Positions 1 through 64,000 of a stretch of DNA of 64,000 nucleotides are shown one piece after another. Both the position numbers and the translations under genes were made by a program. Below the pieces are notes generated by a model. It did not search any database, had not been told where the DNA came from, and was given only the letters and a program-made list of their open reading frames with translations. How positions within the stretch are numbered: position 1 is the first letter of the stretch; every line of letters begins with the position of its first letter. The DNA is from Pelosinus fermentans JBW45. Lineage in GTDB: Bacteria > Bacillota > Negativicutes > DSM-13327. The DNA lies in contig NZ_CP010978.1 of NCBI RefSeq assembly GCF_000271665.2, positions 156,501-220,500 on the forward strand. The letters run 5' to 3'.

Positions 1-1
1 T

Positions 2-274
2 CATTCTAAACACGAGAATGTAATAACGCAGTCGGTTGTACTGGGAATATCAGATCATCTAATCGAGTTTTCAGAAATGGGAAATAGTGATTCTAAACTG
101 AATGTTGGAATCATGTTTTTACTGGCACTAAAGGGTGAGAATGGTCATATTAATTACTTGAAGAATATTGTTAATTATTGCAAGGTGGAAGAAAATATTA
201 CAAAACTCTATGGTGTAAAATCGGCAGAGGAAGCGTTAAAGATATTTGTATCTGAGATCGTAAATGCTGATTAA
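2..274 (+). CDS. PTS EIIA component, galactitol/fructose type (partial, 5' end outside window)
   Basis: The reading frame is open from the first bases of the window to a TAA at 272-274, so only the C-terminal 90 residues are present. It starts at HSKHENV, which aligns with the phospho-acceptor His of type-2 EIIA domains (normally preceded by IP). The hydrophobic VGIMFLLALKG strand and the C-terminal LYGVKSAEEALKIF helix also fit galactitol-type EIIA. In the cell it would pass phosphate from HPr to the EIIB of a sugar permease. The following dehydrogenase and aldolase genes suggest one catabolic operon. The identity of the sugar cannot be read from this fragment. Confidence 0.75.
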   Translation, partial: HSKHENVITQSVVLGISDHLIEFSEMGNSDSKLNVGIMFLLALKGENGHINYLKNIVNYCKVEENITKLYGVKSAEEALKIFVSEIVNAD

Positions 275-299
275 AACAAAATAAGAGGAGGATGTTAGT

Positions 300-1412
300 A
301 TGGATAAAGGTAAGAAAATAAAAGCATTGGTCGTGGGAGACGATTGGGTAAAAACGAAAGATCTGATTGAAGCTACCAAGCGTGTATTGGAAGGTTACGA
401 TTATGAAATTGATTCATTTGATCAAGTAATGGACAAACCGATGAGCAGAGAAAAAAAAGACGATATAGGCGATGACAGTGTTACAGAATATTGTGGGCAT
501 CCTCAAGAACTGATCAGCAGGATTGATGGTGTGAATCTTCTTGTGGTTCATACATCTCCTGTTACAAAGCAAGTGATTGAGGCTGGTAAGGATCTTATTG
601 CGATTGGCTGCTGCAGATCCGATGCTGTAAGTGTAAATGTAGACGCTGTTACGGATAAAGGAATTTATTTCTTTAATGCTCCAGGACGGTCCGTTGAACC
701 AGTATCGGATCTTACTATCACTTTCGCTTTGGCACTTTGCAGAAATATAATGAGAGCTGATCGATACGTAAAAGAGGGCAAATGGGCAGGCGATCTCAAT
801 AGAGAAGTACCAAGTTGGGAAGAGTACGAAACGTTTAGAGGACTTACCCTTAAAAATAAAAAATTTGGAGTGGTTGGCCTTGGTAAAATAGGGCGGAAAG
901 TCGCTGAGAAGGCAGCCGGACTTGGTATGGACGTACAAGTGTATGATCCGTTTTTAGATAAAAAGATATTAGGTGAGTATGGCACGGTATGTACTCTGGA
1001 GGAACTATTTGTAAACAGCGATTTTATAACCATTCACATTCCCCCTGTTGAATCAAACAGAGGCATCATCAGCAGAGAACTCTTTAATAAGATGAAACCT
1101 TCCGCATACTTCATCAATGTTGCAAGAGGAGAAATTATTGATGAAGAAGCTCTGATTGATGTATTGCAGAAAGGAAAAATAGCGGGAGCAGCGCTGGATG
1201 TATATTATACAGAACCTCTGCCAAAGACCAGTCCTTTAGTCAAATTGGACAATGTGATACTAACCCCTCATTTAGCAGGTCAAAGAAAAGATGTTTCAGA
1301 AGGGTCAGCCTCCATATTAGAAGGAACGATGAAGCCATTCTTCCAAGAAGACAGCCTTGCTACTTGCTTTAATTCCACTGAAATCATGAAAATAAATAAG
1401 CGGCAGGCGTAA
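300..1412 (+). CDS. D-isomer-specific 2-hydroxyacid dehydrogenase, NAD-binding
   Basis: A 370-residue protein of the phosphoglycerate dehydrogenase-like family, which oxidises or reduces a D-2-hydroxy acid with NAD(P). The nucleotide-binding motif GLGKIG lies at residues 193-198 with the acidic YDP about 20 residues later. The catalytic Arg is in NVARGEIIDEEAL, the Glu in YYTEPLP and the His in LTPHLAG. A ribosome site (AGAGGAGG) precedes the ATG. It sits 25 bp after the PTS EIIA gene and 40 bp before an aldolase, so it probably acts on an intermediate of the imported sugar. The N-terminal substrate domain is somewhat longer than usual (about 180 residues). Confidence 0.88.
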   Translation: MDKGKKIKALVVGDDWVKTKDLIEATKRVLEGYDYEIDSFDQVMDKPMSREKKDDIGDDSVTEYCGHPQELISRIDGVNLLVVHTSPVTKQVIEAGKDLIAIGCCRSDAVSVNVDAVTDKGIYFFNAPGRSVEPVSDLTITFALALCRNIMRADRYVKEGKWAGDLNREVPSWEEYETFRGLTLKNKKFGVVGLGKIGRKVAEKAAGLGMDVQVYDPFLDKKILGEYGTVCTLEELFVNSDFITIHIPPVESNRGIISRELFNKMKPSAYFINVARGEIIDEEALIDVLQKGKIAGAALDVYYTEPLPKTSPLVKLDNVILTPHLAGQRKDVSEGSASILEGTMKPFFQEDSLATCFNSTEIMKINKRQA

Positions 1413-1452
1413 GTGCCTTAGTATAAAATATAGAGAAAATGAAGGTGAAATT

Positions 1453-2286
1453 ATGCTTACAGATATGAAAAGCATTCTGACAGATGCCAGAAAGAAGTCT
1501 TATGGGGTGGCAGCTCCTAATGCATGGAATGAAGATAGCATAAGAGCAGCAATCGGAGCTGCCGAAAGAGAAAAAGCGCCAATCATTATTGCCCTTTATC
1601 CTGTAATGGCTGATATTTTTGAATTTGGTAAAATTGCCGTAGAAATGGCAAAGAACGCGTCAGTACCAGTTGCAGTTCATTTAGATCATGGACAAGAGTT
1701 AGAACAGGTAGTTAAGGCCATACGTGCTGGATTTACATCTGTTATGGTTGATCGTTCAACCTTGCCTTTTGACAAGAACGTAGAAGCCGTGAAAGAAATT
1801 GTTAAGTTTGCTCACGCGGTAGGAGTAACAGTAGAAGCAGAATTAGGCCATGTTGGGCAGGGGTGTGACTATAAAGAAACCAAGGATCAAGGACTTACAG
1901 ATCCAAATGAAGCAATTGAATTTGTAGAAATGACAGGTGTGGATTGTCTTGCGGTTGCTGTCGGAACTTCCCATGGTGTGTATAAAGGAAAACCAGAATT
2001 GCAGTTTGATTTGCTCAGCAAGTTAAATCGTGCAGTAGATGTTCCTTTAGTACTTCATGGATGCTCAGGCACGGGAGATGAAAACTTAAAAAAGGCCATC
2101 GGGTATGGAATAACAAAACTCAATTTATATACTGATTTGGATATGGCAGGATATAATTTATTTCAAGAGTCGATAAAGAAGCAGGAAATAAGTAAAATAA
2201 CAGAAGCTTGCAATTTCATGTTTAAAGGCTACTCTGACAAACTGACACACTACATAAAATGGTTTGGAGCAAGCGGTAAAGCATAA
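1453..2286 (+). CDS. Class II (zinc) fructose/tagatose-bisphosphate aldolase family protein
   Basis: A 277-residue TIM-barrel aldolase of the FbaA/GatY/KbaY family. Visible metal and phosphate-site motifs are HLDHGQ, the EAELGHVG Glu/His pair, AVAVGTSHGVYKG, VLHGCSGT (third zinc His) and the NLYTDLDMA phosphate loop. Such enzymes split a ketose (bis)phosphate into two triose units. Position after a PTS EIIA and a dehydrogenase suggests the last step of one sugar pathway. The exact substrate (tagatose-1,6-bisphosphate, fructose derivative or a deoxy sugar) is not decidable here. Length is typical. Confidence 0.88.
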   Translation: MLTDMKSILTDARKKSYGVAAPNAWNEDSIRAAIGAAEREKAPIIIALYPVMADIFEFGKIAVEMAKNASVPVAVHLDHGQELEQVVKAIRAGFTSVMVDRSTLPFDKNVEAVKEIVKFAHAVGVTVEAELGHVGQGCDYKETKDQGLTDPNEAIEFVEMTGVDCLAVAVGTSHGVYKGKPELQFDLLSKLNRAVDVPLVLHGCSGTGDENLKKAIGYGITKLNLYTDLDMAGYNLFQESIKKQEISKITEACNFMFKGYSDKLTHYIKWFGASGKA

Positions 2287-2317
2287 TAATTTAATAAAGT
2301 AAAAATTTTTTCTATTT

Positions 2318-2360
2318 AGAGATATGTAAGCTTACTCCTATCAGCTTGCATATCTCTTTT
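2318..2360 (+). terminator. Rho-independent terminator of the PTS/aldolase operon
   Basis: AGAGATATGTAAGCT at 2318 pairs with AGCTTGCATATCTCT ending at 2357, with one mismatch and a short loop, and runs into TTTT. It separates the aldolase from the regulator gene. Confidence 0.75.
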
Positions 2361-2526
2361 AGAAAATAGAATAGTAGACTAATTTATTTTCTAAATGGCG
2401 CAACGATTGTAACTTAGTGTAAAAAAATGTGGAAAAATGTAATGATTTTTGCGTAATTATAACTTGAAATTTCTAATTTGCGTTATAATAATGTCATTAC
2501 ATCACTATTTTGATAAGGAGAAAAAT

Positions 2527-5427
2527 ATGGTAGAAGGCAATCGGAAGGACATTACGGAATTAATTAAGAATGAACGTCCCCAAGAGCCATTAACGGATGA
2601 GCAAATATCACAAAAGTTGTCCATCTTGCGGGAAACCGTTAACAATGTTAGAAAAAAACTGAATATCCCCAGTTCTCGAGACCGAAAAAGAATGAACGTG
2701 AAAAAGGCTGTAGAACTAATAAAGACGAAAAACTCAAATATAACGATAACGAGTCTTGTAGCCAAGTTGAAACAGCAGGGGTTTAAAGTGTCGAGGAGCT
2801 ATATCGGGGAGATCATCAATAGTGCATGCGATGAAGTAACAAAAGAATTACAGTCACGTGCTGAATGTGAAAATGAAATGGATAGCTTTCAGAATTTAAC
2901 AGGTTATGATGGAAGTCTTTCCAATAATATTAAACAAGGCAAGGCATCTGTATTATATCCTCCCTTTGGTCTCCCTACCCTTATTATAGGAGAAAGCGGT
3001 ACTGGCAAAACCTTGTTTGCAGAATGTATTTATCAATATGCGGTTCAGAAGAAAATAATAGAATTGGATGGTCCTTTTGTATCGCTAAATTGTGCTGACT
3101 ATAGTGATAATCCTCAACTTTTGCTTTCTATGCTGTATGGATACAAAAAAGGGGCCTTTACAGGAGCGAATCAAGATACAGAAGGTCTTGTAGAGCGTGC
3201 CAATAAAGGGATCCTTTTCTTAGATGAAATACATCGCCTGCCTCCCAAGGGACAGGAAATGCTATTTTCTATTTTGGATAAAGGAAAATTTAGAAGACTT
3301 GGTGAGGTTGTAAATGACCGAAAGTCCCAGATTTATTTTATCGGTGCAACCACTGAGAACATTGAGTCTTCTCTGCTTTTAACATTTAGAAGAAGAATTC
3401 CTATGATCATAGAACTGCCATCGCTAAAGGATCGATCCACCAAAGAGAAGATTCAATTGATTTATAGTTTCTTTCAAGAAGAAGCAAATCGGACTCATTT
3501 AAAAATTTTTGTAAAGGCTAAAATTATGGAAGCCTTTGTTCTGAAAAAATACTTAGGAAATATAGGTCAACTCAAAAGTGAGATTCAAGTAACCTGCGCA
3601 AATGCTTATGTTGAGAAAATGAATAACAGCAGGGATGAAATTAATATTGGCTTTAATGAGATGTTGTATCATAATTTCTTTAACAATAATACAGAAAATT
3701 CCGAAATACAGACAACGAAGCTCACAGTTACCTTTAAGGATATGTTATTCATTCCAAACGCAACGAATAAAGGGGAACACTTTGTTACGGCAAACGATAG
3801 TCATTACTCTCTGCCAAAAGATATTTATGAAAAAATTGAAGAAAAATATTATGAACTGAAAAAAGCAAAGGTTACATCCGTTGAAATAGAAAAAATCATT
3901 TGGAATTTTATATTAAGTAATTTCAGCATGATGGGGATTGATTCGAATAATGATAAAAATGTAACATCGCTAGATGAATTAAAATATCTTGTGGGTGAAA
4001 ATATTGCAGTTGTCGTAAAAGATTTCATAAAAAAGATTAAAAAAGATTACTCTCAATTACATGTAAATGAAAAGGTTGCGATATACTTAGCCATTCACAT
4101 CAGTGAAGCGATGAAAAGGATTAATTTAAAACAAGATATAATTAATCCCAATCTTATCTATATAAAAGAAAACCTCAAAGCGGAATATGATATGGCATGC
4201 AGTCTGGTACAAGATTTGGAGGCCAATAATAAAGTCAGGATTCCTGAAGGGGAAGTCGGGTTTATTGCGATGTATATTAATGAGCTGTTAAAACCCAGAA
4301 GCAGCAAAAGTAGAATCACTATAATTGTTATTTCTCATGGGAAAATAGCGTCAGAGATGATAGCTGTTGCTAATAAAATGATGAATGTAGATTTTCCAAT
4401 TGCTGTGGACATGCCTTTCAATGTGAATCCGATAAGGATTTTTGAACAAATCATTGAAATCTCTAAAACCTTAGATAGCCAAAGTGGTATATTATTTTTT
4501 GTAGACATGGGCTCCCTGCTAAATGTTGGAGAGATAGTTGAAAAAAGAACCGGTATTAAAACTCGCACCATTGATAGAGTGGACCTTGTTTCTGTTATGG
4601 AAGCAATTAGAAAAATATATATATCCGAGGAAACCCTTGATGACATTTATTACGATATAATGAATTCTAAACACACCTATCATATGGTGTCAACGAATCA
4701 TTCGGATAAGCCCTTAGCTTTAATTGCTATGTGTCTTACAGGTCATGGAGTTGCTATAAAAATAAAAGAACTTTTATCTGCAAATTACCCTCATATAAAA
4801 GTAATCCCCTTAAGCATATTAGATGCTAATGTAAAGCAGGAAATCCACAATTTAAAACAAAAATATAATATCCCGGCGATTATTGGTACGATGAATCCTT
4901 ATATAGAAGGGATTAACTTTATACCCTTTGAAAGTAATTTTACGCAAGACAAAAAGATGCTTCTTGATCATGTATTAAAACAGAAAAATTACAGTAGTCT
5001 TAAGAAGATTTTTAGAGAAGATTTTATAATGATTGACTTAGAATGTAAAACAAAGCAGGAAGTAATCGAAACCATGAGTATGGTTCTTTTTAATAATGGT
5101 TTTATTAAAAAAAGTTATATAGACTCCGTATTTGAAAGAGAGAATATGAGTAGTACGTGTTTTAAAAAAAATGTGGCCATTCCCCATGGACTACCGTCAT
5201 TTGTTAATGAAACTTCGATCATTTCTGCAAGGTTAAGCCAGGCCATTGAGTGGGATAACAACGGAAATTTGGTCAATTTGGTATTTTTACTTGCAGTAAA
5301 AGATGACGACATTAATATTATCAATGATTTGTTTAGATTACTTAAACAAAAAAATAATATAGATGAATTTATAAAAGCAAAAAATCGTTTTGAATTTATA
5401 AAAGTATTGTACGATGCCTTTTCATAA
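2527..5427 (+). CDS. LevR-like sigma54-dependent activator with PRD and PTS domains
   Basis: A 966-residue regulator starting at ATG 2527, chosen for its AAGGAG six bases upstream; the frame is open further 5'. Order of domains: N-terminal HTH-like region (about 20-110), AAA+ ATPase with Walker A GESGTGKT (155-162), GAFTGA sigma54-contact loop (209-214) and Walker B ILFLDEIH, then a PRD (His524), a mannose-type EIIA (ISHGK, His604), a galactitol-type EIIB-like part (AMCLTGHG, Cys736) and a C-terminal type-2 EIIA (AIPHG, His887). PTS phosphorylation of these His/Cys residues would set activity according to sugar supply. The second PRD His usual in LevR is not obvious, and the C-terminal EIIA replaces PRD2. 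It probably activates the PTS operon that begins upstream of the window. Confidence 0.88.
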   Translation: MVEGNRKDITELIKNERPQEPLTDEQISQKLSILRETVNNVRKKLNIPSSRDRKRMNVKKAVELIKTKNSNITITSLVAKLKQQGFKVSRSYIGEIINSACDEVTKELQSRAECENEMDSFQNLTGYDGSLSNNIKQGKASVLYPPFGLPTLIIGESGTGKTLFAECIYQYAVQKKIIELDGPFVSLNCADYSDNPQLLLSMLYGYKKGAFTGANQDTEGLVERANKGILFLDEIHRLPPKGQEMLFSILDKGKFRRLGEVVNDRKSQIYFIGATTENIESSLLLTFRRRIPMIIELPSLKDRSTKEKIQLIYSFFQEEANRTHLKIFVKAKIMEAFVLKKYLGNIGQLKSEIQVTCANAYVEKMNNSRDEINIGFNEMLYHNFFNNNTENSEIQTTKLTVTFKDMLFIPNATNKGEHFVTANDSHYSLPKDIYEKIEEKYYELKKAKVTSVEIEKIIWNFILSNFSMMGIDSNNDKNVTSLDELKYLVGENIAVVVKDFIKKIKKDYSQLHVNEKVAIYLAIHISEAMKRINLKQDIINPNLIYIKENLKAEYDMACSLVQDLEANNKVRIPEGEVGFIAMYINELLKPRSSKSRITIIVISHGKIASEMIAVANKMMNVDFPIAVDMPFNVNPIRIFEQIIEISKTLDSQSGILFFVDMGSLLNVGEIVEKRTGIKTRTIDRVDLVSVMEAIRKIYISEETLDDIYYDIMNSKHTYHMVSTNHSDKPLALIAMCLTGHGVAIKIKELLSANYPHIKVIPLSILDANVKQEIHNLKQKYNIPAIIGTMNPYIEGINFIPFESNFTQDKKMLLDHVLKQKNYSSLKKIFREDFIMIDLECKTKQEVIETMSMVLFNNGFIKKSYIDSVFERENMSSTCFKKNVAIPHGLPSFVNETSIISARLSQAIEWDNNGNLVNLVFLLAVKDDDINIINDLFRLLKQKNNIDEFIKAKNRFEFIKVLYDAFS

Positions 5428-5489
5428 GTTCTGCATTGTAGGACTTTTGATGATGGTATTCAGTAATATACAAAGGAGAGGGAATACCG

Positions 5490-5795
5490 TTGATTGTTAC
5501 ATGCGTTACTATTTATGTAAAAGAACCCTTTATACCCAATTTTATTGAAGCCACTCTTGATAATCACAGAAATTCAATAAAAGAAGAAGGGAATCTTCGC
5601 TTCGATGTACTGAGATGCATTAGTGATGAAACCAGATTTTTTCTTTATGAAGCCTACTCCTCAGAAGAGGCGGCGGCAGCTCATAAAAAGACAGCTCATT
5701 ATTTAAAATGGAGAGATACAGTCGCCGATTGGATGGCACGACCACGAGCAGGAGTAGCACATTCTGTTATTGCTCCTCTTGAAAAGGATTTTTGA
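5490..5795 (+). CDS. LsrG-like antibiotic-biosynthesis-monooxygenase (ABM) domain protein
   Basis: A 101-residue ferredoxin-like-fold protein with a TTG start behind AAAGGAG. The stretch EEGNLRFDVL, RFFLYEAYSSEEA and AAHKKTAHYLKW matches the pattern of LsrG, the isomerase of phosphorylated autoinducer-2, closely, including spacing. It may act as a small ketose-phosphate isomerase or oxygenase in the pathway encoded upstream. Assignment to the ABM superfamily is firm; the LsrG reaction is an inference because related quinol monooxygenases share the fold. Confidence 0.75.
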   Translation: MIVTCVTIYVKEPFIPNFIEATLDNHRNSIKEEGNLRFDVLRCISDETRFFLYEAYSSEEAAAAHKKTAHYLKWRDTVADWMARPRAGVAHSVIAPLEKDF

Positions 5796-5831
5796 GAAAA
5801 TAAGTAGTTTCGAATGGAGTGTAGTAAGGGG

Positions 5832-5856
5832 CAGGTTCAACGAACCTGTTCTTTTT
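5832..5856 (+). terminator. Terminator after the LsrG-like gene
   Basis: CAGGTTC-AAC-GAACCTG is a perfect 7-bp stem followed by TTCTTTTT. Confidence 0.85.
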
Positions 5857-5897
5857 ATTTTAGCATTCACTAGAAGTTATAAGTTTTAGAGGGAACG

Positions 5898-6031
5898 TTG
5901 AACGCAGAGGGCACAGAGTTCGCAGAGAGCTCAGAGGTTTTTAACCCTTATCTATTTTTTCTCAGTGTTCTCTGCGCCTCTGCGGTTCCTTGTTACTTTC
6001 TGTGTTTTAAAGGACGCGAAGCGTTTTTCTT
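5898..6031. repeat. Dispersed hairpin repeat, CGCAGAG dialect, copy 1
   Basis: Left arm starting GAACGCAGAGGGCACAGAG and right arm ending TCTGCGCCTCTGCGGTTCC form an imperfect long inverted repeat. The element is followed by the tail TTTTAAAGGACGCGAAGCG and TTTTTCTTA (6006-6031). The same arm words and tail recur elsewhere in the window, always between genes. No ORF lies inside. Confidence 0.8.
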
Positions 6032-6051
6032 ATTTGCCTTATAAATTTAAA

Positions 6052-6097
6052 TTGACAAAGTAATATCAATAAATTACAATTAGTTTGAATATCAAAC
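6052..6097 (+). promoter_or_regulatory. Promoter and candidate operator of marR-ATPase operon
   Basis: TTGACA (6052-6057), 17-bp spacer, TACAAT (6075-6080) is a near-consensus sigmaA promoter. Immediately downstream, over the start point, is GTTTGA-ATA-TCAAAC (6083-6097), a perfect 6-3-6 inverted repeat. The position fits autorepression by the MarR protein encoded 45 bp further on; that link is inferred. Confidence 0.7.
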
Positions 6098-6141
6098 AAT
6101 CATCAATTAAAACAATAAGACAACCAAAGGAGTTGTGAATA

Positions 6142-6561
6142 ATGAATTCTTTAGATGAATTGACACATGAGTTATTTACTTTTTTTAATGGTTTTTCTTC
6201 ATGGGAAAACTCCGTAATAAAGACGAGTGAACTGTCTGTTTCGGAAGCCCATGCCATAGAAATATTGGGAACACATGGTCAAATGAAGATGAAAACTCTT
6301 GCAGGGCATCTGGGAGTCACGACCGGTACCACTACGGTTACAGTTGATCGCCTGGAAAAGAAAGACTATGCCAGAAGAGAGTCTGTGAAGGAAGACCGTC
6401 GCATTCATTTAATTACGCTAACTCAAAAAGGTCAGCAGGCTTTTGCTGAGCATCATCAGTATCATTCTAATTTAACTGAACAGATACTTTCTGTTCTTTC
6501 CAATGAAGAAAATGAACAATTGATAAATTTACTTAAAAAAATAAATGCGGAGGCTTTTTAG
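6142..6561 (+). CDS. MarR family transcriptional regulator
   Basis: A 139-residue winged-helix repressor. The recognition region GVTTGTTTVTVDRLEKK and the wing ESVKEDRRIHLITLTQKGQ are typical of MarR. The ATG follows AAAGGAG. It is followed after 2 bp by a metal-pumping ATPase, so the two genes are transcribed together, and the repressor probably senses the pump's substrate or a related stress. A perfect inverted repeat over its own promoter (6083-6097) is the likely operator. The ligand cannot be read from sequence. Confidence 0.88.
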   Translation: MNSLDELTHELFTFFNGFSSWENSVIKTSELSVSEAHAIEILGTHGQMKMKTLAGHLGVTTGTTTVTVDRLEKKDYARRESVKEDRRIHLITLTQKGQQAFAEHHQYHSNLTEQILSVLSNEENEQLINLLKKINAEAF

Positions 6562-6563
6562 GT

Positions 6564-8468
6564 ATGGAAGTTGAAAGCAGACAAATGGCAAAATCAGAAA
6601 TTACTGAGCACGCTGAGCATATGGAACATGGGGCAGGAGGCCATGTTCGAGATTATGTGGTCATTGCATCCACATCGATCTTGTTATTAAGCAGTTGGTT
6701 TCAGTGGCTGCCACAAATTTTTGGAATTGATACAACGCTGATTGCAGCTATCATCGGTGGGGTACCTATTGTGAAAGAAGCAATTACAGCTATTTATAAA
6801 AGAGGAGATACCAGGGTTGGTCTCTTAGTAAGTATTGCAATTATTGCTTCCATTGCCATTGGTGAATATTTAGCAGCTGCTGAAGTTGCTCTTATTATGA
6901 CGATCGGAGAGATGTTAGAACACATCACCTTGGAAAAATCAAATACTGCATTAAAAAAACTTGCGGAACTATCACCATTGCAAGCTCGTATTATAGAGGA
7001 TGGAACAGAACGAGAAATTGCAGCCGAATTAGTACGGACTGGGGATAAGCTGTTGATAAAACCTGGAGAAAAAATTCCGGTTGATGGTATGGTAGTCAGT
7101 GGGCAGGCTACAGTCGATCAGGCTACGATAACGGGTGAATCTATACCTGTTGAATGTCGTAATGGTGCGAGTGTCTTCGGCGGTACGATTGTAACTATGG
7201 GGAGTATTGAGATTGTAGCGACGAAGGTTGGGCAAGATACGGCTTTAGGTCATATTATTCGAATGGTAAAAGAGGCTCAGGCCAATAAGGCACCGAGTGC
7301 GCGAATCATCGATCGCTGGGCGAATTGGTTTGTTCCATTAAGCTTGGCGATTGCAGTATTAGTCTACCTAGTAACGGGAGATATTGTACGAGGCGTTACA
7401 ATTTTAATTGTATTTTGCCCCTGTGCGATGTTATTGAGTACGCCTACCGCTGTGGCTGCAGCCATTGGGGCGGCGGCTCGTCGGGGTATTTTAATTAAGG
7501 GCGGGGAAATATTAGAAAAAGTGGGAGCACTAGATACGATTTTATTTGACAAAACAGGTACAATCACACTTGGGAAGCCTTCATTAAAAGAAATTCGCGG
7601 CTATAATGGCTGGCAAAGAAATGAGCTGCTGGCAATTGCAGCAGGAATCGAAAAACGCTCCGAGCATCATTTGGCAAAAGCAATTATTGAGGAGGCCCAA
7701 AAAGAAAACATATCCTTTGTTGAGCCATCTTATTGGGAGCCTGTCATTGGTCAAGGTATAGTTGCAGAAAAAGATGGTGACCATTTCTTATTGGGAAATC
7801 AATCCTTAATGGAATCCAAAGATATAGGGCTTACACCAGAGCAGCAGGAGTATTGTTCTGAAAACCAAAAATCAGGAGCCACCGTCGTTTTTATAGCCGT
7901 CAATGGCATGATAAGCGGGATACTGACAATACAAGATCCCATTCGGACGGGTTCGAAAGAGGCAATTAACGCCTTAAAACGTGAAAAAATTACAAGAATA
8001 GTGATGCTGACGGGCGATGCCTCAAGGGTTGGAGAGGCTGTTGGGAAGCAAGTGGATGTTCCTATCGTTCATGGAGATCTACTACCTACAGATAAAGTCA
8101 GCTATGTGGAAACATATCAACGTTCAGGCTGTAATGTAGCAATGATTGGAGATGGAATCAACGATGCTCCAGCGCTAGCCAAGGCAGATATTGGGATTGC
8201 CATGGGATACTCTGGAACGGACATTGCCATTGAGGCTGCGGATATTGTATTACTGTCCGATGACCTAAAAAAGGTGCCTGAGACAATACAGAAAAGCCGC
8301 AAGGCGATTCGTACCATTTGGCAGAATATTGTAGTAGCAAATATGATTAACTTTGCCGCAATTATTCTGGCTGCTCTTGGTCTGTTAGGACCTGTTGCCG
8401 CTGCTATTGTGCATAATGTTGGTTCGATTTTAGTCGTATTGAACTCTGCGCGTTTATTACGCAATTGA
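6564..8468 (+). CDS. Heavy-metal translocating P-type (P1B) ATPase
   Basis: A 634-residue inner-membrane ATPase. Visible: a short His-rich N-terminus (HAEHMEHGAGGH) with no CxxC metal-binding domain, the membrane metal site CPC (285-287), phosphorylation motif DKTGT with Asp329, TGES actuator loop, and the GDGINDAPALAKADIGIAMG hinge. The usual SEHP nucleotide-site motif reads SEHH (His368-His369), an uncommon change. The CPC motif suits Cu+, Ag+, Zn2+ or Cd2+; the sequence after it (MLLSTPTA) lies between the copper and zinc patterns, so I leave the ion open. Co-transcribed with marR, it probably serves metal efflux. Confidence 0.88.
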   Translation: MEVESRQMAKSEITEHAEHMEHGAGGHVRDYVVIASTSILLLSSWFQWLPQIFGIDTTLIAAIIGGVPIVKEAITAIYKRGDTRVGLLVSIAIIASIAIGEYLAAAEVALIMTIGEMLEHITLEKSNTALKKLAELSPLQARIIEDGTEREIAAELVRTGDKLLIKPGEKIPVDGMVVSGQATVDQATITGESIPVECRNGASVFGGTIVTMGSIEIVATKVGQDTALGHIIRMVKEAQANKAPSARIIDRWANWFVPLSLAIAVLVYLVTGDIVRGVTILIVFCPCAMLLSTPTAVAAAIGAAARRGILIKGGEILEKVGALDTILFDKTGTITLGKPSLKEIRGYNGWQRNELLAIAAGIEKRSEHHLAKAIIEEAQKENISFVEPSYWEPVIGQGIVAEKDGDHFLLGNQSLMESKDIGLTPEQQEYCSENQKSGATVVFIAVNGMISGILTIQDPIRTGSKEAINALKREKITRIVMLTGDASRVGEAVGKQVDVPIVHGDLLPTDKVSYVETYQRSGCNVAMIGDGINDAPALAKADIGIAMGYSGTDIAIEAADIVLLSDDLKKVPETIQKSRKAIRTIWQNIVVANMINFAAIILAALGLLGPVAAAIVHNVGSILVVLNSARLLRN

Positions 8469-8511
8469 TTATGTAGAGTGAACAAGAGATGTGGTTATCG
8501 TATAACGTATA

Positions 8512-8565
8512 CAAAACTCCTGTAAGATGAGATTTTATCTCAATCCTGCAGGAGTTTTGCATTTT
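8512..8565 (+). terminator. Terminator of marR-ATPase operon
   Basis: CAAAACTCCTG (8512-8522) pairs with CAGGAGTTTTG (8549-8559), with an inner TGAGA/TCTCA stem, followed by CATTTTT. Confidence 0.85.
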
Positions 8566-8653
8566 TATAGTAATATAGAAAATATAAAAAATATAAAAAG
8601 ACTATGATTGAGATATGCTTATATCCAGATTTAAATAGTGGGAGGGCCCTATA

Positions 8654-9325
8654 ATGAAAAATCTAGGAGGACCGCAGGGAAAACAATTATTTAGCCAATT
8701 GCCTGGACCTATTGTAACCCAATATTTAAGTCACTGTCTTACTAAAAAATATAAAAAGAAAGCAGAGATTTTTGGACCAGAGGAGCATTCTGAGTATATT
8801 TATCTTGTGGTTAGCGGCAGAATTCGTGTGTATTTACGGTACCCAAACGGTAAAGAGTTCACTCTCACGCTGCTGGATGCGGGGGATACTTATAGTGGTC
8901 ATACCCGTGCTTTTGGTCAGGCGATTGCCGATAGCGAAATTTTATTTATTCCTGTAGATGCATTTCGAAATTTGCTCATGGAAGTTCCTTCCTTCGCGAT
9001 GACCGTAATCGGAGTGCTGGGAGACTCCTTAAAAAATTCAATTAACACCATTGAAAGTCTTGTTTTTAAAGAAGTGAATAAACGGCTCTATCAGTTCATT
9101 TATAGCCTGGCTTTGTCTAGTGACAGACAAGAATTACATTCCTTCCAGGTTAATATCGGGTTAACCCATCAGCAGATTGCTACGATTGTGGGAAGCACAA
9201 GGCAGACGGTGAACACATTCTTTAATAATCTGCAAAAAGAAGGAGTACTCATTCTTGGAAAGGATAAGATCATCATTCAAAAATTTGATATCATTATGGA
9301 GCGAGCCAAGGATGATGATGAATAG
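8654..9325 (+). CDS. cooA: CooA-type CO-sensing Crp/Fnr family activator
   Basis: A 223-residue protein with an N-terminal cyclic-nucleotide-binding-like sensor (about 35-120), a long dimer helix, and a C-terminal HTH with recognition helix GSTRQTVNTFFNNLQKEG. The segment AGDTYSGHTRAFGQAIAD matches the haem-pocket strand of CooA (Carboxydothermus: HTRAF-QA--D) and keeps the proximal haem ligand His83, equivalent to His77 of Rhodospirillum CooA. Ser81 occupies the place of the redox-switch Cys75. It lies directly upstream of cooS, and a perfect CooA-type box stands between them, which strongly supports the assignment. Haem binding itself is inferred. Confidence 0.85.
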   Translation: MKNLGGPQGKQLFSQLPGPIVTQYLSHCLTKKYKKKAEIFGPEEHSEYIYLVVSGRIRVYLRYPNGKEFTLTLLDAGDTYSGHTRAFGQAIADSEILFIPVDAFRNLLMEVPSFAMTVIGVLGDSLKNSINTIESLVFKEVNKRLYQFIYSLALSSDRQELHSFQVNIGLTHQQIATIVGSTRQTVNTFFNNLQKEGVLILGKDKIIIQKFDIIMERAKDDDE

Positions 9326-9350
9326 AAATATAAAAAAAAACATAAGATTC

Positions 9351-9366
9351 TGTCAGCTAGCCGACA
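9351..9366. promoter_or_regulatory. CooA binding site (TGTCA-N6-CGACA)
   Basis: TGTCA-GCTAGC-CGACA matches the known Rhodospirillum rubrum CooA consensus TGTCA-N6-CGACA at every specified base. Its centre is about 46 bp before a plausible start point set by TATAGA (9393-9398); no good -35 box is present. That is the arrangement expected for a class II activator-dependent promoter. It precedes cooS by 122 bp. Confidence 0.85.
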
Positions 9367-9488
9367 TTTTTATTTCCGTCTCTCTGCTAGTGTATAGATA
9401 AGTGGACTAAAGAACCGGGTGGATGTTTTTCTCCAGCTGGTTTAAAGTTGAACTTATTTTAGGATCAATTTGAGGGGGAGGATTTACA

Positions 9489-11450
9489 ATGCCTAAGACT
9501 CAGGATCACACTCATACGCAGAGGATCTCTTTGGATCATGACTTTGAAGTTCTTTACGAGAAGGCTTGTGAAGCAGGTATTGAGACAGCATTTTCTCGGG
9601 CAAAACAAACCCCCGTTCCTTGTCCTTTTGGGTCTGCAGGAGTTTGCTGTAGACACTGTTTGGAAGGTCCATGCCGTATAGGATTAAATGGCAAAGGACC
9701 CCAGGAAGGCATATGTGGAGCGAATGGAGATACGATTGTTGCTCGCAACTTATTAACGATGATGATCGAAGGTGCGGCAGGACACGCCGAGCATGGCAGA
9801 GAGACTGCCTTGGCATTATTAGAAGCCTCAGAGGGGCATTCTGATTATCAGATTAAAGGTGTGGAAAAGTTATATCAGGTAGCTGCTGGTCTGGGAATTG
9901 AAACGAATGGCAAAGCAGTGGCGGATATTGGAAAGCAAGTGGCTCTCAAGGCATTAGAAGACTTTCAGAAACAAGCAGGGGCGATGAATTGGCTAACGCT
10001 TCACGCCCAGCAGCAATCAATCGATAAGTGGGATGAGCTTGGTATAACCCCTGTTAACATTCATTTAGAGATTTCCAAAGCTGTTACCCGAACATCAATG
10101 GGATGCGATGCTGATCCGGTAAACCTTCTTTTGGGCTGTTTGACCATGGGACTGGTAGATGGCTTTGGCGGTCTGCATTTGTCTTCGGATTTACAAGACA
10201 TTCTGTTTGGTGTACCTAAATTGGTGAAATCCAACTTTAGACTTGGTGTAATAAAAAAAGAAATGGTTAATATTGCAGTACATGGTCATGTTCCTTTATT
10301 GTCGGAGAAAATTGTAGAATGGTCTCGGAAATTATCGGAAGAAGCAAAAGCTGCCGGAGCCGCAGGCATTAATGTTGTGGGGATATGCTGTTCGGGCAAT
10401 GAAATGCTCATGCGTCATGGAATACCTGCAGCTTCTAGTTTTTCATCTCAGGAACTGGTCATTGTAACGGGTATGCTCGAAGCAATGATCGTAGACGTGC
10501 AGTGTATTATGCCTGGCATTCAAAAGGTAGCGGAGTGTTATCACACCGAGATTATTACAACTCTGCCTTATGTTAAAATTGCAGGATCTACCCATGTTGA
10601 CTTTCATTCGGATAAGGCGGATAAAGCGGCTCAGGATATCGTTCGTAAAGCAATTGCCAATTTCCCCAAAAGAGATCATCAGAAAATTACCAGCTTTACC
10701 GGGACTGTAGAAGCATATGCGGGTTTTTCCAATGAACAAATCATAGAAGCGCTAAGTGCGTTAAATAAAGAAGATCCCCTTAAGCCCCTGCTTGATGCAA
10801 TAAGCAGCGGAGCCATTCGAGGGGTTGCAGCCATCGTTGGCTGTACAAATGTCCGTGAATTTCAAGACTGGGGAAATGTTACTGTTGCCAAAGAGTTACT
10901 CAAGAATAATGTTCTAGTCGTTGCTACAGGTTGCTCGGCTCATTCTTTAGCAAAACATAACTTGATGAACATGCAAGGCTTGGAATACTGTGGTGAATCC
11001 TTGCGGGGTGTCTTAAAGGCGATTGGGCAAGCTGTTGGTCTTGAATCTCTGCCGCCGACTCTTCATATGGGAAGCTGTGTGGATAATTCCCGTCCTGCCG
11101 ATCTGTTGACGGCTGTGGCAAATCGATTAGGCGTGGAAGTTAAGGATTTGCCTGCTGTTGGATCTTGCCCAGAAACCCATAGCCCGAAAGCATTGGTCAT
11201 TGGTACGTACTTTTTAGCCAATGGAGTGGATGTTCACGTTGGTGTGAATCCTCAAGTATCTGGTTCCCAGTTTGTCACAGATGTACTATGTAATGGTGCG
11301 AAAGATGACGGTTTGAATTTAGAAAAGCTTTTTGGCGGTAAATTGATCTATGAAAAAGATCCGGTGAAGGCAGCAGCTATTTTGTTAAGACGAATTGAAG
11401 AAAAGCGCCTGGCGCTGGGCCTCAGTTCAAAATTGGAGTCAGAAGTATGA
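9489..11450 (+). CDS. cooS: Anaerobic Ni-Fe carbon monoxide dehydrogenase catalytic subunit
   Basis: A 653-residue cytoplasmic enzyme that oxidises CO to CO2 with electrons to ferredoxin. Cysteines 45 and 53 fit the D-cluster and 54, 57, 62, 76 the B-cluster, with exactly the spacing of Carboxydothermus CODH-II. C-cluster ligands align with a constant offset of six: His267, Cys301, Cys339, Cys452, and Cys in the GCSAHS and GSCVDNS motifs. All metal ligands are therefore present. It overlaps cooC by 4 bp. No cooF ferredoxin, hydrogenase or acetyl-CoA synthase gene is near, so this looks like a stand-alone CODH used for CO oxidation, redox supply or detoxification. Probably under CooA control. 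Confidence 0.97.
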   Translation: MPKTQDHTHTQRISLDHDFEVLYEKACEAGIETAFSRAKQTPVPCPFGSAGVCCRHCLEGPCRIGLNGKGPQEGICGANGDTIVARNLLTMMIEGAAGHAEHGRETALALLEASEGHSDYQIKGVEKLYQVAAGLGIETNGKAVADIGKQVALKALEDFQKQAGAMNWLTLHAQQQSIDKWDELGITPVNIHLEISKAVTRTSMGCDADPVNLLLGCLTMGLVDGFGGLHLSSDLQDILFGVPKLVKSNFRLGVIKKEMVNIAVHGHVPLLSEKIVEWSRKLSEEAKAAGAAGINVVGICCSGNEMLMRHGIPAASSFSSQELVIVTGMLEAMIVDVQCIMPGIQKVAECYHTEIITTLPYVKIAGSTHVDFHSDKADKAAQDIVRKAIANFPKRDHQKITSFTGTVEAYAGFSNEQIIEALSALNKEDPLKPLLDAISSGAIRGVAAIVGCTNVREFQDWGNVTVAKELLKNNVLVVATGCSAHSLAKHNLMNMQGLEYCGESLRGVLKAIGQAVGLESLPPTLHMGSCVDNSRPADLLTAVANRLGVEVKDLPAVGSCPETHSPKALVIGTYFLANGVDVHVGVNPQVSGSQFVTDVLCNGAKDDGLNLEKLFGGKLIYEKDPVKAAAILLRRIEEKRLALGLSSKLESEV

Positions 11451-12259
11451 AAGAAAAAGGGATAAAGATTGCCATATCCGGTAAGGGCGGTGTGGGTAAA
11501 ACAACGCTGGCATCACTGCTGTGCCATATTTTATCCCGAAAGAAAAGTAAGGTGCTTGCCGTTGATGCAGATCCTGATGCCAATCTTGGTATGGCACTGG
11601 GATTCAGCTCAGCGCTTCTCGCTCAAGCAACAACCATTGCCCAGGATGAGAAGCTGATTGAAGAACGTACTGGAGCAGTTCCCGGAGAATTCGGTGGCTG
11701 GTTTGCACTAAACCCCTTTGTGGAAGATATACCGGAGAAATATGTAGTAAAACAAGGGAATATCAGTCTATTGCAGATGGGGGCTAAATCCACAGGTGGT
11801 ACAGGATGCGCATGTCCCCAAAGTATATTGCTGAAATCTCTCTTAAACCATTTGGTAGTAGAGCGGGATGAGGCAGTTATTGTTGATATGGAAGCAGGTT
11901 TAGAGCATTTAGGGCGGGGTACTGCCGAAGGGGTAGATGCCTTTATTATCGTAGTGGAGCCTGGGCAGCGCAGCTTTGCTACTGCACGTGCCGTTGCCAA
12001 AATGGCCAAAGATTTAAGTGTTCAAAATGTATATGTTGTTGTGAGTAAGCTTCACGGAGTCAATCCATCCTCTATCAAAGATGAACTGCAGGATTTAAAC
12101 GTAATTGGTTTTCTGCCCTATAAAGTGGAGGCAGTTTATGCCGATCTGCAAGGAAAGACGATCTTTGATTTGTGTCCCGACCTGGTAGAAGAAGCCGCTG
12201 CTATCTTAGATCGAATTGACAAAGAGTTGGCAGAGGCTATTGAAAACAGCCAAGTGTAA
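11447..12259 (+). CDS. cooC: CooC-type nickel-insertion ATPase for CODH maturation
   Basis: A 270-residue MinD/ParA-class P-loop ATPase that loads nickel into the CODH C-cluster. The deviant Walker A is SGKGGVGKTT (11-20), the switch region VDADPDANLG, and the nickel-binding CxC pair is Cys121 and Cys123 in TGCACPQ, as in Carboxydothermus CooC1. The start overlaps the cooS stop (ATGA), implying translational coupling. Length is normal. Confidence 0.93.
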   Translation: MKEKGIKIAISGKGGVGKTTLASLLCHILSRKKSKVLAVDADPDANLGMALGFSSALLAQATTIAQDEKLIEERTGAVPGEFGGWFALNPFVEDIPEKYVVKQGNISLLQMGAKSTGGTGCACPQSILLKSLLNHLVVERDEAVIVDMEAGLEHLGRGTAEGVDAFIIVVEPGQRSFATARAVAKMAKDLSVQNVYVVVSKLHGVNPSSIKDELQDLNVIGFLPYKVEAVYADLQGKTIFDLCPDLVEEAAAILDRIDKELAEAIENSQV

Positions 12260-12269
12260 ATAAGTAAAT

Positions 12270-12316
12270 AGGAAGAAGCCAGGAGTATCAATTGACCATA
12301 CTCCTGGCTTCTTCCT
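12270..12316 (+). terminator. Long hairpin after cooC
   Basis: A 19-bp perfect stem: the arm 12270-12288 (AGGAAGAAGCCAGGAGTAT) is the exact reverse complement of 12298-12316, with a 9-nt loop. There is no proper U-tract, so it could stop transcription weakly or protect the 3' end of the cooSC mRNA. Confidence 0.65.
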
Positions 12317-12334
12317 ATCTACAGTATAGAATTT

Positions 12335-12480
12335 ATGAACTCTAAAGGTATAAGACCGCTGATGCGGCATCTTCGCGTCTTCGCGGTTCAAAATCGTTTT
12401 ATTTTACCCTATCTCTCTTTTCTCTGTGTTCTCTGCGCCTCTGGGTTCGGTTCTGTTTTTATGTTTTAAAAGATAACTAT
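12335..12480. repeat. Degenerate composite of dispersed hairpin repeats, copy 2
   Basis: Three pieces stand in series: a decayed left arm of the ACAAAG dialect with its GCCGC-like mini-hairpin (CCGCTGATGCGGCA, 12357-12370), a right arm of the CGAAG dialect (CTTCGCGTCTTCGCGGTTCA), and a right arm of the CGCAGAG dialect (TCTGTGTTCTCTGCGCCTCT). It ends with a TTTTAAAAGATAAC tail. It lies between cooC and the ABC operon. Confidence 0.65.
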
Positions 12481-12535
12481 TCTATGTTATTATGGGTGAA
12501 GGAGAATCATTATATGGAAAACGGAGGATCATGAA

Positions 12536-13489
12536 GTGAAAAAAATCATTGTATTCCTACTCATATGTGCTATGACGGTTGTTCTCGGAGCTTGCGCTAA
12601 CAGTAAAAAAGAAGGCGCTGATTCAAAGTCGGGACAACTGCAGAATATTACCATTGGGCTTATGCCTGATGTGGATTCCATTCCCTTCATTATTGCCCAG
12701 GAAAAGGGATATTTTAAAGAAGAAGGAGTAACGGTAATACTCAAACCATTTCGAAGTGCTGTAGACCGGGATAGTGCCCTGCAAAGCGGCAATTTAGATG
12801 GAGCGATTTCGGATATGCTGGCCGAAGCCTTTGCTAAGGAAGGTGGATTTGATACCGTGATTACCTCTTTAACAAGCGGCAGTTATAAGCTGGTCATTAA
12901 CAAAGATGAAAAGATTACATCCATTAAAGAGCTGAAAGGCAAGGATGTCGCTATATCAAAAAATACAATTATTGAATATGTAACGGACAAGATTATGGCA
13001 GAAGGGGGACTTACTCCAGAGGACATTCATAAAGTTGTGATCCCTCAAATTCCCACAAGGTTGGAGATGCTGCAAAGCGGCAAGGTGGCTGCTGCCACTC
13101 TGCCGGAGCCCATGGCAAGTATTGCTGTGCGCAACGGTGGCAAGTTACTAAATAGTTCAGATCAACTGGGCATCAATCCTGGGGTTCTGATCTTTACTAC
13201 TAAGGCAGTGAATGAAAAAGATAAGGAACTTCAAGGGATGTATCGAGCTTACAATAAAGCCATAGAGTATCTATCCAAGGAGCCTATGGAAAATTATATT
13301 GACCTGTTAATAGAAAAAGGCGGTTTTCCTGAAAGTGTGAAAGGCGCGCTGGTCCTGCCTCAATATAAGAAAGCCGTGGCACCAGGGGCAGCCGATGTTG
13401 AAGATTGTGTGACATGGCTTCAAGCCAGGCAATTGATCCAAAAGGTCTATCCCTACAAAGAATTGGTTGATGATCGGTTTGTAAGGTAA
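12536..13489 (+). CDS. ABC transporter substrate-binding lipoprotein, NitT/TauT (SsuA/THI5-like) family
   Basis: A 317-residue lipoprotein with a GTG start. The signal peptide ends in the lipobox LGAC. The mature part has the SsuA/NMT1 pattern: IGLMPDVDSIPFIIAQEKGYF, then the FRSAVDRDSALQSGNLDGAISDM hinge segment and a late LPEPMASIAV. It would bind a small organic anion (sulfonate, nitrate-like or pyrimidine type) outside the cytoplasmic membrane. The permease and ATPase follow in one overlapping operon. Nothing shows the substrate, and being next to cooSC is not proof of a CODH role because a strong hairpin and a repeat lie between. Confidence 0.85.
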   Translation: MKKIIVFLLICAMTVVLGACANSKKEGADSKSGQLQNITIGLMPDVDSIPFIIAQEKGYFKEEGVTVILKPFRSAVDRDSALQSGNLDGAISDMLAEAFAKEGGFDTVITSLTSGSYKLVINKDEKITSIKELKGKDVAISKNTIIEYVTDKIMAEGGLTPEDIHKVVIPQIPTRLEMLQSGKVAAATLPEPMASIAVRNGGKLLNSSDQLGINPGVLIFTTKAVNEKDKELQGMYRAYNKAIEYLSKEPMENYIDLLIEKGGFPESVKGALVLPQYKKAVAPGAADVEDCVTWLQARQLIQKVYPYKELVDDRFVR

Positions 13490-14241
13490 TGATTCAAATT
13501 AAGAACTTAAACGTTACCTATGAAGCCATGGGAGAGGGATACGCTGCTCTTGAAAATATTAATCTGGAGCTTGGGGCAGGAGAGACCTGCGCTATTATTG
13601 GACCTTCTGGCTGCGGCAAGTCCACGCTTTTAAAAGTATTGGCAGGGATTATCAGAAAATATGAAGGTGTAGTAGAAATAAATGGACAGCCTATTATGCC
13701 GATGCAGCAGAAAATTGGCTTTATTCCCCAAAACTATGGACTGCTGCCTTGGAAGAATGTATATGAAAATATCCGTTTGAGTGCCAAAATTAAAAATAAA
13801 AAAGATCGCGATCATTCTAAAGAACTAGATTTTTTTATTCAGCAGTTAGGGCTGGCAGGCTTGGAAGGCAGGTATCCTGGAGAATTAAGTGGAGGGCAGC
13901 AGCAGCGAGTTGCCTTGGCTCGTTCCTTTCTGCTAAAGCCGGATTTGCTATTAATGGATGAGCCCTTTTCTGCCTTAGATGCGATGACGCGAGAAGAAAT
14001 ACAAAATGTTTTCTTGGATGTTTGGCGCAAATATTCCGTTTCCACCATTCTTGTCACTCACTATGTAGAAGAAGCTTTGTATTTAGGACAAAAGATTGTA
14101 ATTTTATCTGGTATTCCCGGAACGATCAGCAAAATAATTGATAATCCTCTCTTTGGCATAGAAAATATTCGAAACCATCAAGATTTTTTTCAACTCAGCC
14201 TTACACTGCGAAAAATGATAAAAGAGGATTGGTCAAAATGA
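13489..14241 (+). CDS. ABC transporter ATP-binding protein, NitT/TauT family
   Basis: A 250-residue ATPase. Walker A GPSGCGKST, Q-loop FIPQNYGLLPWKNV, signature LSGGQQQRVALAR, Walker B LLLMDEPFSALD and switch His in TILVTHYVEEAL are all present. Its ATG shares one base with the stop of the binding-protein gene (TAATG) and its own stop overlaps the permease start, so the three genes are translationally coupled. It powers import by the SsuB/TauB-like system. Confidence 0.92.
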   Translation: MIQIKNLNVTYEAMGEGYAALENINLELGAGETCAIIGPSGCGKSTLLKVLAGIIRKYEGVVEINGQPIMPMQQKIGFIPQNYGLLPWKNVYENIRLSAKIKNKKDRDHSKELDFFIQQLGLAGLEGRYPGELSGGQQQRVALARSFLLKPDLLLMDEPFSALDAMTREEIQNVFLDVWRKYSVSTILVTHYVEEALYLGQKIVILSGIPGTISKIIDNPLFGIENIRNHQDFFQLSLTLRKMIKEDWSK

Positions 14242-14984
14242 TAGAACAGCGAAGGGGAGTTTGGTATCTTTACGGCATACTGATTTTTTTCACTTTATGG
14301 TATATGGCTGCCAGCTTAGTAAATCTGCCAATTATCCCAACGCCTTGGATTGTGATGAAGAATTTACTGGGGATTTTTATTCCCAAAATTCTAATTCACG
14401 GTTCCTATAGTTTATGGCGTATTGTGGCGGGGGTTATTTTAGCTGTGATTGTCGGGGTTCCTGTAGGTCTATGCATGGGTTATTTTCCAAAATGGGACAG
14501 GGCCTTATCGCCCATTGTATATTTAACCTATCCCATACCTAAAATTGCATTATTACCGATTATGATGCTGTTGTTGGGATTAGGAGAAGTATCAAAAATC
14601 CTTATGATTTTTTTAATCATTGTTTTTCAGGTCATTATAGCCGTACGGGATGGAGTCAAAAGTATACCGAAGGAAACATATTATCCTTTATATTCATTAG
14701 GGGCTACATTTGGTGATATTTTCCGGGAAATTCTCATACCTGCTTCCATGCCTAAATTTTTGACATCGATACGAGTGGCTATGGCAACGGCAATTTCCGT
14801 GCTGTTTTTTACAGAAACATTTGGCACTGAGTATGGGATGGGATATTTCATTATGGATGCCTGGATGCGGGTAAATTATTTGGAAATGTATTCAGGTATC
14901 GTGGTGCTAAGCTGCATGGGGCTGGTTTTATTCGGTGTGATTGATTATTTGGATCGAAAAATATGCCACTGGCAGTATAAATAA
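14238..14984 (+). CDS. ABC transporter permease, NitT/TauT family
   Basis: A 248-residue integral membrane protein with about six hydrophobic segments. The coupling-helix (EAA-like) region is the stretch SLGATFGDIFREILIPASMP. The ATG at 14238 overlaps the ATPase stop (ATGA) and has AAAGAGG ten bases upstream, so it is preferred to an in-frame TTG nine bases earlier. It is the channel subunit of the importer encoded by the two preceding genes. Confidence 0.9.
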   Translation: MIEQRRGVWYLYGILIFFTLWYMAASLVNLPIIPTPWIVMKNLLGIFIPKILIHGSYSLWRIVAGVILAVIVGVPVGLCMGYFPKWDRALSPIVYLTYPIPKIALLPIMMLLLGLGEVSKILMIFLIIVFQVIIAVRDGVKSIPKETYYPLYSLGATFGDIFREILIPASMPKFLTSIRVAMATAISVLFFTETFGTEYGMGYFIMDAWMRVNYLEMYSGIVVLSCMGLVLFGVIDYLDRKICHWQYK

Positions 14985-15006
14985 AGTAGAATGTAGCGTA
15001 CATTGT

Positions 15007-15056
15007 AAAGTCCCAGCAATATTTTCTTGTAGAAGAGAATATCGCTGGGACTTTAT
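15007..15056 (+). terminator. Terminator of the ABC operon
   Basis: AAAGTCCCAGC (15007-15017) pairs with GCTGGGACTTT (15044-15054), with inner TATTYTCTT-like pairing, then TATTG. Confidence 0.8.
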
Positions 15057-15098
15057 TGTGGTGTATTTCTGGAAAATAACCATATATAGCCGTAGCCA

Positions 15099-15171
15099 GG
15101 CAAAGGATAAGCATAACTATAAGCGTAGGTTAAGTACAACGGCGGAGCGTTAGTTATGCTTATCCTTTGCC
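15099..15171. repeat. Perfect 21-bp inverted repeat with 31-nt loop
   Basis: The arm 15099-15119 (GGCAAAGGATAAGC and onward) is the exact reverse complement of 15151-15171. No U-tract follows on either strand, so it is not an ordinary terminator. It lies between a terminator and the convergent response-regulator gene. It could be a small mobile remnant or a stable 3' RNA structure. Confidence 0.6.
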
Positions 15172-15207
15172 GTTCTAAATAAGGAGGCAAGTATGCAGCT
15201 ACTGCTG

Positions 15208-16128
15208 TCAGAGCCTTTTTTTTGATTCCAGATATAACACTTTTATAAATTTTTTAATATTGATATGAGAATTGGAGATGGAAGGTTTTATATTATTTTG
15301 TAAGTTGAGCATCATTTTTCGGACTTCAACAAAATCATAGAACTTTGGTGCATATTCTTCAAATTTTGGATTGGCGTAATCCGTAACGCCGATGGAAGAT
15401 AGATGATGCAGTCCTTGAAAGATAGCGCGGCGCACTCGCTGCTCTAATGCTTTTGTTTCTTTTTTTATATCATTCGGGTTAGACAAGCCCAGCTTCTTCA
15501 TTGCTACATTCATAAAGATATCTTTTAAAGAAGGAAATTCCTGCTCTAATGGTTGATGATTTTCATAGCTTTTTAGATAGTCCAGCATGCCTAACAAGTC
15601 GTTGCAGCCATTTTCTCCGATCATTCCCAATTCAGCGAGCAGGTTTTGTCCCGATGCTACAATGGAATGTTTACTTATCGCAGCAGTTCCAGATGCAGGA
15701 GGATTTTTTTCGGTATTGAGCACATTCAGGTTTTTCTCAATATTATGAATCACATTCTGCAGCCTTACATGTTCCATTACATTTTGAATAATGCCGATAA
15801 CTTCCAGGCGATTAATAGGTTTGGTAATGTAATAGTTTACTCCTAGTAAATAGGCATTGCCGATCATTTCTTTATTATCTACTTGGGAGAGCATGATAAT
15901 TTTTCCGCCAAATCCGGGTTTTATTGCACGAACCGTTTCAATTCCATCTCGCACGGGCATGAGTAGATCAATCATGAGAATATCAACAGCTTTCACGTTT
16001 AACAGATGACCATCAATGGCAGCGCCATTTTCCGCTTCTCCTACTACAATTCCGAGGTCATAATCTTCAATGATTTCTGACAACATAGAACGGATTGCCT
16101 CATCATCATCAACAATAAAAAAACGCAT
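15208..16128 (-). CDS. Response regulator with YcbB (GlnL-like) output domain
   Basis: A 306-residue two-component response regulator. The receiver domain (1-120) has DDDE acidic residues, phospho-acceptor Asp in ILMIDLLMP and the conserved Lys in YITKPI. The C-terminal half (about 155-300) is the YcbB-type output domain, with the ALEQRVRRAIFQGLHHL helix. Bacillus GlnL, of the same family, controls glutamine use. It starts 4 bp after the kinase stop, forming an operon divergent from a DAACS symporter, which it probably regulates. Confidence 0.85.
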   Translation of the reverse strand: MRFFIVDDDEAIRSMLSEIIEDYDLGIVVGEAENGAAIDGHLLNVKAVDILMIDLLMPVRDGIETVRAIKPGFGGKIIMLSQVDNKEMIGNAYLLGVNYYITKPINRLEVIGIIQNVMEHVRLQNVIHNIEKNLNVLNTEKNPPASGTAAISKHSIVASGQNLLAELGMIGENGCNDLLGMLDYLKSYENHQPLEQEFPSLKDIFMNVAMKKLGLSNPNDIKKETKALEQRVRRAIFQGLHHLSSIGVTDYANPKFEEYAPKFYDFVEVRKMMLNLQNNIKPSISNSHINIKKFIKVLYLESKKRL

Positions 16129-16132
16129 GATA

Positions 16133-17425
16133 TTATCCTTCCCTTATTAAATGTTGTGGTGGTAACGTTATGGTGAAAATGGTCTCATTGCTAGGAGAAT
16201 TTTCTTCGAGTGTAAGACTGCCGTTTAGACTATTGGCTAAATCTTTAATATATGGCAGGCCCATACCTGTAGACGGATTGCCTGATACATCAAACTTAGT
16301 AGTGTAGCCAGGTTTGAAAATCAGATTTCTTTTTTTGAGGGGAATTCCTGGCCCCGTATCGGCTACCTGGAAGGCGATATATTGCTCCTTGCGATAAAAC
16401 AAGATTCTGATACAGCCAGAATCTTGAATGGATTCTACGGCATTGGATACCAGATTATTGACGAGAGATAAAACTGTATACACGTGCAATGGTGGCAGAG
16501 TTTTTTCAACCTGCAGGTCAAAGGCTATATTCTTGCCCAAGGAGCGGGCATATTTTTGATGGGATTGTACGATAATTTCTGCTAGTTCCGAGGCAGTCAT
16601 ATAGTCATGCAATTCACCGTCTGAGATTAACTGGGTAAGACTGGCATAGATTCTCTGGTTATCTTTTTTTATTTCATGTACTTGTCCGGCTATTTCCAGT
16701 ATGTTCTGCGCCAGTTGGTTTTTAGTAAGCAAAAAATGATCATCATTTACATCTTTATATAATTTATAACAGTCTCGCGTGATATTTTCTGCATTTTGCA
16801 GAGACTTAGTAAGCTGAATGGCTTCTTCATATAAACCGGAAATTAATAGCAATATGTGCTTGTTTTGTTCTTTTTGCTGTTCAGCAGCAAATTCCGCATG
16901 GCGTAAGTTTGTAATAAAAAAGAAGCTTAGAACAAAAAAGCTGCGTATAACGGCAGCAATTAAAAGCTTACTAATAATCGAAAATGTAAGTATAAAGGCT
17001 GCACTGGAATAGGTAAGGGGGAGTAAGAGTTCTATTATACTAGCGGTAATTTCTGCTAGTATGGACAACATTCCAATACATAAGGGGCTGCTATATAAAT
17101 CATTGGCTTTTGCCAAATAAAAGATCCCTGCATAAATCACATAATAAAGAAATGCTGGCAGGTGAAATAAAAAACTAGAAGTCCAAGATCCATCCCCCGT
17201 ACTCCAGTCTAAGAGCATGCGAAAGATTAAAACGGACAAACCAGAAAGCAAGCCTGACAGCATAAATGAGGTGCTGCGCAGCCATAATAGAAAAAATAAA
17301 AATGCTGGTGAGCCAAAACTAACACGGAAAGAGTGAAAGTCCCCTTCAAAAGGATAAAATTTTAATTCGCCGGCTAAGGGCACAATGAACATCATTAGCA
17401 AAATCGCAATATAGTGTTTCTTCAT
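16133..17425 (-). CDS. Membrane sensor histidine kinase, GlnK/YcbA-like
   Basis: About 430 residues. The N-terminal 175 residues contain six hydrophobic segments with no large periplasmic domain. A linker follows, then an HPK7-type H-box HEIKKDNQR (His about residue 250), and a HATPase domain with N-box NNLVSNAVES, G1 VADTGPGIP and G2 GNPSTGMGLPYI. The ATG at 17425 is preferred because AAGGAAG stands 11 bases upstream; a GTG four codons earlier also fits. It phosphorylates the YcbB-type regulator encoded just downstream. The stimulus is likely a dicarboxylate or amino acid. Confidence 0.85.
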   Translation of the reverse strand: MKKHYIAILLMMFIVPLAGELKFYPFEGDFHSFRVSFGSPAFLFFLLWLRSTSFMLSGLLSGLSVLIFRMLLDWSTGDGSWTSSFLFHLPAFLYYVIYAGIFYLAKANDLYSSPLCIGMLSILAEITASIIELLLPLTYSSAAFILTFSIISKLLIAAVIRSFFVLSFFFITNLRHAEFAAEQQKEQNKHILLLISGLYEEAIQLTKSLQNAENITRDCYKLYKDVNDDHFLLTKNQLAQNILEIAGQVHEIKKDNQRIYASLTQLISDGELHDYMTASELAEIIVQSHQKYARSLGKNIAFDLQVEKTLPPLHVYTVLSLVNNLVSNAVESIQDSGCIRILFYRKEQYIAFQVADTGPGIPLKKRNLIFKPGYTTKFDVSGNPSTGMGLPYIKDLANSLNGSLTLEENSPSNETIFTITLPPQHLIREG

Positions 17426-17647
17426 TTTCAGGTACACTTCCTTGGACGGGAATCTTGGGAATGCTGTTGGTACTCTTTACAGAATAACAGAAAATATAAC
17501 TGTCTTCCAGGCATTCTTTTTAAAGTTTTCAGTAGCTTTCTAGTATTATGTTGGATTTTATAGGCTGCGTGATACAGTAAAATCAGAAAATTGTATTACA
17601 TTAGACTTTTCCATCATACCAGAGAAAATAGAAAGGACGATGAAAAA

Positions 17648-18913
17648 ATGAAGAAAATTAAATTTGGATTAGGTATGCAGATTCTGATTGGTCTTGTATT
17701 AGGCGTTGCAGTCGGTGCTGCTTACTATGGTGATCCAACGATTGAAGGGTACCTTAAACCCTTAGGGGACATGTTTATTAGGCTGATTAAAATGATTGTG
17801 GTACCTATCGTGGTTTCCTCCCTGATTGTTGGGATTGCGGGTGTTGGTGATGCCAAGAAGCTTGGGAAAATAGGTGGTAAAACTATTCTTTTTTTCGAAA
17901 TTGTCACGACGATAGCTATTGTTATGGGACTTATCATTGCCAACGTAGTAAAACCCGGAATTGGCATTGAAAACAGTGGTACTCTTGCTAAAACGAATAT
18001 TGCCAATTATGTGAATACTGCGGAAAGTATGAGTCAGCATAGTTTTGCCGATACCTTTGTTAATATTGTTCCTACGAATGTGTTTGATGTACTGGCTAAG
18101 GGTGATTTACTTGCTATCATATTTTTCTCCGTTATGTTTGGGCTAGGAGTAGCAGCGATTGGAGAAAAAGGAAAACCTGTTCTTAAGCTTTGCGAAGGAA
18201 TTGCAGAAACCATGTTTTGGGTGACGAACCAAATCATGAAATTTGCACCTTTTGGTGTGTTTGCCTTAATTGGTTCAACCGTTGCTAAATTTGGTCTTCA
18301 ATCTTTGATTCCTCTGGGGAAACTGGTTATTACAGTTTATGGAGCGATGTTTGTATTTGTCTTCGTGGTACTGGGGGGGATTGCCAAACTTTATGGTCTG
18401 AGCATCATGAATTTTATTAAGGTACTGAAGGATGAATTGATTCTTGCTTACACAACAGCAAGTTCAGAAGCTGTTCTGCCTAATATTATGTTGAAAATGG
18501 AAAAGATGGGCTGTCCCAAGTCGATTACAACGTTTGTAATTCCTACAGGTTATTCATTTAATCTAACTGGTTCGACCCTTTATCAGGCAGTTGCTGCTAT
18601 TTTCTTAGCCCAATTATATGGTATTGATTTGTCCATTCGCAGTCAAATTGACTTGATGCTGGTGCTTATGCTTACCTCTAAAGGTATAGCAGGTGTGCCA
18701 GGCGCATCCTTTGTTGTATTATTAGCAACCCTTGGTACCGTAGGAATTCCGGCAGAAGGATTGGCCTTTATTGCAGGAGTTGACCGTTTTATGGACATGG
18801 CAAGAACGGTTGTCAATGTTATTGGCAATGCATTAGCTGCAGTAGTAATTTCTAAATTGGAACATCAATACGATACTAAAAAAGAAGAAGAAATACTTCG
18901 TAAAATTGCATAG
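17648..18913 (+). CDS. Dicarboxylate/amino acid:cation symporter (DAACS, GltP/DctA family)
   Basis: A 421-residue carrier with about eight membrane segments and two re-entrant loops. Family motifs: the Ser-rich YTTASSEAVLPNIM loop, GYSFNLTGSTLYQAV (NMDGT-like site, here NLTGS), TSKGIAGVPGASFVVL and the substrate-site VDRFMDMARTVVNVIGNA. It imports glutamate/aspartate or C4-dicarboxylates with Na+ or H+. The start at 17648 is used because AAAGGA lies ten bases before; the frame is open further upstream. It is divergent from a two-component system that probably controls it. Confidence 0.92.
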   Translation: MKKIKFGLGMQILIGLVLGVAVGAAYYGDPTIEGYLKPLGDMFIRLIKMIVVPIVVSSLIVGIAGVGDAKKLGKIGGKTILFFEIVTTIAIVMGLIIANVVKPGIGIENSGTLAKTNIANYVNTAESMSQHSFADTFVNIVPTNVFDVLAKGDLLAIIFFSVMFGLGVAAIGEKGKPVLKLCEGIAETMFWVTNQIMKFAPFGVFALIGSTVAKFGLQSLIPLGKLVITVYGAMFVFVFVVLGGIAKLYGLSIMNFIKVLKDELILAYTTASSEAVLPNIMLKMEKMGCPKSITTFVIPTGYSFNLTGSTLYQAVAAIFLAQLYGIDLSIRSQIDLMLVLMLTSKGIAGVPGASFVVLLATLGTVGIPAEGLAFIAGVDRFMDMARTVVNVIGNALAAVVISKLEHQYDTKKEEEILRKIA

Positions 18914-18943
18914 GATTATTACTATACTTTTTAAAAAAATAGT

Positions 18944-18976
18944 CTGAGGCTTTGCAAATAAGCTTCAGGCTTTTTT
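18944..18976 (+). terminator. Terminator of the symporter gene
   Basis: CTGAGGCTT (18944-18952) pairs with AAGCTTCAG (18960-18968), one G-U pair, then GC and six T. Confidence 0.85.
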
Positions 18977-19030
18977 ATTTACCATTATCAGTTATAAAAT
19001 AAGAATTTAAAAGCAAATTACAAAGTTTAT

Positions 19031-19059
19031 CACTTATAATGATTTAATAATTATAAGTG
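19031..19059. promoter_or_regulatory. Palindromic operator candidate upstream of 19080
   Basis: CACTTATAAT and ATTATAAGTG are perfect 10-bp inverted arms separated by 9 bp, ending 20 bp before the ATG. The AT-rich arms resemble a dimer-binding operator; no regulator is identified. Confidence 0.5.
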
Positions 19060-19079
19060 TGAGGGGAAGTGATAATCCC

Positions 19080-19634
19080 ATGGTTAAGATAAAATACTTA
19101 TGGATATCCCAAAACAAGAAATGGCAGTATCACAATGTATCGATACTGCTCATCACGATCTTTTTGCTGACGGGGATAGTGGCTCCTGTTCATGGGCAAA
19201 GTGGTTTGCTAGAGATTACTACCAGGGAGCCTGGAACCGTTTATCTGGATAATACAAGAATCACCAAATATGTTAACAGTGGAATTCTAGATGGCTGGGT
19301 AAAAAAAGTAGTTACGGACAAAGAAAGAAAAGCAAAACTGGAAAGTATCAAAAAGGCTAAAAAGGCATCGAAGAAAGAAAAGGCAAAAGCCAAGGAAATA
19401 AAGGAACTCTATAAAAAGATGTCTTATCAATACATACATATTCAATTTGATTCTAAAAATTTTAGATATAAAGTTCTGGAATCCTATCACTATGATAAAG
19501 ATTCCCAGTTTATTTCTCGAGATACAAACTCATCTGACTGGGTTGCAGTTCCTGTTGATTCAACAGAGGAAAAAATTATGAGAAATATGACAGACTATAT
19601 TCAAAATAATATTGAATACGTCACGATGAAGTAA
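19080..19634 (+). CDS. Secreted hypothetical protein with Lys-rich coiled segment
   Basis: About 184 residues from ATG 19080, chosen because AGGGGAAG lies 11 bases upstream. An N-terminal signal segment (ISILLITIFLLTGIVAPVHG region) suggests export. The middle (roughly residues 75-110) is a Lys/Glu/Ala-rich helix, and the C-terminus ends in NNIEYVTMK. I do not recognise the family. The next gene, 52 bp downstream, is another envelope protein, so the two may form a small cell-envelope unit. Confidence 0.7.
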   Translation: MVKIKYLWISQNKKWQYHNVSILLITIFLLTGIVAPVHGQSGLLEITTREPGTVYLDNTRITKYVNSGILDGWVKKVVTDKERKAKLESIKKAKKASKKEKAKAKEIKELYKKMSYQYIHIQFDSKNFRYKVLESYHYDKDSQFISRDTNSSDWVAVPVDSTEEKIMRNMTDYIQNNIEYVTMK

Positions 19635-19686
19635 AGCTAAAAAGTAGTGAGGGTAAAGGCAGTAGATAGTTGGGAGGGAATTTTAG

Positions 19687-20181
19687 TTGAAAAAAATAAT
19701 AATAACCTTTATATCTTTCCTTTTACTCAATATGAATAATGTATTTGCCACGCCGATCAATGATCTGGAAAGAGAAGATACGGCTGTTGGTGTTATTAGC
19801 GGCAGCAAGAATAGTATGTACTATATAGAAATGCAAACTACGGATAATCTGATTCTCGGTATTTCTTACCGTGACTTAAGAGATGACAAGAGTGCAACGG
19901 ATTATTATGCCCAGATTAGAACGGATAATGAAACATTGAGAGTAATCATTGGAAATCGAATTTCTGACTCTCATTCCAAAGGATATTTGGGTGGAGCCGT
20001 ACAGCGCGAATTAGCTGATGATCTAGAAGGCTACGCTTCTTTAATTGCTGGAAATGGTTTGCAAGAATTACAACTGGGTGCTAACTATCGATTGACGGAT
20101 ACCAGTGATCTAAATATCAATTTGTCCACTCTTTCTGGTAATAAATCGAGTATTGGCATAGGTGTTAGTTGTAAATTTTAA
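19687..20181 (+). CDS. Putative small outer-membrane beta-barrel protein
   Basis: A 164-residue protein with a TTG start behind GGGAGGG, a signal peptide ending near NVFATP, and a mature part made of alternating hydrophobic/polar strands, for example MYYIEMQTTDNLILGISYRDL and LQLGANYRLTDTSDLNINLST. It ends in Phe (VSCKF), as many outer-membrane barrels do. It resembles the larger protein at 27987-28604 in architecture. Function unknown; YjbE- or porin-like roles are possible. Confidence 0.65.
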   Translation: MKKIIITFISFLLLNMNNVFATPINDLEREDTAVGVISGSKNSMYYIEMQTTDNLILGISYRDLRDDKSATDYYAQIRTDNETLRVIIGNRISDSHSKGYLGGAVQRELADDLEGYASLIAGNGLQELQLGANYRLTDTSDLNINLSTLSGNKSSIGIGVSCKF

Positions 20182-20214
20182 TCGATCCAGGACTCCTAGT
20201 GCCTCATCTGCATT

Positions 20215-20241
20215 AAAAAGCTGCTACTTAGCAGTCTTTTT
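20215..20241 (+). terminator. Terminator after the beta-barrel gene
   Basis: CTGCTA-CT-TAGCAG flanked by AAAAAG and TCTTTTT; perfect stem plus U-tract. Confidence 0.85.
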
Positions 20242-20266
20242 CCGTCCAGCCTGTCGTCGCCTTACA

Positions 20267-20354
20267 GATTCCCGATCTGCGCGGCTCCTCCGCCTTGCAG
20301 GTCGAAAAGATCCTCACTAAATTATCTATAGTTTTAACGCAAATGAGATACTAG
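20267..20354 (-). repeat. Dispersed 88-bp repeat, copy 1 (minus orientation)
   Basis: The reverse complement of this stretch matches 44901-44986 almost base for base: CTAGTA, TGCGTTAAAAC, TATAGATAATTTAG, AGGAT, GACCTGCAA, GCGGAGGA, then a shared CCGCGCAGATCGGGAATC. It lies between two terminators in a 533-bp gene-free interval, with no ORF inside. Confidence 0.8.
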
Positions 20355-20423
20355 CGATTCTTAACTCCCACTTGCAGCAGGCTGTAAATAGCCTTTTGTA
20401 AATACATCGAAGATCATAAAAGA

Positions 20424-20452
20424 AGATCCTGCATCCTTGCAGGGTCTCTTTT
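20424..20452 (+). terminator. Terminator-like hairpin in gene-free interval
   Basis: AGATCCTGCA-TCCT-TGCAGGGTCT with one mismatch, followed by CTTTTT. No gene lies directly upstream, so an unannotated short transcript through 20250-20420 is possible. Confidence 0.6.
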
Positions 20453-20495
20453 TAGTTAGTAAGAAAGTATAATTTTCATTGATGGAAAAAGATGA

Positions 20496-20584
20496 GATGC
20501 CGCTGAGGCGGCACACAAAGGAGAGCACAAAAAAATATAAATAAAGGTTTTATATGGTTTAAAGAATGTGCAACGTTTTTCTAT
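20496..20584. repeat. Partial dispersed hairpin repeat, ACAAAG dialect, copy 3
   Basis: Only the left half is present: GCCGC-TGAG-GCGGC mini-hairpin, then CACACAAAGGAGAGCACAAA, ending in a TTTAAAG tail with CAACGTTTTTCTA. The right arm is missing. Confidence 0.6.
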
Positions 20585-20714
20585 GGTAGGATAGATTCTA
20601 TGTTCTAAAATCTATATTTAATAATCATATTTTATTGTCAATGGTAGTACTATTAATAAGCGACTGTCATAAAGACAACGGCATTTGCTTAGGAAAAAAA
20701 GGAGTGAGGACTAA

Positions 20715-20876
20715 ATGACAGTACCCGATACTATGGAGGGAGCTTATATCTTAAGTGTGATTGATTTTCTCTTAAGTTTTGTAATTATCTGGGGTATGAG
20801 TCTAGTATTATATATTTTCCCGTATTTAAATAAACTAGGGTACCTGGATGATAGTAAATTAAGAGGCGGGCATTAG
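20715..20876 (+). CDS. Small membrane protein, candidate subunit of sodium-pumping decarboxylase
   Basis: A 53-residue ORF (starts MTVPDTMEGAYI) behind a good AAAAAAGGAGTGAGG site. It has one hydrophobic segment, about residues 11-36 (VIDFLLSFVIIWGMSLVLYI), and a charged end (DDSKLRGGH). It lies 37 bp upstream of the beta subunit of a decarboxylase pump. Short single-span proteins (OadG/MmdD/MmdE-like) are regular parts of such pumps, so I infer a subunit role. Confidence 0.6.
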   Translation: MTVPDTMEGAYILSVIDFLLSFVIIWGMSLVLYIFPYLNKLGYLDDSKLRGGH

Positions 20877-20913
20877 AACGAATTTGGTTGAAGATATATT
20901 AGGGGGAACATAC

Positions 20914-22044
20914 ATGTTTCAGCAAATCCTATCTCTCATGGTAAATCTTGCAGAACAGACTGGACTGGCCCAAATTTGGTGGGGTAATATTTTCATGATC
21001 TTAGTAGGTGCAATGCTTGTCTACTTAGCACTTTATCGAAAATATGAGCCATTTTTGTTACTGGGAATTGGATTCTCGTGTATTGTTGCGAATGTCCCTG
21101 GATCGGACCTTACCCAGCCTGGGGGATTGTTTTATTATGCGTATCAGGGAGTAGAGCTGGTCATTATACCGCCTCTTATTTTTTTAGGCGTAGGTGCGAT
21201 GACTGATTTTGGTCCTATGATTGCAAATCCTAGTTTGATGATTCTTGGTGCAGCCGCTCATTTAGGAATTTTTATTGCTCTGATTGGAGCAAAAGCACTT
21301 GGCTTTACATTAGCTGAAGCTGGTGCAATCGGCATTATTGGTGGAGCTGATGGCCCTATGGCGATCTTTGTTACTATGAAGCTTGCGCCCCATTTGCTGC
21401 CGCAAATTGCTGTAGCTGCCTATTCCTATATGGCTTTGATGCCCCTTATTCAGCCGCCTATCATGAAATTGTTGACTTCCCCGGCAGAACGGCAGATTGT
21501 TATGGTGCAAAGCCGCAAGGTGAGTCGCCTGGAGAAAATCTGTTTTCCTTTCGTTATGGCGGTCATTGTGAATCTTTTGCTGCCGCCAGTTGCCCCATTG
21601 ATCACGATGCTTATGCTGGGCAATATGTTGCGAGAAGTACTATTGGTTGATCGTTTGGCAAGTACGGCAGCCAATGACTTAATGAATGTAATTACCATTA
21701 CTTTGACGGTAGCTGTCGGGTCAACCATGGAGGCGGATAAGTTCTTAAATATAAAAACTCTGCAAATTATTGTCCTTGGATTAATTGCTTTTATCGGAGG
21801 GACTGCTTCAGGGGTAATTGGTGCTAAAATTATGAATTGGTTCAGCGGTGGGAAGATTAATCCACTGATCGGTTCCGCGGGCATTGCTTCCGTACCCATT
21901 GCAGCCCGGGTCTCTCACGTGGTAGGGCTACAAGAAAACCCTTACAATTTTTTAATCATGCATGCGATGGGGCCCAATCTTGCAGGTGTTTTTGGTACAG
22001 CGATATCTGGCGGCATCATGCTAGCGCTTATTGGCGTTAAATAA
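20914..22044 (+). CDS. Sodium ion-translocating decarboxylase, beta subunit (OadB/MmdB/GcdB family)
   Basis: A 376-residue membrane protein with about nine to eleven spans. The family signature GAIGIIGGADGPMAIFVTMKLAP and the Asp-containing sodium region are visible, as are the later TAANDLMNVITITLTVAVGSTM and SAGIASVPIAARV stretches. It decarboxylates carboxybiotin and exports Na+. The ATG at 20914 follows AGGGGGA; an in-frame TTG at 20884 is less likely. A small membrane protein, a delta-like subunit and the biotin carrier flank it, but no carboxyltransferase is present, so whether the substrate is oxaloacetate, methylmalonyl-CoA or glutaconyl-CoA is open. Confidence 0.92.
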   Translation: MFQQILSLMVNLAEQTGLAQIWWGNIFMILVGAMLVYLALYRKYEPFLLLGIGFSCIVANVPGSDLTQPGGLFYYAYQGVELVIIPPLIFLGVGAMTDFGPMIANPSLMILGAAAHLGIFIALIGAKALGFTLAEAGAIGIIGGADGPMAIFVTMKLAPHLLPQIAVAAYSYMALMPLIQPPIMKLLTSPAERQIVMVQSRKVSRLEKICFPFVMAVIVNLLLPPVAPLITMLMLGNMLREVLLVDRLASTAANDLMNVITITLTVAVGSTMEADKFLNIKTLQIIVLGLIAFIGGTASGVIGAKIMNWFSGGKINPLIGSAGIASVPIAARVSHVVGLQENPYNFLIMHAMGPNLAGVFGTAISGGIMLALIGVK

Positions 22045-22068
22045 GGAAGTTTCTAAAATAAAAGGCAG

Positions 22069-22158
22069 GTGGAAATCATAAACACAACAGCGTTTGTTTT
22101 GGCATTGGTGGTAACTTTAGGCTACTATTTCTTTTCTGCATATAGAGAAAAAAGATAA
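22069..22158 (+). CDS. Candidate 29-residue single-span peptide in the decarboxylase operon
   Basis: From GTG 22069 the frame gives MEIINTTAFVLALVVTLGYY, then FFSAYREKR and TAA. It is a short hydrophobic helix with a positive C-terminus. The ribosome site is weak for this start (AAAGG seven bases before), and a non-standard start further in is possible. It fits the pattern of tiny subunits in these pumps but could be chance. Confidence 0.35.
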   Translation: MEIINTTAFVLALVVTLGYYFFSAYREKR

Positions 22159-22172
22159 AGGGAGCGGTATAG

Positions 22173-22460
22173 ATGATGTGGCTTGGTTTAGCCATTTTTG
22201 TAATTGGTGTGATTGTAGTATTGCGGAAAAATAGGTCACAGAAAGAAGAAATTGTCATGCAGCAAAATCATGGGCAGCATGGAATCCTAACTGCGTCTGC
22301 TAGTACTGATGCAAATGTTGAAGATGAGTATATCATTGCCGCTATTACAGCAGCCATTCATGAATTTACTGGCTCAGGAGAATTTGAAGTAGTGAGGATT
22401 AGGCCGACTGCGCAAAATTGGATATTAACGGGTCGGCAAAATTTACTTATAAATCGTTAA
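22173..22460 (+). CDS. OadG/MmdD-like (gamma/delta) subunit of sodium-pumping decarboxylase
   Basis: A 95-residue protein with one N-terminal membrane span (MMWLGLAIFVIGVIVVL), a charged linker and a small C-terminal domain containing DEYIIAAITAAIHEF and VRIRPTAQNWILTGRQ. That C-terminal pattern (AAI-AA followed by Arg-rich W---GR) is typical of the assembly subunit that holds carboxyltransferase, biotin carrier and beta subunit together. It stands between the beta and biotin-carrier genes. Confidence 0.8.
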   Translation: MMWLGLAIFVIGVIVVLRKNRSQKEEIVMQQNHGQHGILTASASTDANVEDEYIIAAITAAIHEFTGSGEFEVVRIRPTAQNWILTGRQNLLINR

Positions 22461-22503
22461 GGTATAGAAAAGGGACAAAACCTATAAGTATTGGAGGAGG
22501 ACC

Positions 22504-22866
22504 ATGACGAACTATACGATATTGGTGAATGGAAGATCCTATGATGTTACTGTACAGAAAAAAAAGACGCCTGCTGACACATTCGTGAGTACTGGTAAAA
22601 CCACTGCTCCCAGTCCAGCAGCCCAGCCAGCTTTGTCAGTTGGTGGTGAAGGCGAAAAGGTTACAGCGCCAATGCCAGGTAAGATCATTGAAATACATGT
22701 ATGTCTGGGAGAACGTGTTAAGAAAGGGCAAGCCTTATTGATTATGGAAGCAATGAAAATGCATAATCCGATTCTTGCAGCGAAAGATGGTACCATTAGT
22801 AAGTTATTTGTCAAAGTGAATGATTCGGTGCAAAGTGGTCAGCCCTTACTATCCATTGGAACATAA
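22504..22866 (+). CDS. Biotin carboxyl carrier subunit of the decarboxylase
   Basis: A 120-residue protein. The N-terminal part (1-20) is a short strand region, a Pro/Ala linker spans about 30-45, and the C-terminal 70 residues are a biotinyl domain with the EAMKM motif; Lys85 is the biotin site. It shuttles CO2 from a carboxyltransferase to the beta subunit. GGAGGA precedes the ATG. The gene closes the operon and is followed by a strong terminator. Confidence 0.93.
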   Translation: MTNYTILVNGRSYDVTVQKKKTPADTFVSTGKTTAPSPAAQPALSVGGEGEKVTAPMPGKIIEIHVCLGERVKKGQALLIMEAMKMHNPILAAKDGTISKLFVKVNDSVQSGQPLLSIGT

Positions 22867-22871
22867 TAGCG

Positions 22872-22911
22872 AAAACCGCTCCGAGGCATTAGCTAAAGAG
22901 CGGTTTTTTTA
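22872..22911 (+). terminator. Terminator of decarboxylase operon
   Basis: AAAACCGCTC pairs perfectly with GAGCGGTTTT, followed by further T residues. Confidence 0.92.
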
Positions 22912-22944
22912 TAAAGTTTTGTAAGTGCAAAAACATAAAAAAAT

Positions 22945-23068
22945 TATGAACCACAAAGGCACAATGCCGCTGCCACGGCACACAAAGGAGAGCACGAAAA
23001 AATAAATACCCCCCCTTTGTGTCCTTTGTGCCTTTGTGGTTTGATTAGACTCGAAGCGTTTTTACTAA
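22945..23068. repeat. Dispersed hairpin repeat, ACAAAG dialect, copy 4
   Basis: Left arm TATGAACCACAAAGGCACAA, mini-hairpin GCCGC-TGCCA-CGGC, CACACAAAGGAGAGCAC, then right arm CCTTTGTGTCCTTTGTGCCT and TTGTGGTTTG. A CGAAGCGTTTTTACTAA tail follows. One of the fullest copies in the window. Confidence 0.85.
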
Positions 23069-23090
23069 TTTTTGATACCTGTTTATCCTA

Positions 23091-23510
23091 TTAGGACAAC
23101 CGATTATTGATACGCTGGTCTGCTTTTTCAAAAAGACGCTTGCGATTGACGACTGCCCGCTGGTGGCGCCCACGACCAACTTCGCCATAATCATCAGAGG
23201 CTACGATATCAAATACCAGATTTTCACCGTTAATTTCAATGAGGGTAGATTTTACTCGTAGGGTCATACCCATGCAGGTGGGGGCATCGTGAGTAAACTC
23301 AAATGAGGTTCCTACCGTTGTAAAGCCTTCTGGGAGACGATTTTCTACTATTGCAATTGATGCATCAATCATTAAAGAAACAAATGCAGGAGTGGCAATC
23401 AAGGTCCCTAGTGAGCCTCTGCCATAATGTGTGGCAGTATCAGACTCATCCACTAATTTCTGAACCGTATTATTCATACCCGGCAGTAAGGAACTTCTCA
23501 AGTCAAACAT
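23091..23510 (-). CDS. FlK-like hotdog-fold acyl-CoA thioesterase
   Basis: A 139-residue protein. Motifs LIATPAFVSLMIDAS, VGTSFEFTHDAPTCMGMTL and EVGRGRHQRAVVN match the fluoroacetyl-CoA thioesterase-like family, where the central helix and the GRG-H segment form the CoA site. It would hydrolyse a short acyl-CoA in the cytoplasm. It is convergent with the decarboxylase operon across a repeat and appears monocistronic. The actual substrate is unknown. Confidence 0.82.
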   Translation of the reverse strand: MFDLRSSLLPGMNNTVQKLVDESDTATHYGRGSLGTLIATPAFVSLMIDASIAIVENRLPEGFTTVGTSFEFTHDAPTCMGMTLRVKSTLIEINGENLVFDIVASDDYGEVGRGRHQRAVVNRKRLFEKADQRINNRLS

Positions 23511-23627
23511 ATGGATAGCCTCCCTTTTATATATGATAGAAAAGCACTATAGATCTATTATATAGCAAACGCATTAATGTTCCAATATATGTAAAATGTA
23601 TACAGAAGTCAAACAGAATGAAAAAGC

Positions 23628-23694
23628 AATGAACCGCAAAGGGGTTTATTTTATAGTTCTCTTTGTGTTTTAAAGAGAACATCGGAGTGATTCG
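23628..23694. repeat. Degenerate dispersed hairpin repeat, copy 5
   Basis: AATGAACCGCAAAGGGG and a shortened right arm CTCTTTGTG run into TTTTAAAGAGAACATCGG. It looks like a decayed or shortened copy. Confidence 0.5.
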
Positions 23695-23785
23695 TTATTA
23701 TTCTTTGGCTAGCGGCTTTTTCACAGGAAAATCGAAGCAAGTAGTGACTGATTAGAGAAAGAATGATATCATAGTATCATAGTTG

Positions 23786-23829
23786 CAAAAGAAACTACTT
23801 ATTACATGTATAAGTAGTTTCTTTTGTGC
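23786..23829. terminator. Bidirectional hairpin, 17-bp perfect stem
   Basis: CAAAAGAAACTACTTAT (23786-23802) and ATAAGTAGTTTCTTTTG (23810-23826) with a 7-nt loop. A/T-rich flanks let it act as a terminator on either strand. The rest of the gene-free interval 23511-24000 shows only the repeat remnant and an unremarkable lysO upstream region. Confidence 0.65.
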
Positions 23830-24000
23830 GTAAATAAACCCAAAAGGGTAGTAAAAAAGTTCAGCCTTAAAAGTACCTTAAGTGGCAATCTCCCTATTAG
23901 AGTGTATTTATGAAGCTGTTTTTGAATCAGGGAATTAACGTCTGGAATGCCTGTGCTTTCTAGATTGTGATAAATGAAAAGGATAAGGTGAGGGAATGAA

Positions 24001-24300
24001 ATGGAAATTGTAATCATCAGCTTACTGGCAGGATGTTTATTGGGGGCTAGTAATATAATTACGGAAAAATGGATTGGACATTTGGATAAAATCGTAATGG
24101 CAATTGTTTTTGTTTTATTAATTGCTGTTGGTATTGGAATTGGCAGCAATCGAGAGCTCATTGGAAACTTAACGTTGTTAGGCTACAAAGCAATGGTGAT
24201 CGCAGGTTTAAGTACGATTGGCAGTGTGTTTGCGTTATGGTTTGTCGTTTTAAAAGTAGATTTTTTTCAACATCACAAAAAAGAGGAAGAGCAATTATGA
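24001..24300 (+). CDS. LysO-type exporter, N-terminal half (split gene)
   Basis: A 99-residue protein with three hydrophobic spans (LLAGCLLGAS, LDKIVMAIVFVLLIAVGIGIG, KAMVIAGLSTIGSVFALWF). It corresponds to the N-terminal part of the about 300-residue YbjE/LysO lysine exporter. The next gene carries the remainder, and the two overlap by four bases (ATGA), which points to a stable two-gene arrangement and not a frameshift error. Confidence 0.78.
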   Translation: MEIVIISLLAGCLLGASNIITEKWIGHLDKIVMAIVFVLLIAVGIGIGSNRELIGNLTLLGYKAMVIAGLSTIGSVFALWFVVLKVDFFQHHKKEEEQL

Positions 24301-24902
24301 AAATGATTAGCTGTATTGTGGCAGCGGTTTTAGCAGGCATTGCTCTTGGATGGATGCTGCCTTCTTTGATGAACCCCGAGGTGTTGGATCAGGTAATCAC
24401 CTATGTATTGGCGGTCATGCTATTTGGTGTAGGGATCAGCATAGGATATAATCGCCGGGAGTTAGTAAAGATAAAAGCCGTCGGCTGGCGTATTATATTA
24501 GTACCCGTAGCGATTGCGGGAGGAAGTCTTTTGGGGGCTTCTATTGCCAGCATGTTTTTAGATATGTCCTTGAAAGAAGTGTTAGTTGTTGGGGCGGGAT
24601 TTGGCTGGTATAGTTTGTCTAGTGTGCTCATTACTCAGCTTTATAGTGCTGAGTTGGGAGCTATTGCATTTTTGGCTAATGTTTTCCGTGAATTAATGGC
24701 ATTTGTCTTAATTCCCTTTTTAGCCATTCATATTGGAAAGATTGTGGCGATCGCTCCCGGCGGTGCGACAACCATGGATTCTACCTTGCCGATTATTGCT
24801 AAAATGACGGATACACCCACGGCAATGATTGCCTTCGTAAGCGGTCTAATATTAACAACAATGGTACCATTTCTGATCCCCTTATTATTGGCGATTTATT
24901 AA
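24297..24902 (+). CDS. LysO-type lysine exporter family, C-terminal half
   Basis: A 201-residue membrane protein from ATG 24297, with six hydrophobic spans. Typical segments are GVGISIGYNRRELVKIK, VVGAGFGWYSLSSVLITQL and GGATTMDSTLPII. In the family the two halves form one exporter for lysine or a related cation. An earlier in-frame start at 24237 would lie inside the upstream gene and is rejected. No lysine riboswitch is visible upstream. Confidence 0.82.
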   Translation: MKMISCIVAAVLAGIALGWMLPSLMNPEVLDQVITYVLAVMLFGVGISIGYNRRELVKIKAVGWRIILVPVAIAGGSLLGASIASMFLDMSLKEVLVVGAGFGWYSLSSVLITQLYSAELGAIAFLANVFRELMAFVLIPFLAIHIGKIVAIAPGGATTMDSTLPIIAKMTDTPTAMIAFVSGLILTTMVPFLIPLLLAIY

Positions 24903-25101
24903 AGTAAGTGTGTCTTTTTAAATCATGCAATAAATTGGCTGTTATTTCGTCATGTATAATAGTGGTACAATAGGAAAGAAGAGTCATATTATAGTGAATC
25001 ATAGAATTCTGGCTAGGTTGGGGGAATTCAGATGCTATGTATAACCAAGAAAAAGATGTAGTCGAGATCATTGTTAAAGAGCGAAAGAATGAGGCGTTAA
25101 C

Positions 25102-25482
25102 ATGTCATATGGGATCCTATTTATAAACTGTGCCTTTGTATTATATACAGTTGGAGTTTGGAGTGAGAAGATACAAGGTAAATTAAAACGAGGGCATTTG
25201 GTCCTTTTCTGGTTAGGAATTGTATGTGATGTTCTAGGAACATCAGCCATGGGGGAAATCGCCAAGGGGCATGTTGCTAGTGTCATACCCATAACCAGCG
25301 ATTTTCACAGTTTGACTGGTATTATAGCGCTGCTATTGATGCTATTGCATACATGTTGGGCAACGGTCATTATCGCAACTCATAAAGAAAGCTGGATTCA
25401 AAAGTTTCATCGCTATAGCTTAATCGTCTGGTTGATTTGGTTGCTGCCCTTTATTAGTGGAGCAATTGCCCATTTTCTATAA
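25102..25482 (+). CDS. HsmA-like (TIGR03987 family) four-span membrane protein
   Basis: A 126-residue integral membrane protein with four predicted spans. Conserved His and polar positions occur in ITSDFHSLTGIIALLLMLLHT and FHRYSLIVWLIWLLPFISGA. The arrangement (DFHSLTG, LLHT, FH) looks like a haem or quinone-binding four-helix bundle, but the family's function is not known to me. Transcribed alone. Confidence 0.7.
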   Translation: MSYGILFINCAFVLYTVGVWSEKIQGKLKRGHLVLFWLGIVCDVLGTSAMGEIAKGHVASVIPITSDFHSLTGIIALLLMLLHTCWATVIIATHKESWIQKFHRYSLIVWLIWLLPFISGAIAHFL

Positions 25483-25567
25483 ATAAGCCAGTTGCCAAGA
25501 ACTGGTATAGCAAAAAGGTTTTGGATTCATACTTCTGAACCATTCTATTTGAGAAAGATTGCAGGGC

Positions 25568-25693
25568 ATATTACAAGAAAAATTTCCTGAAATTCTAGCA
25601 GGGGATGATATTAAATGGAACTTCACCAAATTCCTCATTGACCGCCAGGGGAATGTTGCAGGACGTTATTAGCCGACAACCGCGCCTTGTTTT
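25568..25693 (+). pseudogene. Glutathione peroxidase relic (C-terminal fragment)
   Basis: The frame from 25568 reads [15 protein letters not shown], then [19 protein letters not shown], a TAG stop, then PTTA. The [15 protein letters not shown](Y/F)-PTT pattern is the C-terminal block of glutathione/thiol peroxidases. No start, no catalytic Cys/Sec region and an in-frame stop before PTT remain, so it is a decayed fragment. It fills most of the gene-free interval 25483-25820. Confidence 0.75.
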
Positions 25694-25820
25694 GTTTTTT
25701 ATTCTAAGTCCTTAATTGTACTCTTGCAGGAAAATGTCTTTGAATGGTAAATAAAACATAAATAGCGATTGTGGATTACTTTTCCAAGAATCTATGATCA
25801 TGAGAACAAGGGAGGATATT

Positions 25821-26945
25821 ATGGAAAAATCAAAGGTTTATTTCACAAATATGCGGGCAACTAGCAAGATGAACTTGCTGCAAAAGCTGGAGCGATTAGT
25901 AAGGAAAGCTGGAATTGAGCAAATTGATTTTACAGGTAAATTTAGTGCTATCAAAATACATTTTGGTGAACCTGGCAATCTTGCATATCTTAGACCGAAT
26001 TACTCCAAAGTGATTGCAGATGTAATCAAAAATTTAGGCGGCAGAGTATTTCTTACGGATTGTAATACCTTATACGTCGGAAGACGTAAAGATGCTCTTG
26101 AGCATTTAGATGCAGCATATGAAAATGGCTATAATCCCTTCACTACTGGCTGTCAGATTATTATAGGTGACGGTTTAAAAGGTACGGATGAGTCATATGT
26201 ACCTGTGCCTGTTGGAGAATATGTGAAAGAAGCGAAAATTGGTCGTGCTGTAATGGATGCGGATATTATTATCAGCCTAAGTCACTTTAAGGGTCACGAG
26301 CTGACAGGGTTCGGCGGTGCGTTAAAGAATATCGGCATGGGCTGTGGTTCAAGGGCTGGCAAAATGGAAATGCACAGTGACGGTAAGCCAAACGTTCGTA
26401 CAAAAAGCTGTGTAGGCTGCGGCGCCTGTGTAAAAATTTGCGCTCATAGTGCCATAAGCCTTATCGATAAGAAGGCTCAAATTGATCATGCAAAATGTGT
26501 TGGCTGTGGAAGATGTATTGGGGTTTGCCATTTTGATGCGATTGGCGCTGCCTGGGACGAATCCAATGATGTCCTTAATAAAAAAATGGCCGAATACACT
26601 TGGGCGGTTTTAAATGGCAGGCCGCATTTTCATATCAGTTTAGTCATTGATGTTTCCCCATTTTGCGACTGTCATGCTGAAAATGATGTGGCGATCATTC
26701 CTGATATTGGTATGTTTGCATCCTTTGATCCCGTGGCCCTTGATATGGCTTGTGCTGATAAAGCAAATGCGGCGCCTGCCATTGCGGACAGCTATCTGGC
26801 AGAGCAGCTAAAGAATAAAAATGGCTCGTCGAATGACCATGATCATTTTCAAACGGCTCATCCTGAAACCAATTGGATGTCCTGTCTTGATCATGCCGAA
26901 AAAATCGGTATTGGCACCAAACAGTATGAGCTTATTGAAGTTTAG
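25821..26945 (+). CDS. DUF362 domain protein with two [4Fe-4S] ferredoxin motifs
   Basis: A 374-residue protein from ATG 25821 with GGAGG upstream. The N-terminal DUF362 part includes AIKIHFGEPGN, LTDCNTLYVGRRKDA and SHFKGHELTGFGGALKNIGMG. About residues 195-245 hold two clusters, CVGCGACVKICAHSAI and CVGCGRCIGVCHFDAI. A C-terminal DUF362 region continues to the end. It is a redox protein of unknown partner, common in strict anaerobes. Transcribed alone and closed by a terminator. Confidence 0.88.
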   Translation: MEKSKVYFTNMRATSKMNLLQKLERLVRKAGIEQIDFTGKFSAIKIHFGEPGNLAYLRPNYSKVIADVIKNLGGRVFLTDCNTLYVGRRKDALEHLDAAYENGYNPFTTGCQIIIGDGLKGTDESYVPVPVGEYVKEAKIGRAVMDADIIISLSHFKGHELTGFGGALKNIGMGCGSRAGKMEMHSDGKPNVRTKSCVGCGACVKICAHSAISLIDKKAQIDHAKCVGCGRCIGVCHFDAIGAAWDESNDVLNKKMAEYTWAVLNGRPHFHISLVIDVSPFCDCHAENDVAIIPDIGMFASFDPVALDMACADKANAAPAIADSYLAEQLKNKNGSSNDHDHFQTAHPETNWMSCLDHAEKIGIGTKQYELIEV

Positions 26946-26952
26946 GCACAAA

Positions 26953-26988
26953 AAACTACCCACGTTTTTATAATGTGCGTAGTTTCTT
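26953..26988 (+). terminator. Terminator after the DUF362 gene
   Basis: AAACTACCCAC (26953-26963) with GTGCGTAGTTT (26975-26985), one mismatch, followed by CTTCC. Confidence 0.65.
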
Positions 26989-27045
26989 CCCATGTATATT
27001 GAATTGTTCTTTAGAACCAAATCTTCGAACACTTTATACTATGTT

Positions 27046-27315
27046 TTACCGTCTCCTGGGTTTGATTCCTTGCTCTAACAATTCCTTGTCTAATCTTGCA
27101 TAGGTAATGTCTCTATATTCTTCGAATGAAATTTCGTGAACTATTTCAGTGACTTTTCCAACAAGCGAAAGATGATATATCGCATCTTCTTTTTGCTTCT
27201 TGACTATCACATATTCTTTCCCATCCAAATCTGTGATCAATTTAAGTGTAATGTCGGCGCTCTCTGTTTCCTCACCCATAATCGTGTCTTTCGTTGTTCT
27301 ATAGGTTCTGTACAT
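27046..27315 (-). CDS. DUF1292-like small acidic protein
   Basis: An 89-residue ORF. After a 12-residue lead, the segment ESADITLKLITDLDGKEYVIVKKQKEDAIYHLSLVGK resembles DUF1292 proteins, which have a D-DGKE-E pattern and unknown function. The start ATG follows GAGGATAG; an internal ATG (MGEETES) is an alternative start. It faces a long gene-free region from which its transcript would have to come. Confidence 0.55.
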   Translation of the reverse strand: MYRTYRTTKDTIMGEETESADITLKLITDLDGKEYVIVKKQKEDAIYHLSLVGKVTEIVHEISFEEYRDITYARLDKELLEQGIKPRRR

Positions 27316-27501
27316 TTATACTATCCTCATTTTCCCAGGAATCGGGTGTTGTGCTTCGTAAATGGAATGAATATCTCTCCTTCGTTGTGGCGAGGAGGAG
27401 TCCCCGCCACGTGCTGGTGCGGTGCTTTTGCCCCAACTGCATACTTTTTTCTTACCTTGGATTGCTACCAATTTATATCCCCCCATCTTCATCCTGTAGG
27501 A

Positions 27502-27537
27502 GGTTTCTTCTATCCCCAGTTCAGGATAGAAGAAACC
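27502..27537. other. Perfect 14-bp hairpin in RNA-rich intergenic region
   Basis: GGTTTCTTCTATCC pairs exactly with GGATAGAAGAAACC across an 8-nt loop. A second GC-rich hairpin (GTGGCG with CGCCAC, about 27398-27421) stands nearer to the minus-strand gene. Either could belong to a leader of that gene. Confidence 0.5.
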
Positions 27538-27564
27538 AGCATACAGTTTGTTTCAGGGGAAATT

Positions 27565-27608
27565 AAAAAAACGCATATGCGAGGTCTTTTCAACCTACAC
27601 ATGCGCTT
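27565..27608 (-). terminator. Minus-strand terminator inside the gene-free region
   Basis: Read on the minus strand, GCATGTGTAGGTT pairs with GACCTCGCATATGC (imperfect) and is followed by seven T. It implies a minus-strand transcript starting somewhere right of 27610 and either ending here or being attenuated before the DUF1292-like gene. Confidence 0.6.
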
Positions 27609-27684
27609 TGCTTCGTCTTGACTGCGCGCAGACGCTAAGCCTCTGCCAAAACTCACAATATTACTATTCCGAACAATGCATCCC

Positions 27685-27713
27685 TTGTTTTCAAGGAAAG
27701 ATCACGGTATAAT
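27685..27713 (+). promoter_or_regulatory. Promoter of the cloverleaf RNA
   Basis: TTGTTT (27685-27690), 17-bp spacer, perfect TATAAT (27708-27713). Transcription is predicted to start near 27719, exactly where the closing helix of the RNA begins. Confidence 0.7.
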
Positions 27714-27718
27714 AAATT

Positions 27719-27812
27719 GTCGTCGTAGACAGCTAGCTGTTACGTGTAGGTGCTCGTACACCTGCTCGTGCCTGGGAGTGTTCCACCACTCTCAGGACAC
27801 GGCGACTTTTTT
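27719..27812 (+). ncRNA. Unrecognised structured small RNA (three-hairpin cloverleaf)
   Basis: A transcript of about 94 nt with its own promoter and terminator. GTCGTCGT (27719-27726) pairs with ACGGCGAC (27799-27806) as an 8-bp closing helix. Inside are hairpin 1 ACAG-CTAG-CTGT (27729-27740); hairpin 2, GTAGGTG with CACCTGC around CTCGTA (27746-27765), extended by TACG/CGTG across one U-U mismatch to 11 bp; and hairpin 3, CCTGGGAGTG with CACTCTCAGG around TTCCAC (27771-27796), fully paired with one G-U. Six T follow directly. There is no SRP, tmRNA, RNase P or 6S signature and no T-loop, so it is not a tRNA. No ORF. Role unknown. Confidence 0.7.
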
Positions 27813-27921
27813 AATTTCCACCTATTTCTAATTATATTATATTTTATGGAGATTGCAAGCTAAAATAGAGTGGAAAAAGTCCCTAAATTAACGAATTAAA
27901 ACGTCAAAAATGCAACAATAC

Positions 27922-27974
27922 GAAAAGGACCGCTCAAATCAGGATGAAAAATCCTTTTTAAGACGGCCCTTTTC
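27922..27974. terminator. Bidirectional terminator
   Basis: GAAAAGGACCG pairs with CGGCCCTTTTC around an inner AGGAT/ATCCT hairpin. It lies just downstream of the minus-strand gene at 27987-28604 and also has CTTTAT on the plus side. Confidence 0.75.
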
Positions 27975-27986
27975 TTTATGTATTTA

Positions 27987-28604
27987 TTACAGTTTAAAGT
28001 GAACACCGCCAACGAAACCTTTTGAGATTACGTCACCTTTGGTGTCATCTTCAAATGTTAAATCTTTATATTTGGTGTCGTGATAACCAAGGTTAAAGTT
28101 AGTATCTTTGGCTATCTGGTAGCTTATGCCGATTTCATAGCCCCCCAGGTGGTTGCCTGTACTGAGTACTCCATAGACTTTCGTTTTTGGAGCGATTGGC
28201 ATATTTGCAGCAATACCCACTACAAGTCCATCTTTTTGAGATCCGCCAACTGCCTCAGTTTGTGAAATACCTCCAAACACAGAAACATTAGCAATGGTGT
28301 CAAATATATTACTTATTACATTTAGCTGTTGGGCTTTAATTTCATTGCTTCCATTAAGAGGCGACTTTGTTTTGAAATTATTATAGGTATATTGTCCGGC
28401 AAAACCAAATCCAACCCCTGCTGTTACGCTGTATCCTACATTGTATTTTCCGTCAGCTTTTCCACTGTCATTTGTCAGGTCCGGAGCACCTAAATTCATA
28501 TCAATTGAGATTTCCCCCAAAGAATAGTTTGGTACAGGGCTGGCTGAGCAAAGAGCTGAAGTGGAAATGAATAATAAAAAGACCACATAAATGATTTTTT
28601 TCAA
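27987..28604 (-). CDS. Putative outer-membrane beta-barrel protein
   Basis: A 205-residue protein with a signal peptide (MKKIIYVVFLLFISTSALCSA) and a mature region of repeated amphipathic strands: YNVGYSVTAGVGFGFAGQYT, LGGYEIGISYQIAKDTNFN and a final FVGGVHFKL ending in a hydrophobic residue. This is the pattern of small outer-membrane barrels and is evidence for a diderm envelope. It resembles the shorter protein at 19687-20181 in plan. Function unknown. Confidence 0.7.
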   Translation of the reverse strand: MKKIIYVVFLLFISTSALCSASPVPNYSLGEISIDMNLGAPDLTNDSGKADGKYNVGYSVTAGVGFGFAGQYTYNNFKTKSPLNGSNEIKAQQLNVISNIFDTIANVSVFGGISQTEAVGGSQKDGLVVGIAANMPIAPKTKVYGVLSTGNHLGGYEIGISYQIAKDTNFNLGYHDTKYKDLTFEDDTKGDVISKGFVGGVHFKL

Positions 28605-28895
28605 GATAAAACCTCCCTATTTTTGTGTAAAATGATCTTTTGTATAGTTGTTACAAGGCAACCCTATCTATATTTTCTCTGTGTCCTCGATTAAAAAAGA
28701 AACACAAAGCAATTTTATATGGATTATAACAAAAGATTATTTTATTTGTATTTGAAGACTCGATATAAATCGCATATAGCTGCTTTTTGTCGTTTCATAA
28801 ATAAGAATTGTGACAGAATCGACACATAAGTTACAACTGAATGTAATTTTAAGTTGGTATAATTTACAGATCTAAGATTCATTAGGAGGTAACAT

Positions 28896-29036
28896 ATGAG
28901 CATTCAACAGCGATGCTTTACAGCATTAATTCCCATGATCTTCATGCTGACTTTCAGTCAAGCTGCATTTGCAAACCCCTTAGAGCTGTCATTGGATGAT
29001 AGCATTGCATTAGGAGGAATCGTAAGTGAGCAGTAA
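28896..29036 (+). pseudogene. TolC-family outer-membrane channel remnant (signal peptide plus first residues)
   Basis: A 46-residue ORF behind AGGAGGT. A signal peptide (FMLTFSQAAFA) is followed by NPLELSLDDSIAL, the standard start of mature TolC/OprM channels, which normally continues with an A-K-N helix. Here it changes to GGIVSEQ and stops; that part is encoded by the ribosome site and first codons of the next gene, with an 11-bp overlap. This looks like a deletion that joined the start of a tolC gene to the start of the RND operon. It may still be translated and couple to the adaptor gene. Confidence 0.7.
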
Positions 29037-30195
29037 ATATTCAACTAGAACATATGCCGCGATCATGATTTCGGCAATCTTAGTAGGTGCTGTAATTGTA
29101 CATTCTGGTTGGTTCTCAAAGACACAAACCACCCAGGCTCCACAAGCAGTAGAAGTAAAAGCAACGAAAGTCGTACAGCGTGATACTCCGATTCAGTATG
29201 AATTCGTAGGACAAGTAAAATCGAAAGATGAAATCAAAATTATGTCTAAAGTATCTGGCAACATTGTGGCTAAAATGGTCAATGGCGGAGATTTAGTTTA
29301 TAAGGGACAGCCATTGTTTCAGATTGATGACAAGCAGTATCGATCAGCCATAAATTCTGCTAGGGCAACCCTCAACAAATCAAAAGTGACACTACGTAAT
29401 TCCCAAAAAGATGTGGAAAGGTATCAGAAATTAGCAAGTGTAAATGGTATTGCTCAGCAAACAGTAGATGCGAATGTGTCGCAAGCCGAAGAAGATGCTG
29501 CTACCGTTGACGTGAATCAGGCTAATCTGCAGCAGGCTCAACAGGATTCACAAGATACGTTAATCGTCTCACCAGTTGATGGACGAATTGATGTGAACGA
29601 TGTAAGCAACGGATATTATGTAGTAGCGGGGTCCACTACTATGGCTACCGTATCATCAATGGACCCTATTTGGGTGCAATTTAGTATGAGTGAGAATGAA
29701 TACTTAAACTTTGCTCAGCTTGGGAATGGTACGCTGCCAAGTAATTTTAAGGACAATCTCAAACTTACCCTTAGTAATGGAGTAGAATATCCGTTGATTG
29801 GTCATATTGAGCAAATTGATAAGGGCGTAAGTGATACTACGGGAACAATTACACTAAAAGCAGCTTTTAGTAATCCGCAAAAACTTCTTTTGCCTGGGAT
29901 GTTCGCCCGGGTATCAGCCCAAGGAGATGTTCGTCAGGGAGCATTGCTAATTCCCCAGCGGGCAGTAAAAGAATTGCTGGAAAATACATTTGTTACTGTA
30001 GTGACAAAAGACAACAAAGCCGAAAGCCGCAGCGTGAAGATGGGAAATAAGGTCGGCAACATGTGGATCGTAGAAGAAGGACTTACTGTTGATGATTGTA
30101 TTGTTGTAGAAGGAATCGACAAGGTTAAACAAGGAACAACATTAAAAGTAACCATGATAGAACCGGAGGATTTACAGACTCCGGCTAAGCAATAA
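29026..30195 (+). CDS. RND efflux periplasmic adaptor (AcrA/MexA family)
   Basis: A 389-residue membrane-fusion protein with a GTG start behind TAGGAGGA. An N-terminal membrane anchor (about 10-30) has no lipobox Cys. Then come the barrel-sandwich halves (QVKSKDEIKIMSKVSGNIV and DTLIVSPVDGRIDVNDVSNG), an alpha hairpin with Gln/Asn-rich heptads between, and the membrane-proximal barrel (LLPGMFARVSAQGDV). It bridges the RND pump encoded 14 bp downstream to an outer-membrane channel. The channel gene normally in such operons survives only as a remnant upstream. Confidence 0.92.
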   Translation: MSSKYSTRTYAAIMISAILVGAVIVHSGWFSKTQTTQAPQAVEVKATKVVQRDTPIQYEFVGQVKSKDEIKIMSKVSGNIVAKMVNGGDLVYKGQPLFQIDDKQYRSAINSARATLNKSKVTLRNSQKDVERYQKLASVNGIAQQTVDANVSQAEEDAATVDVNQANLQQAQQDSQDTLIVSPVDGRIDVNDVSNGYYVVAGSTTMATVSSMDPIWVQFSMSENEYLNFAQLGNGTLPSNFKDNLKLTLSNGVEYPLIGHIEQIDKGVSDTTGTITLKAAFSNPQKLLLPGMFARVSAQGDVRQGALLIPQRAVKELLENTFVTVVTKDNKAESRSVKMGNKVGNMWIVEEGLTVDDCIVVEGIDKVKQGTTLKVTMIEPEDLQTPAKQ

Positions 30196-30209
30196 GGGGG
30201 GAGATTTCA

Positions 30210-33200
30210 ATGGCTAAATTCTTTATTGATCGCCCTATTTTTGCTATTGTTTTATCAATCATCATAACAATAATAGGTGTAACCGCTGCCTTCAGCCTGC
30301 CTGTGGCGCAGTATCCGCAAATCTCGCCGCCGACAGTAAGCATTAGCACAAGCTATCAAGGGGCAAATGCTGATGTTGTAGATCAAACGGTAGCACAGGT
30401 AATTGAACAGCAAGTAAATGGCGTAGAAGGTATGTCTTACATGTCTTCCACCAGTACAGATTCAGGTTCCTATTCGCTAACCGTTCAATTTGAATCTGGT
30501 AAAGACTCTGACACGGCAGCCGTGCAGACGCAAAATCGTGTATCAGAGGCAAACGCATCATTACCAAGTTCTGTTCAGACAACAGGCATTACAACTCGAA
30601 AAGCATCCCAAGATATGTCCATGATTTTTAATCTCTATTCTCCAGATGACACGTATGATGTGAATTTCTTGAAGAATTATGGAAGTATTTACTTTCTTGA
30701 TGATATTAAACGGGTCAAAGGTGTCGGCGATGTGTCGGCATTTGGTTCCGATTACAGTATGAGAATATGGCTGCAGCCTGAAAAAATGGCGGAGCTGTCG
30801 ATTTCGACAAGTGAAGTGACGTCGGCTATTGAAAAGCAAAATGTGCAGGCTGCTGCTGGTTCTCTTGGCAAAATGCCGGTAGCATCCGATCAGGAGTTCC
30901 AGTATACGGCCCGCGTAAAGGGACGCCTTAGTACTGCTAAAGAGTTTGAAAATATTATTATTCGTTCCAATTCCGATGGCTCAGCGGTTCATATCAAAGA
31001 TGTAGCTAGAGTCGAGTTCGGCAGCAAAGAGTACACGTATGACAGTCTGATTAATGGGCATCACAGTGCCGGGTTTGCTATTCAGCTAACCAGTGATGCA
31101 AACGCCTTAGAAACAATCGGAAATGTAAAAAAAGTTCTGGAAGAAGCGTCAAAAAATTTCCCTGTGGGGATGCAATACAAAATAGTCGTTGATAATACCA
31201 ATTTTGTACGGCAATCAATGATAGAGGTTGGGAAAACCTTTGCCGAAGCATTGCTGCTGGTCGTCATTGTTGTATTCCTCTTTTTACAAAGCTGGCGTGC
31301 CACATTGATTCCTACATTGGCAATTCCCGTATCCTTGCTGGGAACATTCGGCGCTTTTAGTGCCTTAGGATTTACGATCAATACATTGACCTTATTCGCC
31401 ATGGTGCTTGCAATCGGGCTTGTAGTGGATGATGCGATTGTTGTAATTGAGGCAGTTGAGCATCATATGCGTTATTCAGGGCTGACTCCTTTAGAAGCTA
31501 CGAGACGGGCGATGAGCGAAGTTTCCGGGCCGGTAGTTGCCATAGCCTTTGTCTTAGCATCTGTATTTATTCCAGTGGCTTTTTTTGGCGGAATGATGGG
31601 GATTTTATACAAACAGTTTGCTATAACTATTGCAGTATCCATGGCTCTATCTGCTGTTGTTGCGTTGTCCCTTACACCGGCACTTTGCGTACTGCTATTG
31701 AGACCATATGATCCCAATAGTCACAAGGGGGCTGTTGGCAGATTTTTTGATAAATTTAATGACTGCTTTGACAGGGCAATTGAAAAATATGGAGCAGGCT
31801 TAACAAAAATCATTGCGAAGGCACGTTTGTGTATGGTTTTGTTATTGGTTGTATTTATTTTGATTGGAGTATTGTATAAGCTGGTTCCCACCTCTTTTGT
31901 ACCTGATGAAGATCAGGGATTCTATATGACCTCTCTTACTTTGCCAGAGGCATCCAGCTTAAATCGTACGATTAGTGCAATGAAAGGTTTAACCCAAACC
32001 GTGTCCTCTCAAGGAGGAGTTGTAAACGTGATGTCCTTATCTGGAATGGACATGTTAGGTGGAGGAACCAAGCCAAATGCAGGTGCAATGTTTATTTCAT
32101 TGGCTCCGTGGGAAGAAAGAAAAGATGCCCAATTACAAGTGAAAGCGGAAATTGCACAAACCTTTATGAGTGGAGCTCAATTACCAGAAGGAACTGTAAT
32201 TTCGTTTGCTCCTCCTGCTCTTCCAGGACTTGGGATGGTTGGCGGGTATAGTTTTATGCTGGAAGATCGAAGTGGAGGCTCATTGGATGATTTAGACAGC
32301 ATATCACAGAAATTTATAGCTGCAGCACAGCAACGCCCTGAAATTGGGTCAATTGCTTCCAATTTCAAAGCCAATACACCGGGATATGAATTTGAGGTAG
32401 ACCGGGCGAAAGCTGAGAAAATGGGTGTAGACGTTGACGATGTATTTACGACCTTACAAGTATTCCTTGGTGGATCACAGGTAAATGATTTTAATAAGTT
32501 TGGACGTACTTACAAAGTCACCGTACAGGCAGACGCCGCATTTCGCAGTGATGCTAATGCCATGAGATATCTGTTTGTAAAAAGTTCAAATGACACAATG
32601 GTACCCTTAAATACCTTAGTAAAAGCCAAGAAAGTAAGTGCTCCTTCGGTCATTACAAGATACAACGGTGTTAAGTCTGTTAAAATCAGCGGCAGCCAGG
32701 CGGTAGGATACAGTTCCGGCCAGGCAATGACAGCCTTAGAAGAAGTGGCTGCTGAAGTATTACCTGAAGGCTATACCTATGAATGGTCAGGTCAAAGCCG
32801 CGAGGAAAAGCTCTCTGGTGATCGGGCCCCCATCGTTTTTGGCATGGCAATAGTATTTGCATTTTTGTGTTTAGCTGCACTTTATGAAAGCTGGAGTGTT
32901 CCCTTTGCAGTGCTGCTTACTGTTCCCGTAGGAATCTTTGGGGCGTTTCTATTTCAGTATGCGCGTAATTTAGAAAATAGTGTGTATATGCAGATCGGTC
33001 TAGTGATGCTCATTGGTTTGGCTGCAAAGAATGCAATATTAATTGTTGAATTTGCCAAAGTCAGGGTTGATAACGGCATGCACCCTGTACAGGCCGCCAT
33101 AGAATCATCCAAGATTCGTCTGCGTCCGATTCTGATGACATCCTTAGCGTTTATTATTGGCTGCTTTCCATTAGCAATTGCCACTGGAGCTGGTGCTGGT

Positions 33201-33323
33201 GCTAGGAATTCTATGGGGACGGCAGTTGTTGGCGGTATGTTTACCGCTACGACTCTTGGGATCTTTTTAATTCCTGTTCTTTTTGTAGTGATAGAAAAAA
33301 TTGCATTGAGGAAGAAGGCATAA
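30210..33323 (+). CDS. RND multidrug efflux pump, HAE1 family (AcrB/MexB-like)
   Basis: A 1037-residue inner-membrane proton antiporter, full length. The start MAKFFIDRPIFAIVLSIII is canonical. The proton-relay Asp pair is in GLVVDDAIVVIEAVE of the fourth span, and the conserved Lys in GLAAKNAILIVEFAKVR of the tenth. Two large periplasmic loops lie after spans 1 and 7. It expels hydrophobic drugs together with the adaptor; the trimer needs an outer-membrane channel encoded elsewhere. Confidence 0.95.
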   Translation: MAKFFIDRPIFAIVLSIIITIIGVTAAFSLPVAQYPQISPPTVSISTSYQGANADVVDQTVAQVIEQQVNGVEGMSYMSSTSTDSGSYSLTVQFESGKDSDTAAVQTQNRVSEANASLPSSVQTTGITTRKASQDMSMIFNLYSPDDTYDVNFLKNYGSIYFLDDIKRVKGVGDVSAFGSDYSMRIWLQPEKMAELSISTSEVTSAIEKQNVQAAAGSLGKMPVASDQEFQYTARVKGRLSTAKEFENIIIRSNSDGSAVHIKDVARVEFGSKEYTYDSLINGHHSAGFAIQLTSDANALETIGNVKKVLEEASKNFPVGMQYKIVVDNTNFVRQSMIEVGKTFAEALLLVVIVVFLFLQSWRATLIPTLAIPVSLLGTFGAFSALGFTINTLTLFAMVLAIGLVVDDAIVVIEAVEHHMRYSGLTPLEATRRAMSEVSGPVVAIAFVLASVFIPVAFFGGMMGILYKQFAITIAVSMALSAVVALSLTPALCVLLLRPYDPNSHKGAVGRFFDKFNDCFDRAIEKYGAGLTKIIAKARLCMVLLLVVFILIGVLYKLVPTSFVPDEDQGFYMTSLTLPEASSLNRTISAMKGLTQTVSSQGGVVNVMSLSGMDMLGGGTKPNAGAMFISLAPWEERKDAQLQVKAEIAQTFMSGAQLPEGTVISFAPPALPGLGMVGGYSFMLEDRSGGSLDDLDSISQKFIAAAQQRPEIGSIASNFKANTPGYEFEVDRAKAEKMGVDVDDVFTTLQVFLGGSQVNDFNKFGRTYKVTVQADAAFRSDANAMRYLFVKSSNDTMVPLNTLVKAKKVSAPSVITRYNGVKSVKISGSQAVGYSSGQAMTALEEVAAEVLPEGYTYEWSGQSREEKLSGDRAPIVFGMAIVFAFLCLAALYESWSVPFAVLLTVPVGIFGAFLFQYARNLENSVYMQIGLVMLIGLAAKNAILIVEFAKVRVDNGMHPVQAAIESSKIRLRPILMTSLAFIIGCFPLAIATGAGAGARNSMGTAVVGGMFTATTLGIFLIPVLFVVIEKIALRKKA

Positions 33324-33427
33324 AACCAGGAAAAATGATGGCTCGTGTAGAAGCATAATGTATTGCCAGAAAGGCAATTTTAACATACTGCGAGCAGAAC
33401 TAAATCGAAGTTGGAGGATTCTTTTCC

Positions 33428-33847
33428 ATGAACATTGCATTCTTCCTGATTCCCAAAAATGAAGTCGTTCATTTGCCAGTGAATAGTACAATGCGGCAGG
33501 CCCTTGAAAAAATGGAATATCACCGTTATACGGCTGTTCCAATCATTGATGAGGATGGTAGATATGCCGGGACAATTACTGAAGGGGATTTACTATGGAA
33601 AATGAAAAACACACCAGGCTTAACCTTTGCTGATACAGAGCGGGTTATGATAAACGAAATTCCTTGGCGGATAATCAATAACCCAGTGCGTGTAAATGCT
33701 CAAATAGAAGGGCTGCTCTCCTTAGCCATCGTACAAAATTTTGTTCCAGTGGTGGATGACAGCGGAATTTTTATTGGGATCATTCGCCGAAGAGAGATTA
33801 TTGAGCATTATGCAAAACAATGTTCGATAAAATCAGATGCTATATAA
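33428..33847 (+). CDS. CBS-domain pair protein
   Basis: A 139-residue protein made of two CBS motifs: MRQALEKMEYHRYTAVPIIDEDGRYAGTITEGDLLW and ALSIVQ-like NFVPVVDDSGIFIGIIRRREIIE. Such modules bind adenine nucleotides and act as small energy sensors or regulators. It starts 104 bp after the RND pump, behind TTGGAGG, and ends at a strong terminator; co-transcription with the pump is possible. No other domain is attached. Confidence 0.88.
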   Translation: MNIAFFLIPKNEVVHLPVNSTMRQALEKMEYHRYTAVPIIDEDGRYAGTITEGDLLWKMKNTPGLTFADTERVMINEIPWRIINNPVRVNAQIEGLLSLAIVQNFVPVVDDSGIFIGIIRRREIIEHYAKQCSIKSDAI

Positions 33848-33863
33848 ATCGTATACCGTAGCA

Positions 33864-33902
33864 AAAAAACGAGGGCGGCATAAAAGCCGCACTCGTTTTT
33901 TA
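33864..33902 (+). terminator. Terminator after the CBS gene
   Basis: AAAAAACGAGGGCGGC pairs with GCCGCACTCGTTTTTT around a 6-nt loop with one mismatch; strong U-tract. Confidence 0.92.
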
Positions 33903-34054
33903 CTATGAGATACAATAAAGGCGCAATGCCGCCGCCTGCGGCACACAAAGTAGAACGCAAAAAATAGGTTAAAAACAGAACCCTTTGTGTCCTTTGCGTC
34001 TTTGTGGTTCAATTTGTTTTATCTGTTTTTAAAGACGCATCAGTACTTTTCCTA
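33903..34054. repeat. Dispersed hairpin repeat, ACAAAG dialect, copy 6
   Basis: Left arm with ATACAATAAAGGCGCAATG, mini-hairpin GCCGC-CGCCT-GCGGC-like, CACACAAAGTAGAACGCAAA; right arm CCTTTGTGTCCTTTGCGTC and TTTGTGGTTCA; tail TTTTTAAAGACGCATCAGT ending two bases before the stop of the reductase gene. Confidence 0.82.
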
Positions 34055-34056
34055 TA

Positions 34057-35058
34057 TTACAAATCAAGATTGACGATGGTTCTGCCTTGAAGTTTTCCCT
34101 GCAGGATTAAGTCGATTTTTTTATCTAAGCCGTCTAATGATACTTCTTCGACATTTTGTTCCAGCTGAAGAGGTTTCCATTCATTTGCAAGTAAAGACCA
34201 GAGTTCCAAACGCAAGTCCATAGGGCACATTACGGAATCCACTCCATATAGAGTGATACCTCTTAAGATAAATGGATATACAGAAGTTAATAACTCAGGA
34301 GAGGCTACATTTCCGCAGCACGTTACACTGCCGCCATAGTTAGTGGATTTTAACGCAGTGGCTAACATATTTCCGCCAACGGTATCAATGACTCCAGCCC
34401 AATTTCCTTTTAAAAGGATTCTTCCTGATTGATCATTAAGCTCTTCTCTTAAGATGATATCTTTGGCGCCGATTTGTAATAACATCTCTTTAGCTTCTGC
34501 TTTACCAGTAGCTGCAATCACACTGTAGCCAAGCTTATGTAAGATGCTCACTGCAATACTGCCTACGCCGCCTGTTGCTCCCGTTACCAAGATATTACCT
34601 GCATCGGGTTTGATACCGCCATGTATCATCTTATAGACAGAAAGAGCAGCCGTAAAGCCGGCAGTGCCGTAGATCATACTTTCTCGTAATGAAAGATTCT
34701 CAGGTAACTTAACTATCCATTCTGCAGGTACTCTAATATACTGGCCGTAGCCGCCAGATGTATTCATGCCTAAATCATAACCAGTAACCAGGACTTCATC
34801 CCCAGTATGGAATTTTCCATTACTGCTTTTTACAATAATTCCTGCGGCGTCGATGCCTGGAGTATGAGGATATTTCCGTGTCACGCCCTTATTGCCAGAG
34901 GCAGATAAAGCATCCTTATAATTTAAAGAAGAATATTTCACTTGGATTAAAACTTCTCCCTCTGGAAGGGCAGTAAGCTCTCTATTGATAATTTCTCTTG
35001 AAAATGTAGCATCCGTATTTTCTGTTACTAACATGGCTTTAAAATGGGTTATAGACAT
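34057..35058 (-). CDS. YhdH/YhfP family NADPH-dependent quinone oxidoreductase/acryloyl-CoA reductase-like
   Basis: A 333-residue medium-chain reductase without zinc ligands. NAD(P)-binding motif VTGATGGVGSIAVSIL, the YSSLNYKDALSASGNKGVTR start and the PGIDAAGIIV segment fit YhdH/AcuI, which reduces acryloyl-CoA or quinone-like electrophiles. It is divergent from a MarR gene with interleaved promoters, so it is probably induced by an electrophile through that repressor. Confidence 0.9.
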   Translation of the reverse strand: MSITHFKAMLVTENTDATFSREIINRELTALPEGEVLIQVKYSSLNYKDALSASGNKGVTRKYPHTPGIDAAGIIVKSSNGKFHTGDEVLVTGYDLGMNTSGGYGQYIRVPAEWIVKLPENLSLRESMIYGTAGFTAALSVYKMIHGGIKPDAGNILVTGATGGVGSIAVSILHKLGYSVIAATGKAEAKEMLLQIGAKDIILREELNDQSGRILLKGNWAGVIDTVGGNMLATALKSTNYGGSVTCCGNVASPELLTSVYPFILRGITLYGVDSVMCPMDLRLELWSLLANEWKPLQLEQNVEEVSLDGLDKKIDLILQGKLQGRTIVNLDL

Positions 35059-35100
35059 GGATTCACTTTCCTTTCTTAATTGAATAAGTTTGTTAAAAAC

Positions 35101-35128
35101 ATTATAACAGATAATAGTTTTGTGTCAA
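35101..35128 (-). promoter_or_regulatory. Promoter of the YhdH-type gene
   Basis: On the minus strand: TTGACA (35128-35123), 16-bp spacer, TATAAT (35106-35101); both boxes are perfect. Confidence 0.8.
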
Positions 35129-35129
35129 A

Positions 35130-35208
35130 CTATATCGGTTTTTAAGAATATTTCATATTGACATGGGATTTTACGTAGTACTATAATTACAATGGTTATC
35201 CGATATAG
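35130..35208. promoter_or_regulatory. Paired inverted MarR-operator half sites
   Basis: CTATATCGG (35130-35138) and CCGATATAG (35200-35208) are perfect inverted 9-mers placed next to the two divergent promoters. They could be two monomer or half-dimer contacts for the MarR protein, perhaps with looping. Inferred from position only. Confidence 0.5.
35158..35187 (+). promoter_or_regulatory. Promoter of the marR gene at 35237
   Basis: TTGACA (35158-35163), 18-bp spacer, TATAAT (35182-35187). The predicted start (about 35194) is downstream of the first in-frame start codon at 35192, supporting translation from ATG 35237. Confidence 0.75.
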
Positions 35209-35236
35209 AATTACTACTTGTTATGAGGTTGTTATT

Positions 35237-35671
35237 ATGAAGGATAAATACATCGTCTACTTTATCAGTAGAACGAAAGATAAAATGTTACACTTTATTG
35301 AAAAGCAACTACAGAAAAATGAATTGGATGATTTGATTCCGTCTCATGGAAATATTCTTACCGCCCTTTATGAAAATCATGATAAGCTAACCATGAAGCA
35401 AATAGCCAAAACAATCGGCAAGGACAAATCAACGATAACACCATTAGTAAATAAACTAATGGATTTAGGCTATATCACAAGAGAAAAAAATCAAATGGAT
35501 AAGAGAGTTACGTATATCATGCTTACGGAGAAGGGCAAGCAAATGCAGGCAAAGTTCAGTGGGATCTCAAATGAGGTATATCGAACAGCCTATAAGGGAT
35601 TTTCCGTTGAAGAACAGAAAGTTTTTCTACGTTTATTAAAGAAATTAAATAATAATTTTGATTCGGTTTAG
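35237..35671 (+). CDS. MarR family transcriptional regulator
   Basis: A 144-residue winged-helix protein starting at ATG 35237 (GAGGT upstream). The HTH is MKQIAKTIGKDKSTITPLVNKLMDLGYI and the wing is REKNQMDKRVTYIMLTEKGKQ. It is divergent from the YhdH-type reductase, and both promoters plus a pair of inverted 9-bp words lie in the shared region. It probably represses both genes and is released by an electrophile or phenolic ligand. Confidence 0.87.
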   Translation: MKDKYIVYFISRTKDKMLHFIEKQLQKNELDDLIPSHGNILTALYENHDKLTMKQIAKTIGKDKSTITPLVNKLMDLGYITREKNQMDKRVTYIMLTEKGKQMQAKFSGISNEVYRTAYKGFSVEEQKVFLRLLKKLNNNFDSV

Positions 35672-35693
35672 TATTAACCGATTGGATAAAGAT

Positions 35694-35754
35694 AACTCCA
35701 GCAGAGTAAAGAAAAATTTGCTGGAGTTTATTTCAATTGCAATAAACTCCAGCA
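35694..35754. terminator. Three-arm shared terminator
   Basis: Arm 1 ACTCCAGCA, arm 2 TGCTGGAGTTTATT (35719-35732) and arm 3 AATAAACTCCAGCA (35741-35754). Arms 1+2 with TTTATTT terminate the plus-strand marR; arms 2+3 form a 14-bp stem that precedes AATTTTTC on the minus strand and can terminate the Fe-S gene. The two folds exclude each other. Confidence 0.7.
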
Positions 35755-35780
35755 GTGAGGGGGTACTTTATATTGTTAAC

Positions 35781-36470
35781 TTAGTGTTGTGTACTGATAA
35801 TACTGCCATCAACCCCGATGATTACAAAGTCAAAGGGAATGGACTTGCCGCTGTTTTCTAATGCTTCCCGGGCAGCATTTACCAAACCGCTGCAGCAAGG
35901 CTTTTCCATCCGCAATACGGTGATGCTGCTGATGGTATTGGATTGGAAGATTTCTTTGAGCTTGTCGGCATAATTGCCGTCATCCAGCTTTGGACAGCCA
36001 ATTAGGGTAATTTTATCACGCATAAAATTGTGATGAATGTTAGCATAGGCATATGCGGTACAATCTGCGGCAATCAAAACATGAGCATTGTCAAAATAAC
36101 TGGCAGTAATAGGAATGAGTTTGATCTGACAAGGCCATTGTTGTAATTGGGATTGTGGCACGATTGTTTGCTCTGGCAGTTGGCTGCCAGCCATTTTTCT
36201 TTCAATTCGGTTGGAACGGCTTCCAGGACATTGAAATGCTGTATTTGCCGGAGCACTGGCAGGGGCAGCTGTAACAGGCTGTTCTTCCAGGGTAATCGCA
36301 CCATTCGGGCATACTGGCAAGCAGATTCCCAGACCGTCGCATTGGGAGGCTGAAATCAATTTGGCTTTACCATTGACTAATTGCAAAGCACCTTCATGAC
36401 AGGTTTCGGTGCAAATTCCACATCCGGTGCATTTTTCTTCATCGATTTTACTAACTTTTCGAACTTGCAT
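35781..36470 (-). CDS. Ferredoxin-like [4Fe-4S] protein with Cys-rich C-terminal domain
   Basis: A 229-residue protein. The N-terminus has a complete cluster motif CTGCGICTETCHEGA and a second one, CDGLGICLPVCPNGAI, in which the middle Cys is Leu. A Pro/Ala linker (about 80-95) follows. The C-terminal 130 residues carry more Cys pairs (ADCTAYAYA, IGCPKLDDGNYADKL, KPCCSGLVNAA), suggesting another metal or thiol site. It is divergent from a Crp/Fnr regulator, often seen with this family. Electron partner unknown. Confidence 0.82.
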   Translation of the reverse strand: MQVRKVSKIDEEKCTGCGICTETCHEGALQLVNGKAKLISASQCDGLGICLPVCPNGAITLEEQPVTAAPASAPANTAFQCPGSRSNRIERKMAGSQLPEQTIVPQSQLQQWPCQIKLIPITASYFDNAHVLIAADCTAYAYANIHHNFMRDKITLIGCPKLDDGNYADKLKEIFQSNTISSITVLRMEKPCCSGLVNAAREALENSGKSIPFDFVIIGVDGSIISTQH

Positions 36471-36496
36471 CGTATATTCCTCCTAAGGGATATTTA

Positions 36497-36556
36497 TTGA
36501 ATTCTTATACCTAACTGTAATACAATATAAGTGAAAAATCGGTAGCTATGGCTACC
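36497..36556 (+). promoter_or_regulatory. Promoter and palindromic operator of the Crp/Fnr gene
   Basis: TTGAAT (36497-36502), 18-bp spacer, TACAAT (36521-36526). Just after the start point is GGTAGC-TATG-GCTACC (36541-36556), a perfect palindrome with the 5-N4-5 spacing typical of Crp/Fnr sites (GTAGC-N4-GCTAC). Placement downstream of the start suggests autorepression. Confidence 0.6.
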
Positions 36557-36576
36557 TAAAGTGAGGTGAGGATCAT

Positions 36577-37269
36577 TTGGATGCAAATGTAGTAAAAATT
36601 CTGGTTTCATCGCCTATTTTTCGTGATATTTCACCGAGTCAACTAGATATCATGTTAGATTGTCTAAATCCTAAAATCAATACTTACAGTAAAAATAGTT
36701 ATATTGCCGTCGAGGGTGAGCCCTACACTGGTTTGGGCATCTTGTTATCAGGGGAGGCAGCAATCATAAAGGAAAGTGCATCAGGCAGCCGTGTTATCAT
36801 GACGGTGATTGGTCCAGGAGACTTGTTTGGAGAAATGATCGCTTTCTCACCAAGAAAACATTGGCCGGCATCGGTTTTTGCGCAAGGTACATGCTCGGTG
36901 ATGTTTTTGCCCCCTGAGAAAATAATCGGTGAATGCACTCAGGTTTGTGGAGGCTATAAGCAACTGATTAAAAACATGCTGGTGCTTTTATCAACTAAGG
37001 CACTAATGCTGAATCAAAGAGTGGAATATTTGGCGATAAGAGGCATGCGGGAGAAAATAAGTATTTATCTTCTTGAGCAATATAAGATCAATCAAAAAAA
37101 TACCTTTGTTTTGCCCTTAAAACGCAATGAATTAGCTGATTTTCTCAGCGTTTCCCGCACGGCACTTTCCCGGGAGTTAGGCCGCATGCGTGATGAGGGC
37201 ATCATCGAATTTTATCGGACGTCAGTTAAGATTAATAATCTTGCCATGCTAAGAAGAGGAGCTGAGTGA
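36577..37269 (+). CDS. Crp/Fnr family transcriptional regulator
   Basis: A 230-residue regulator with a TTG start behind GAGGTGAGG. The N-terminal effector domain (about 15-130) has the GLGILLSGEAAIIKESASGSR and GPGDLFGEMIAF turns, and the C-terminal HTH reads LADFLSVSRTALSRELGRMRDEGII. The four-Cys N-terminal cluster motif of Fnr is absent. It is divergent from a [4Fe-4S] protein and may control it; a perfect palindrome lies between. Clostridial HcpR-like NO/redox regulators are one possible relation. Confidence 0.85.
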   Translation: MDANVVKILVSSPIFRDISPSQLDIMLDCLNPKINTYSKNSYIAVEGEPYTGLGILLSGEAAIIKESASGSRVIMTVIGPGDLFGEMIAFSPRKHWPASVFAQGTCSVMFLPPEKIIGECTQVCGGYKQLIKNMLVLLSTKALMLNQRVEYLAIRGMREKISIYLLEQYKINQKNTFVLPLKRNELADFLSVSRTALSRELGRMRDEGIIEFYRTSVKINNLAMLRRGAE

Positions 37270-37399
37270 GCCCAGCGTATTTGGATTTTGAAATAGAAAT
37301 CTTTTGGCGGATGAAGTGGCGTTGCAGGAATATTCCTTCTAATGGAAAAGTACAAGCGAAAGATGGTATAGCTTAATTTAAAATGAGGAGAGAGATATC

Positions 37400-37696
37400 A
37401 TGGTAATTGTAATTGCAAGACAAACGCTGAAATTCGGAAAAAAGGTTGAACTATTTGCTCTGGCAAAAGACGTGATTGCAGCCACCCGGAAAGAAGAGAA
37501 ATGTATAAGTTATGAGCTGCTGGATGATCCATATGACGACAATCGCTGCGCTTTTGTAGAAAGATGGGTAGACAAAGAGGCTCTCGTAGAACATCTTAAA
37601 ACACCTCATCTTAATGAATGGCGGCAAAAATCAGCCAATCTGTTGGCTGAAAAAACGACAATTGAGCTTTATCAGTCTGATGAAATAAGCTTCTGA
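37400..37696 (+). CDS. ABM-domain (quinol monooxygenase-like) protein
   Basis: A 98-residue ferredoxin-like-fold protein. VIVIARQTLKFGKKVELFALAK, CISYELLDDPYDDNRCAFVERW and LVEHLKTPHLNEWRQ follow the YgiN/ABM pattern: a small dimeric enzyme acting on quinols or reactive carbonyls. GAGGAGAG precedes the ATG. A second member of this superfamily is at 5490-5795, but the sequences differ and this one does not show the LsrG signature. Confidence 0.8.
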   Translation: MVIVIARQTLKFGKKVELFALAKDVIAATRKEEKCISYELLDDPYDDNRCAFVERWVDKEALVEHLKTPHLNEWRQKSANLLAEKTTIELYQSDEISF

Positions 37697-37775
37697 CAGA
37701 GAGTATGCCATGTTTCAAAAGTAGATAGTTATTCTAAAATTATATAAAGCTTTTTAAGGAAAAGGTTGAAACACA

Positions 37776-37900
37776 CCAGAACACAAAGATGTACAAAGAA
37801 CACAGAGACGTGTTTATTTTACATCTTTGTGTTCTTTGTGGTTCCTTCGATTCGTTTATCTGCTTAAATATGACGTGGCGAGGTGTTTCTTATTTTCAAT
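37776..37900. repeat. Dispersed hairpin repeat variant, copy 7
   Basis: AGAACACAAAGATGTACAAA and GAACACAGAGACG on the left; ACATCTTTGTGTTCTTTGTG and GTTCC on the right. The arms mix ACAAAG and ACAGAG words. A weak tail (TGACGTGGCGAGGTGTTTCTTA) follows. Confidence 0.65.
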
Positions 37901-37919
37901 AGACATAGCTGCAATGCAG

Positions 37920-38678
37920 CTATGATGATTTACGGTGATTGCGAAACTCTAAGGGGGTATAATTCATAAACTTTTTAAACATTACATTATAGTAGTTTTG
38001 ATTATTGAATCCCACAGAAAGAGCGATATCCAAGACAGATAAATTTTCCTTCAATAGCAGTTCCTTGCTTTTTTCAATACGGATTTCATTTAGGTACTGA
38101 GAAAAATTTTTCCCTGTCTCCTTTTTAAATAAGCTGCAAAGATAATATTTGCTGATATTCAGGTGTGCTGCAATATCCGATAGTGTGATTGTTTCATGGT
38201 AACGTGCATTCAGGTAATCAATGGATTTTTTGATATAGGCACTATAGGGCATGTCATTAAATTTTTTGATTTTTTGCTTTAGAAACGCACTATCTGCTGC
38301 TATGGTGCCCAGCAATGTGATTAAGTAAGGTATACAATAGGTTGGCTTGTATACGATGTCGGAGAGATTGACAGCTTCCAAAGTGGTGTAAGGACCTAGG
38401 ATGTGAAAGCCCCAATTGATGTTTTTGCTGCAAACCCAGCAAGCGGTGAAAGAAATAGATTCCAAGCAGGGGATCGTAATGATGCAATTCTCGGTCCTTG
38501 TGACAAGTTCCTGGCGTACTTGCTCAAAAATGTTATGGTGTTCAAAAAAATCTTCCATATCTCGGTTATAGCCAGAGGAATGAATGAGATTTCCGTTGAA
38601 ATCAAAGGTTCGGATGGGAAGGTGAGTACACAAAAAGAATTTTGTATCGATTTGACGGATATGTTCTTGAACCGACAT
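37920..38678 (-). CDS. AraC family transcriptional regulator
   Basis: A 252-residue protein from ATG 38678 with GGAGG eight bases upstream; the frame is open further 5'. The N-terminal domain (1-150) resembles a PocR-like ligand sensor with several Cys. The C-terminal 100 residues hold two HTHs (ITLSDIAAHLNISKYYLCSLFKKETG and LSVLDIALSVGFNNQNYYNVMFKK). It is divergent from a siderophore ABC operon, with a Fur-like box in the shared region, so it probably activates iron uptake when its siderophore is present. Confidence 0.87.
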   Translation of the reverse strand: MSVQEHIRQIDTKFFLCTHLPIRTFDFNGNLIHSSGYNRDMEDFFEHHNIFEQVRQELVTRTENCIITIPCLESISFTACWVCSKNINWGFHILGPYTTLEAVNLSDIVYKPTYCIPYLITLLGTIAADSAFLKQKIKKFNDMPYSAYIKKSIDYLNARYHETITLSDIAAHLNISKYYLCSLFKKETGKNFSQYLNEIRIEKSKELLLKENLSVLDIALSVGFNNQNYYNVMFKKFMNYTPLEFRNHRKSS

Positions 38679-38746
38679 GCAGTATACCTCCAAAACATCA
38701 GATAGGATTCTTAATTTTGACGTTATAATTGTGCAGATATATAACG

Positions 38747-38761
38747 TGATAACCGTTATCA
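38747..38761. promoter_or_regulatory. Fur-like box (7-1-7)
   Basis: TGATAAC-C-GTTATCA is a perfect 7-1-7 inverted repeat, the arrangement of Gram-positive Fur boxes (TGATAAT-N-ATTATCA). It lies 69 bp upstream of the araC start and 246 bp before the substrate-binding protein gene. The rest of 38679-39006 shows no other clear element. Confidence 0.7.
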
Positions 38762-39006
38762 ATTATTGATTTTATTTATTGTATTCTTCTTTGCTTTGCT
38801 TGTCAATGAGTCTTGGTGAGTGTGCCTCGCATTCTGCAAGACATTTATTTTCTAAAAATCACAATATTATTATAAAAATCGTAATATCCTTCTAAGAAAT
38901 TCGTAAGAGAAATGCTATCTTTAATTGAGAAATAAAATCAGTGTAATTTCATGAAAGGAACGGATGTACGTTACTTTCATACTGAGATAAAGTAAGGAGT
39001 AATAGC

Positions 39007-39981
39007 ATGACAAGAAAATTATGGATTTTGGGATTGGCGGTTGTAATCGCTGGCGGTCTCATTACTGGTATTTATGTCAATAAGACGGTGTTATACCAAG
39101 CCGATCAGAGTGTGCCAGTTTCAGCAAAGGGTCAAGTAGGGAGAAAAAGTCATTCTTATCTTGGGAAAGAATATATCTTGCCTGATAAGATTGACAAAAT
39201 TGTAGTTACTGGTGCGCTGGAAGCATTAGAGGATCTGTTAGTTTTGGGGGTGAAGCCCGTTGGTGTTATGACGATTGGCGGGACGTTTCCTACCCTGTTT
39301 GCAGACATTACGAAAGATGCGAAACCCATCGGAGAACGGATGCAGCCTAGCTTTGAAGCGATTTTGAAAATAAGACCAGATGTCATTTTGAGCAGTGACA
39401 AATTCCCTGCATCTACGGCAGAGCAATTGAAAAAAATTGCTCCGACCATCCCCATATCCCATTTTCCCATTGACGGGAAAGCCAATCTCCTCTTTCTTGG
39501 CGAATTGACTGGTAAGCAAGAACAGGCAAAAGAAGTGCTGCGAAAGTATGAGCAGGATGCGGCAGCTGCCAAAGTTCGCTTGCCGGAAGGGGTGAAGGAC
39601 AAAAAAGTGATAGCAGTACGAATTCGTGCGGGTAATATTGGTGTTTATCCAGCGAATGTATTTTTAAATGAAATACTGTATGGCGAATTAGGTTTGTCTG
39701 TCCCAGAGGAAATCAAAGCTGTTAAAGCACAGGAAGTCATTTCTTTGGAGAAGTTCAGCGAAATGGACCCGGATTATATCTTTCTACAATATGCGGTGCT
39801 TGAAAGTCCGGCACAGCCTAACGTATTGAAAGACTTGCAGCAGAATCCGATTTGGCGGAGTATGAAAGCAGTAAAAAATAATAATGTGTTTATCAATGTA
39901 GTTGACCCTTTGGTGCAAGGGGTAGCAATCGGTGGAAAAATTCAGTTTCTAAATGCTGCTATAGAAAAATTATCACAATAA
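39007..39981 (+). CDS. Iron-siderophore ABC transporter substrate-binding protein (FecB/FhuD-like)
   Basis: A 324-residue class III binding protein. An N-terminal hydrophobic segment (about 4-25) lacks a lipobox Cys, so it is membrane-anchored or released. Fold markers are KIVVTGALEALEDLLVLGVKPVGV, LKIRPDVILSSDKF and the final AIEKLSQ helix. It binds an Fe(III)-siderophore outside the inner membrane and starts a five-gene iron island with tight spacing. Expression is probably set by the Fur-like box and the AraC protein. Confidence 0.88.
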   Translation: MTRKLWILGLAVVIAGGLITGIYVNKTVLYQADQSVPVSAKGQVGRKSHSYLGKEYILPDKIDKIVVTGALEALEDLLVLGVKPVGVMTIGGTFPTLFADITKDAKPIGERMQPSFEAILKIRPDVILSSDKFPASTAEQLKKIAPTIPISHFPIDGKANLLFLGELTGKQEQAKEVLRKYEQDAAAAKVRLPEGVKDKKVIAVRIRAGNIGVYPANVFLNEILYGELGLSVPEEIKAVKAQEVISLEKFSEMDPDYIFLQYAVLESPAQPNVLKDLQQNPIWRSMKAVKNNNVFINVVDPLVQGVAIGGKIQFLNAAIEKLSQ

Positions 39982-40004
39982 ACGGTACAAAGTGAGTGGA
40001 ACCA

Positions 40005-41012
40005 ATGTATGTAAAACGTTATTTTCCCTATATGATTTTGCTGGCAGCTCCAGCGTTGATCCTTCTGATGGCGGCTTTATCTATACTCTATGGTGCAAAA
40101 GAGATTGATATGATGACGATACGAAATGCCATATTTCAATTCGATCCCACCAATGTGGATCACCAGATTATTATGAGTTCCCGTCTGCCCAGAGCGATGG
40201 GAACTATGCTGATTGGCTGTGCTCTTGCGGTATCTGGGGCGCTGATGCAGGGAATTACCAGAAATTATCTGGCTTCTCCCGGAATTATGGGTATCAGTGA
40301 TGGTTCAATTTTAGCTGTTACCTTGAGTATGATTTTGCTGCCCGAAGCCTCTGATTTGCAGCGGATCATATTTTCCTTTGCCGGATCTGCTCTTGGGGCG
40401 GGGGTTGTCTTTGGTTTGGGATCCATATTGCCCAATGGATTATCGCCAGTCAGGCTGGCTATCTTAGGGACGATTATTGGAACCTTTCTAAGCAGCTTTG
40501 CTTCTGCGTTAGCAATCTATTTTCAAATCTCTCAGGATATTGGCTTTTGGTATCATGCCCGTCTGCATCAATTGCAGCCGGAGCAAGTAGGATTAGCAAT
40601 TCCCTTTGTAGTAGTCGGAATGCTTGCGGCTCTTCGAATTGCCAGATCTGTCACCGTACTTTCCCTGGGAGAAGAAGTAGCGGTCAGTTTGGGGCAGCGG
40701 ACTACTGTCGTTAAAGTCTTGGCTGCAGCTGCTGTCATGCTCTTGACGGGGAGTGCTGTGGCCTTAGCTGGCAAAATTGCTTTCGTAGGTCTGATTATTC
40801 CCCATATCGTCCGCTTCCTTGTAGGTGCTGATTATAAATGGGTCATACCTTGTTCAGGGGTACTAGGGGCCATATTTTTGGCTTTATCTGATATAGTAAG
40901 CCGCTTTCTCAACTATCCCTTCGAGACTCCAGTTGGAGTCATTACCTCTCTGATTGGCGTGCCTTTTTTTCTTTATTTAGCGAGGAAAAAGGGGGGCAAT
41001 AAGTATGCTTAA
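40005..41012 (+). CDS. Iron-siderophore ABC permease, FecCD family (subunit 1)
   Basis: About 335 residues with nine to ten spans. FecCD landmarks: SSRLPRAMGTMLIGCALAVSGALMQG, then ASPGIMGISDGS and GKIAFVGLIIPHIVRFLVG, the ATPase-contact stretch. ATG 40005 is favoured; a GTG three codons earlier is possible. The stop overlaps the next permease start by 8 bp. Confidence 0.92.
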   Translation: MYVKRYFPYMILLAAPALILLMAALSILYGAKEIDMMTIRNAIFQFDPTNVDHQIIMSSRLPRAMGTMLIGCALAVSGALMQGITRNYLASPGIMGISDGSILAVTLSMILLPEASDLQRIIFSFAGSALGAGVVFGLGSILPNGLSPVRLAILGTIIGTFLSSFASALAIYFQISQDIGFWYHARLHQLQPEQVGLAIPFVVVGMLAALRIARSVTVLSLGEEVAVSLGQRTTVVKVLAAAAVMLLTGSAVALAGKIAFVGLIIPHIVRFLVGADYKWVIPCSGVLGAIFLALSDIVSRFLNYPFETPVGVITSLIGVPFFLYLARKKGGNKYA

Positions 41013-42024
41013 ATACAGTCAGGAACGTTTTGTGGGCATCATGCTTACTGCTCTAGGGCTAATTGTGGCTGCTATGTATATAAGCCTTAGTTATGGAGTC
41101 TTTGATCTTACTTTTGCTGAGGTCGTTAAGACACTATTCAGTCAGGGAAACGGAGAATATGATGTGCTGATTTATCAATTTCGACTGCCCAGGATCGTGA
41201 TTGCCGGGTTGGTAGGGACGGGTCTGGGGGTCGCCGGAGCTGTATTACAAGGTGTTTCCCGAAATGGGCTGGCTGATCCTGGCATCTTAGGCATCAATGC
41301 TGGAGCGGGTCTTGCCATTGTTGTATTTATGTTCTTTTATCAGGGAAAACTTGCTGGATCGGATTGGTTTTCGATACTGGCTATGCCCTTTTTTGGTTTA
41401 ATTGGAGGATTAGCTGCTTCCATTTTTGTATATCTTCTTTCGTGGAAAAATGGGAGGCTGGATTCTCAACGCTTTTTGTTAACGGGAATTGCCCTTGGTT
41501 CTGGTTTTGCGGCACTTTCATTGTATATTACATTAAAAATGGATCCTACGGATTTTCATACAGCGACAGTTTGGAGCGTCGGCAGTCTGTTTCATGCCAA
41601 TTGGCAATATAGCATCTCCATATTGCCTTGGTTCTTATTTTTACTGCCTATCATTTTCTGGAAAGCCCATATTCTTGATTTGTTTCAACTAGAGGAAAGC
41701 AGCGTCAAAAGCCTGGGTGTTTCTGTAGGAAGAGAGCAGGTTATTTTATTGCTTTGCAGTACTGGGCTGGTTAGTGCCTGTGTTTCTGTGTCCGGGAGCA
41801 TCGGGTTTGTAGGATTAATTGTTCCTCATTTAGCCAAATCCCTGACGGGTATTCGCCATCAGCAAATGATCCCTCTATGTGCAATGTTAGGCATGCTTCT
41901 TGTGATCGTGGCAGATTTCATCGCCAAAAACATCTTTGCACCGGCAGAAGTCGCTACAGGAACAATCATATCCCTGATTGGAGTACCTTATTTTATTTAT
42001 TTGTTATTTAGAAGTAAAGCCTAA
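41005..42024 (+). CDS. Iron-siderophore ABC permease, FecCD family (subunit 2)
   Basis: A 339-residue membrane protein paralogous to the preceding gene: QFRLPRIVIAGLVGTGLGVA, ADPGILGINAGAGLAIV and GSIGFVGLIVPHLAKSLTG. The two subunits form a heterodimeric channel. It overlaps its upstream neighbour by 8 bp, implying coupled translation. Confidence 0.92.
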   Translation: MLKYSQERFVGIMLTALGLIVAAMYISLSYGVFDLTFAEVVKTLFSQGNGEYDVLIYQFRLPRIVIAGLVGTGLGVAGAVLQGVSRNGLADPGILGINAGAGLAIVVFMFFYQGKLAGSDWFSILAMPFFGLIGGLAASIFVYLLSWKNGRLDSQRFLLTGIALGSGFAALSLYITLKMDPTDFHTATVWSVGSLFHANWQYSISILPWFLFLLPIIFWKAHILDLFQLEESSVKSLGVSVGREQVILLLCSTGLVSACVSVSGSIGFVGLIVPHLAKSLTGIRHQQMIPLCAMLGMLLVIVADFIAKNIFAPAEVATGTIISLIGVPYFIYLLFRSKA

Positions 42025-42034
42025 GAGGATGTGT

Positions 42035-42856
42035 ATGGATATGAGTATACTTAGAACAGAAAAACTGCAGGCGGGCTATGAGCAGCATACGGTTTTCCAG
42101 GATCTTGAGTTTGCTGTGAAAGAAGGGAAAATCACCACGATTATTGGTCCAAATGGTTGTGGTAAATCAACACTATTGAAAACCATGGGACGGATTCTTA
42201 AACAAAAGGCAGGAACCGTCTTTTTATATAACCAGGATCTAAGAAGCCTTGCTACCCGGGAAATCGCTAAAAGACTCACACTTCTTCCCCAAAATCCAGT
42301 GGGACCTAATGAATTGACAGTAGAAGAATTGGTTACATACGGGCGGTTCCCCCATCTCAATCAAGGACAAAAAAGTTCAATAGCTGATCAAAAGGCCATT
42401 GAATGGGCTATGGATATTACCAAAACGATTTCTTTTCGGCATCGGGAGCTGGGCAGTTTGTCAGGAGGAGAACGGCAAAAGGTATGGCTGGCGATGGCAT
42501 TGGCACAAGAAACCGCAATTCTTCTATTGGATGAACCGACTACCTATTTGGATATGGTGCATCAATTAGAAGTGCTGAAGATTGTGCAGCAGTTAAATCG
42601 TCAGAGGCAGTGCACCATTGTTATGGTGCTGCATGATATTAACCGCGCAGCCCGTTTTTCTCACGAGATTGTTGCTATGAAGGAGGGGCATATCGTTGCA
42701 TTGGGCAGTCCTCAGGAAATGATCACGCCAGAAGTATTAAAACAAGTTTTTTGTATCGATGCCAGGGTGATGCTTGATCCTCGGGATGGAGTACCTGTTT
42801 GTTTTAGTTACGACAATCTGCAGACAGAGAAAGAAACAATAGGAGGAGAGGCATGA
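42035..42856 (+). CDS. Iron-siderophore ABC ATP-binding protein (FecE/FhuC-like)
   Basis: A 273-residue ATPase. Walker A GPNGCGKST, signature LSGGERQKVWLAMALAQ, Walker B ILLLDEPTTYLD and switch VLHDINRAARFS. Start 42035 has AGAGGA six bases before and follows the permease stop by 10 bp; an upstream in-frame start at 41978 lies inside the permease and is rejected. It ends with an ATGA overlap with the esterase gene. Confidence 0.93.
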   Translation: MDMSILRTEKLQAGYEQHTVFQDLEFAVKEGKITTIIGPNGCGKSTLLKTMGRILKQKAGTVFLYNQDLRSLATREIAKRLTLLPQNPVGPNELTVEELVTYGRFPHLNQGQKSSIADQKAIEWAMDITKTISFRHRELGSLSGGERQKVWLAMALAQETAILLLDEPTTYLDMVHQLEVLKIVQQLNRQRQCTIVMVLHDINRAARFSHEIVAMKEGHIVALGSPQEMITPEVLKQVFCIDARVMLDPRDGVPVCFSYDNLQTEKETIGGEA

Positions 42857-43614
42857 AGGGAACGCTGATTCTTATCACTTTTATGAGCAGCGAAATCTGT
42901 ATTTACCTGCCGCCATCCTATGACATGTATGAGGAGCATTTTCCCGTTGTTTATCTGCATGATGGCGGTTACCTGTTTCGCGACTGTCTGAGTGAGTTAG
43001 AAGAAATGATGATTGAAAAAGAACTGCGGGAGTTTATCTTTGTAGGCATTAAACCGGATAATCGCAATGATGAGTATAGTCCTTGGTTTGCGAAAGCGGT
43101 AACAGCAGGATTTTCTGACTTTGGCGGTCAGGGAGCCCAGTATCTTGCTTTTTTGGTAAAGGAGCTGAAACCGTACATCGATGAGAAGTATCGTACGATA
43201 AGGAATCCGGAAAATACAGCAATTGCAGGTGCATCTTTTGGGGGATTGATTTCGATGTACGCGGCGTACCTGTACCCCGGGGTTTTTGGCAGGATCGCCT
43301 CTATCTCAGGCTCTTTTTGGTATGCAGGATTTATTGCGTTTATGCGTGCAGCAGATATTGTACATCGCGGGCGTAGGATTTACATGGACGTTGGATCATT
43401 AGAGGGGACGAAAAAAGATAACGAACAAAGAAACATGGTCGCAAAGAATCAAGAAGCTTATGCGATTTTATTAGATAAAGGGTTTTCTCGGGAATACTGC
43501 CAATTTGTTACCCACGAAGGTGGGGACCATGGGCACGCCTTCTTTCTGAAGCGTTTTCCAACAGCATTACAATGGTTATTTCCCATAAAGATGACCAGTT
43601 GCTCTAAAAGATAG
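42853..43614 (+). CDS. Siderophore esterase-like alpha/beta hydrolase (Fes/IroE/BesA type)
   Basis: A 253-residue cytoplasmic hydrolase. Nucleophile motif GASFGG, VVYLHDGGYLF oxyanion strand and catalytic His in GGDHGHAFF are visible. No signal peptide is present. Coupled to the ABC ATPase by ATGA, it most likely cleaves an imported ferric tri-lactone or ester siderophore to release iron, as Fes and BesA do. The last eight codons form one arm of the operon terminator. Confidence 0.85.
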   Translation: MKGTLILITFMSSEICIYLPPSYDMYEEHFPVVYLHDGGYLFRDCLSELEEMMIEKELREFIFVGIKPDNRNDEYSPWFAKAVTAGFSDFGGQGAQYLAFLVKELKPYIDEKYRTIRNPENTAIAGASFGGLISMYAAYLYPGVFGRIASISGSFWYAGFIAFMRAADIVHRGRRIYMDVGSLEGTKKDNEQRNMVAKNQEAYAILLDKGFSREYCQFVTHEGGDHGHAFFLKRFPTALQWLFPIKMTSCSKR

Positions 43615-43632
43615 AGCAGCTGGTCATTTTTT
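43591..43632 (+). terminator. Terminator overlapping the esterase 3' end
   Basis: ATGACCAGTTGCTCTA pairs with TAGAGCAGCTGGTCAT (one G-U) around AAAGA and leads into six T. The left arm is coding sequence. Confidence 0.92.
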
Positions 43633-43698
43633 GTTTCAAGGTAGATATTTTTACCATAGCAGAATGCATATGTTTTGTAGGTCAAAAATATCGAATGT

Positions 43699-43785
43699 TA
43701 TGAACCACAAAGGCACAATGCCGCCGTCCGCGGCACACAAAGGAGAACACAAAAAATATAAATAAAATCCTTAGTGTACTTTACG
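43699..43785. repeat. Dispersed hairpin repeat, ACAAAG dialect, copy 8
   Basis: TATGAACCACAAAGGCACAA, mini-hairpin GCCGC-CGTCC-GCGGC, CACACAAAGGAGAACACAAA. The right arm is decayed (TCCTTAGTGTACTTTACG). Confidence 0.75.
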
Positions 43786-43807
43786 AAAGAGAGCCGGGAA
43801 AGAAGAA

Positions 43808-43936
43808 TTGAACCGCAGAGACGCAGAGCGCGCAGAGAGGTATTCTTTAATCCTATTAATTATTTCTCTGTGTTCTCTGCGCCTCTGCGGTTCTAATGTG
43901 TTTTATATATTTTAAAGGACGCATAAGGATTTTCTT
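43808..43936. repeat. Dispersed hairpin repeat, CGCAGAG dialect, copy 9
   Basis: Left arm TTGAACCGCAGAGACGCAGA and GCGCGCAGAGAGG; right arm CTCTGTGTTCTCTGCGCCTC and TGCGGTTC; tail TTTTAAAGGACGCATAAGG. The tail runs into the LysR gene from its 3' side and supplies its last codons and stop. Confidence 0.85.
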
Positions 43937-44805
43937 AAGAAAGCGAAAAGCTTCTCTTCGGCTATGCCAAAGGTAGTTCTTTCAGAGCTGCGCAAAAATC
44001 CAACTTCTAGATCCAGATTCAAATCCTGTACTATTTTTACTGCCGTACCAGCAGGAGCTGGTGTGACGGTAGCTGCGGGAACCAGGGCAATGCCATGATT
44101 TGCTTGGACATAATACTTAAGTGCAGCTAAACTGTTGATTTCAAGTGTTGAGTAAGAAGTGCCTATTTTTTGTAATAAAATGGATAGCTTTTTTCGGAAA
44201 ACACATTCTCGAGAGGTAACTAAAAATCGCTCTCCTTTTAAATCCTGTATCGTGATTTTTTGTTTTACTGCAAGGGGATTCATGGAAGGAACCAGCAATA
44301 CAAGGGGCTCAGAAAATAAAGGATCAAACGTTAAGCCAGAGCTGGTTGTTGGTACAGAGGAAATAGCAAAGTCGATTTCGCCTTTTAGAGTGAGTTCCGT
44401 TAAGGTGCAGGTATTTCCAATTTGAATTGATATTTGTACTTTGGGATGGCGTTCCATGAAGGCAGCTAGAATGTTAGGCAATCGGAAACTTGCAGCAGGT
44501 TCTATGGCACCTATTAAAATCGAACCAGATTCTCCGAGGGTGATATCGCTCATAGTACTTTGTAATTGATCGACGTCTCGTAGGATATGGGCGGATTGTT
44601 CGCTGCAGATTCTTCCTGCTTCTGTCAGACGAAAGCTTTTCCCCCGTTCAAATAAGGTAACTCCCAAATCTCGCTCTAATTTTTGAATTTGCATCGTTAC
44701 AGTGGATTGTGCATAGCGAAGCTCTTGGGCGGCTTTTTGGAAGCTTCCCAGCTTTACAATCGTTAGGAATGTTTTGAGTCCTCGTAGATCCATATTTGTT
44801 ATCAC
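43912..44805 (-). CDS. LysR family transcriptional regulator
   Basis: A 297-residue protein with N-terminal winged HTH (LGSFQKAAQELRYAQSTVTMQIQKLERDLG) and a C-terminal periplasmic-binding-like effector domain. It is divergent from a QueG-like Fe-S protein and probably controls it. The last residues (KSLCVL) and the TAA come from the tail of a dispersed repeat element, so the original C-terminus may have been different. Confidence 0.9.
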   Translation of the reverse strand: MITNMDLRGLKTFLTIVKLGSFQKAAQELRYAQSTVTMQIQKLERDLGVTLFERGKSFRLTEAGRICSEQSAHILRDVDQLQSTMSDITLGESGSILIGAIEPAASFRLPNILAAFMERHPKVQISIQIGNTCTLTELTLKGEIDFAISSVPTTSSGLTFDPLFSEPLVLLVPSMNPLAVKQKITIQDLKGERFLVTSRECVFRKKLSILLQKIGTSYSTLEINSLAALKYYVQANHGIALVPAATVTPAPAGTAVKIVQDLNLDLEVGFLRSSERTTFGIAEEKLFAFLRKSLCVL

Positions 44806-44900
44806 TCCAATATTGATAGTTCAATAATATTGATATAATTATTCTCTTATTTCAATTATACAGAATTAAAGAGATGTAGTACAATGAAATTAGAAAATTA

Positions 44901-45000
44901 CTAGTACTTATCTGCGTTAAAACTATAGATAATTTAGCCAGGATTTTTTGACCTGCAAAGCGGAGGAACCGCGCAGATCGGGAATCACGCAATGTACTAG
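44901..45000 (+). repeat. Dispersed 88-bp repeat, copy 2 (plus orientation)
   Basis: 44901-44986 matches the reverse complement of 20267-20354. This copy is bordered by CTAGTAC (44901-44907) and GTACTAG (44994-45000), a perfect 7-bp terminal inverted repeat. It lies in the lysR/QueG-like intergenic region. No ORF. Confidence 0.8.
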
Positions 45001-45017
45001 GGGTGGGGGAATGATGT

Positions 45018-45821
45018 ATGACAGGAATAACGTTACAGGGGATACGAGATGCTGCACATGATTTCACAAGGAACAGTCCAATGAATACGATTGCAGAGTT
45101 AGATTCATTGCAGCTTTTTGATGCGCCGCTGATTGCAGCAGCAGATGCCTTTGACCCATTATTTACAAAGTTAAAGGAAAAAGAGGTTGTAGGTCCGCAG
45201 CATCTAATGCCCCAGGAGTGGTTAGAAGGTGCCAAGTCGGTTATATCTTACTTCCTGCCCTTGACGAAAAGAGTCCGTGAAGCGAATCGAAATCTAGGGG
45301 TGGCTGCTCGGGAATGGATGTATGGACGCTATGAAGGAGAGCAATTCAATAACTCTTTGAGTAACTATTTAGTAGAGTTTTTAGAAAGCGCTGGAATGAG
45401 AGCCCTTGTTCCCGTTATGGATTCTCGTTTTAGTGTGGCCAATCGCCGCAGTAATTGGTCAGAACGGCATGTTGCCTTTGTAGCTGGTTTAGGAACCTTT
45501 AGCCTGAATCGGTCATTAATTACAACTCATGGTTCCGCAGGCAGGATTGGCAGTATCATTGTAGATGTTATCATTGATCCTACTGAGCGGCAGTATACTG
45601 CAATTGATGAACATTGCATCAAATGTGGTGCTTGTATCTTGCGCTGTCCTCCTTTGGCGATCAATGAGCAAGGTAAGGATAATGCAGTTTGCTCAGATTA
45701 CCTTGATCGCGTATTGGCGCGCTATCGTCCCAGATACGGCTGCGGAAAATGTCAGACCGCTGTGCCTTGTGAAGCGCGTATTCCCCGCGTACAAGCAAGT
45801 TCTATGTCTGTAAACAGATAA
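45018..45821 (+). CDS. QueG-like (epoxyqueuosine reductase family) double [4Fe-4S] protein
   Basis: A 267-residue protein. The central stretch WSERHVAFVAGLGTFSLNRSLIT is a family marker, and the C-terminus has CIKCGACILRCPPLAI and YGCGKCQTAVPCEARIP for two clusters. True QueG is a cobalamin-dependent tRNA enzyme of about 350 or more residues; this shorter protein may be a related reductase with another substrate. Controlled probably by the divergent LysR. Confidence 0.8.
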   Translation: MTGITLQGIRDAAHDFTRNSPMNTIAELDSLQLFDAPLIAAADAFDPLFTKLKEKEVVGPQHLMPQEWLEGAKSVISYFLPLTKRVREANRNLGVAAREWMYGRYEGEQFNNSLSNYLVEFLESAGMRALVPVMDSRFSVANRRSNWSERHVAFVAGLGTFSLNRSLITTHGSAGRIGSIIVDVIIDPTERQYTAIDEHCIKCGACILRCPPLAINEQGKDNAVCSDYLDRVLARYRPRYGCGKCQTAVPCEARIPRVQASSMSVNR

Positions 45822-45901
45822 TAAATCAAATAGCACTATTAATAAAAATACTAATGTTAGACAACATTTAAACAACAAAAATATATAGCTTTATAAAAAA
45901 A

Positions 45902-45991
45902 TTGAACCGCGAAGTCGCGAAGCAGTACGAAGAACAGGTCGAGATATGTGTATTCTCTATTCTTCGTAGTCTTCGCATCATTGCGGTTCAA
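45902..45991. repeat. Dispersed hairpin repeat, CGAAG dialect, copy 10
   Basis: TTGAACCGCGAAGTCGCGAA and GCAGTACGAAGAAC on the left; TTCTTCGTAGTCTTCGCATC and ATTGCGGTTCAA on the right. Same design as the other copies but a third arm vocabulary. Confidence 0.8.
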
Positions 45992-46114
45992 AAATTTTTT
46001 ATATAATTGGTTTAATTGCATATAGTCAAATGCAGTTCAAAGAAATCCTTTCGATACAAAATATAGGATGGGAAAAAGTTGTACCTTCTCACGAGGGGTT
46101 AGGAGTGAGCACCA

Positions 46115-47770
46115 ATGAGAATTAATAGCGCCATTGTGGAAACGAATAAGGCTGCGAGTCAGAAAGATAATGTGTCAAAGAAGAAGCCGCTATCACTTGT
46201 TCCTAATAGAGAGACAAGTTCTGCAAATTATGAAGATGCTGTCAAGGTTGAAATGTCTGAAGATACAAAGAATAAGGCTGATATACCGGCGCAAACATTG
46301 AAAAATATGCAAAATGGCGTATCCTTGCTGCAAGCTGCGGATCAAGATTTAGATAAAATTCGCAGCATGCTTGAGCGAGGAAAAGAACTAGCTGCTCAAG
46401 CGGCTGATTCTCAAGACGAAGCTGAAAAGGAAAGGCTTCAAAATGAAATTAATAGTATAAATCATAATATTGACAGCTATAAAACCACTTACTCATCAGA
46501 TCCGAATAATGAAGAGATTATGACTGCCTTAAAAAGTGATTGGTTAGAAGTAGCAGAAGATGTCATAAAGGAGCGTTATGGATTAGTCGGCGATGGAGCA
46601 GAATTACAGATCGTGCTGGATGAAGATTCTGTGCCTTATCTTGCTGCGATCATGTACAATTACGACAAAGATGGCAAAGCCATTAACCAGACCATGCATA
46701 TTGCCGTTAAGAGCGCACTTCCGGCTGCTTTGCCTAATGGGGGAAGAGACCCGGGGCAGTACGACGATCGCGTTATTACTCATGAGATGGTTCATGTGCT
46801 CATGGGGCGGACAATGAACTTTCAGGCGATGCCTAACTGGTTTAAAGAAGGAACTGCAGAGTTTATCCATGGCCCTAATGAAAGGGTTGCTGGTGATTTA
46901 AAGCGTAGTGGTGGAGGTATGAAAGGCGCAACAGCGCTTCAAGATGCTTTGGGGGATGGGACCAATAATTCCTGGGCGAATACGAGTTTAAATTATTCGG
47001 CAGCTTCCATGGCAGTACGTTATTTACATACGAAAATAAAAGAAGATGGCTATAGCGGCGGCGTAAAAGATTTGTTAACGGATCTAAAGTCCAACCCAAC
47101 GGAAAGCCTTGATCAAGCTTTGAACAATGTCTCTCGTTATTCTAATGTGAAAGATTTTGTTAATGATTACGTTAAAAATGGGAACGGAGCTGCATTTATC
47201 CATAAGCTTGATGTAGCGGGTGAATTTAAAGCTTCTCTAGCTGGAGGCGATACTGGAGCTATAGGAGGAGCTACTGTTGATGGTGGTCCTGTTCAGACGG
47301 CAGAATCGGTAATTCCTGATATCAATCATCCGACCGAGACACCGCTGGATAACTTCCGCGTTATCTGGCCAACTCGCAGGGAAGATCAAATTCCATATCA
47401 AGCAAACAAAGCTGCTACGATTGATAGTAGTACGGGGAATTACACACCTTTAAAAGTGGATAGCCATGTTCTTGGTACAGATCAAGTAGATCTTGTTAAG
47501 CATTCCGATGCAGCCAGCGCAGCTTTTGATAAGGCCATATCCTATATTACGGATAAGCAAGCGCAACTTGAGGAAATAAAAAATAAACTGAACAGTCAAG
47601 AGAGTGTGATAAATGAGAAGGTAAATCCTTCGGCAATAGCAGATTCCCATATGGTCAAAGAAGAGGTAGAACAAGTGAAAACAAGCCTGAATGGTACAAA
47701 TGCTGCGGCTGTGTCGAAGATAACAACACTGCAGCCTAAGAGAGTATTGCAATTACTGAAAAGCAGTTAA
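46115..47770 (+). CDS. Flagellinolysin-like flagellin with zinc metallopeptidase domain
   Basis: A 551-residue protein. Residues about 60-125 (NMQNGVSLLQAADQDLDKI, MLERGKELAAQAADSQ) match the flagellin D1 N-terminal helix, and about 470-530 (AAFDKAISYITDKQAQLEEI, KNKLNSQ) its C-terminal partner. Between them lies a gluzincin peptidase: HEMVH (223-227) and the Glu-bearing PNWFKEGTAEFIHG (third ligand Glu245 or 249). This matches flagellinolysin, a flagellin with a protease in its variable domain that can be part of an active filament. The very N-terminal (D0) segment is unusual and Ser/Lys-rich. The gene is alone, not in a flagellar cluster. Confidence 0.85.
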   Translation: MRINSAIVETNKAASQKDNVSKKKPLSLVPNRETSSANYEDAVKVEMSEDTKNKADIPAQTLKNMQNGVSLLQAADQDLDKIRSMLERGKELAAQAADSQDEAEKERLQNEINSINHNIDSYKTTYSSDPNNEEIMTALKSDWLEVAEDVIKERYGLVGDGAELQIVLDEDSVPYLAAIMYNYDKDGKAINQTMHIAVKSALPAALPNGGRDPGQYDDRVITHEMVHVLMGRTMNFQAMPNWFKEGTAEFIHGPNERVAGDLKRSGGGMKGATALQDALGDGTNNSWANTSLNYSAASMAVRYLHTKIKEDGYSGGVKDLLTDLKSNPTESLDQALNNVSRYSNVKDFVNDYVKNGNGAAFIHKLDVAGEFKASLAGGDTGAIGGATVDGGPVQTAESVIPDINHPTETPLDNFRVIWPTRREDQIPYQANKAATIDSSTGNYTPLKVDSHVLGTDQVDLVKHSDAASAAFDKAISYITDKQAQLEEIKNKLNSQESVINEKVNPSAIADSHMVKEEVEQVKTSLNGTNAAAVSKITTLQPKRVLQLLKSS

Positions 47771-47780
47771 ATAAGAAAAT

Positions 47781-47817
47781 ACAAACTCCTGCAAGGAATG
47801 AACTTGCAGGAATTTGT
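47781..47817 (+). terminator. Hairpin after the flagellin-protease gene
   Basis: ACAAACTCCTGCAAG pairs with CTTGCAGGAATTTGT (one mismatch) across 7 nt. Weak U-tract. Confidence 0.7.
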
Positions 47818-47897
47818 ATGTAAAATGAGAAATAGAATAGAAACAGAGATTTTCTAGAAAGATAAGGTTATATAAAATGTAAAAATGAAGGTGAACC

Positions 47898-48242
47898 ATG
47901 AAAGTTGCTATATTAGTCAGAGAAGAAACCATGAAGCGTTGTACAGGTAAAGGCTGTCTTAATGCCTTCTTTCAAAGAAAGGATGCTTTTGCCGGATACG
48001 AGGGCGATATTGAGCTTATAACTTTTTCTCATGCTGACGGCGATATCGATCATAAGATTGAGACGATGATCAAAAATGGCGTCGATGTGGTGCATTTGTC
48101 TACCTGCATGCGGGGGAAAGCCGCTAATTATGAGGCATTAGCAAAGCGTCTAAGCGAGCATTTTGATGTTGTAGGATATACCCATGGATCAAAAGAAGGC
48201 AAGGGGCAAGAGACAATCATTATGAAGAAAATTACTAAGTAA
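47898..48242 (+). CDS. CGGC-domain protein
   Basis: A 114-residue protein with conserved Cys in MKRCTGKGCLNAF and VHLSTCMRGK, the pattern of CGGC-domain proteins (named for a Cys-rich motif, probably metal or thiol binding). The fold is alpha/beta with an N-terminal KVAILVREE strand. Function is not known. AAGGTG precedes the ATG. It stands alone between the flagellin-protease and a repeat. Confidence 0.75.
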   Translation: MKVAILVREETMKRCTGKGCLNAFFQRKDAFAGYEGDIELITFSHADGDIDHKIETMIKNGVDVVHLSTCMRGKAANYEALAKRLSEHFDVVGYTHGSKEGKGQETIIMKKITK

Positions 48243-48257
48243 AGAAAATATAAGATG

Positions 48258-48362
48258 TTATGAACCACAAAGACGCAAAGGACACAAAGGGTTTATTATA
48301 TTTTTTGTGTTCTCCTTTGTGTGCCGCGGCTAGCGGCATTGTGCCTTTGTGGTTCAATTTGT
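48258..48362. repeat. Dispersed hairpin repeat, ACAAAG dialect, inverted copy 11
   Basis: TATGAACCACAAAGACGCAA and AGGACACAAAGGG on the left; TTTTTTGTGTTCTCCTTTGT, mini-hairpin GCCGC-GGCTA-GCGGC, ATTGTGCCTTTGTGGTTCAA on the right. The mini-hairpin is in the right arm here, so the element is in the opposite orientation to copies 4, 6 and 8. Confidence 0.85.
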
Positions 48363-48447
48363 TTATTGCAGAATTTTGACAATCTCACAGTTTTCTGATA
48401 GGATAAACCAATTGAATTTGGAATCCTGTTTGTGTTGCATGGGGGGG

Positions 48448-49779
48448 ATGACTGTGAGTCAGTTATCGTTATTTAAACTTGCCTGGCCGATATTTTTGGA
48501 ATTATTTCTGATTACGTTGGTAGGGTTTGTAAATGTATTTATATTGAGTAAGTATGACAGTGTTGCTGCGGCAGCTGTGGAAGCTACGATTCAAATTCTA
48601 TGGAATTTTCTTTTGGTATTTGCCATCATTTCCATGGGAACCTCGGTTTTAGTGGCGCAAAATGTAGGGGCCAAACGACCGGAAGAAATTGATAAAGTGG
48701 CTGCTGTATCTCTGCTATTTAATGCGATTCTGGGCGGGATAGCCAGTTTGGTGCTAGTCATTGGCGGAAAAAAGATGTTGATGTTTATGGGAATTGCTGA
48801 TAATTTATTATCCTATGCTCATACCTACTTGCTCCTGGCAGGTGGTTTTATTTTTTTTGATGCGATGCTGTCATCGGCTGATGCCATACTGAAAGGCTTT
48901 GGGAAAACAAAGCAGTGTCTTGCGATTACCGCTTTTATGAATATTTTAAATTTGATCGGTTCCGTAGTACTGGGGCTTGGGGTGGCAGGAATTCCGGCGA
49001 TGGGGGTTTATGGTGTTGGGATTGCGGCTGTTTGCAGTAAAGGAATTGCAGTGTGCTCTGCCTTGGTATATTTATTTACTAAGCTGCTTAAGCTTGATAT
49101 CCTGCGTCATTTACTTCAATTTCCTAAGACGCAATTGAAACAATTATTGAAGATTGGCTTTCCGGCTGCAATGGAAAACATGTCTTATAACATGAGTCAG
49201 ACGGTGCTCATGACCATCATTATTGTCCATTTGGGCGCCGATGCGTATATTACTCGCACCTATGCCTGGTCCATTATTAAAATGGCCTTCCTATTTTCTT
49301 TAGCTATTGGACAAGCCAATATTATTATGATCGGGCAATTGGTGGGTGCCAGAAAATTTGAAGAAGCAGAGAAAGCTGGAATGCATAATTTTTTGATTGC
49401 CTTTGGTTCTGCCTGGATCATTGGCGGTATGTTGTTCTTATTTAGGTATCATCTCATAGGGATATTCACCACGGATGCAAAGATTATCGCTCTTGGTGCC
49501 CTGATCTTTGCAATTGATGCTCTTCTAGAGCCGGGACGAACGTTTAATATTGTCTTTATTTATGGTTTGCGGGGAGCTGGAGATGTCAATTTCCCTGTGA
49601 TCGTTGCCATACTTTCCATGTGGTCTGTTACCATCGGGCTGGGTTACTATCTGGGAGTCATTTTAGGATTTGGTCTGCCGGCGATTTGGGCTCTGATGCT
49701 TGTCGATGAATGGCTGCGTGGAATGTGTATGTTATGGCGCTGGAAAAGCGGTGCATGGAAGGCCAAGATCATGGTATAA
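48448..49779 (+). CDS. MATE family multidrug/cation antiporter
   Basis: About 443 residues with twelve spans in two homologous halves. FKLAWPIFLELFLITLVGFVN starts the first bundle, and IGFPAAMENMSYNMSQTVLM the second. The start at 48448 (behind a G-run) is chosen because the longer frame would include repeat 48258-48362. It exports cationic compounds using Na+ or H+. Its 3' end overlaps the convergent DNA-repair gene by 11 bp. Confidence 0.9.
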   Translation: MTVSQLSLFKLAWPIFLELFLITLVGFVNVFILSKYDSVAAAAVEATIQILWNFLLVFAIISMGTSVLVAQNVGAKRPEEIDKVAAVSLLFNAILGGIASLVLVIGGKKMLMFMGIADNLLSYAHTYLLLAGGFIFFDAMLSSADAILKGFGKTKQCLAITAFMNILNLIGSVVLGLGVAGIPAMGVYGVGIAAVCSKGIAVCSALVYLFTKLLKLDILRHLLQFPKTQLKQLLKIGFPAAMENMSYNMSQTVLMTIIIVHLGADAYITRTYAWSIIKMAFLFSLAIGQANIIMIGQLVGARKFEEAEKAGMHNFLIAFGSAWIIGGMLFLFRYHLIGIFTTDAKIIALGALIFAIDALLEPGRTFNIVFIYGLRGAGDVNFPVIVAILSMWSVTIGLGYYLGVILGFGLPAIWALMLVDEWLRGMCMLWRWKSGAWKAKIMV

Positions 49780-50572
49780 GGAACTTGGCGGTATCCTCCA
49801 GTTTCAACGGAGATTTCTTTCGTGGTCCGCCGAATTCTGTCATGTACTTCCAGTAACGCTTTGGCATATGGCTCATGCGGCATTTAGGGTTATGACGGCC
49901 TTGTATTTCGATGGTATCGTAGAAGAGCTGCCATAGTTCCCGGTAGGATTGTTCTTGTTCATCCGGTTCAGGCAGTTCAAGATCCTCAATGGAAATAATG
50001 GCTGACTGGTAAGGCTGATAAACCAGTGCCATGCCATGGGTTTTATCATAGATTAGAAAACGCTCTTCTGGATAACGTTCACTAAAATGCTGTGTCATCA
50101 GCGGCAGTACGTAATTCTTGGGCTCTATTTGGGCAACCAGAATATTGCTGAAGATGGAAAAGCGTACAAATCCTTTCAGCAGGTGACTTTCGTTGTCCAA
50201 ATGCTTTACTGCCTTAAAAAGGATGTTGACTACATCATTGGCCAACATACTCATTACGGATTGGCCATGGCGGTAGCCTAAACGCAGGAATAAAAGGATG
50301 TACAATTCTTTTTGTGTAAAGCAGGTTAAGAAGGCGCGGCGTATAAAGTTCAGAGCATCGAATCCCATTTTTTCTGGGATGGAAGCCAGCACTCGGCTCG
50401 ACTTTTGAACATCGGTCCGAATTTCTTTAACGGTAAAAAGCAACGTCTGAGAGGTATCCGGCAGAATGATTTCTGTCGGAATTTCTTTTTTATCATAGCT
50501 TTCAAATACGCAGCAGAGCAGCCCGTCAAAGCTTCCGTCATAACGATAAATCAGATTGGATTGGTCAAACAT
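49769..50572 (-). CDS. TIGR03915-family putative DNA metabolism/repair protein
   Basis: A 267-residue protein beginning LIYRYDGSFDGLLCCVFESY, the signature of the SAM/DNA-repair partner family that always accompanies the radical-SAM protein encoded just upstream. The C-terminal part ELWQLFYDTIEIQGRHNPKCRMSHMPKRYW is rich in basic and aromatic residues and may bind DNA or uracil-like bases. The start overlaps the radical-SAM stop by 22 bp. Biochemical role not established. Confidence 0.85.
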   Translation of the reverse strand: MFDQSNLIYRYDGSFDGLLCCVFESYDKKEIPTEIILPDTSQTLLFTVKEIRTDVQKSSRVLASIPEKMGFDALNFIRRAFLTCFTQKELYILLFLRLGYRHGQSVMSMLANDVVNILFKAVKHLDNESHLLKGFVRFSIFSNILVAQIEPKNYVLPLMTQHFSERYPEERFLIYDKTHGMALVYQPYQSAIISIEDLELPEPDEQEQSYRELWQLFYDTIEIQGRHNPKCRMSHMPKRYWKYMTEFGGPRKKSPLKLEDTAKFLIP

Positions 50573-51894
50573 CTTTGAAGATCCTCCTGTGGGAATCCAG
50601 ATGGTATCATGGGTGGTTGTTCAAAAAGGGAGAGCTGCTTGATCTGTGATTGAAGCGGGAAACTCTGGTGATACATACCCAAGGTTTTCTCTGACATTAA
50701 AGACTGCAGTACTTTATCCTGGGTAATTTTTAAACCGCCTGTGACTTTACCGCCACAAGTAATAAAATACTGTGCTCGCTTTAGTACAACTCCCAGTTTC
50801 TTTAGATCATTGAATTGGAGGGTAGCTGAGCGGCGGGCAATAACAATTCGTTTGGCGCTATTTACTCCAATGCCCGGCACCCGCAGCAAGTCACTGTAGG
50901 GTGCCCGGTTTACATTCATAGGAAAGAAATCCATATGATGGAGTGCCCAATTGCATTTGGGGTCTAAATAGGGATTGAAGCTTTGGTGATGCTGATCTAA
51001 GAGCTCATTTGCCGTGAAACCGTAAAATCGAAGCAGCCAATCCGCTTGATAAAGCCTATGTTCGCGCCAAAGAGGCGGAGTTGTATCTAAGGTGGGCAGC
51101 AGGGTGTTTTCGGCTACAGGCATATAGGCAGAAAAAAACACCCGCTTTAACTTATATTTTTTATAAAGACCTTCTGTTAAATTCAAGATCTGAAAATCAG
51201 TATCTGGCGTAGCACCGATAATCATTTGGGTGCTCTGACCGGCAGGAACAAACTTTGGCGCATGGCGATATTTTATGACATCCGTGGAATTTTCTTGGAT
51301 GCGATTTTGAATGTATTTCATAGGCGCTAAAATAGAATGCTTTGACTTGTCCGGCGCCAGCATCTGCAGACTACTCTGGGAAGGCAGTTCAATATTTACA
51401 CTCATGCGATCGGTTAGCATGCCCAACTGGGCAATGAGACGGCTGTCTGTTCCAGGGATGGCTTTCGCATGGATGTACCCGAAAAATCGATATTCCTCTC
51501 GCAGGATGCGCAATGCCTCAATCATTTGCTCGGTGGTATAGTCAGGATTTTTCAGTACGCCAGAACTCAAGAAAAGCCCTTCAATATAATTGCGTCGATA
51601 AAAATTGATGGTCAGTTCTGCCAATTCCCGTGGTGTGAAAGACGCTCGAGGAGTGTCATTTGACTTACGGTTTACACAGTATTTACAGTCATAGGCGCAT
51701 ACATTGGTCATCAGTACCTTTAATAGTGAGATGCACCGACCGTCTCCTGAGAAGCTGTGGCAGATGCCGCTGGCCGCTGCACTGCCAACTCCTCCGGCAG
51801 CCGCCTTTTTATTTACTCCGCTGGAGGTGCAGGCCACATCATATTTGGCTGCATCGGTCAAAATTTTCAGCTTGTCAAAAACATCCATGTGCAT
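50551..51894 (-). CDS. TIGR03916-family putative DNA modification/repair radical-SAM protein
   Basis: A 447-residue protein. The [4Fe-4S]-SAM motif is CAYDCKYC (about residues 69-76) after SLLKVLMTN. The radical-SAM barrel extends to about 300, and a C-terminal helix-hairpin-helix (LLRVPGIGVNSAKRIVIARR) indicates DNA contact. It forms a two-gene operon with the TIGR03915 protein. The reaction is unknown. Confidence 0.9.
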   Translation of the reverse strand: MHMDVFDKLKILTDAAKYDVACTSSGVNKKAAAGGVGSAAASGICHSFSGDGRCISLLKVLMTNVCAYDCKYCVNRKSNDTPRASFTPRELAELTINFYRRNYIEGLFLSSGVLKNPDYTTEQMIEALRILREEYRFFGYIHAKAIPGTDSRLIAQLGMLTDRMSVNIELPSQSSLQMLAPDKSKHSILAPMKYIQNRIQENSTDVIKYRHAPKFVPAGQSTQMIIGATPDTDFQILNLTEGLYKKYKLKRVFFSAYMPVAENTLLPTLDTTPPLWREHRLYQADWLLRFYGFTANELLDQHHQSFNPYLDPKCNWALHHMDFFPMNVNRAPYSDLLRVPGIGVNSAKRIVIARRSATLQFNDLKKLGVVLKRAQYFITCGGKVTGGLKITQDKVLQSLMSEKTLGMYHQSFPLQSQIKQLSLFEQPPMIPSGFPQEDLQRCLTNPI

Positions 51895-52036
51895 TAACTC
51901 CTTTAAATATCTTCATTATATTGTAGAACATATGTTTGGTTTTTGCAAAGGGATTTTTAACATACGACCTATTCTGCGCTTTTTTCTTACGAGTTGAATA
52001 TAGTACCATGTAGAGACTTTTGATGGAGTGATTTGC

Positions 52037-52852
52037 ATGGGATATTTTATTGAAGTGGAGCCAAACGTTAATCTTTATGTGGAAGATGTTAACCCGGGAA
52101 GCTGTAAGACCATTGTATTTATACATGGTTGGCCTGCCAATCATAGAATGTTTGAATATCAATTTGACCAACTCCCGGCAATGGGCTATCGCTGTATCGG
52201 AATTGATCTTAGAGGGTTCGGCAATTCGGATAAGCCTTGGGGAGGCTATGACTACGATCAATCGGCAGATGACATTCGATGTGTGGTTGAAGCCCTTGGT
52301 TTGGAGAATTTTGTACTTGGAGGACATTCTACAGGGGGAGGCATTGTGATTCGCTACATGGCCCGCCACAATGGCTATGGGGTAGCAAAGCTTGCCCTTT
52401 TTGCAGCTGCAGCTCCAAGTTTGATTCAACGTCCGTATTTTCCGCATGGATTAAGGAAAGAGGACGTAGATAAAATTATTCAAGATACACTAGATGATCG
52501 TCCTAAAATGCTTAGGGGCTTTGGAGAAATGTTTTTCTTTCAGCATGTAACCCAGCCTTTCTCAGACTGGTTCTTCCAATTAGGATTACAAGCAGCAGGC
52601 TGGTCTACTGCTGCAGTTGCGAACTCGTGGCTAGATGAAGAAAGGCTCTTTTCCGATCTTGGAACCATATGCGTTCCTACATTAATTCTTCATGGCATTC
52701 ATGATAAAGTTTGCCTGTTTCCATTGGCTATTGCACAACATGAAGGAATTAGAAATTCTAAACTTGTACCCTTTAAATATAGCGGTCACGGATTGTTCTA
52801 TGACCAGCGGGATAAGTTCAATAAGGAATTGGTGCAATTTGTGGAGGAATGA
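52037..52852 (+). CDS. Alpha/beta hydrolase (epoxide hydrolase/haloperoxidase-like)
   Basis: A 271-residue hydrolase from ATG 52037 (GGAG upstream). HG-containing oxyanion strand VFIHGWPANHRMFEYQF, nucleophile GGHSTGGG, acid Asp in LHGIHDKVC and His in YSGHGLFYD form a Ser-Asp-His triad typical of non-haem haloperoxidase-like esterases. No signal peptide. Transcribed alone and closed by a perfect terminator. Substrate unknown. Confidence 0.88.
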   Translation: MGYFIEVEPNVNLYVEDVNPGSCKTIVFIHGWPANHRMFEYQFDQLPAMGYRCIGIDLRGFGNSDKPWGGYDYDQSADDIRCVVEALGLENFVLGGHSTGGGIVIRYMARHNGYGVAKLALFAAAAPSLIQRPYFPHGLRKEDVDKIIQDTLDDRPKMLRGFGEMFFFQHVTQPFSDWFFQLGLQAAGWSTAAVANSWLDEERLFSDLGTICVPTLILHGIHDKVCLFPLAIAQHEGIRNSKLVPFKYSGHGLFYDQRDKFNKELVQFVEE

Positions 52853-52889
52853 AATCTTTTAGCATTTGAATAGACAGCTGTGAATGCGT

Positions 52890-52924
52890 AATGCCCCTTG
52901 GTCAGTGAGTGACCAAGGGGCATT
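52890..52924. terminator. Bidirectional perfect terminator hairpin
   Basis: AATGCCCCTTGGTCA and TGACCAAGGGGCATT form a perfect 15-bp stem with a GTGAG loop between two convergent genes. No U-tract; stability alone is high. Confidence 0.75.
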
Positions 52925-52926
52925 GA

Positions 52927-53841
52927 CTAGCCTACTGTGTTTATTAATGTTCCCAGACCAGTAATTGATAGTTCCAGTTTGTCTCCAGGCTTCAAAAATA
53001 CAGGAGGTGTTGAATAGGCTCCAACGCCGGCGGGGGTGCCGGTAGAGATAATATCTCCGGGTTCAAGAGTGATGCCAGAGGAAATCGTACTGATAAGTGT
53101 TGGAATGTCAAAAATTAGAGAATTCGTGTTAGCATGTTGTCTTAGCTCGCCGTTTACCTTTAATGTTACCGTTAGGTCATTGACCGAAGGAACGGAAGTT
53201 TTGTGAACAAGGAAGGGACCCATTGGTGCTGTAGTATCAAGACTTTTGCCGCGAAACCACTGCTGGTGACGCTTTTGTAAATCCCGTGCCGTCACATCAT
53301 TAAGAATGGTATAGCCAAATACATAGTCCATTGCCTCTTCTTTGCTAACATAGGAAGCCTTCTTCCCAATGATTACAGCCAGTTCTACCTCATAGTCCAA
53401 AGCACTTGTAACTTGGCTATGACTGTTAATGATGTCGCCAGGACCAATTACCGTAGTGGGAGCCTTGGTAAAGATAACTGGATATTTAGGGATGGCCACA
53501 CTCGGGTCGGCGCTTTTGTCACCCTCCATAGCGTGTTCGGCATAGTTTTTGCCAATGCAGAAAATATTTTTGGCAGGACGAGGAATTGGCGCTACAATCC
53601 GGATGTTGTCCGGTGACAGCAGAAATGGAAGATCGCTTTGTGCTTCTACTGATTTCACGATCGACTTGACTCGCTGTAAAGCTAATTCACCTTGCTGAAT
53701 AAGAGAGAGTAGCGTAGTCGGCAATATGGTTTCACCATAAAAATGATGCTCGGCGGCCAGCAGAGGAATGATCTGTTTCTGATCTGCTGTCAAGAGGCCG
53801 ATTTCTTCTTGACCGTTAGATTGATAAGTTAAAAAATGCAT
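52927..53841 (-). CDS. Fumarylacetoacetate hydrolase family protein
   Basis: A 304-residue enzyme from ATG 53841 with GAGGAGGG upstream. FAH-fold motifs: IFCIGKNYAEHAME, the metal-binding SALDYEVELAVIIGKK, FGYTILNDVTARDLQ, GKSLDTTAPMGPFLV and ISTGTPAGVG. It hydrolyses, hydrates or decarboxylates a 2-oxo/2,4-dioxo acid with Mg2+ in the cytoplasm. A promoter at 53881-53909 lies inside the longer possible reading frame, which supports this start. Monocistronic. Confidence 0.9.
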   Translation of the reverse strand: MHFLTYQSNGQEEIGLLTADQKQIIPLLAAEHHFYGETILPTTLLSLIQQGELALQRVKSIVKSVEAQSDLPFLLSPDNIRIVAPIPRPAKNIFCIGKNYAEHAMEGDKSADPSVAIPKYPVIFTKAPTTVIGPGDIINSHSQVTSALDYEVELAVIIGKKASYVSKEEAMDYVFGYTILNDVTARDLQKRHQQWFRGKSLDTTAPMGPFLVHKTSVPSVNDLTVTLKVNGELRQHANTNSLIFDIPTLISTISSGITLEPGDIISTGTPAGVGAYSTPPVFLKPGDKLELSITGLGTLINTVG

Positions 53842-53880
53842 GCAAGTATCCCTCCTCTTAAAAAATAGTATACAAAATTT

Positions 53881-53909
53881 AACATAATCCCATTTTACAG
53901 TTTTGTCAA
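53881..53909 (-). promoter_or_regulatory. Promoter of the FAH-family gene
   Basis: Minus strand TTGACA (53909-53904), 17-bp spacer, TATGTT (53886-53881). Confidence 0.6.
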
Positions 53910-54107
53910 TCACTATATGAGAAAAATCTAAAACGTTATTCTCATTATTAGGGAAATGTTTCATAGTAAAGCAGCTCTGGTAAAATAAAAGCTTTTGTAT
54001 GCTCGGGGAATAGAGGCTTCACCTTTGTCCCTGACGAAGTTTATAGATAGTAAGTAGGAATAAGTAGAGTGGTTTTTTAGGGGAATTTATGGAGGGGGAT
54101 TTTTAAT

Positions 54108-55118
54108 ATGAAAATTGCAATCATTTCACCAATTGCATGGAGGACGCCGCCGAGGCATTATGGTCCTTGGGAGAGAGTCGTTTCGTTATTGGCAGAGGGA
54201 CTTGTGAAAGAGGGGATTGATGTAACACTCTATGCAACTGGCGATTCATTAACCAGTGCGAAGCTTCGTAGTGTGTGCAAAGCGCCCTATGAAGAAGACA
54301 AAGAACTGGATGCTAAAGTTTGGGAATCTTTGCATATATCCGAAATCATGGAGCAGGCAGATGAATTTGACATCATACATAACAATTATGATTTTTTGCC
54401 TCTAACCTATAGCGGTCTTATAAAAACACCTGTTATAACAACGATACATGGATTTTCCTCGCCTAAAATTATGCCTGTGTATAGAAAATATAACAAAAAA
54501 ACCCACTATGTTTCTATTAGTAATGCGGACCGGCATGAGGATCTGGATTATATAAGGACTGTGTACCATGGTATTGATATAGAAAAATTCACATTCAACA
54601 AAGAACAGGGCAGTTATTTAGTTTACTTTGGAAGAATACATAGGGACAAGGGAACTTGGGAGGCAATACAAGTTGCTAAAAGAGCAAAAATGAAGCTGGT
54701 TATTGCTGGTATTATACAAGATAAGTCCTATTACGAAAATGATGTAGAGCCATATCTTAATGATGACGTATGCTATATTGGCTCCGTAGGTCCTGCAGAA
54801 AGAAATAGAGTTCTGGGTAATGCATATGCGCTGTTACATCCCATTCATTTTAATGAACCTTTTGGTCTTAGTATTGTGGAATCAATGGCATGCGGAACAC
54901 CTGTCCTTGCATTTAATAAAGGTTCGATGCCTGAAATTATTCAGGATGGCGTGAATGGGTTTATTGTGTCTGATGTGGAGGAAATGGCTGAGAAAATTAA
55001 AGATGTCAGAAATATTTCACGGGAAGTCTGCCGCAAAACGGTTGAATGCAAATTTACACAGGAGCAAATGGTAAAACAATATATTGAGGTTTACAAAGAA
55101 ATATTAAAAAAATTATAG
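54108..55118 (+). CDS. Glycosyltransferase family 4
   Basis: A 336-residue GT-B glycosyltransferase. The N-terminal domain begins MKIAIISPIAWRTPPRHYGP and contains IIHNNYDFLPL. The C-terminal nucleotide-sugar domain has YFGRIHRDKGTWEAIQVAKR and the EPFGLSIVESMACGTPVLAF donor-binding motif. Together with a second GT4, GH130 and ManC nearby, it likely transfers mannose from GDP-mannose onto a growing glycan on the cytoplasmic side. Confidence 0.9.
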   Translation: MKIAIISPIAWRTPPRHYGPWERVVSLLAEGLVKEGIDVTLYATGDSLTSAKLRSVCKAPYEEDKELDAKVWESLHISEIMEQADEFDIIHNNYDFLPLTYSGLIKTPVITTIHGFSSPKIMPVYRKYNKKTHYVSISNADRHEDLDYIRTVYHGIDIEKFTFNKEQGSYLVYFGRIHRDKGTWEAIQVAKRAKMKLVIAGIIQDKSYYENDVEPYLNDDVCYIGSVGPAERNRVLGNAYALLHPIHFNEPFGLSIVESMACGTPVLAFNKGSMPEIIQDGVNGFIVSDVEEMAEKIKDVRNISREVCRKTVECKFTQEQMVKQYIEVYKEILKKL

Positions 55119-55252
55119 TTAATAAGGAATAAAAAGTTCTTGGGCATTACAAATAGAGGATTAATTTATGCATATGTTCTGCTATAAATCAGAATATTGT
55201 TAAAAAACGTTCAATAGAAGTGGATGATTGTTTATTCAGGAAAAACGATTAT

Positions 55253-55281
55253 TTGACGGAAACGATTATTTGTAGTACAAT
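55253..55281 (+). promoter_or_regulatory. Promoter of the GH130 transcript
   Basis: TTGACG (55253-55258), 17-bp spacer, TACAAT (55276-55281); predicted start near 55288, giving a 5' leader of about 140 nt. Confidence 0.7.
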
Positions 55282-55289
55282 AAAGCATA

Positions 55290-55406
55290 AATCGTTTGAA
55301 CCTACTGTCTGACGATTAGTAACAATACCATATTGTGTTTTAACCGCCACGGGATATACAGACTGGGTGTGAGATATCACACTTGCCGGCAACGCGCCGA
55401 ATATCC
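55290..55406 (+). ncRNA. Structured 5' leader (candidate cis-regulatory RNA) before the GH130 gene
   Basis: Four helices in order: AATCGT with ACGATT (55290-55317); ACAATA-CCA-TATTGT (55322-55336); and a three-way junction closed by GGATAT (55352-55357) with ATATCC (55401-55406), enclosing GTGTGA-GATA-TCACAC (55367-55382) and CGGC-AACGC-GCCG (55387-55399). It is followed by GTAGGGGG, a probable ribosome site, a T-run and the ATG. No known riboswitch signature is recognised. Confidence 0.55.
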
Positions 55407-55426
55407 AAACGTAGGGGGTTTTTTTT

Positions 55427-56437
55427 ATGGATAAAAATAGGTTTGGCACTCAGTTGGAAAATGATAATCATACATTTATAGAACTGTTTAAGCGGCATCC
55501 AAAGAATCCGATTTTGACAGCGAAAGACTGGCCCTATCCTGCGCATTCAGTATTCAATCCAGCAGCCACTATGTTCCACGGTAAAGTATTGTTGCTGGCT
55601 CGTGTAGAGGATAGACGAGGTTTTTCCCACCTGACTAAGGCGATTAGTGATGATGGAGTCAGCACTTGGCAGATTGACAGAGTGCCAACGCTGGAATCAG
55701 ATCCGTTAAATTATCCGGAGGAACGGTGGGGAATTGAAGATCCTAGGATTACTTGGCTTGCTGAACTAAATAAGTGGGCGATAACCTATACTGCTTACTC
55801 TCGTCGTGGACCACTTGTAGCGATGGCACTGACAAATGACTTTATCACGTTTGAGCGAATCGGACCGCTCATGCCGCCGGAAGACAAAGATGCCGCACTT
55901 TTTCCTCGTCGAATACAGGGAAAATGGGTCCTGATTCATCGGCCAATTACTACTAATTATGTACCAGGTTCTCACATCTGGTTATCATATTCTGATAGTA
56001 ACTTTACCCATTGGGGAGACCGCCAGGTGGTAATGCACGCCCGTCGAGGTGGCTGGTGGGATGGTGGAAAAATTGGTCTTGCAGCGCCACCTATCGAGAC
56101 TGCTGAAGGCTGGATACTCTTGTATCACGGGGTGCGCCAAACCGCTTCTGGTTCGATTTACCGAATCGGCCTGGCATTACTGGATCTGGATAATCCGGCA
56201 AAGGTATTGCACCGCACTGATGAATGGGTCTTTGGTCCAACGGAAGGGTATGAACGGGAGGGGGACGTTGATGACGTCGTTTTTCCAAGCGGCTGGGTGT
56301 TAGACGATAAGACCGGATTGCTTAAAATGTACTATGGGGGGGCCGATTCTTGTATTGCCTTGGCTACTGCCAGCGTAGGGGATTTGCTGGAATATATAAA
56401 AAAGTGTCCAGAACCCTTAGATGAAGCGCTTTATTAG
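55427..56437 (+). CDS. GH130 family glycoside phosphorylase/hydrolase (mannoside-acting)
   Basis: A 336-residue five-bladed beta-propeller enzyme. FNPAATMFHGKVLLLARVED, the GIEDPRITW motif, RRIQGKWVLIHRP and the late GGADSCIALA are GH130 hallmarks. Members phosphorolyse beta-1,4- or beta-1,2-mannosides to mannose-1-phosphate; ManC in the same cluster could then use that product to make GDP-mannose. The ATG follows AGGGGG and a run of T behind a structured leader. No signal peptide, so it acts inside the cell. Confidence 0.92.
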   Translation: MDKNRFGTQLENDNHTFIELFKRHPKNPILTAKDWPYPAHSVFNPAATMFHGKVLLLARVEDRRGFSHLTKAISDDGVSTWQIDRVPTLESDPLNYPEERWGIEDPRITWLAELNKWAITYTAYSRRGPLVAMALTNDFITFERIGPLMPPEDKDAALFPRRIQGKWVLIHRPITTNYVPGSHIWLSYSDSNFTHWGDRQVVMHARRGGWWDGGKIGLAAPPIETAEGWILLYHGVRQTASGSIYRIGLALLDLDNPAKVLHRTDEWVFGPTEGYEREGDVDDVVFPSGWVLDDKTGLLKMYYGGADSCIALATASVGDLLEYIKKCPEPLDEALY

Positions 56438-56544
56438 TCAGAGTCGTTGCTAAAATCAGACGTTACTCTTCATTAGATACCTAAGCTGAAAATAAAAAGA
56501 CTATAACATGTGACAATGAGTCTTGAAGAAAGGAAGAGAATAAA

Positions 56545-56589
56545 ATGAATTTTATAAAAAAATTACTAATTTTCACGGGTGAAATATGA
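56545..56589 (+). CDS. 14-residue leader peptide candidate
   Basis: MNFIKKLLIFTGEI with a good AGGAAGAG site seven bases upstream; its stop overlaps the next ATG (ATATGA). It may couple translation to the following gene, which lacks its own strong ribosome site. Confidence 0.45.
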   Translation: MNFIKKLLIFTGEI

Positions 56590-56930
56590 AACTATATCAC
56601 TTTACGACAGAGGAGAATTTGGAACAAATATTGGAGCACGGCTGCCTTAACCAGTCAGGTGGAGGAGTTGTATGGCTAACTAAGAACAAGGAACTAGAAG
56701 CGCAGGAATGGTCTGGGGGAAATAATGCTACGATTAGAATCAGCGTGTCACTTCTTAACATATCACATTTTGGTAAGAACGCGCCGCCGCAGAAACTAGT
56801 AGAAGGTGCAAAGGATTGGTATACGACATGTCAGCCAATTCCGCAGAAACTATGGATTGATGTTGAATCTCTCAGAAAAGGCCATTGGGGGATTCATAAA
56901 GGACTAAGCTATAAAAATAGAAAAATGTAA
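56586..56930 (+). CDS. Hypothetical protein, possibly ADP-ribosyltransferase-fold
   Basis: A 114-residue protein starting MKLYHFTTEENLEQILEHGC, with VVWLTKNKELEAQEW and a C-terminal LWIDVESLRKGHWGIHKGL. The YHFT--NL--IL--G start and the following WLT strand resemble small proteins with an ADP-ribosyltransferase-like fold, but I cannot name the family with certainty. It interrupts the glycan cluster. Translation probably depends on the 14-residue ORF that overlaps its start. Confidence 0.6.
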   Translation: MKLYHFTTEENLEQILEHGCLNQSGGGVVWLTKNKELEAQEWSGGNNATIRISVSLLNISHFGKNAPPQKLVEGAKDWYTTCQPIPQKLWIDVESLRKGHWGIHKGLSYKNRKM

Positions 56931-56941
56931 TGACTGATAAT

Positions 56942-57006
56942 GGTCATCAACAGTGGATCTAGAAGACATCTAAAGGTGTTTCAAATTGCTGGTGATGACC
57001 TTTTTG
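56942..57006 (+). terminator. Terminator after the hypothetical gene
   Basis: GGTCATCA (56942-56949) pairs with TGATGACC (56993-57000), with an extra CAG/CTG, then five T; the loop is long. Confidence 0.65.
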
Positions 57007-57135
57007 CTAAGATGTGCGTACAATGGTGGTTTGCGCTTTGTTGAAATTTGGTACAATCCAAGTTTGTAAAAGTGGATTGATGAATATAACCGTAAATCGA
57101 TAAGATGCAGCGTCAAAATGAAGGAGATAAAGAAA

Positions 57136-58350
57136 ATGGTTGGAGAAAATAGAATCAAGAATATTGGTTTTTTAAGTACGTATCCTCCTCGAGAATGCGG
57201 ACTAGCTACATTTACGGAAGACCTAATAAACGAAATTAATAAAATAACATTGGTTAGGCCCAGTGTCATTGCAGTAGTAGATAAGGAAGAGTATACAAAT
57301 TCAAAGGTACATTATAAATTGAGCCAGCACGATCGTACAAGCTATATAAAGACCGCAGCATGGGCCAATGATAATTTGGATATTTTAGTTATTGAACATG
57401 AATATGGGATCTTTGGCGGCGAATGTGGCGAATACATTATTGACTTAGCGAAAGGACTAAAGATTCCTTTTATTGTAACAACACACACTGTATTGCTAGA
57501 ACCATCTTTGAAGCAATGTACTGTCCTCAGGGAACTAGGGAGGCTTAGCACAAAGGTCGTGACTATGGCGCAAAGTTCCATTTCCATATTGGCAGGGACG
57601 TATAGTATCGAGTCAGAGAAGATTGTGTTCATACCTCATGGCGTTCCTAATATGAAGGTTGAATCCCGTGAAAAATTGAAAGCCCGACATGGTTTGCAGA
57701 AAAAGGAAGTTATTAGCAGCTTTGGACTCATTAGCCCAGCGAAAGGTATCGAGTATGGAATTGAAGCGGTGGCGAAGGTTGTCCCGGATTATAAAAATCT
57801 GATGTATCTGATTCTTGGTAAGACTCATCCATGCGTCAAAGAAAGCATGGGTGAAACATACAGGCAGAGTCTGATGGATTTAGCACAAAGCCTTGGGGTG
57901 CAAAATAACATTCAATTTATTGATAAATACCTGACAAAAGAAGAAGTAATTACCTATCTTCACATGTCTGATATGTATCTGACGCCTTATCTATCAAAAG
58001 AGCAGGCAGTCAGCGGAACGCTGGCATACGCCATGGGGTGTGGACGAGTAATTGTATCAACTCCATACCGATATGCAGAGGAAATGCTGGGAGACGGTCG
58101 TGGAATGCTTAGCAAATTTAGAGATTCTGACTCAATTGCATCATGTATTCGAACGGTACTCGGGAACTCAGCTGGAAAGAAAGCAATGGAGATGAAAACA
58201 TTGGCAGTTGGTCAGACAATGACCTGGTCTATTGTAGCAAAGCAATATGTTCAGCTATGCGCGGATAGTATTCAACCAGCCCGGCGCTTACTTCCAAAAT
58301 CCCATCCCCATCTTATGATCGCTAAGCAAAGCGGAATGAGGGCTATATAA
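57136..58350 (+). CDS. Glycosyltransferase family 4
   Basis: A 404-residue GT-B enzyme from ATG 57136, nine bases after AAGGAG. The start IGFLSTYPPRECGLATFTEDL is typical of GT4 proteins found beside GH130 genes. The mid part has EHEYGIFGGECGEYI and the C-terminal domain SSFGLISPAKGIEYGIEAVAKV, with the donor motif near LSKEQAVSGTLAYAMGCGR. It shares one base with the next gene (TAATG). Probable mannosyltransferase. Confidence 0.9.
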   Translation: MVGENRIKNIGFLSTYPPRECGLATFTEDLINEINKITLVRPSVIAVVDKEEYTNSKVHYKLSQHDRTSYIKTAAWANDNLDILVIEHEYGIFGGECGEYIIDLAKGLKIPFIVTTHTVLLEPSLKQCTVLRELGRLSTKVVTMAQSSISILAGTYSIESEKIVFIPHGVPNMKVESREKLKARHGLQKKEVISSFGLISPAKGIEYGIEAVAKVVPDYKNLMYLILGKTHPCVKESMGETYRQSLMDLAQSLGVQNNIQFIDKYLTKEEVITYLHMSDMYLTPYLSKEQAVSGTLAYAMGCGRVIVSTPYRYAEEMLGDGRGMLSKFRDSDSIASCIRTVLGNSAGKKAMEMKTLAVGQTMTWSIVAKQYVQLCADSIQPARRLLPKSHPHLMIAKQSGMRAI

Positions 58351-59492
58351 TGAACCAATTAGGCAACGTCTTTGATGACGCACATATCTTTCGTATGACC
58401 GATGATACGGGTATGTTTCAACATACCCGTTACAATGTTCCTGATTTGGCTAAAGGGTATACCACTGACGACAATGCCCGGGCATTAATTATGGCAGTGA
58501 TGCTTTATGAAACGAGACGCAAGCCCGAATACCTCGTATTAATTTATCGCTACCTGGCATTTATTTTGTATGCCCAGAATGAAAATGGTCATTTTCGGAA
58601 CTTTATGACATATGGTCGTCAATTCACGGAAGCAGAAGGATCGGAAGAATGCTTTGGGCGCTGCCTCTGGGCTTTAGGATATACGTTGGCTTCACCAGTA
58701 ATGCCCGGTGGGATAAAGGATGCATGTACGAGTGCGATCACCCGTGCATTACCGATTATTTCTTCTCTTAAATGCCTGCGGGGACAGGCATATGTTCTGA
58801 TCGGTCTTGGTCTTATCCCAGATATAAAAAGGGATAGCCTTATTCTTAAGCTCGCAGATGCTATTGGAAATTGCTTTGAGCAGTGCTCTGGAGAAAATTG
58901 GAAATGGTTCGAAGACAGCCTGACTTACGATAATGGGATTCTGCCGTGGGCTATGTTCGTGGCTTCCTATCAAACAGGGCAGGAACGCTTTCTCCATATC
59001 GGGCGTGAAAGTATGGAATTTCTCGACCAAGATGCTTTTCGGGATGGCTTTTTCCGACCAGTGGGTTGCAGAGGATGGCGGATGCGGGGGGCTGAACCGG
59101 CATTATATGACCAGCAGCCAGTCGAGGCATCCATGTCCACACTAGCTCATTTGGCTGCTTATAAGGTGACTGGTGATGAATCTATGCTGGAATTGGCCAG
59201 ACGAAGTTTTGCCTGGTATTTGGGGGAAAATTCTCGCAATGAAAGTTTAATTGATGCAGAAACTGGTGGCTGCTTTGATGGCATTATGGTTGAGGGCTTG
59301 AACCGTAATCAAGGTGCTGAAAGTATTGTTGGCTATGCAATCGCTAATCTGGCTTTGGATAATGCAGCATCAGCACCATTGGGGATTCATGACCAATTTT
59401 TACAAAATACAGAAGAAGCATCACCGCAATCTAATTGGAGAAGATTGGGGAAAGTTATTTTACCTTCATGGCGTCAAGCCAATCGCAAATAA
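58350..59492 (+). CDS. Alpha/alpha-toroid glycan-active protein associated with GH130/GT4 clusters
   Basis: A 380-residue protein. GYTTDDNARALIMAVMLYE, NGHFRNFMTYGR, ECFGRCLWALGYTLA and QQPVEASMSTLAHLAAYKVT show repeated helical hairpins with aromatic and acidic residues, as in six-hairpin glycosidases and mannan-related enzymes often annotated as glycosyltransferase. Asp/Glu in TTDDNAR and SEECFGR could be catalytic. No signal peptide. It is coupled to the preceding GT4 by a one-base overlap. Activity not established. Confidence 0.75.
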   Translation: MNQLGNVFDDAHIFRMTDDTGMFQHTRYNVPDLAKGYTTDDNARALIMAVMLYETRRKPEYLVLIYRYLAFILYAQNENGHFRNFMTYGRQFTEAEGSEECFGRCLWALGYTLASPVMPGGIKDACTSAITRALPIISSLKCLRGQAYVLIGLGLIPDIKRDSLILKLADAIGNCFEQCSGENWKWFEDSLTYDNGILPWAMFVASYQTGQERFLHIGRESMEFLDQDAFRDGFFRPVGCRGWRMRGAEPALYDQQPVEASMSTLAHLAAYKVTGDESMLELARRSFAWYLGENSRNESLIDAETGGCFDGIMVEGLNRNQGAESIVGYAIANLALDNAASAPLGIHDQFLQNTEEASPQSNWRRLGKVILPSWRQANRK

Positions 59493-59538
59493 AGAATATT
59501 GGGCGGTAATTCAGCATAAAAAGGAATGTGATGATCCT

Positions 59539-60921
59539 ATGAAAGTCATTATTCTCGCCGGTGGCGGAGGTAGTCGTTTATTTCCTCTTTCCCGTACCCT
59601 GTTTCCTAAACAATTTTTAAAACTCAATGGGGAAGAGTCGCTGCTTGCCCAGACCATAACCCGATTTTTGCCTATGGTCAAACCTTCTGACATGGTAGTG
59701 GTGACCAATCAGGAATATGTTCATCATGTCCGGACAGAACTCATCCAGGCTAAGGCCCAGGGAGCCCATATCCTGCTGGAGCCGATGGCACGAAATACAG
59801 CGCCGGCAGTTGCATTCGCGGCACAATACTGCCTCGAACATTTGGGCTGTCAACCCGATGAAATACTGTATGTAACACCCTCAGATCACATAATCCGCCC
59901 GATAGAGACGTTTGCAGCAAATGTTCGCCAGGCCATTGGATTGGCGAACATGGACAAGATTGTGACTCTTGGTATACGACCCAATCATCCGGAAACCGGT
60001 TATGGCTATATGCAGGCAGGTACACCTTTTAGCGGTGGCTTTGCCGTTCAATCCTTTCGGGAAAAGCCAGATCTAAAAACAGCAGAAGAATATCTGGCTG
60101 CTGGCAACTACTACTGGAACTCAGGTATGTTTGCGTTTGCGATTCAGTGTTTTATGGAGGAATTAGCAGCGTATCAGCCCGATATTTACGAGCTGGTCCA
60201 AAGTGGTTTGGACGGGATGAAGGAGAATTTCACCCTAATGCCCAATATCTCTATTGACTATGCAATTGCTGAAAAATCCCAAAAGATGGTGATGCTGCCG
60301 ATTACGGCGGAATGGAATGATATCGGTTCATGGGATGCAATCTATGACGTGCTCGATAAGGATTTGGATGGCAATGCAGTAAAAGGGGATTGCATTCCGA
60401 TTGAATGCTCAAATACCCTGATATTGGGACATAGTCGTCTTATTGCCGGCATCGGTCTTGAGGATATTCTGGTAGTGGAGACAGACGATGTTATCGTTGT
60501 TGCTAAAAAAGGCGAATCCCAAAAGGTCAAGGATCTTGTTTGTGAACTAAAGGAGAAGGGCAGGATTGAGGCGGACCAGCATACAACCGTTTATCGACCC
60601 TGGGGCTTCTATACTGTACTTGGTTCTGGTCCAGGGTATAAAATGAAAAAGATTGTTGTGAATCCCGGTGAAATCTTAAGTCTGCAAATGCATTATCATC
60701 GTAGTGAGCATTGGATTGTTATTGGCGGTACGGCAAAGGTCACTATCGGTGTTGCAGAACAAATGGTACATGAAAATGAGAGTGTTTTCGTGCCGCAAAC
60801 CACTAACCACCGGCTTGAAAATCCCGGAAGGCTGCCCCTTCAGATTATCGAAGTACAGAACGGGAGCTATCTGGGTGAAGATGATATTGTGCGTTTTGAT
60901 GATCGATATGGGAGATTATGA
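59539..60921 (+). CDS. manC: Mannose-1-phosphate guanylyltransferase (type II, with cupin isomerase domain)
   Basis: A 460-residue bifunctional-type enzyme from ATG 59539. The pyrophosphorylase signature is LAGGGGSRLFPLSR, with FPKQFL, and FREKPDLKTAEEYL follows. The C-terminal cupin (about 350-460) contains QMHYHRSEHWIVIGGTAKV and TNHRLENPG. It makes GDP-mannose, and possibly isomerises mannose-6-phosphate, for the two GT4 enzymes. Earlier in-frame starts lie inside the preceding gene and are rejected. Confidence 0.95.
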   Translation: MKVIILAGGGGSRLFPLSRTLFPKQFLKLNGEESLLAQTITRFLPMVKPSDMVVVTNQEYVHHVRTELIQAKAQGAHILLEPMARNTAPAVAFAAQYCLEHLGCQPDEILYVTPSDHIIRPIETFAANVRQAIGLANMDKIVTLGIRPNHPETGYGYMQAGTPFSGGFAVQSFREKPDLKTAEEYLAAGNYYWNSGMFAFAIQCFMEELAAYQPDIYELVQSGLDGMKENFTLMPNISIDYAIAEKSQKMVMLPITAEWNDIGSWDAIYDVLDKDLDGNAVKGDCIPIECSNTLILGHSRLIAGIGLEDILVVETDDVIVVAKKGESQKVKDLVCELKEKGRIEADQHTTVYRPWGFYTVLGSGPGYKMKKIVVNPGEILSLQMHYHRSEHWIVIGGTAKVTIGVAEQMVHENESVFVPQTTNHRLENPGRLPLQIIEVQNGSYLGEDDIVRFDDRYGRL

Positions 60922-60970
60922 CGTTATTTTAACAAAGCTCGAATTGATAATTTTTTACGGATCAGTATTG

Positions 60971-61004
60971 CAAAACAACCTCCCAGAGTAGGGAGGTTGT
61001 TTTG
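60971..61004. terminator. Bidirectional terminator between manC and the esterase gene
   Basis: CAAAACAACCTCCC and GGGAGGTTGTTTTG form a perfect 14-bp stem with loop AGAGTA; A/T-rich ends serve both convergent genes. Confidence 0.92.
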
Positions 61005-61014
61005 TATGGAATTG

Positions 61015-62385
61015 TTACTGCAATGCTTCAGGCAATTCAATGGTCCACAGATACATATTTCGTTCCACTTCCGAGTTTGGCACAATAGCTAGTACCGGAT
61101 TCGCAACTTTATCTTTGATTTTCAACGTACCATCACTAGTTAAGGTATAGTCGCCAATTTCACTATTTTTATGTTTGCTGTCCTGAAGGCTTAGCATCAT
61201 TCCAAAATCGTTGTCATTTACAACAACAATTGTCTTTTTATCCGGCAGCAGGGTTAATCCTTCTGCTTTTTCTACATTCCAGCCATTTGCCTTCAAATCA
61301 AATAGTAAGGTCTTGGAAGCTAAAGTAACACCAGCCAATTGCTCTTTGTCGGTAGCATACTCAAGCGCTTTTCCGTTAAGTGTGCGGTTGGAAATGTCCG
61401 TTGCATTGGCTAAGTCAACTAGGTAAATGCGATTGCGCATTTGTTTGTCTTTGTCAGATCCTTGTTCAATTAGCAGCAATTTGGTGTCAGAGACGGCAAA
61501 AATATCGCCGATTTTGGCACCCTTAGAAGACTTGTATGCATCTACGTCAATCGGGTAGGCATACATTTTGGTTTCGCCAGTAGATGGATTAAGCTGTACA
61601 ATTCGAGTAAATTGAGCTGTTTTATCCGTTTCTTCATTGACATTCAATACGCTTTGTACCGCTGCATAGATCTTTCCATTGGGGGCAACGGTTAGCCCTT
61701 CAAAACCACGGTTAGGAATTCGGAATTTTAGGATCTCCGGCAAACCGCTGCCAGGAGCATATTTTCGTAGCAATTTGCCTGTTTTGTCAAATTGAATAAT
61801 AAATGGACCATATTCGTCGCAAACCCAGAAGTTTCCCTTAGTATCTACGGCAATTCCTTCGGGGTCCAGTCCATTATCATCATAGCCAAGGTCATTCAAA
61901 TTTTCCCCTAAAGCGACCTCATAGGATGAACCAACAAAGCCAGGGGTAATCGGAAGACCAGTCAATGGCTTTCCTTGGGCATTTTTTAGTCCAATGGTTT
62001 CACGGACAGTAACATTGCCGGCTTTTAGTACTCCTACCGCAATCGTGGGTTGAAAATTAGGAGACGGGAAGAACTTTCCGCTAAATGTGCCCTTGTCGTT
62101 TTTCACAATTGGGCCATCTGCATTAGGACCACGATCAGAAATCATATAGAATTCTATAGAGCCGTCTTTTCTAACTGATTTGAGGGCAATACCGGAACCA
62201 AAGCCTGTTTTAAACCCATTGGGGAAATTTTGTTGATGATTACCTTGGTACTTCACATAGAACTGCTGAGGAATCGATACCACATATTTACTGACCTTTC
62301 CATCAGCTGCGGCTGCGATGCCACCAAATAAAATAGAACAACCCATAATTGAAGCAGCAAGAATTAAAGACATTTTTTTATTCAA
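61015..62385 (-). CDS. Secreted esterase-like activity of phytase family protein
   Basis: A 456-residue exported protein with signal peptide LILAASIMGCSILFGGIAAAADG. The mature part is a beta-propeller of the phytase-like (esterase-like activity) family: FYMISDRGPNADGP, DPEGIAVDTKGNFWVCDEYGP, NRGFEGLTVAPNGKIYAA and EGLTLLPDKKTIVVVNDNDF. It probably hydrolyses phosphate or carboxylic esters outside the inner membrane with metal ions. AGGAAAG-type site precedes the ATG. Monocistronic. Confidence 0.88.
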   Translation of the reverse strand: MNKKMSLILAASIMGCSILFGGIAAAADGKVSKYVVSIPQQFYVKYQGNHQQNFPNGFKTGFGSGIALKSVRKDGSIEFYMISDRGPNADGPIVKNDKGTFSGKFFPSPNFQPTIAVGVLKAGNVTVRETIGLKNAQGKPLTGLPITPGFVGSSYEVALGENLNDLGYDDNGLDPEGIAVDTKGNFWVCDEYGPFIIQFDKTGKLLRKYAPGSGLPEILKFRIPNRGFEGLTVAPNGKIYAAVQSVLNVNEETDKTAQFTRIVQLNPSTGETKMYAYPIDVDAYKSSKGAKIGDIFAVSDTKLLLIEQGSDKDKQMRNRIYLVDLANATDISNRTLNGKALEYATDKEQLAGVTLASKTLLFDLKANGWNVEKAEGLTLLPDKKTIVVVNDNDFGMMLSLQDSKHKNSEIGDYTLTSDGTLKIKDKVANPVLAIVPNSEVERNMYLWTIELPEALQ

Positions 62386-62551
62386 GTTGCTTTCCTCCTA
62401 CACTGTTATTTCCGTAAGCTCGTATTACTTATTCTACCAGATTTCACACTAACTTATGGTTAAAAATTTGTTAAAATTAGGTAAATGAGTAAGGTCATCT
62501 CGGTGAAACAGGGATAAGTGCAATCAAATCTTCTTTATTGTTGTTTAGAAC

Positions 62552-64000
62552 TTAGCTTTCCCTTACCTTTTTATTGTTGTGATGTATTTTCCAACCGTGG
62601 ATGAGAGAATACACCACGGGTACGACTACAAGGGTCAGGAGGGTAGAGGTAATAAGGCCGCCAATGATGGCATGGGCCATCGGGGCCCGGGCTTCAGCAC
62701 CTGGTCCGATGGATAGGGCAATTGGGAGCATGCCGAAGATCATGGCAATGCTGGTCATAAGAATAGGGCGCAGACGGATGCGGGCCGCGTCCACTAGAGC
62801 GTCATTGCAGGAAGTGCCTTCCTGCATGCGTTGCTTGGCGAAATCAATCAGGAGAATCGCATTCTTGGTAACCAGTCCCATTAACATCATAATTCCGATG
62901 AGTGAGATTAGGCTCAATTCACTACCTGCTAGAAATAATCCGGCCAGAGCCCCTATGACAGCCAAGGGCAGGGCGAGCATGATGGCGAAGGGTTCGCTGT
63001 AACTTTCAAATTGGGCCGCCAGAACCATGAAGATAAAGGCTGCCGCTAACACCAGCGCAATGGTCATGCTGGAAAACGAATCATCCATATCCTCGGTTTG
63101 ACCGGCGCCGCCTACTTGATAGCCTGCAGGCAGTGGGATTTCGTTCATATCCTCGTAGAATTTGTTGTTAAAATCACCAAGGGTGGTTTTCTCCAGGTTA
63201 GCTGTTAACCTGATTTCTTTTTGCCGATCATAGCGGTTAATCTCTGACGGACTGGTGGCGTACTTCATGTTAACTACTTGGGACAACGGAATCAGGAGTC
63301 GCTGTCCGTCTGTTTTCATTTTTTCACTGGTTAGAAACACATTCTGCAGACTTTCTGGGCTGCTGCGATCCTTAGCATTAAGCCGTAGGTTGATATCCAC
63401 CCGTTCATCGCCGTCGCTGAACTTGCCAATCACTGTTCCCTGCAATAGCGTTTGCAGGGCGTTGCCGATGGTGGAGGTGGATATACCTAGATCATTAGCT
63501 CGTTCTGTTTTGATTGTAATGTCCAGATTGGGACTGCCGGGACGATAATTCGACACGATGTCTCGAACACCGGGAATGGTCTCCATTTTCCGGTGCAGCT
63601 GTTCTGCAATCTCACCAAGTGTTTCTACGGATTCGCCAGTTAGGGATACACTGACTGGTTTTCCGCCGCCCTGTTCGAAGTCAGCACGGATACCGGGAAT
63701 GCTGTTGAGTTTGTTTCTGGCATCACCAATAATTTCGATTTGGGAGCGTTCACGGTTTTGTTTAGGAATCAATGTCACAAACAGATTTTGTTCACCGGCA
63801 GCGGTGGTACTGAATACATGCTGTACCTCGGGAAGTTGCTGCAGGGTCTCCACCAGATAGAGTGTTGATTGATCCAGACCTTCAATTGTAGGACCGATCT
63901 GAGTTTGTACCTTGACTGTGAATTGAGCCTGGTCGGTATCCGGGATAAAAGATGAGCCCAGATAGGGGAGCAGCAGCATGCTGAGCAGAAACAGTGCTGC
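62552..64000 (-). CDS. RND efflux transporter, HAE1/AcrB-type (C-terminal part; 5' end outside window)
   Basis: The minus-strand frame is open to the window edge (reads AALFLLSMLLLPYLGSSFIP at the visible start), giving 482 residues of a pump of about 1030. Visible: second periplasmic loop from SFIPDTDQAQFTVKVQTQIG, then spans 8-12 with GLVTKNAILLIDFAKQRMQEG (proton-relay Lys) and the final AHAIIGGLITSTLLTLVVVP. It differs clearly from the pump at 30210-33323 and is a second RND system. Adaptor genes would lie upstream of the window. Confidence 0.92.
   Translation of the reverse strand, partial: AALFLLSMLLLPYLGSSFIPDTDQAQFTVKVQTQIGPTIEGLDQSTLYLVETLQQLPEVQHVFSTTAAGEQNLFVTLIPKQNRERSQIEIIGDARNKLNSIPGIRADFEQGGGKPVSVSLTGESVETLGEIAEQLHRKMETIPGVRDIVSNYRPGSPNLDITIKTERANDLGISTSTIGNALQTLLQGTVIGKFSDGDERVDINLRLNAKDRSSPESLQNVFLTSEKMKTDGQRLLIPLSQVVNMKYATSPSEINRYDRQKEIRLTANLEKTTLGDFNNKFYEDMNEIPLPAGYQVGGAGQTEDMDDSFSSMTIALVLAAAFIFMVLAAQFESYSEPFAIMLALPLAVIGALAGLFLAGSELSLISLIGIMMLMGLVTKNAILLIDFAKQRMQEGTSCNDALVDAARIRLRPILMTSIAMIFGMLPIALSIGPGAEARAPMAHAIIGGLITSTLLTLVVVPVVYSLIHGWKIHHNNKKVRES

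Follow-up and report, generated by a model that had tools for sequence, protein, structure and literature searches.

Within a 64,000-nt window of the complete 5.38-Mb genome of Pelosinus (positions 156501-220500), a soil-type bacterium, we analyzed a compact three-gene unit comprising a predicted CO sensor, a CO-oxidising enzyme and a nickel helper (Table 1). The cooA and cooS genes are separated by a gap of 163 nt, and cooS and cooC share the 4-bp overlap ATGA (11447-11450) that had been described in an initial annotation of this DNA. Best matches and profile searches agreed with its calls for all three genes, including their coordinates, and the palindrome that it had read as an exact CooA operator was present as TGTCAGCTAGCCGACA.

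Table 1. Features of the cooA-cooS-cooC locus, in window coordinates.
Feature	Position	Strand	Basis
cooA, CooA-type (CRP/FNR) regulator, 223 aa	8654..9325	+	phmmer, Foldseek of structure model, tree with CooA homologues
Predicted CooA operator TGTCAGCTAGCCGACA, centre at -41.5 of predicted cooS promoter	9351..9366	+	uniqueness in genome, conservation, likeness to D. vulgaris operator
Predicted -10 TAGTGT, exactly 21 nt past operator	9388..9393	+	TAnnnT at gap 21 in 12/14 lineages
Alternative -10 TATAGA	9393-9398	+	closer to consensus than TAGTGT
cooS, Ni,Fe CO dehydrogenase catalytic subunit, 653 aa	9489..11450	+	TIGR01702, ligand check, tree
cooC, P-loop ATPase for nickel insertion, 270 aa	11447..12259	+	match to solved CooC 3kje (E 4e-41); CbiA domain

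The catalytic subunit scored 674 bits against the TIGR01702 profile (cut-off 478) and retains all His and Cys residues of the C-cluster, the Cys ligands of the B- and D-clusters and the acid-base His and Lys. Its closest solved relative is CODH-IV from Carboxydothermus hydrogenoformans (6elq). The module is adjoined by NitT/TauT-type ABC transporter genes (12536-14984), a neighborhood known from the clade B Ni-CODHs (Inoue 2019). The Asp or Glu that replaces the second C-cluster Cys in clades B-1 to B-3 was not found in the Pelosinus CooS, where the Cys is present; as group B-4 also keeps this Cys, the residue argues against B-1 to B-3 and not against clade B as a whole. No NitT/TauT-type ABC genes were seen near cooS in G006, the most divergent member of the Pelosinus set, or in most other relatives. 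Given that these genes were not seen beside cooS in most relatives and that the Cys is kept, their assignment to the module via clade B is not supported, and we take the P-type ATPase and ABC transporter genes on its flanks not to belong to it.

The identity of the regulator rests on comparisons with the CooA structures 1ft9 and 2fmy. In phmmer searches, CooA-1 from C. hydrogenoformans was the best solved relative (2fmy, E 7e-41), the Rhodospirillum rubrum protein reached E 6e-23 (1ft9) and the best CRP 6e-17, with 2fmy, 2hkx, 6cpb and 1ft9 all ranking above every cAMP receptor. Foldseek likewise placed 2fmy first (E 2e-19) when queried with a structure model, which, being of moderate confidence (pLDDT 73, pTM 0.47), adds little beyond the sequence. 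Residue H83 aligns with the axial haem His (His77 in R. rubrum CooA, His82 in C. hydrogenoformans CooA) and is invariant together with the neighbouring haem-domain residues in 19 homologues. The ranking of solved CooAs above CRPs and the axial position of H83 bear out the earlier CooA call. Two further residues of the R. rubrum protein, Pro2 as second haem ligand and Cys75, at position His-2, as ferric ligand, were not found upon alignment with the homologues: the Pelosinus protein starts with MKNLGG and carries S81 at the Cys75 position. Considering that both residues are missing, and that the tree places the regulator on its CooA-2 side (support 100/98; a label based on the neighbouring CODH-II in C. 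islandicus), at a distance from the CooAs studied most closely, it could control cooSC via the operator while no longer sensing CO, responding for example to redox or to another haem ligand. We regard such a change of signal as improbable. Not only are H83 and its neighbours invariant, but Ser occupies the Cys75 position in most CooA homologues examined, and Pro2 is also missing from the homologues on the CooA-2 side, being a trait of the R. rubrum type and not of the whole CooA family. Moreover, C. hydrogenoformans CooA-2 was investigated as a haem protein that binds CO (corrigendum PMC6041983), and a near relative in C. islandicus shares the clade of the Pelosinus regulator.

We next assessed the putative operator. 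With one mismatch allowed, TGTCA-N6-CGACA was found twice in the window against 2.04 expected occurrences, and a bare 10-base motif at chance level is weak evidence. Nor was TGTC-N8-GACA enriched genome-wide, with 33 sites compared to 48 in the reversed control. Within the 163-nt gap between cooA and cooS, the relaxed form TGTCR-N6-YGACA appeared in 91 of 200,000 mononucleotide shuffles. A fuller consensus, TGTCRGCNNGCYGACA, encompasses the Desulfovibrio site from the literature; in the entire genome, it had a single match at zero mismatches, namely TGTCAGCTAGCCGACA, and none at one mismatch. Because no second operator was detected at 0-1 mismatches genome-wide, we do not claim a regulon beyond cooSC. 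The operator of the D. vulgaris cooSC genes, TGTCGGCTAGCCGACA (PMC545781), shares 15 of its 16 bases with the Pelosinus site. Within the genus, the operator is conserved in five other genomes (six including that of the window), and four close relatives share an invariant block extending from TTCTGTCAGC to TATAGATAAGT. G006 has a CooA of 71% identity and an otherwise diverged cooA-cooS gap; here, the site reads TGTCGGCTAGCTGACA, the exact reverse complement of the window operator, as fits a symmetric dimer site composed of TGTCA and TGTCG halves.

The distance between operator and promoter is also conserved. Of 14 lineages, 12 show a TAnnnT hexamer starting at a gap of exactly 21 nt from the operator, and no other gap between 10 and 35 has more than 3. 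Placing this hexamer at -12 to -7 centres the operator at -41.5, the class II position of CRP-type activators, and yields a predicted cooS +1 at about 9400. The spacing across lineages thus supports assigning the operator to a predicted class II activator register. In Pelosinus, the hexamer TAGTGT matches 3 of the 6 consensus bases of a -10 element, and a better candidate, TATAGA, located 5 bp downstream, would shift the operator centre to -46.5, half a helical turn away. At the published CooA site preceding the cooM/ECH operon of Carboxydocella (L048:13655, TGTCATCTTAGCGACA), 21 nt are followed by TATACT.

As the palindrome lies 25 nt past the cooA stop codon and is followed by TTTTT, it could also represent the hairpin and T-run of an intrinsic cooA terminator, its likeness to CooA sites being incidental. 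For the RNA of the window, however, folding was no better than for shuffled sequences (z -0.75, with an A.C mismatch in the stem), and a terminator scan did not report the palindrome. The same folding result was obtained for Heliorestis, the Negativicutes genome G114 and Halodesulfovibrio. In contrast, the palindrome of G006, Carboxydocella and Tepidibacillus is part of a longer, strongly folding hairpin followed by a T-run (z -4.9, -5.0 and -7.0, respectively), such that it may double as a terminator in these three relatives. Neither the fixed 21-nt distance to the -10 element nor the match to published CooA sites would be expected of a terminator. Based on the folding score and the terminator scan, we rejected this function for the window, where it appears extremely unlikely, and retain the palindrome as the predicted CooA operator.

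We estimate a probability of roughly 85% that the locus constitutes a CO-inducible, self-contained CO dehydrogenase unit. In the proposed mechanism, CooA, a presumed haem-containing CRP/FNR dimer, would bind CO and thereby become active for DNA binding. The CO-bound regulator would occupy TGTCAGCTAGCCGACA at -41.5 and recruit RNA polymerase as a class II activator, inducing cooS-cooC transcription. CooC would then load nickel into the C-cluster of CooS, which would oxidise CO to CO2. Neither cooF nor hydrogenase ORFs were seen in the 64,000-nt window, two [NiFe] hydrogenase loci being located 2-3 Mb from the module, and acetyl-CoA synthase (ACS; CdhC, PF03598) had no match in this genome or in seven other members of the genus. 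The reported absence of these partners from the vicinity therefore stands and, for ACS, extends to the genus. Given that a dedicated CooF and a linked hydrogenase are lacking, the electrons probably enter the general ferredoxin pool, which would point to CO scavenging or detoxification and not to hydrogenogenic growth. CO scavenging into the ferredoxin pool, as proposed for Desulfovibrio, may thus be inferred as the simplest reading of a locus with no ACS, cooF or linked hydrogenase. Together, the gene identities, the active-site residues, the uniqueness and conservation of the operator, the promoter register and the linkage of cooA to this CooS clade support the CO-inducible, stand-alone CODH suggested earlier; from them, we infer haem and CO binding, DNA binding, CO-dependent activation, the electron route and the physiological role.

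CooS might still serve a different purpose, such as CO2 reduction or oxidative-stress defence, considering that the latter role has been proposed for its closest solved relative, CODH-IV (PMC6557876). We deem this rather unlikely, since the CODH-IV relatives form a sister group that has cooF upstream, not cooA, a CO sensor as regulator accords with CO as the substrate, and there is no ACS to use CO made from CO2. CO scavenging thus remains our preferred reading of the role of CooS.

To place the module in a broader context, we examined its distribution. The closest named relatives carrying the locus are Pelosinus fermentans UBA6563, P. propionicus DSM 13327 and an uncultured Pelosinus. Across 398 Bacillota genomes, CooS matches fell into two bands, one at 60-65% identity and the other at 53% and below. 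In every inspected locus of the upper band, cooS is immediately preceded by a co-oriented cooA and not by cooF, and in most it is directly followed by cooC; in the next tier, at 50-53% identity, the upstream gene is mostly cooF. The upper-band enzymes form one fully supported clade, which comprises Negativicutes (Pelosinus, G114), Heliorestis (Heliobacteria), Desulfotomaculum/Desulforamulus/Desulfoscipio, Carboxydocella and Tepidibacillus. The three genes and the operator are kept in G006 and in other genera despite changed surroundings, in line with the description of the module as self-contained. Within the genus, the module sits in quite different surroundings in G006 and is missing from the complete genome G005, and is hence dispensable. 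Its relocation in one genome and loss from another suggest that regulator, operator, enzyme and chaperone move or vanish together.

The arrangement cooA-operator-cooSC is not new, and the Pelosinus locus adds one more to the published examples. In Carboxydocella thermautotrophica, a cooSC operon under CooA control, lying upstream of the CODH/ECH cluster, was termed 'enigmatic' in 2018 (PMC6085454; L048). Its CooS is orthologous to the Pelosinus enzyme (61% identical), and both loci share the order cooA-[CooA site]-cooS-cooC, the operator class and an operator-promoter distance of 20-21 nt. In Carboxydocella, but not in Pelosinus, the regulator is of the CooA-1 type and CODH/ECH genes follow closely downstream. 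The same gene order, cooA-cooS-cooC, is known in Desulfovibrio (PMC545781, PMC2901600; Halodesulfovibrio L060, L061), where the operator differs by one base, but CooS, about 45% identical, comes from a distant clade, and CooA from a different branch. Furthermore, a 2020 figure shows cooA among the cooS neighbours in Desulfofundulus (PMC7701048). With R. rubrum CooA and its cooF promoter, Pelosinus shares a CRP-type haem regulator with axial His and an operator of the form TGTCR-N6-YGACA, but it lacks Pro2, Cys75, cooF and a linked hydrogenase. Hydrogenogenic CODH/ECH systems link cooF and an energy-converting hydrogenase to cooS, neither of which was seen in the Pelosinus window, and CODH/ACS systems of the Wood-Ljungdahl type contain CdhC, the PF03598 protein with no match in the Pelosinus genome. 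The 'enigmatic' Carboxydocella unit thus emerges as a widespread module of regulator, operator, enzyme and nickel chaperone, and a predicted CO-regulated CODH is now placed in Pelosinus, where the search for ACS genes had no match.

Comparing the operators of these modules revealed two classes. Desulfotomaculum-type modules carry YGTAAA-N4-TTTACR between cooA and cooS in place of TGTCR-N6-YGACA, at the same place and in the same register. Without exception in 23 modules, the recognition helix RQTV(S/N)...N pairs with TGTC sites and RQTL(A/N)...(K/R) with GTAAA sites; the Pelosinus helix is RQTVN...N. Operator class tracks this helix and not the CooS type, as illustrated by Desulfofundulus (L049), where CooA and operator are of the GTAAA type and CooS is CODH-II-like. 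All CooAs of the GTAAA type group in one clade (support 100/99) and thus reflect one evolutionary event, so that we do not count the perfect split as statistical proof; independent origins of the helix and operator change were rejected, the tree requiring a single change. From these pairings, we consider it likely that a CooA sub-clade with the helix RQ(T/R)L(A/N)...(K/R) has switched its DNA specificity and reads YGTAAA-N4-TTTACR, not TGTCR-N6-YGACA, at -41.5. Pelosinus, in turn, probably combines a CooA-2-like sensor domain with a retained TGTC-type helix and operator. Carboxydothermus CooA-2 with cooF-cooS-II (L051, L160, L161) resembles it in its side of the CooA tree, the SGH haem motif and an operator at -41.5, but differs in its helix RQRLA, its palindrome YGTAAA-N4-TTTACR and a CODH-II accompanied by cooF.

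C. islandicus and two more Carboxydothermus genomes have the GTAAA palindrome in front of cooF-cooS-II, a position at which no CooA site had been recognised before, and again TATACT follows after 21 nt. In C. pertinax, cooS-II, cooA2 and cooF1 are upregulated 20-640 fold with CO, and a CooA site was recognised only before the ECH genes (PMC6557876). If C. pertinax shares the GTAAA site, this element would explain the CO induction of its cooF-cooS-II-cooA2 genes. As C. hydrogenoformans CooA-2 has been tested on other promoters in published gel shifts (PMC6041983), the GTAAA specificity may not be strict. The predicted pairing of palindrome and recognition helix, together with the fixed 21-nt distance to the -10 element, amounts to an operator code for CooA proteins that can be tested and that could explain CO-induced operons devoid of a textbook site, such as CODH-II in Carboxydothermus.

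In three Carboxydothermus genomes (loci L051, L160 and L161), cooF-cooS-II is preceded at -41.5 by a GTAAA-N4-TTTAC palindrome, a previously unrecognised candidate for the CooA-2 operator. In three relatives the CooA operator is part of a longer palindrome that forms a strong hairpin with a T-run behind it, and this may also serve as the cooA terminator.

Within the window, a long, near-perfect inverted repeat probably marks the cooSC transcript end. The NitT/TauT-type ABC transporter genes beyond it have counterparts, 68-78% identical, in an uncultured Selenomonadales (L057:16274-18725), where some 6 kb separate them from the coo genes. On the other flank, the MarR regulator and heavy-metal P-type ATPase also adjoin cooA in those close Pelosinus relatives with annotated flanks; they are absent directly upstream of cooA in the most divergent Pelosinus carrying the module. 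The dispersed intergenic repeat occurs twice, against 0.03 occurrences expected. A similar stretch lies 5' of cooA in P. fermentans UBA6563.

A second CODH-like protein of the genome, which stands alone, carries Asn for the acid-base His and Ser for the second D-cluster Cys, and resembles group D-2, a poorly understood group (Inoue 2019). In Desulforamulus aquiferis Bs105 (L059:3057-6506), the cooA, cooS and cooC frames are split into several pieces, reflecting either decay or assembly error.

Features in the window (bare coordinates) and in other loci
Feature	Coordinates	Location
MarR regulator, heavy-metal P-type ATPase	6142-8468	directly 5' of cooA
Inverted repeat, GGAAGAAGCCAGGAGTA...TACTCCTGGCTTCTTCC	12270-12316	directly 3' of cooC
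Dispersed repeat, TCTTCGCGGTTCAAAA	12378-12393 and 45978-45993	
NitT/TauT-type ABC transporter genes	12536-14984	3' of cooC
GTAAA-N4-TTTAC palindrome	L051:7216-7231; L160 at 1501; L161 at 1501	
Hairpin-extended CooA operator, T-run	L018:10745-10775; L048 (Carboxydocella):10720-10745; L063:10664-10690	
Second CODH-like protein, 710 aa	G000 (genome carrying the window):C1:4779459-4781330 (L002:1243-3375, L022)
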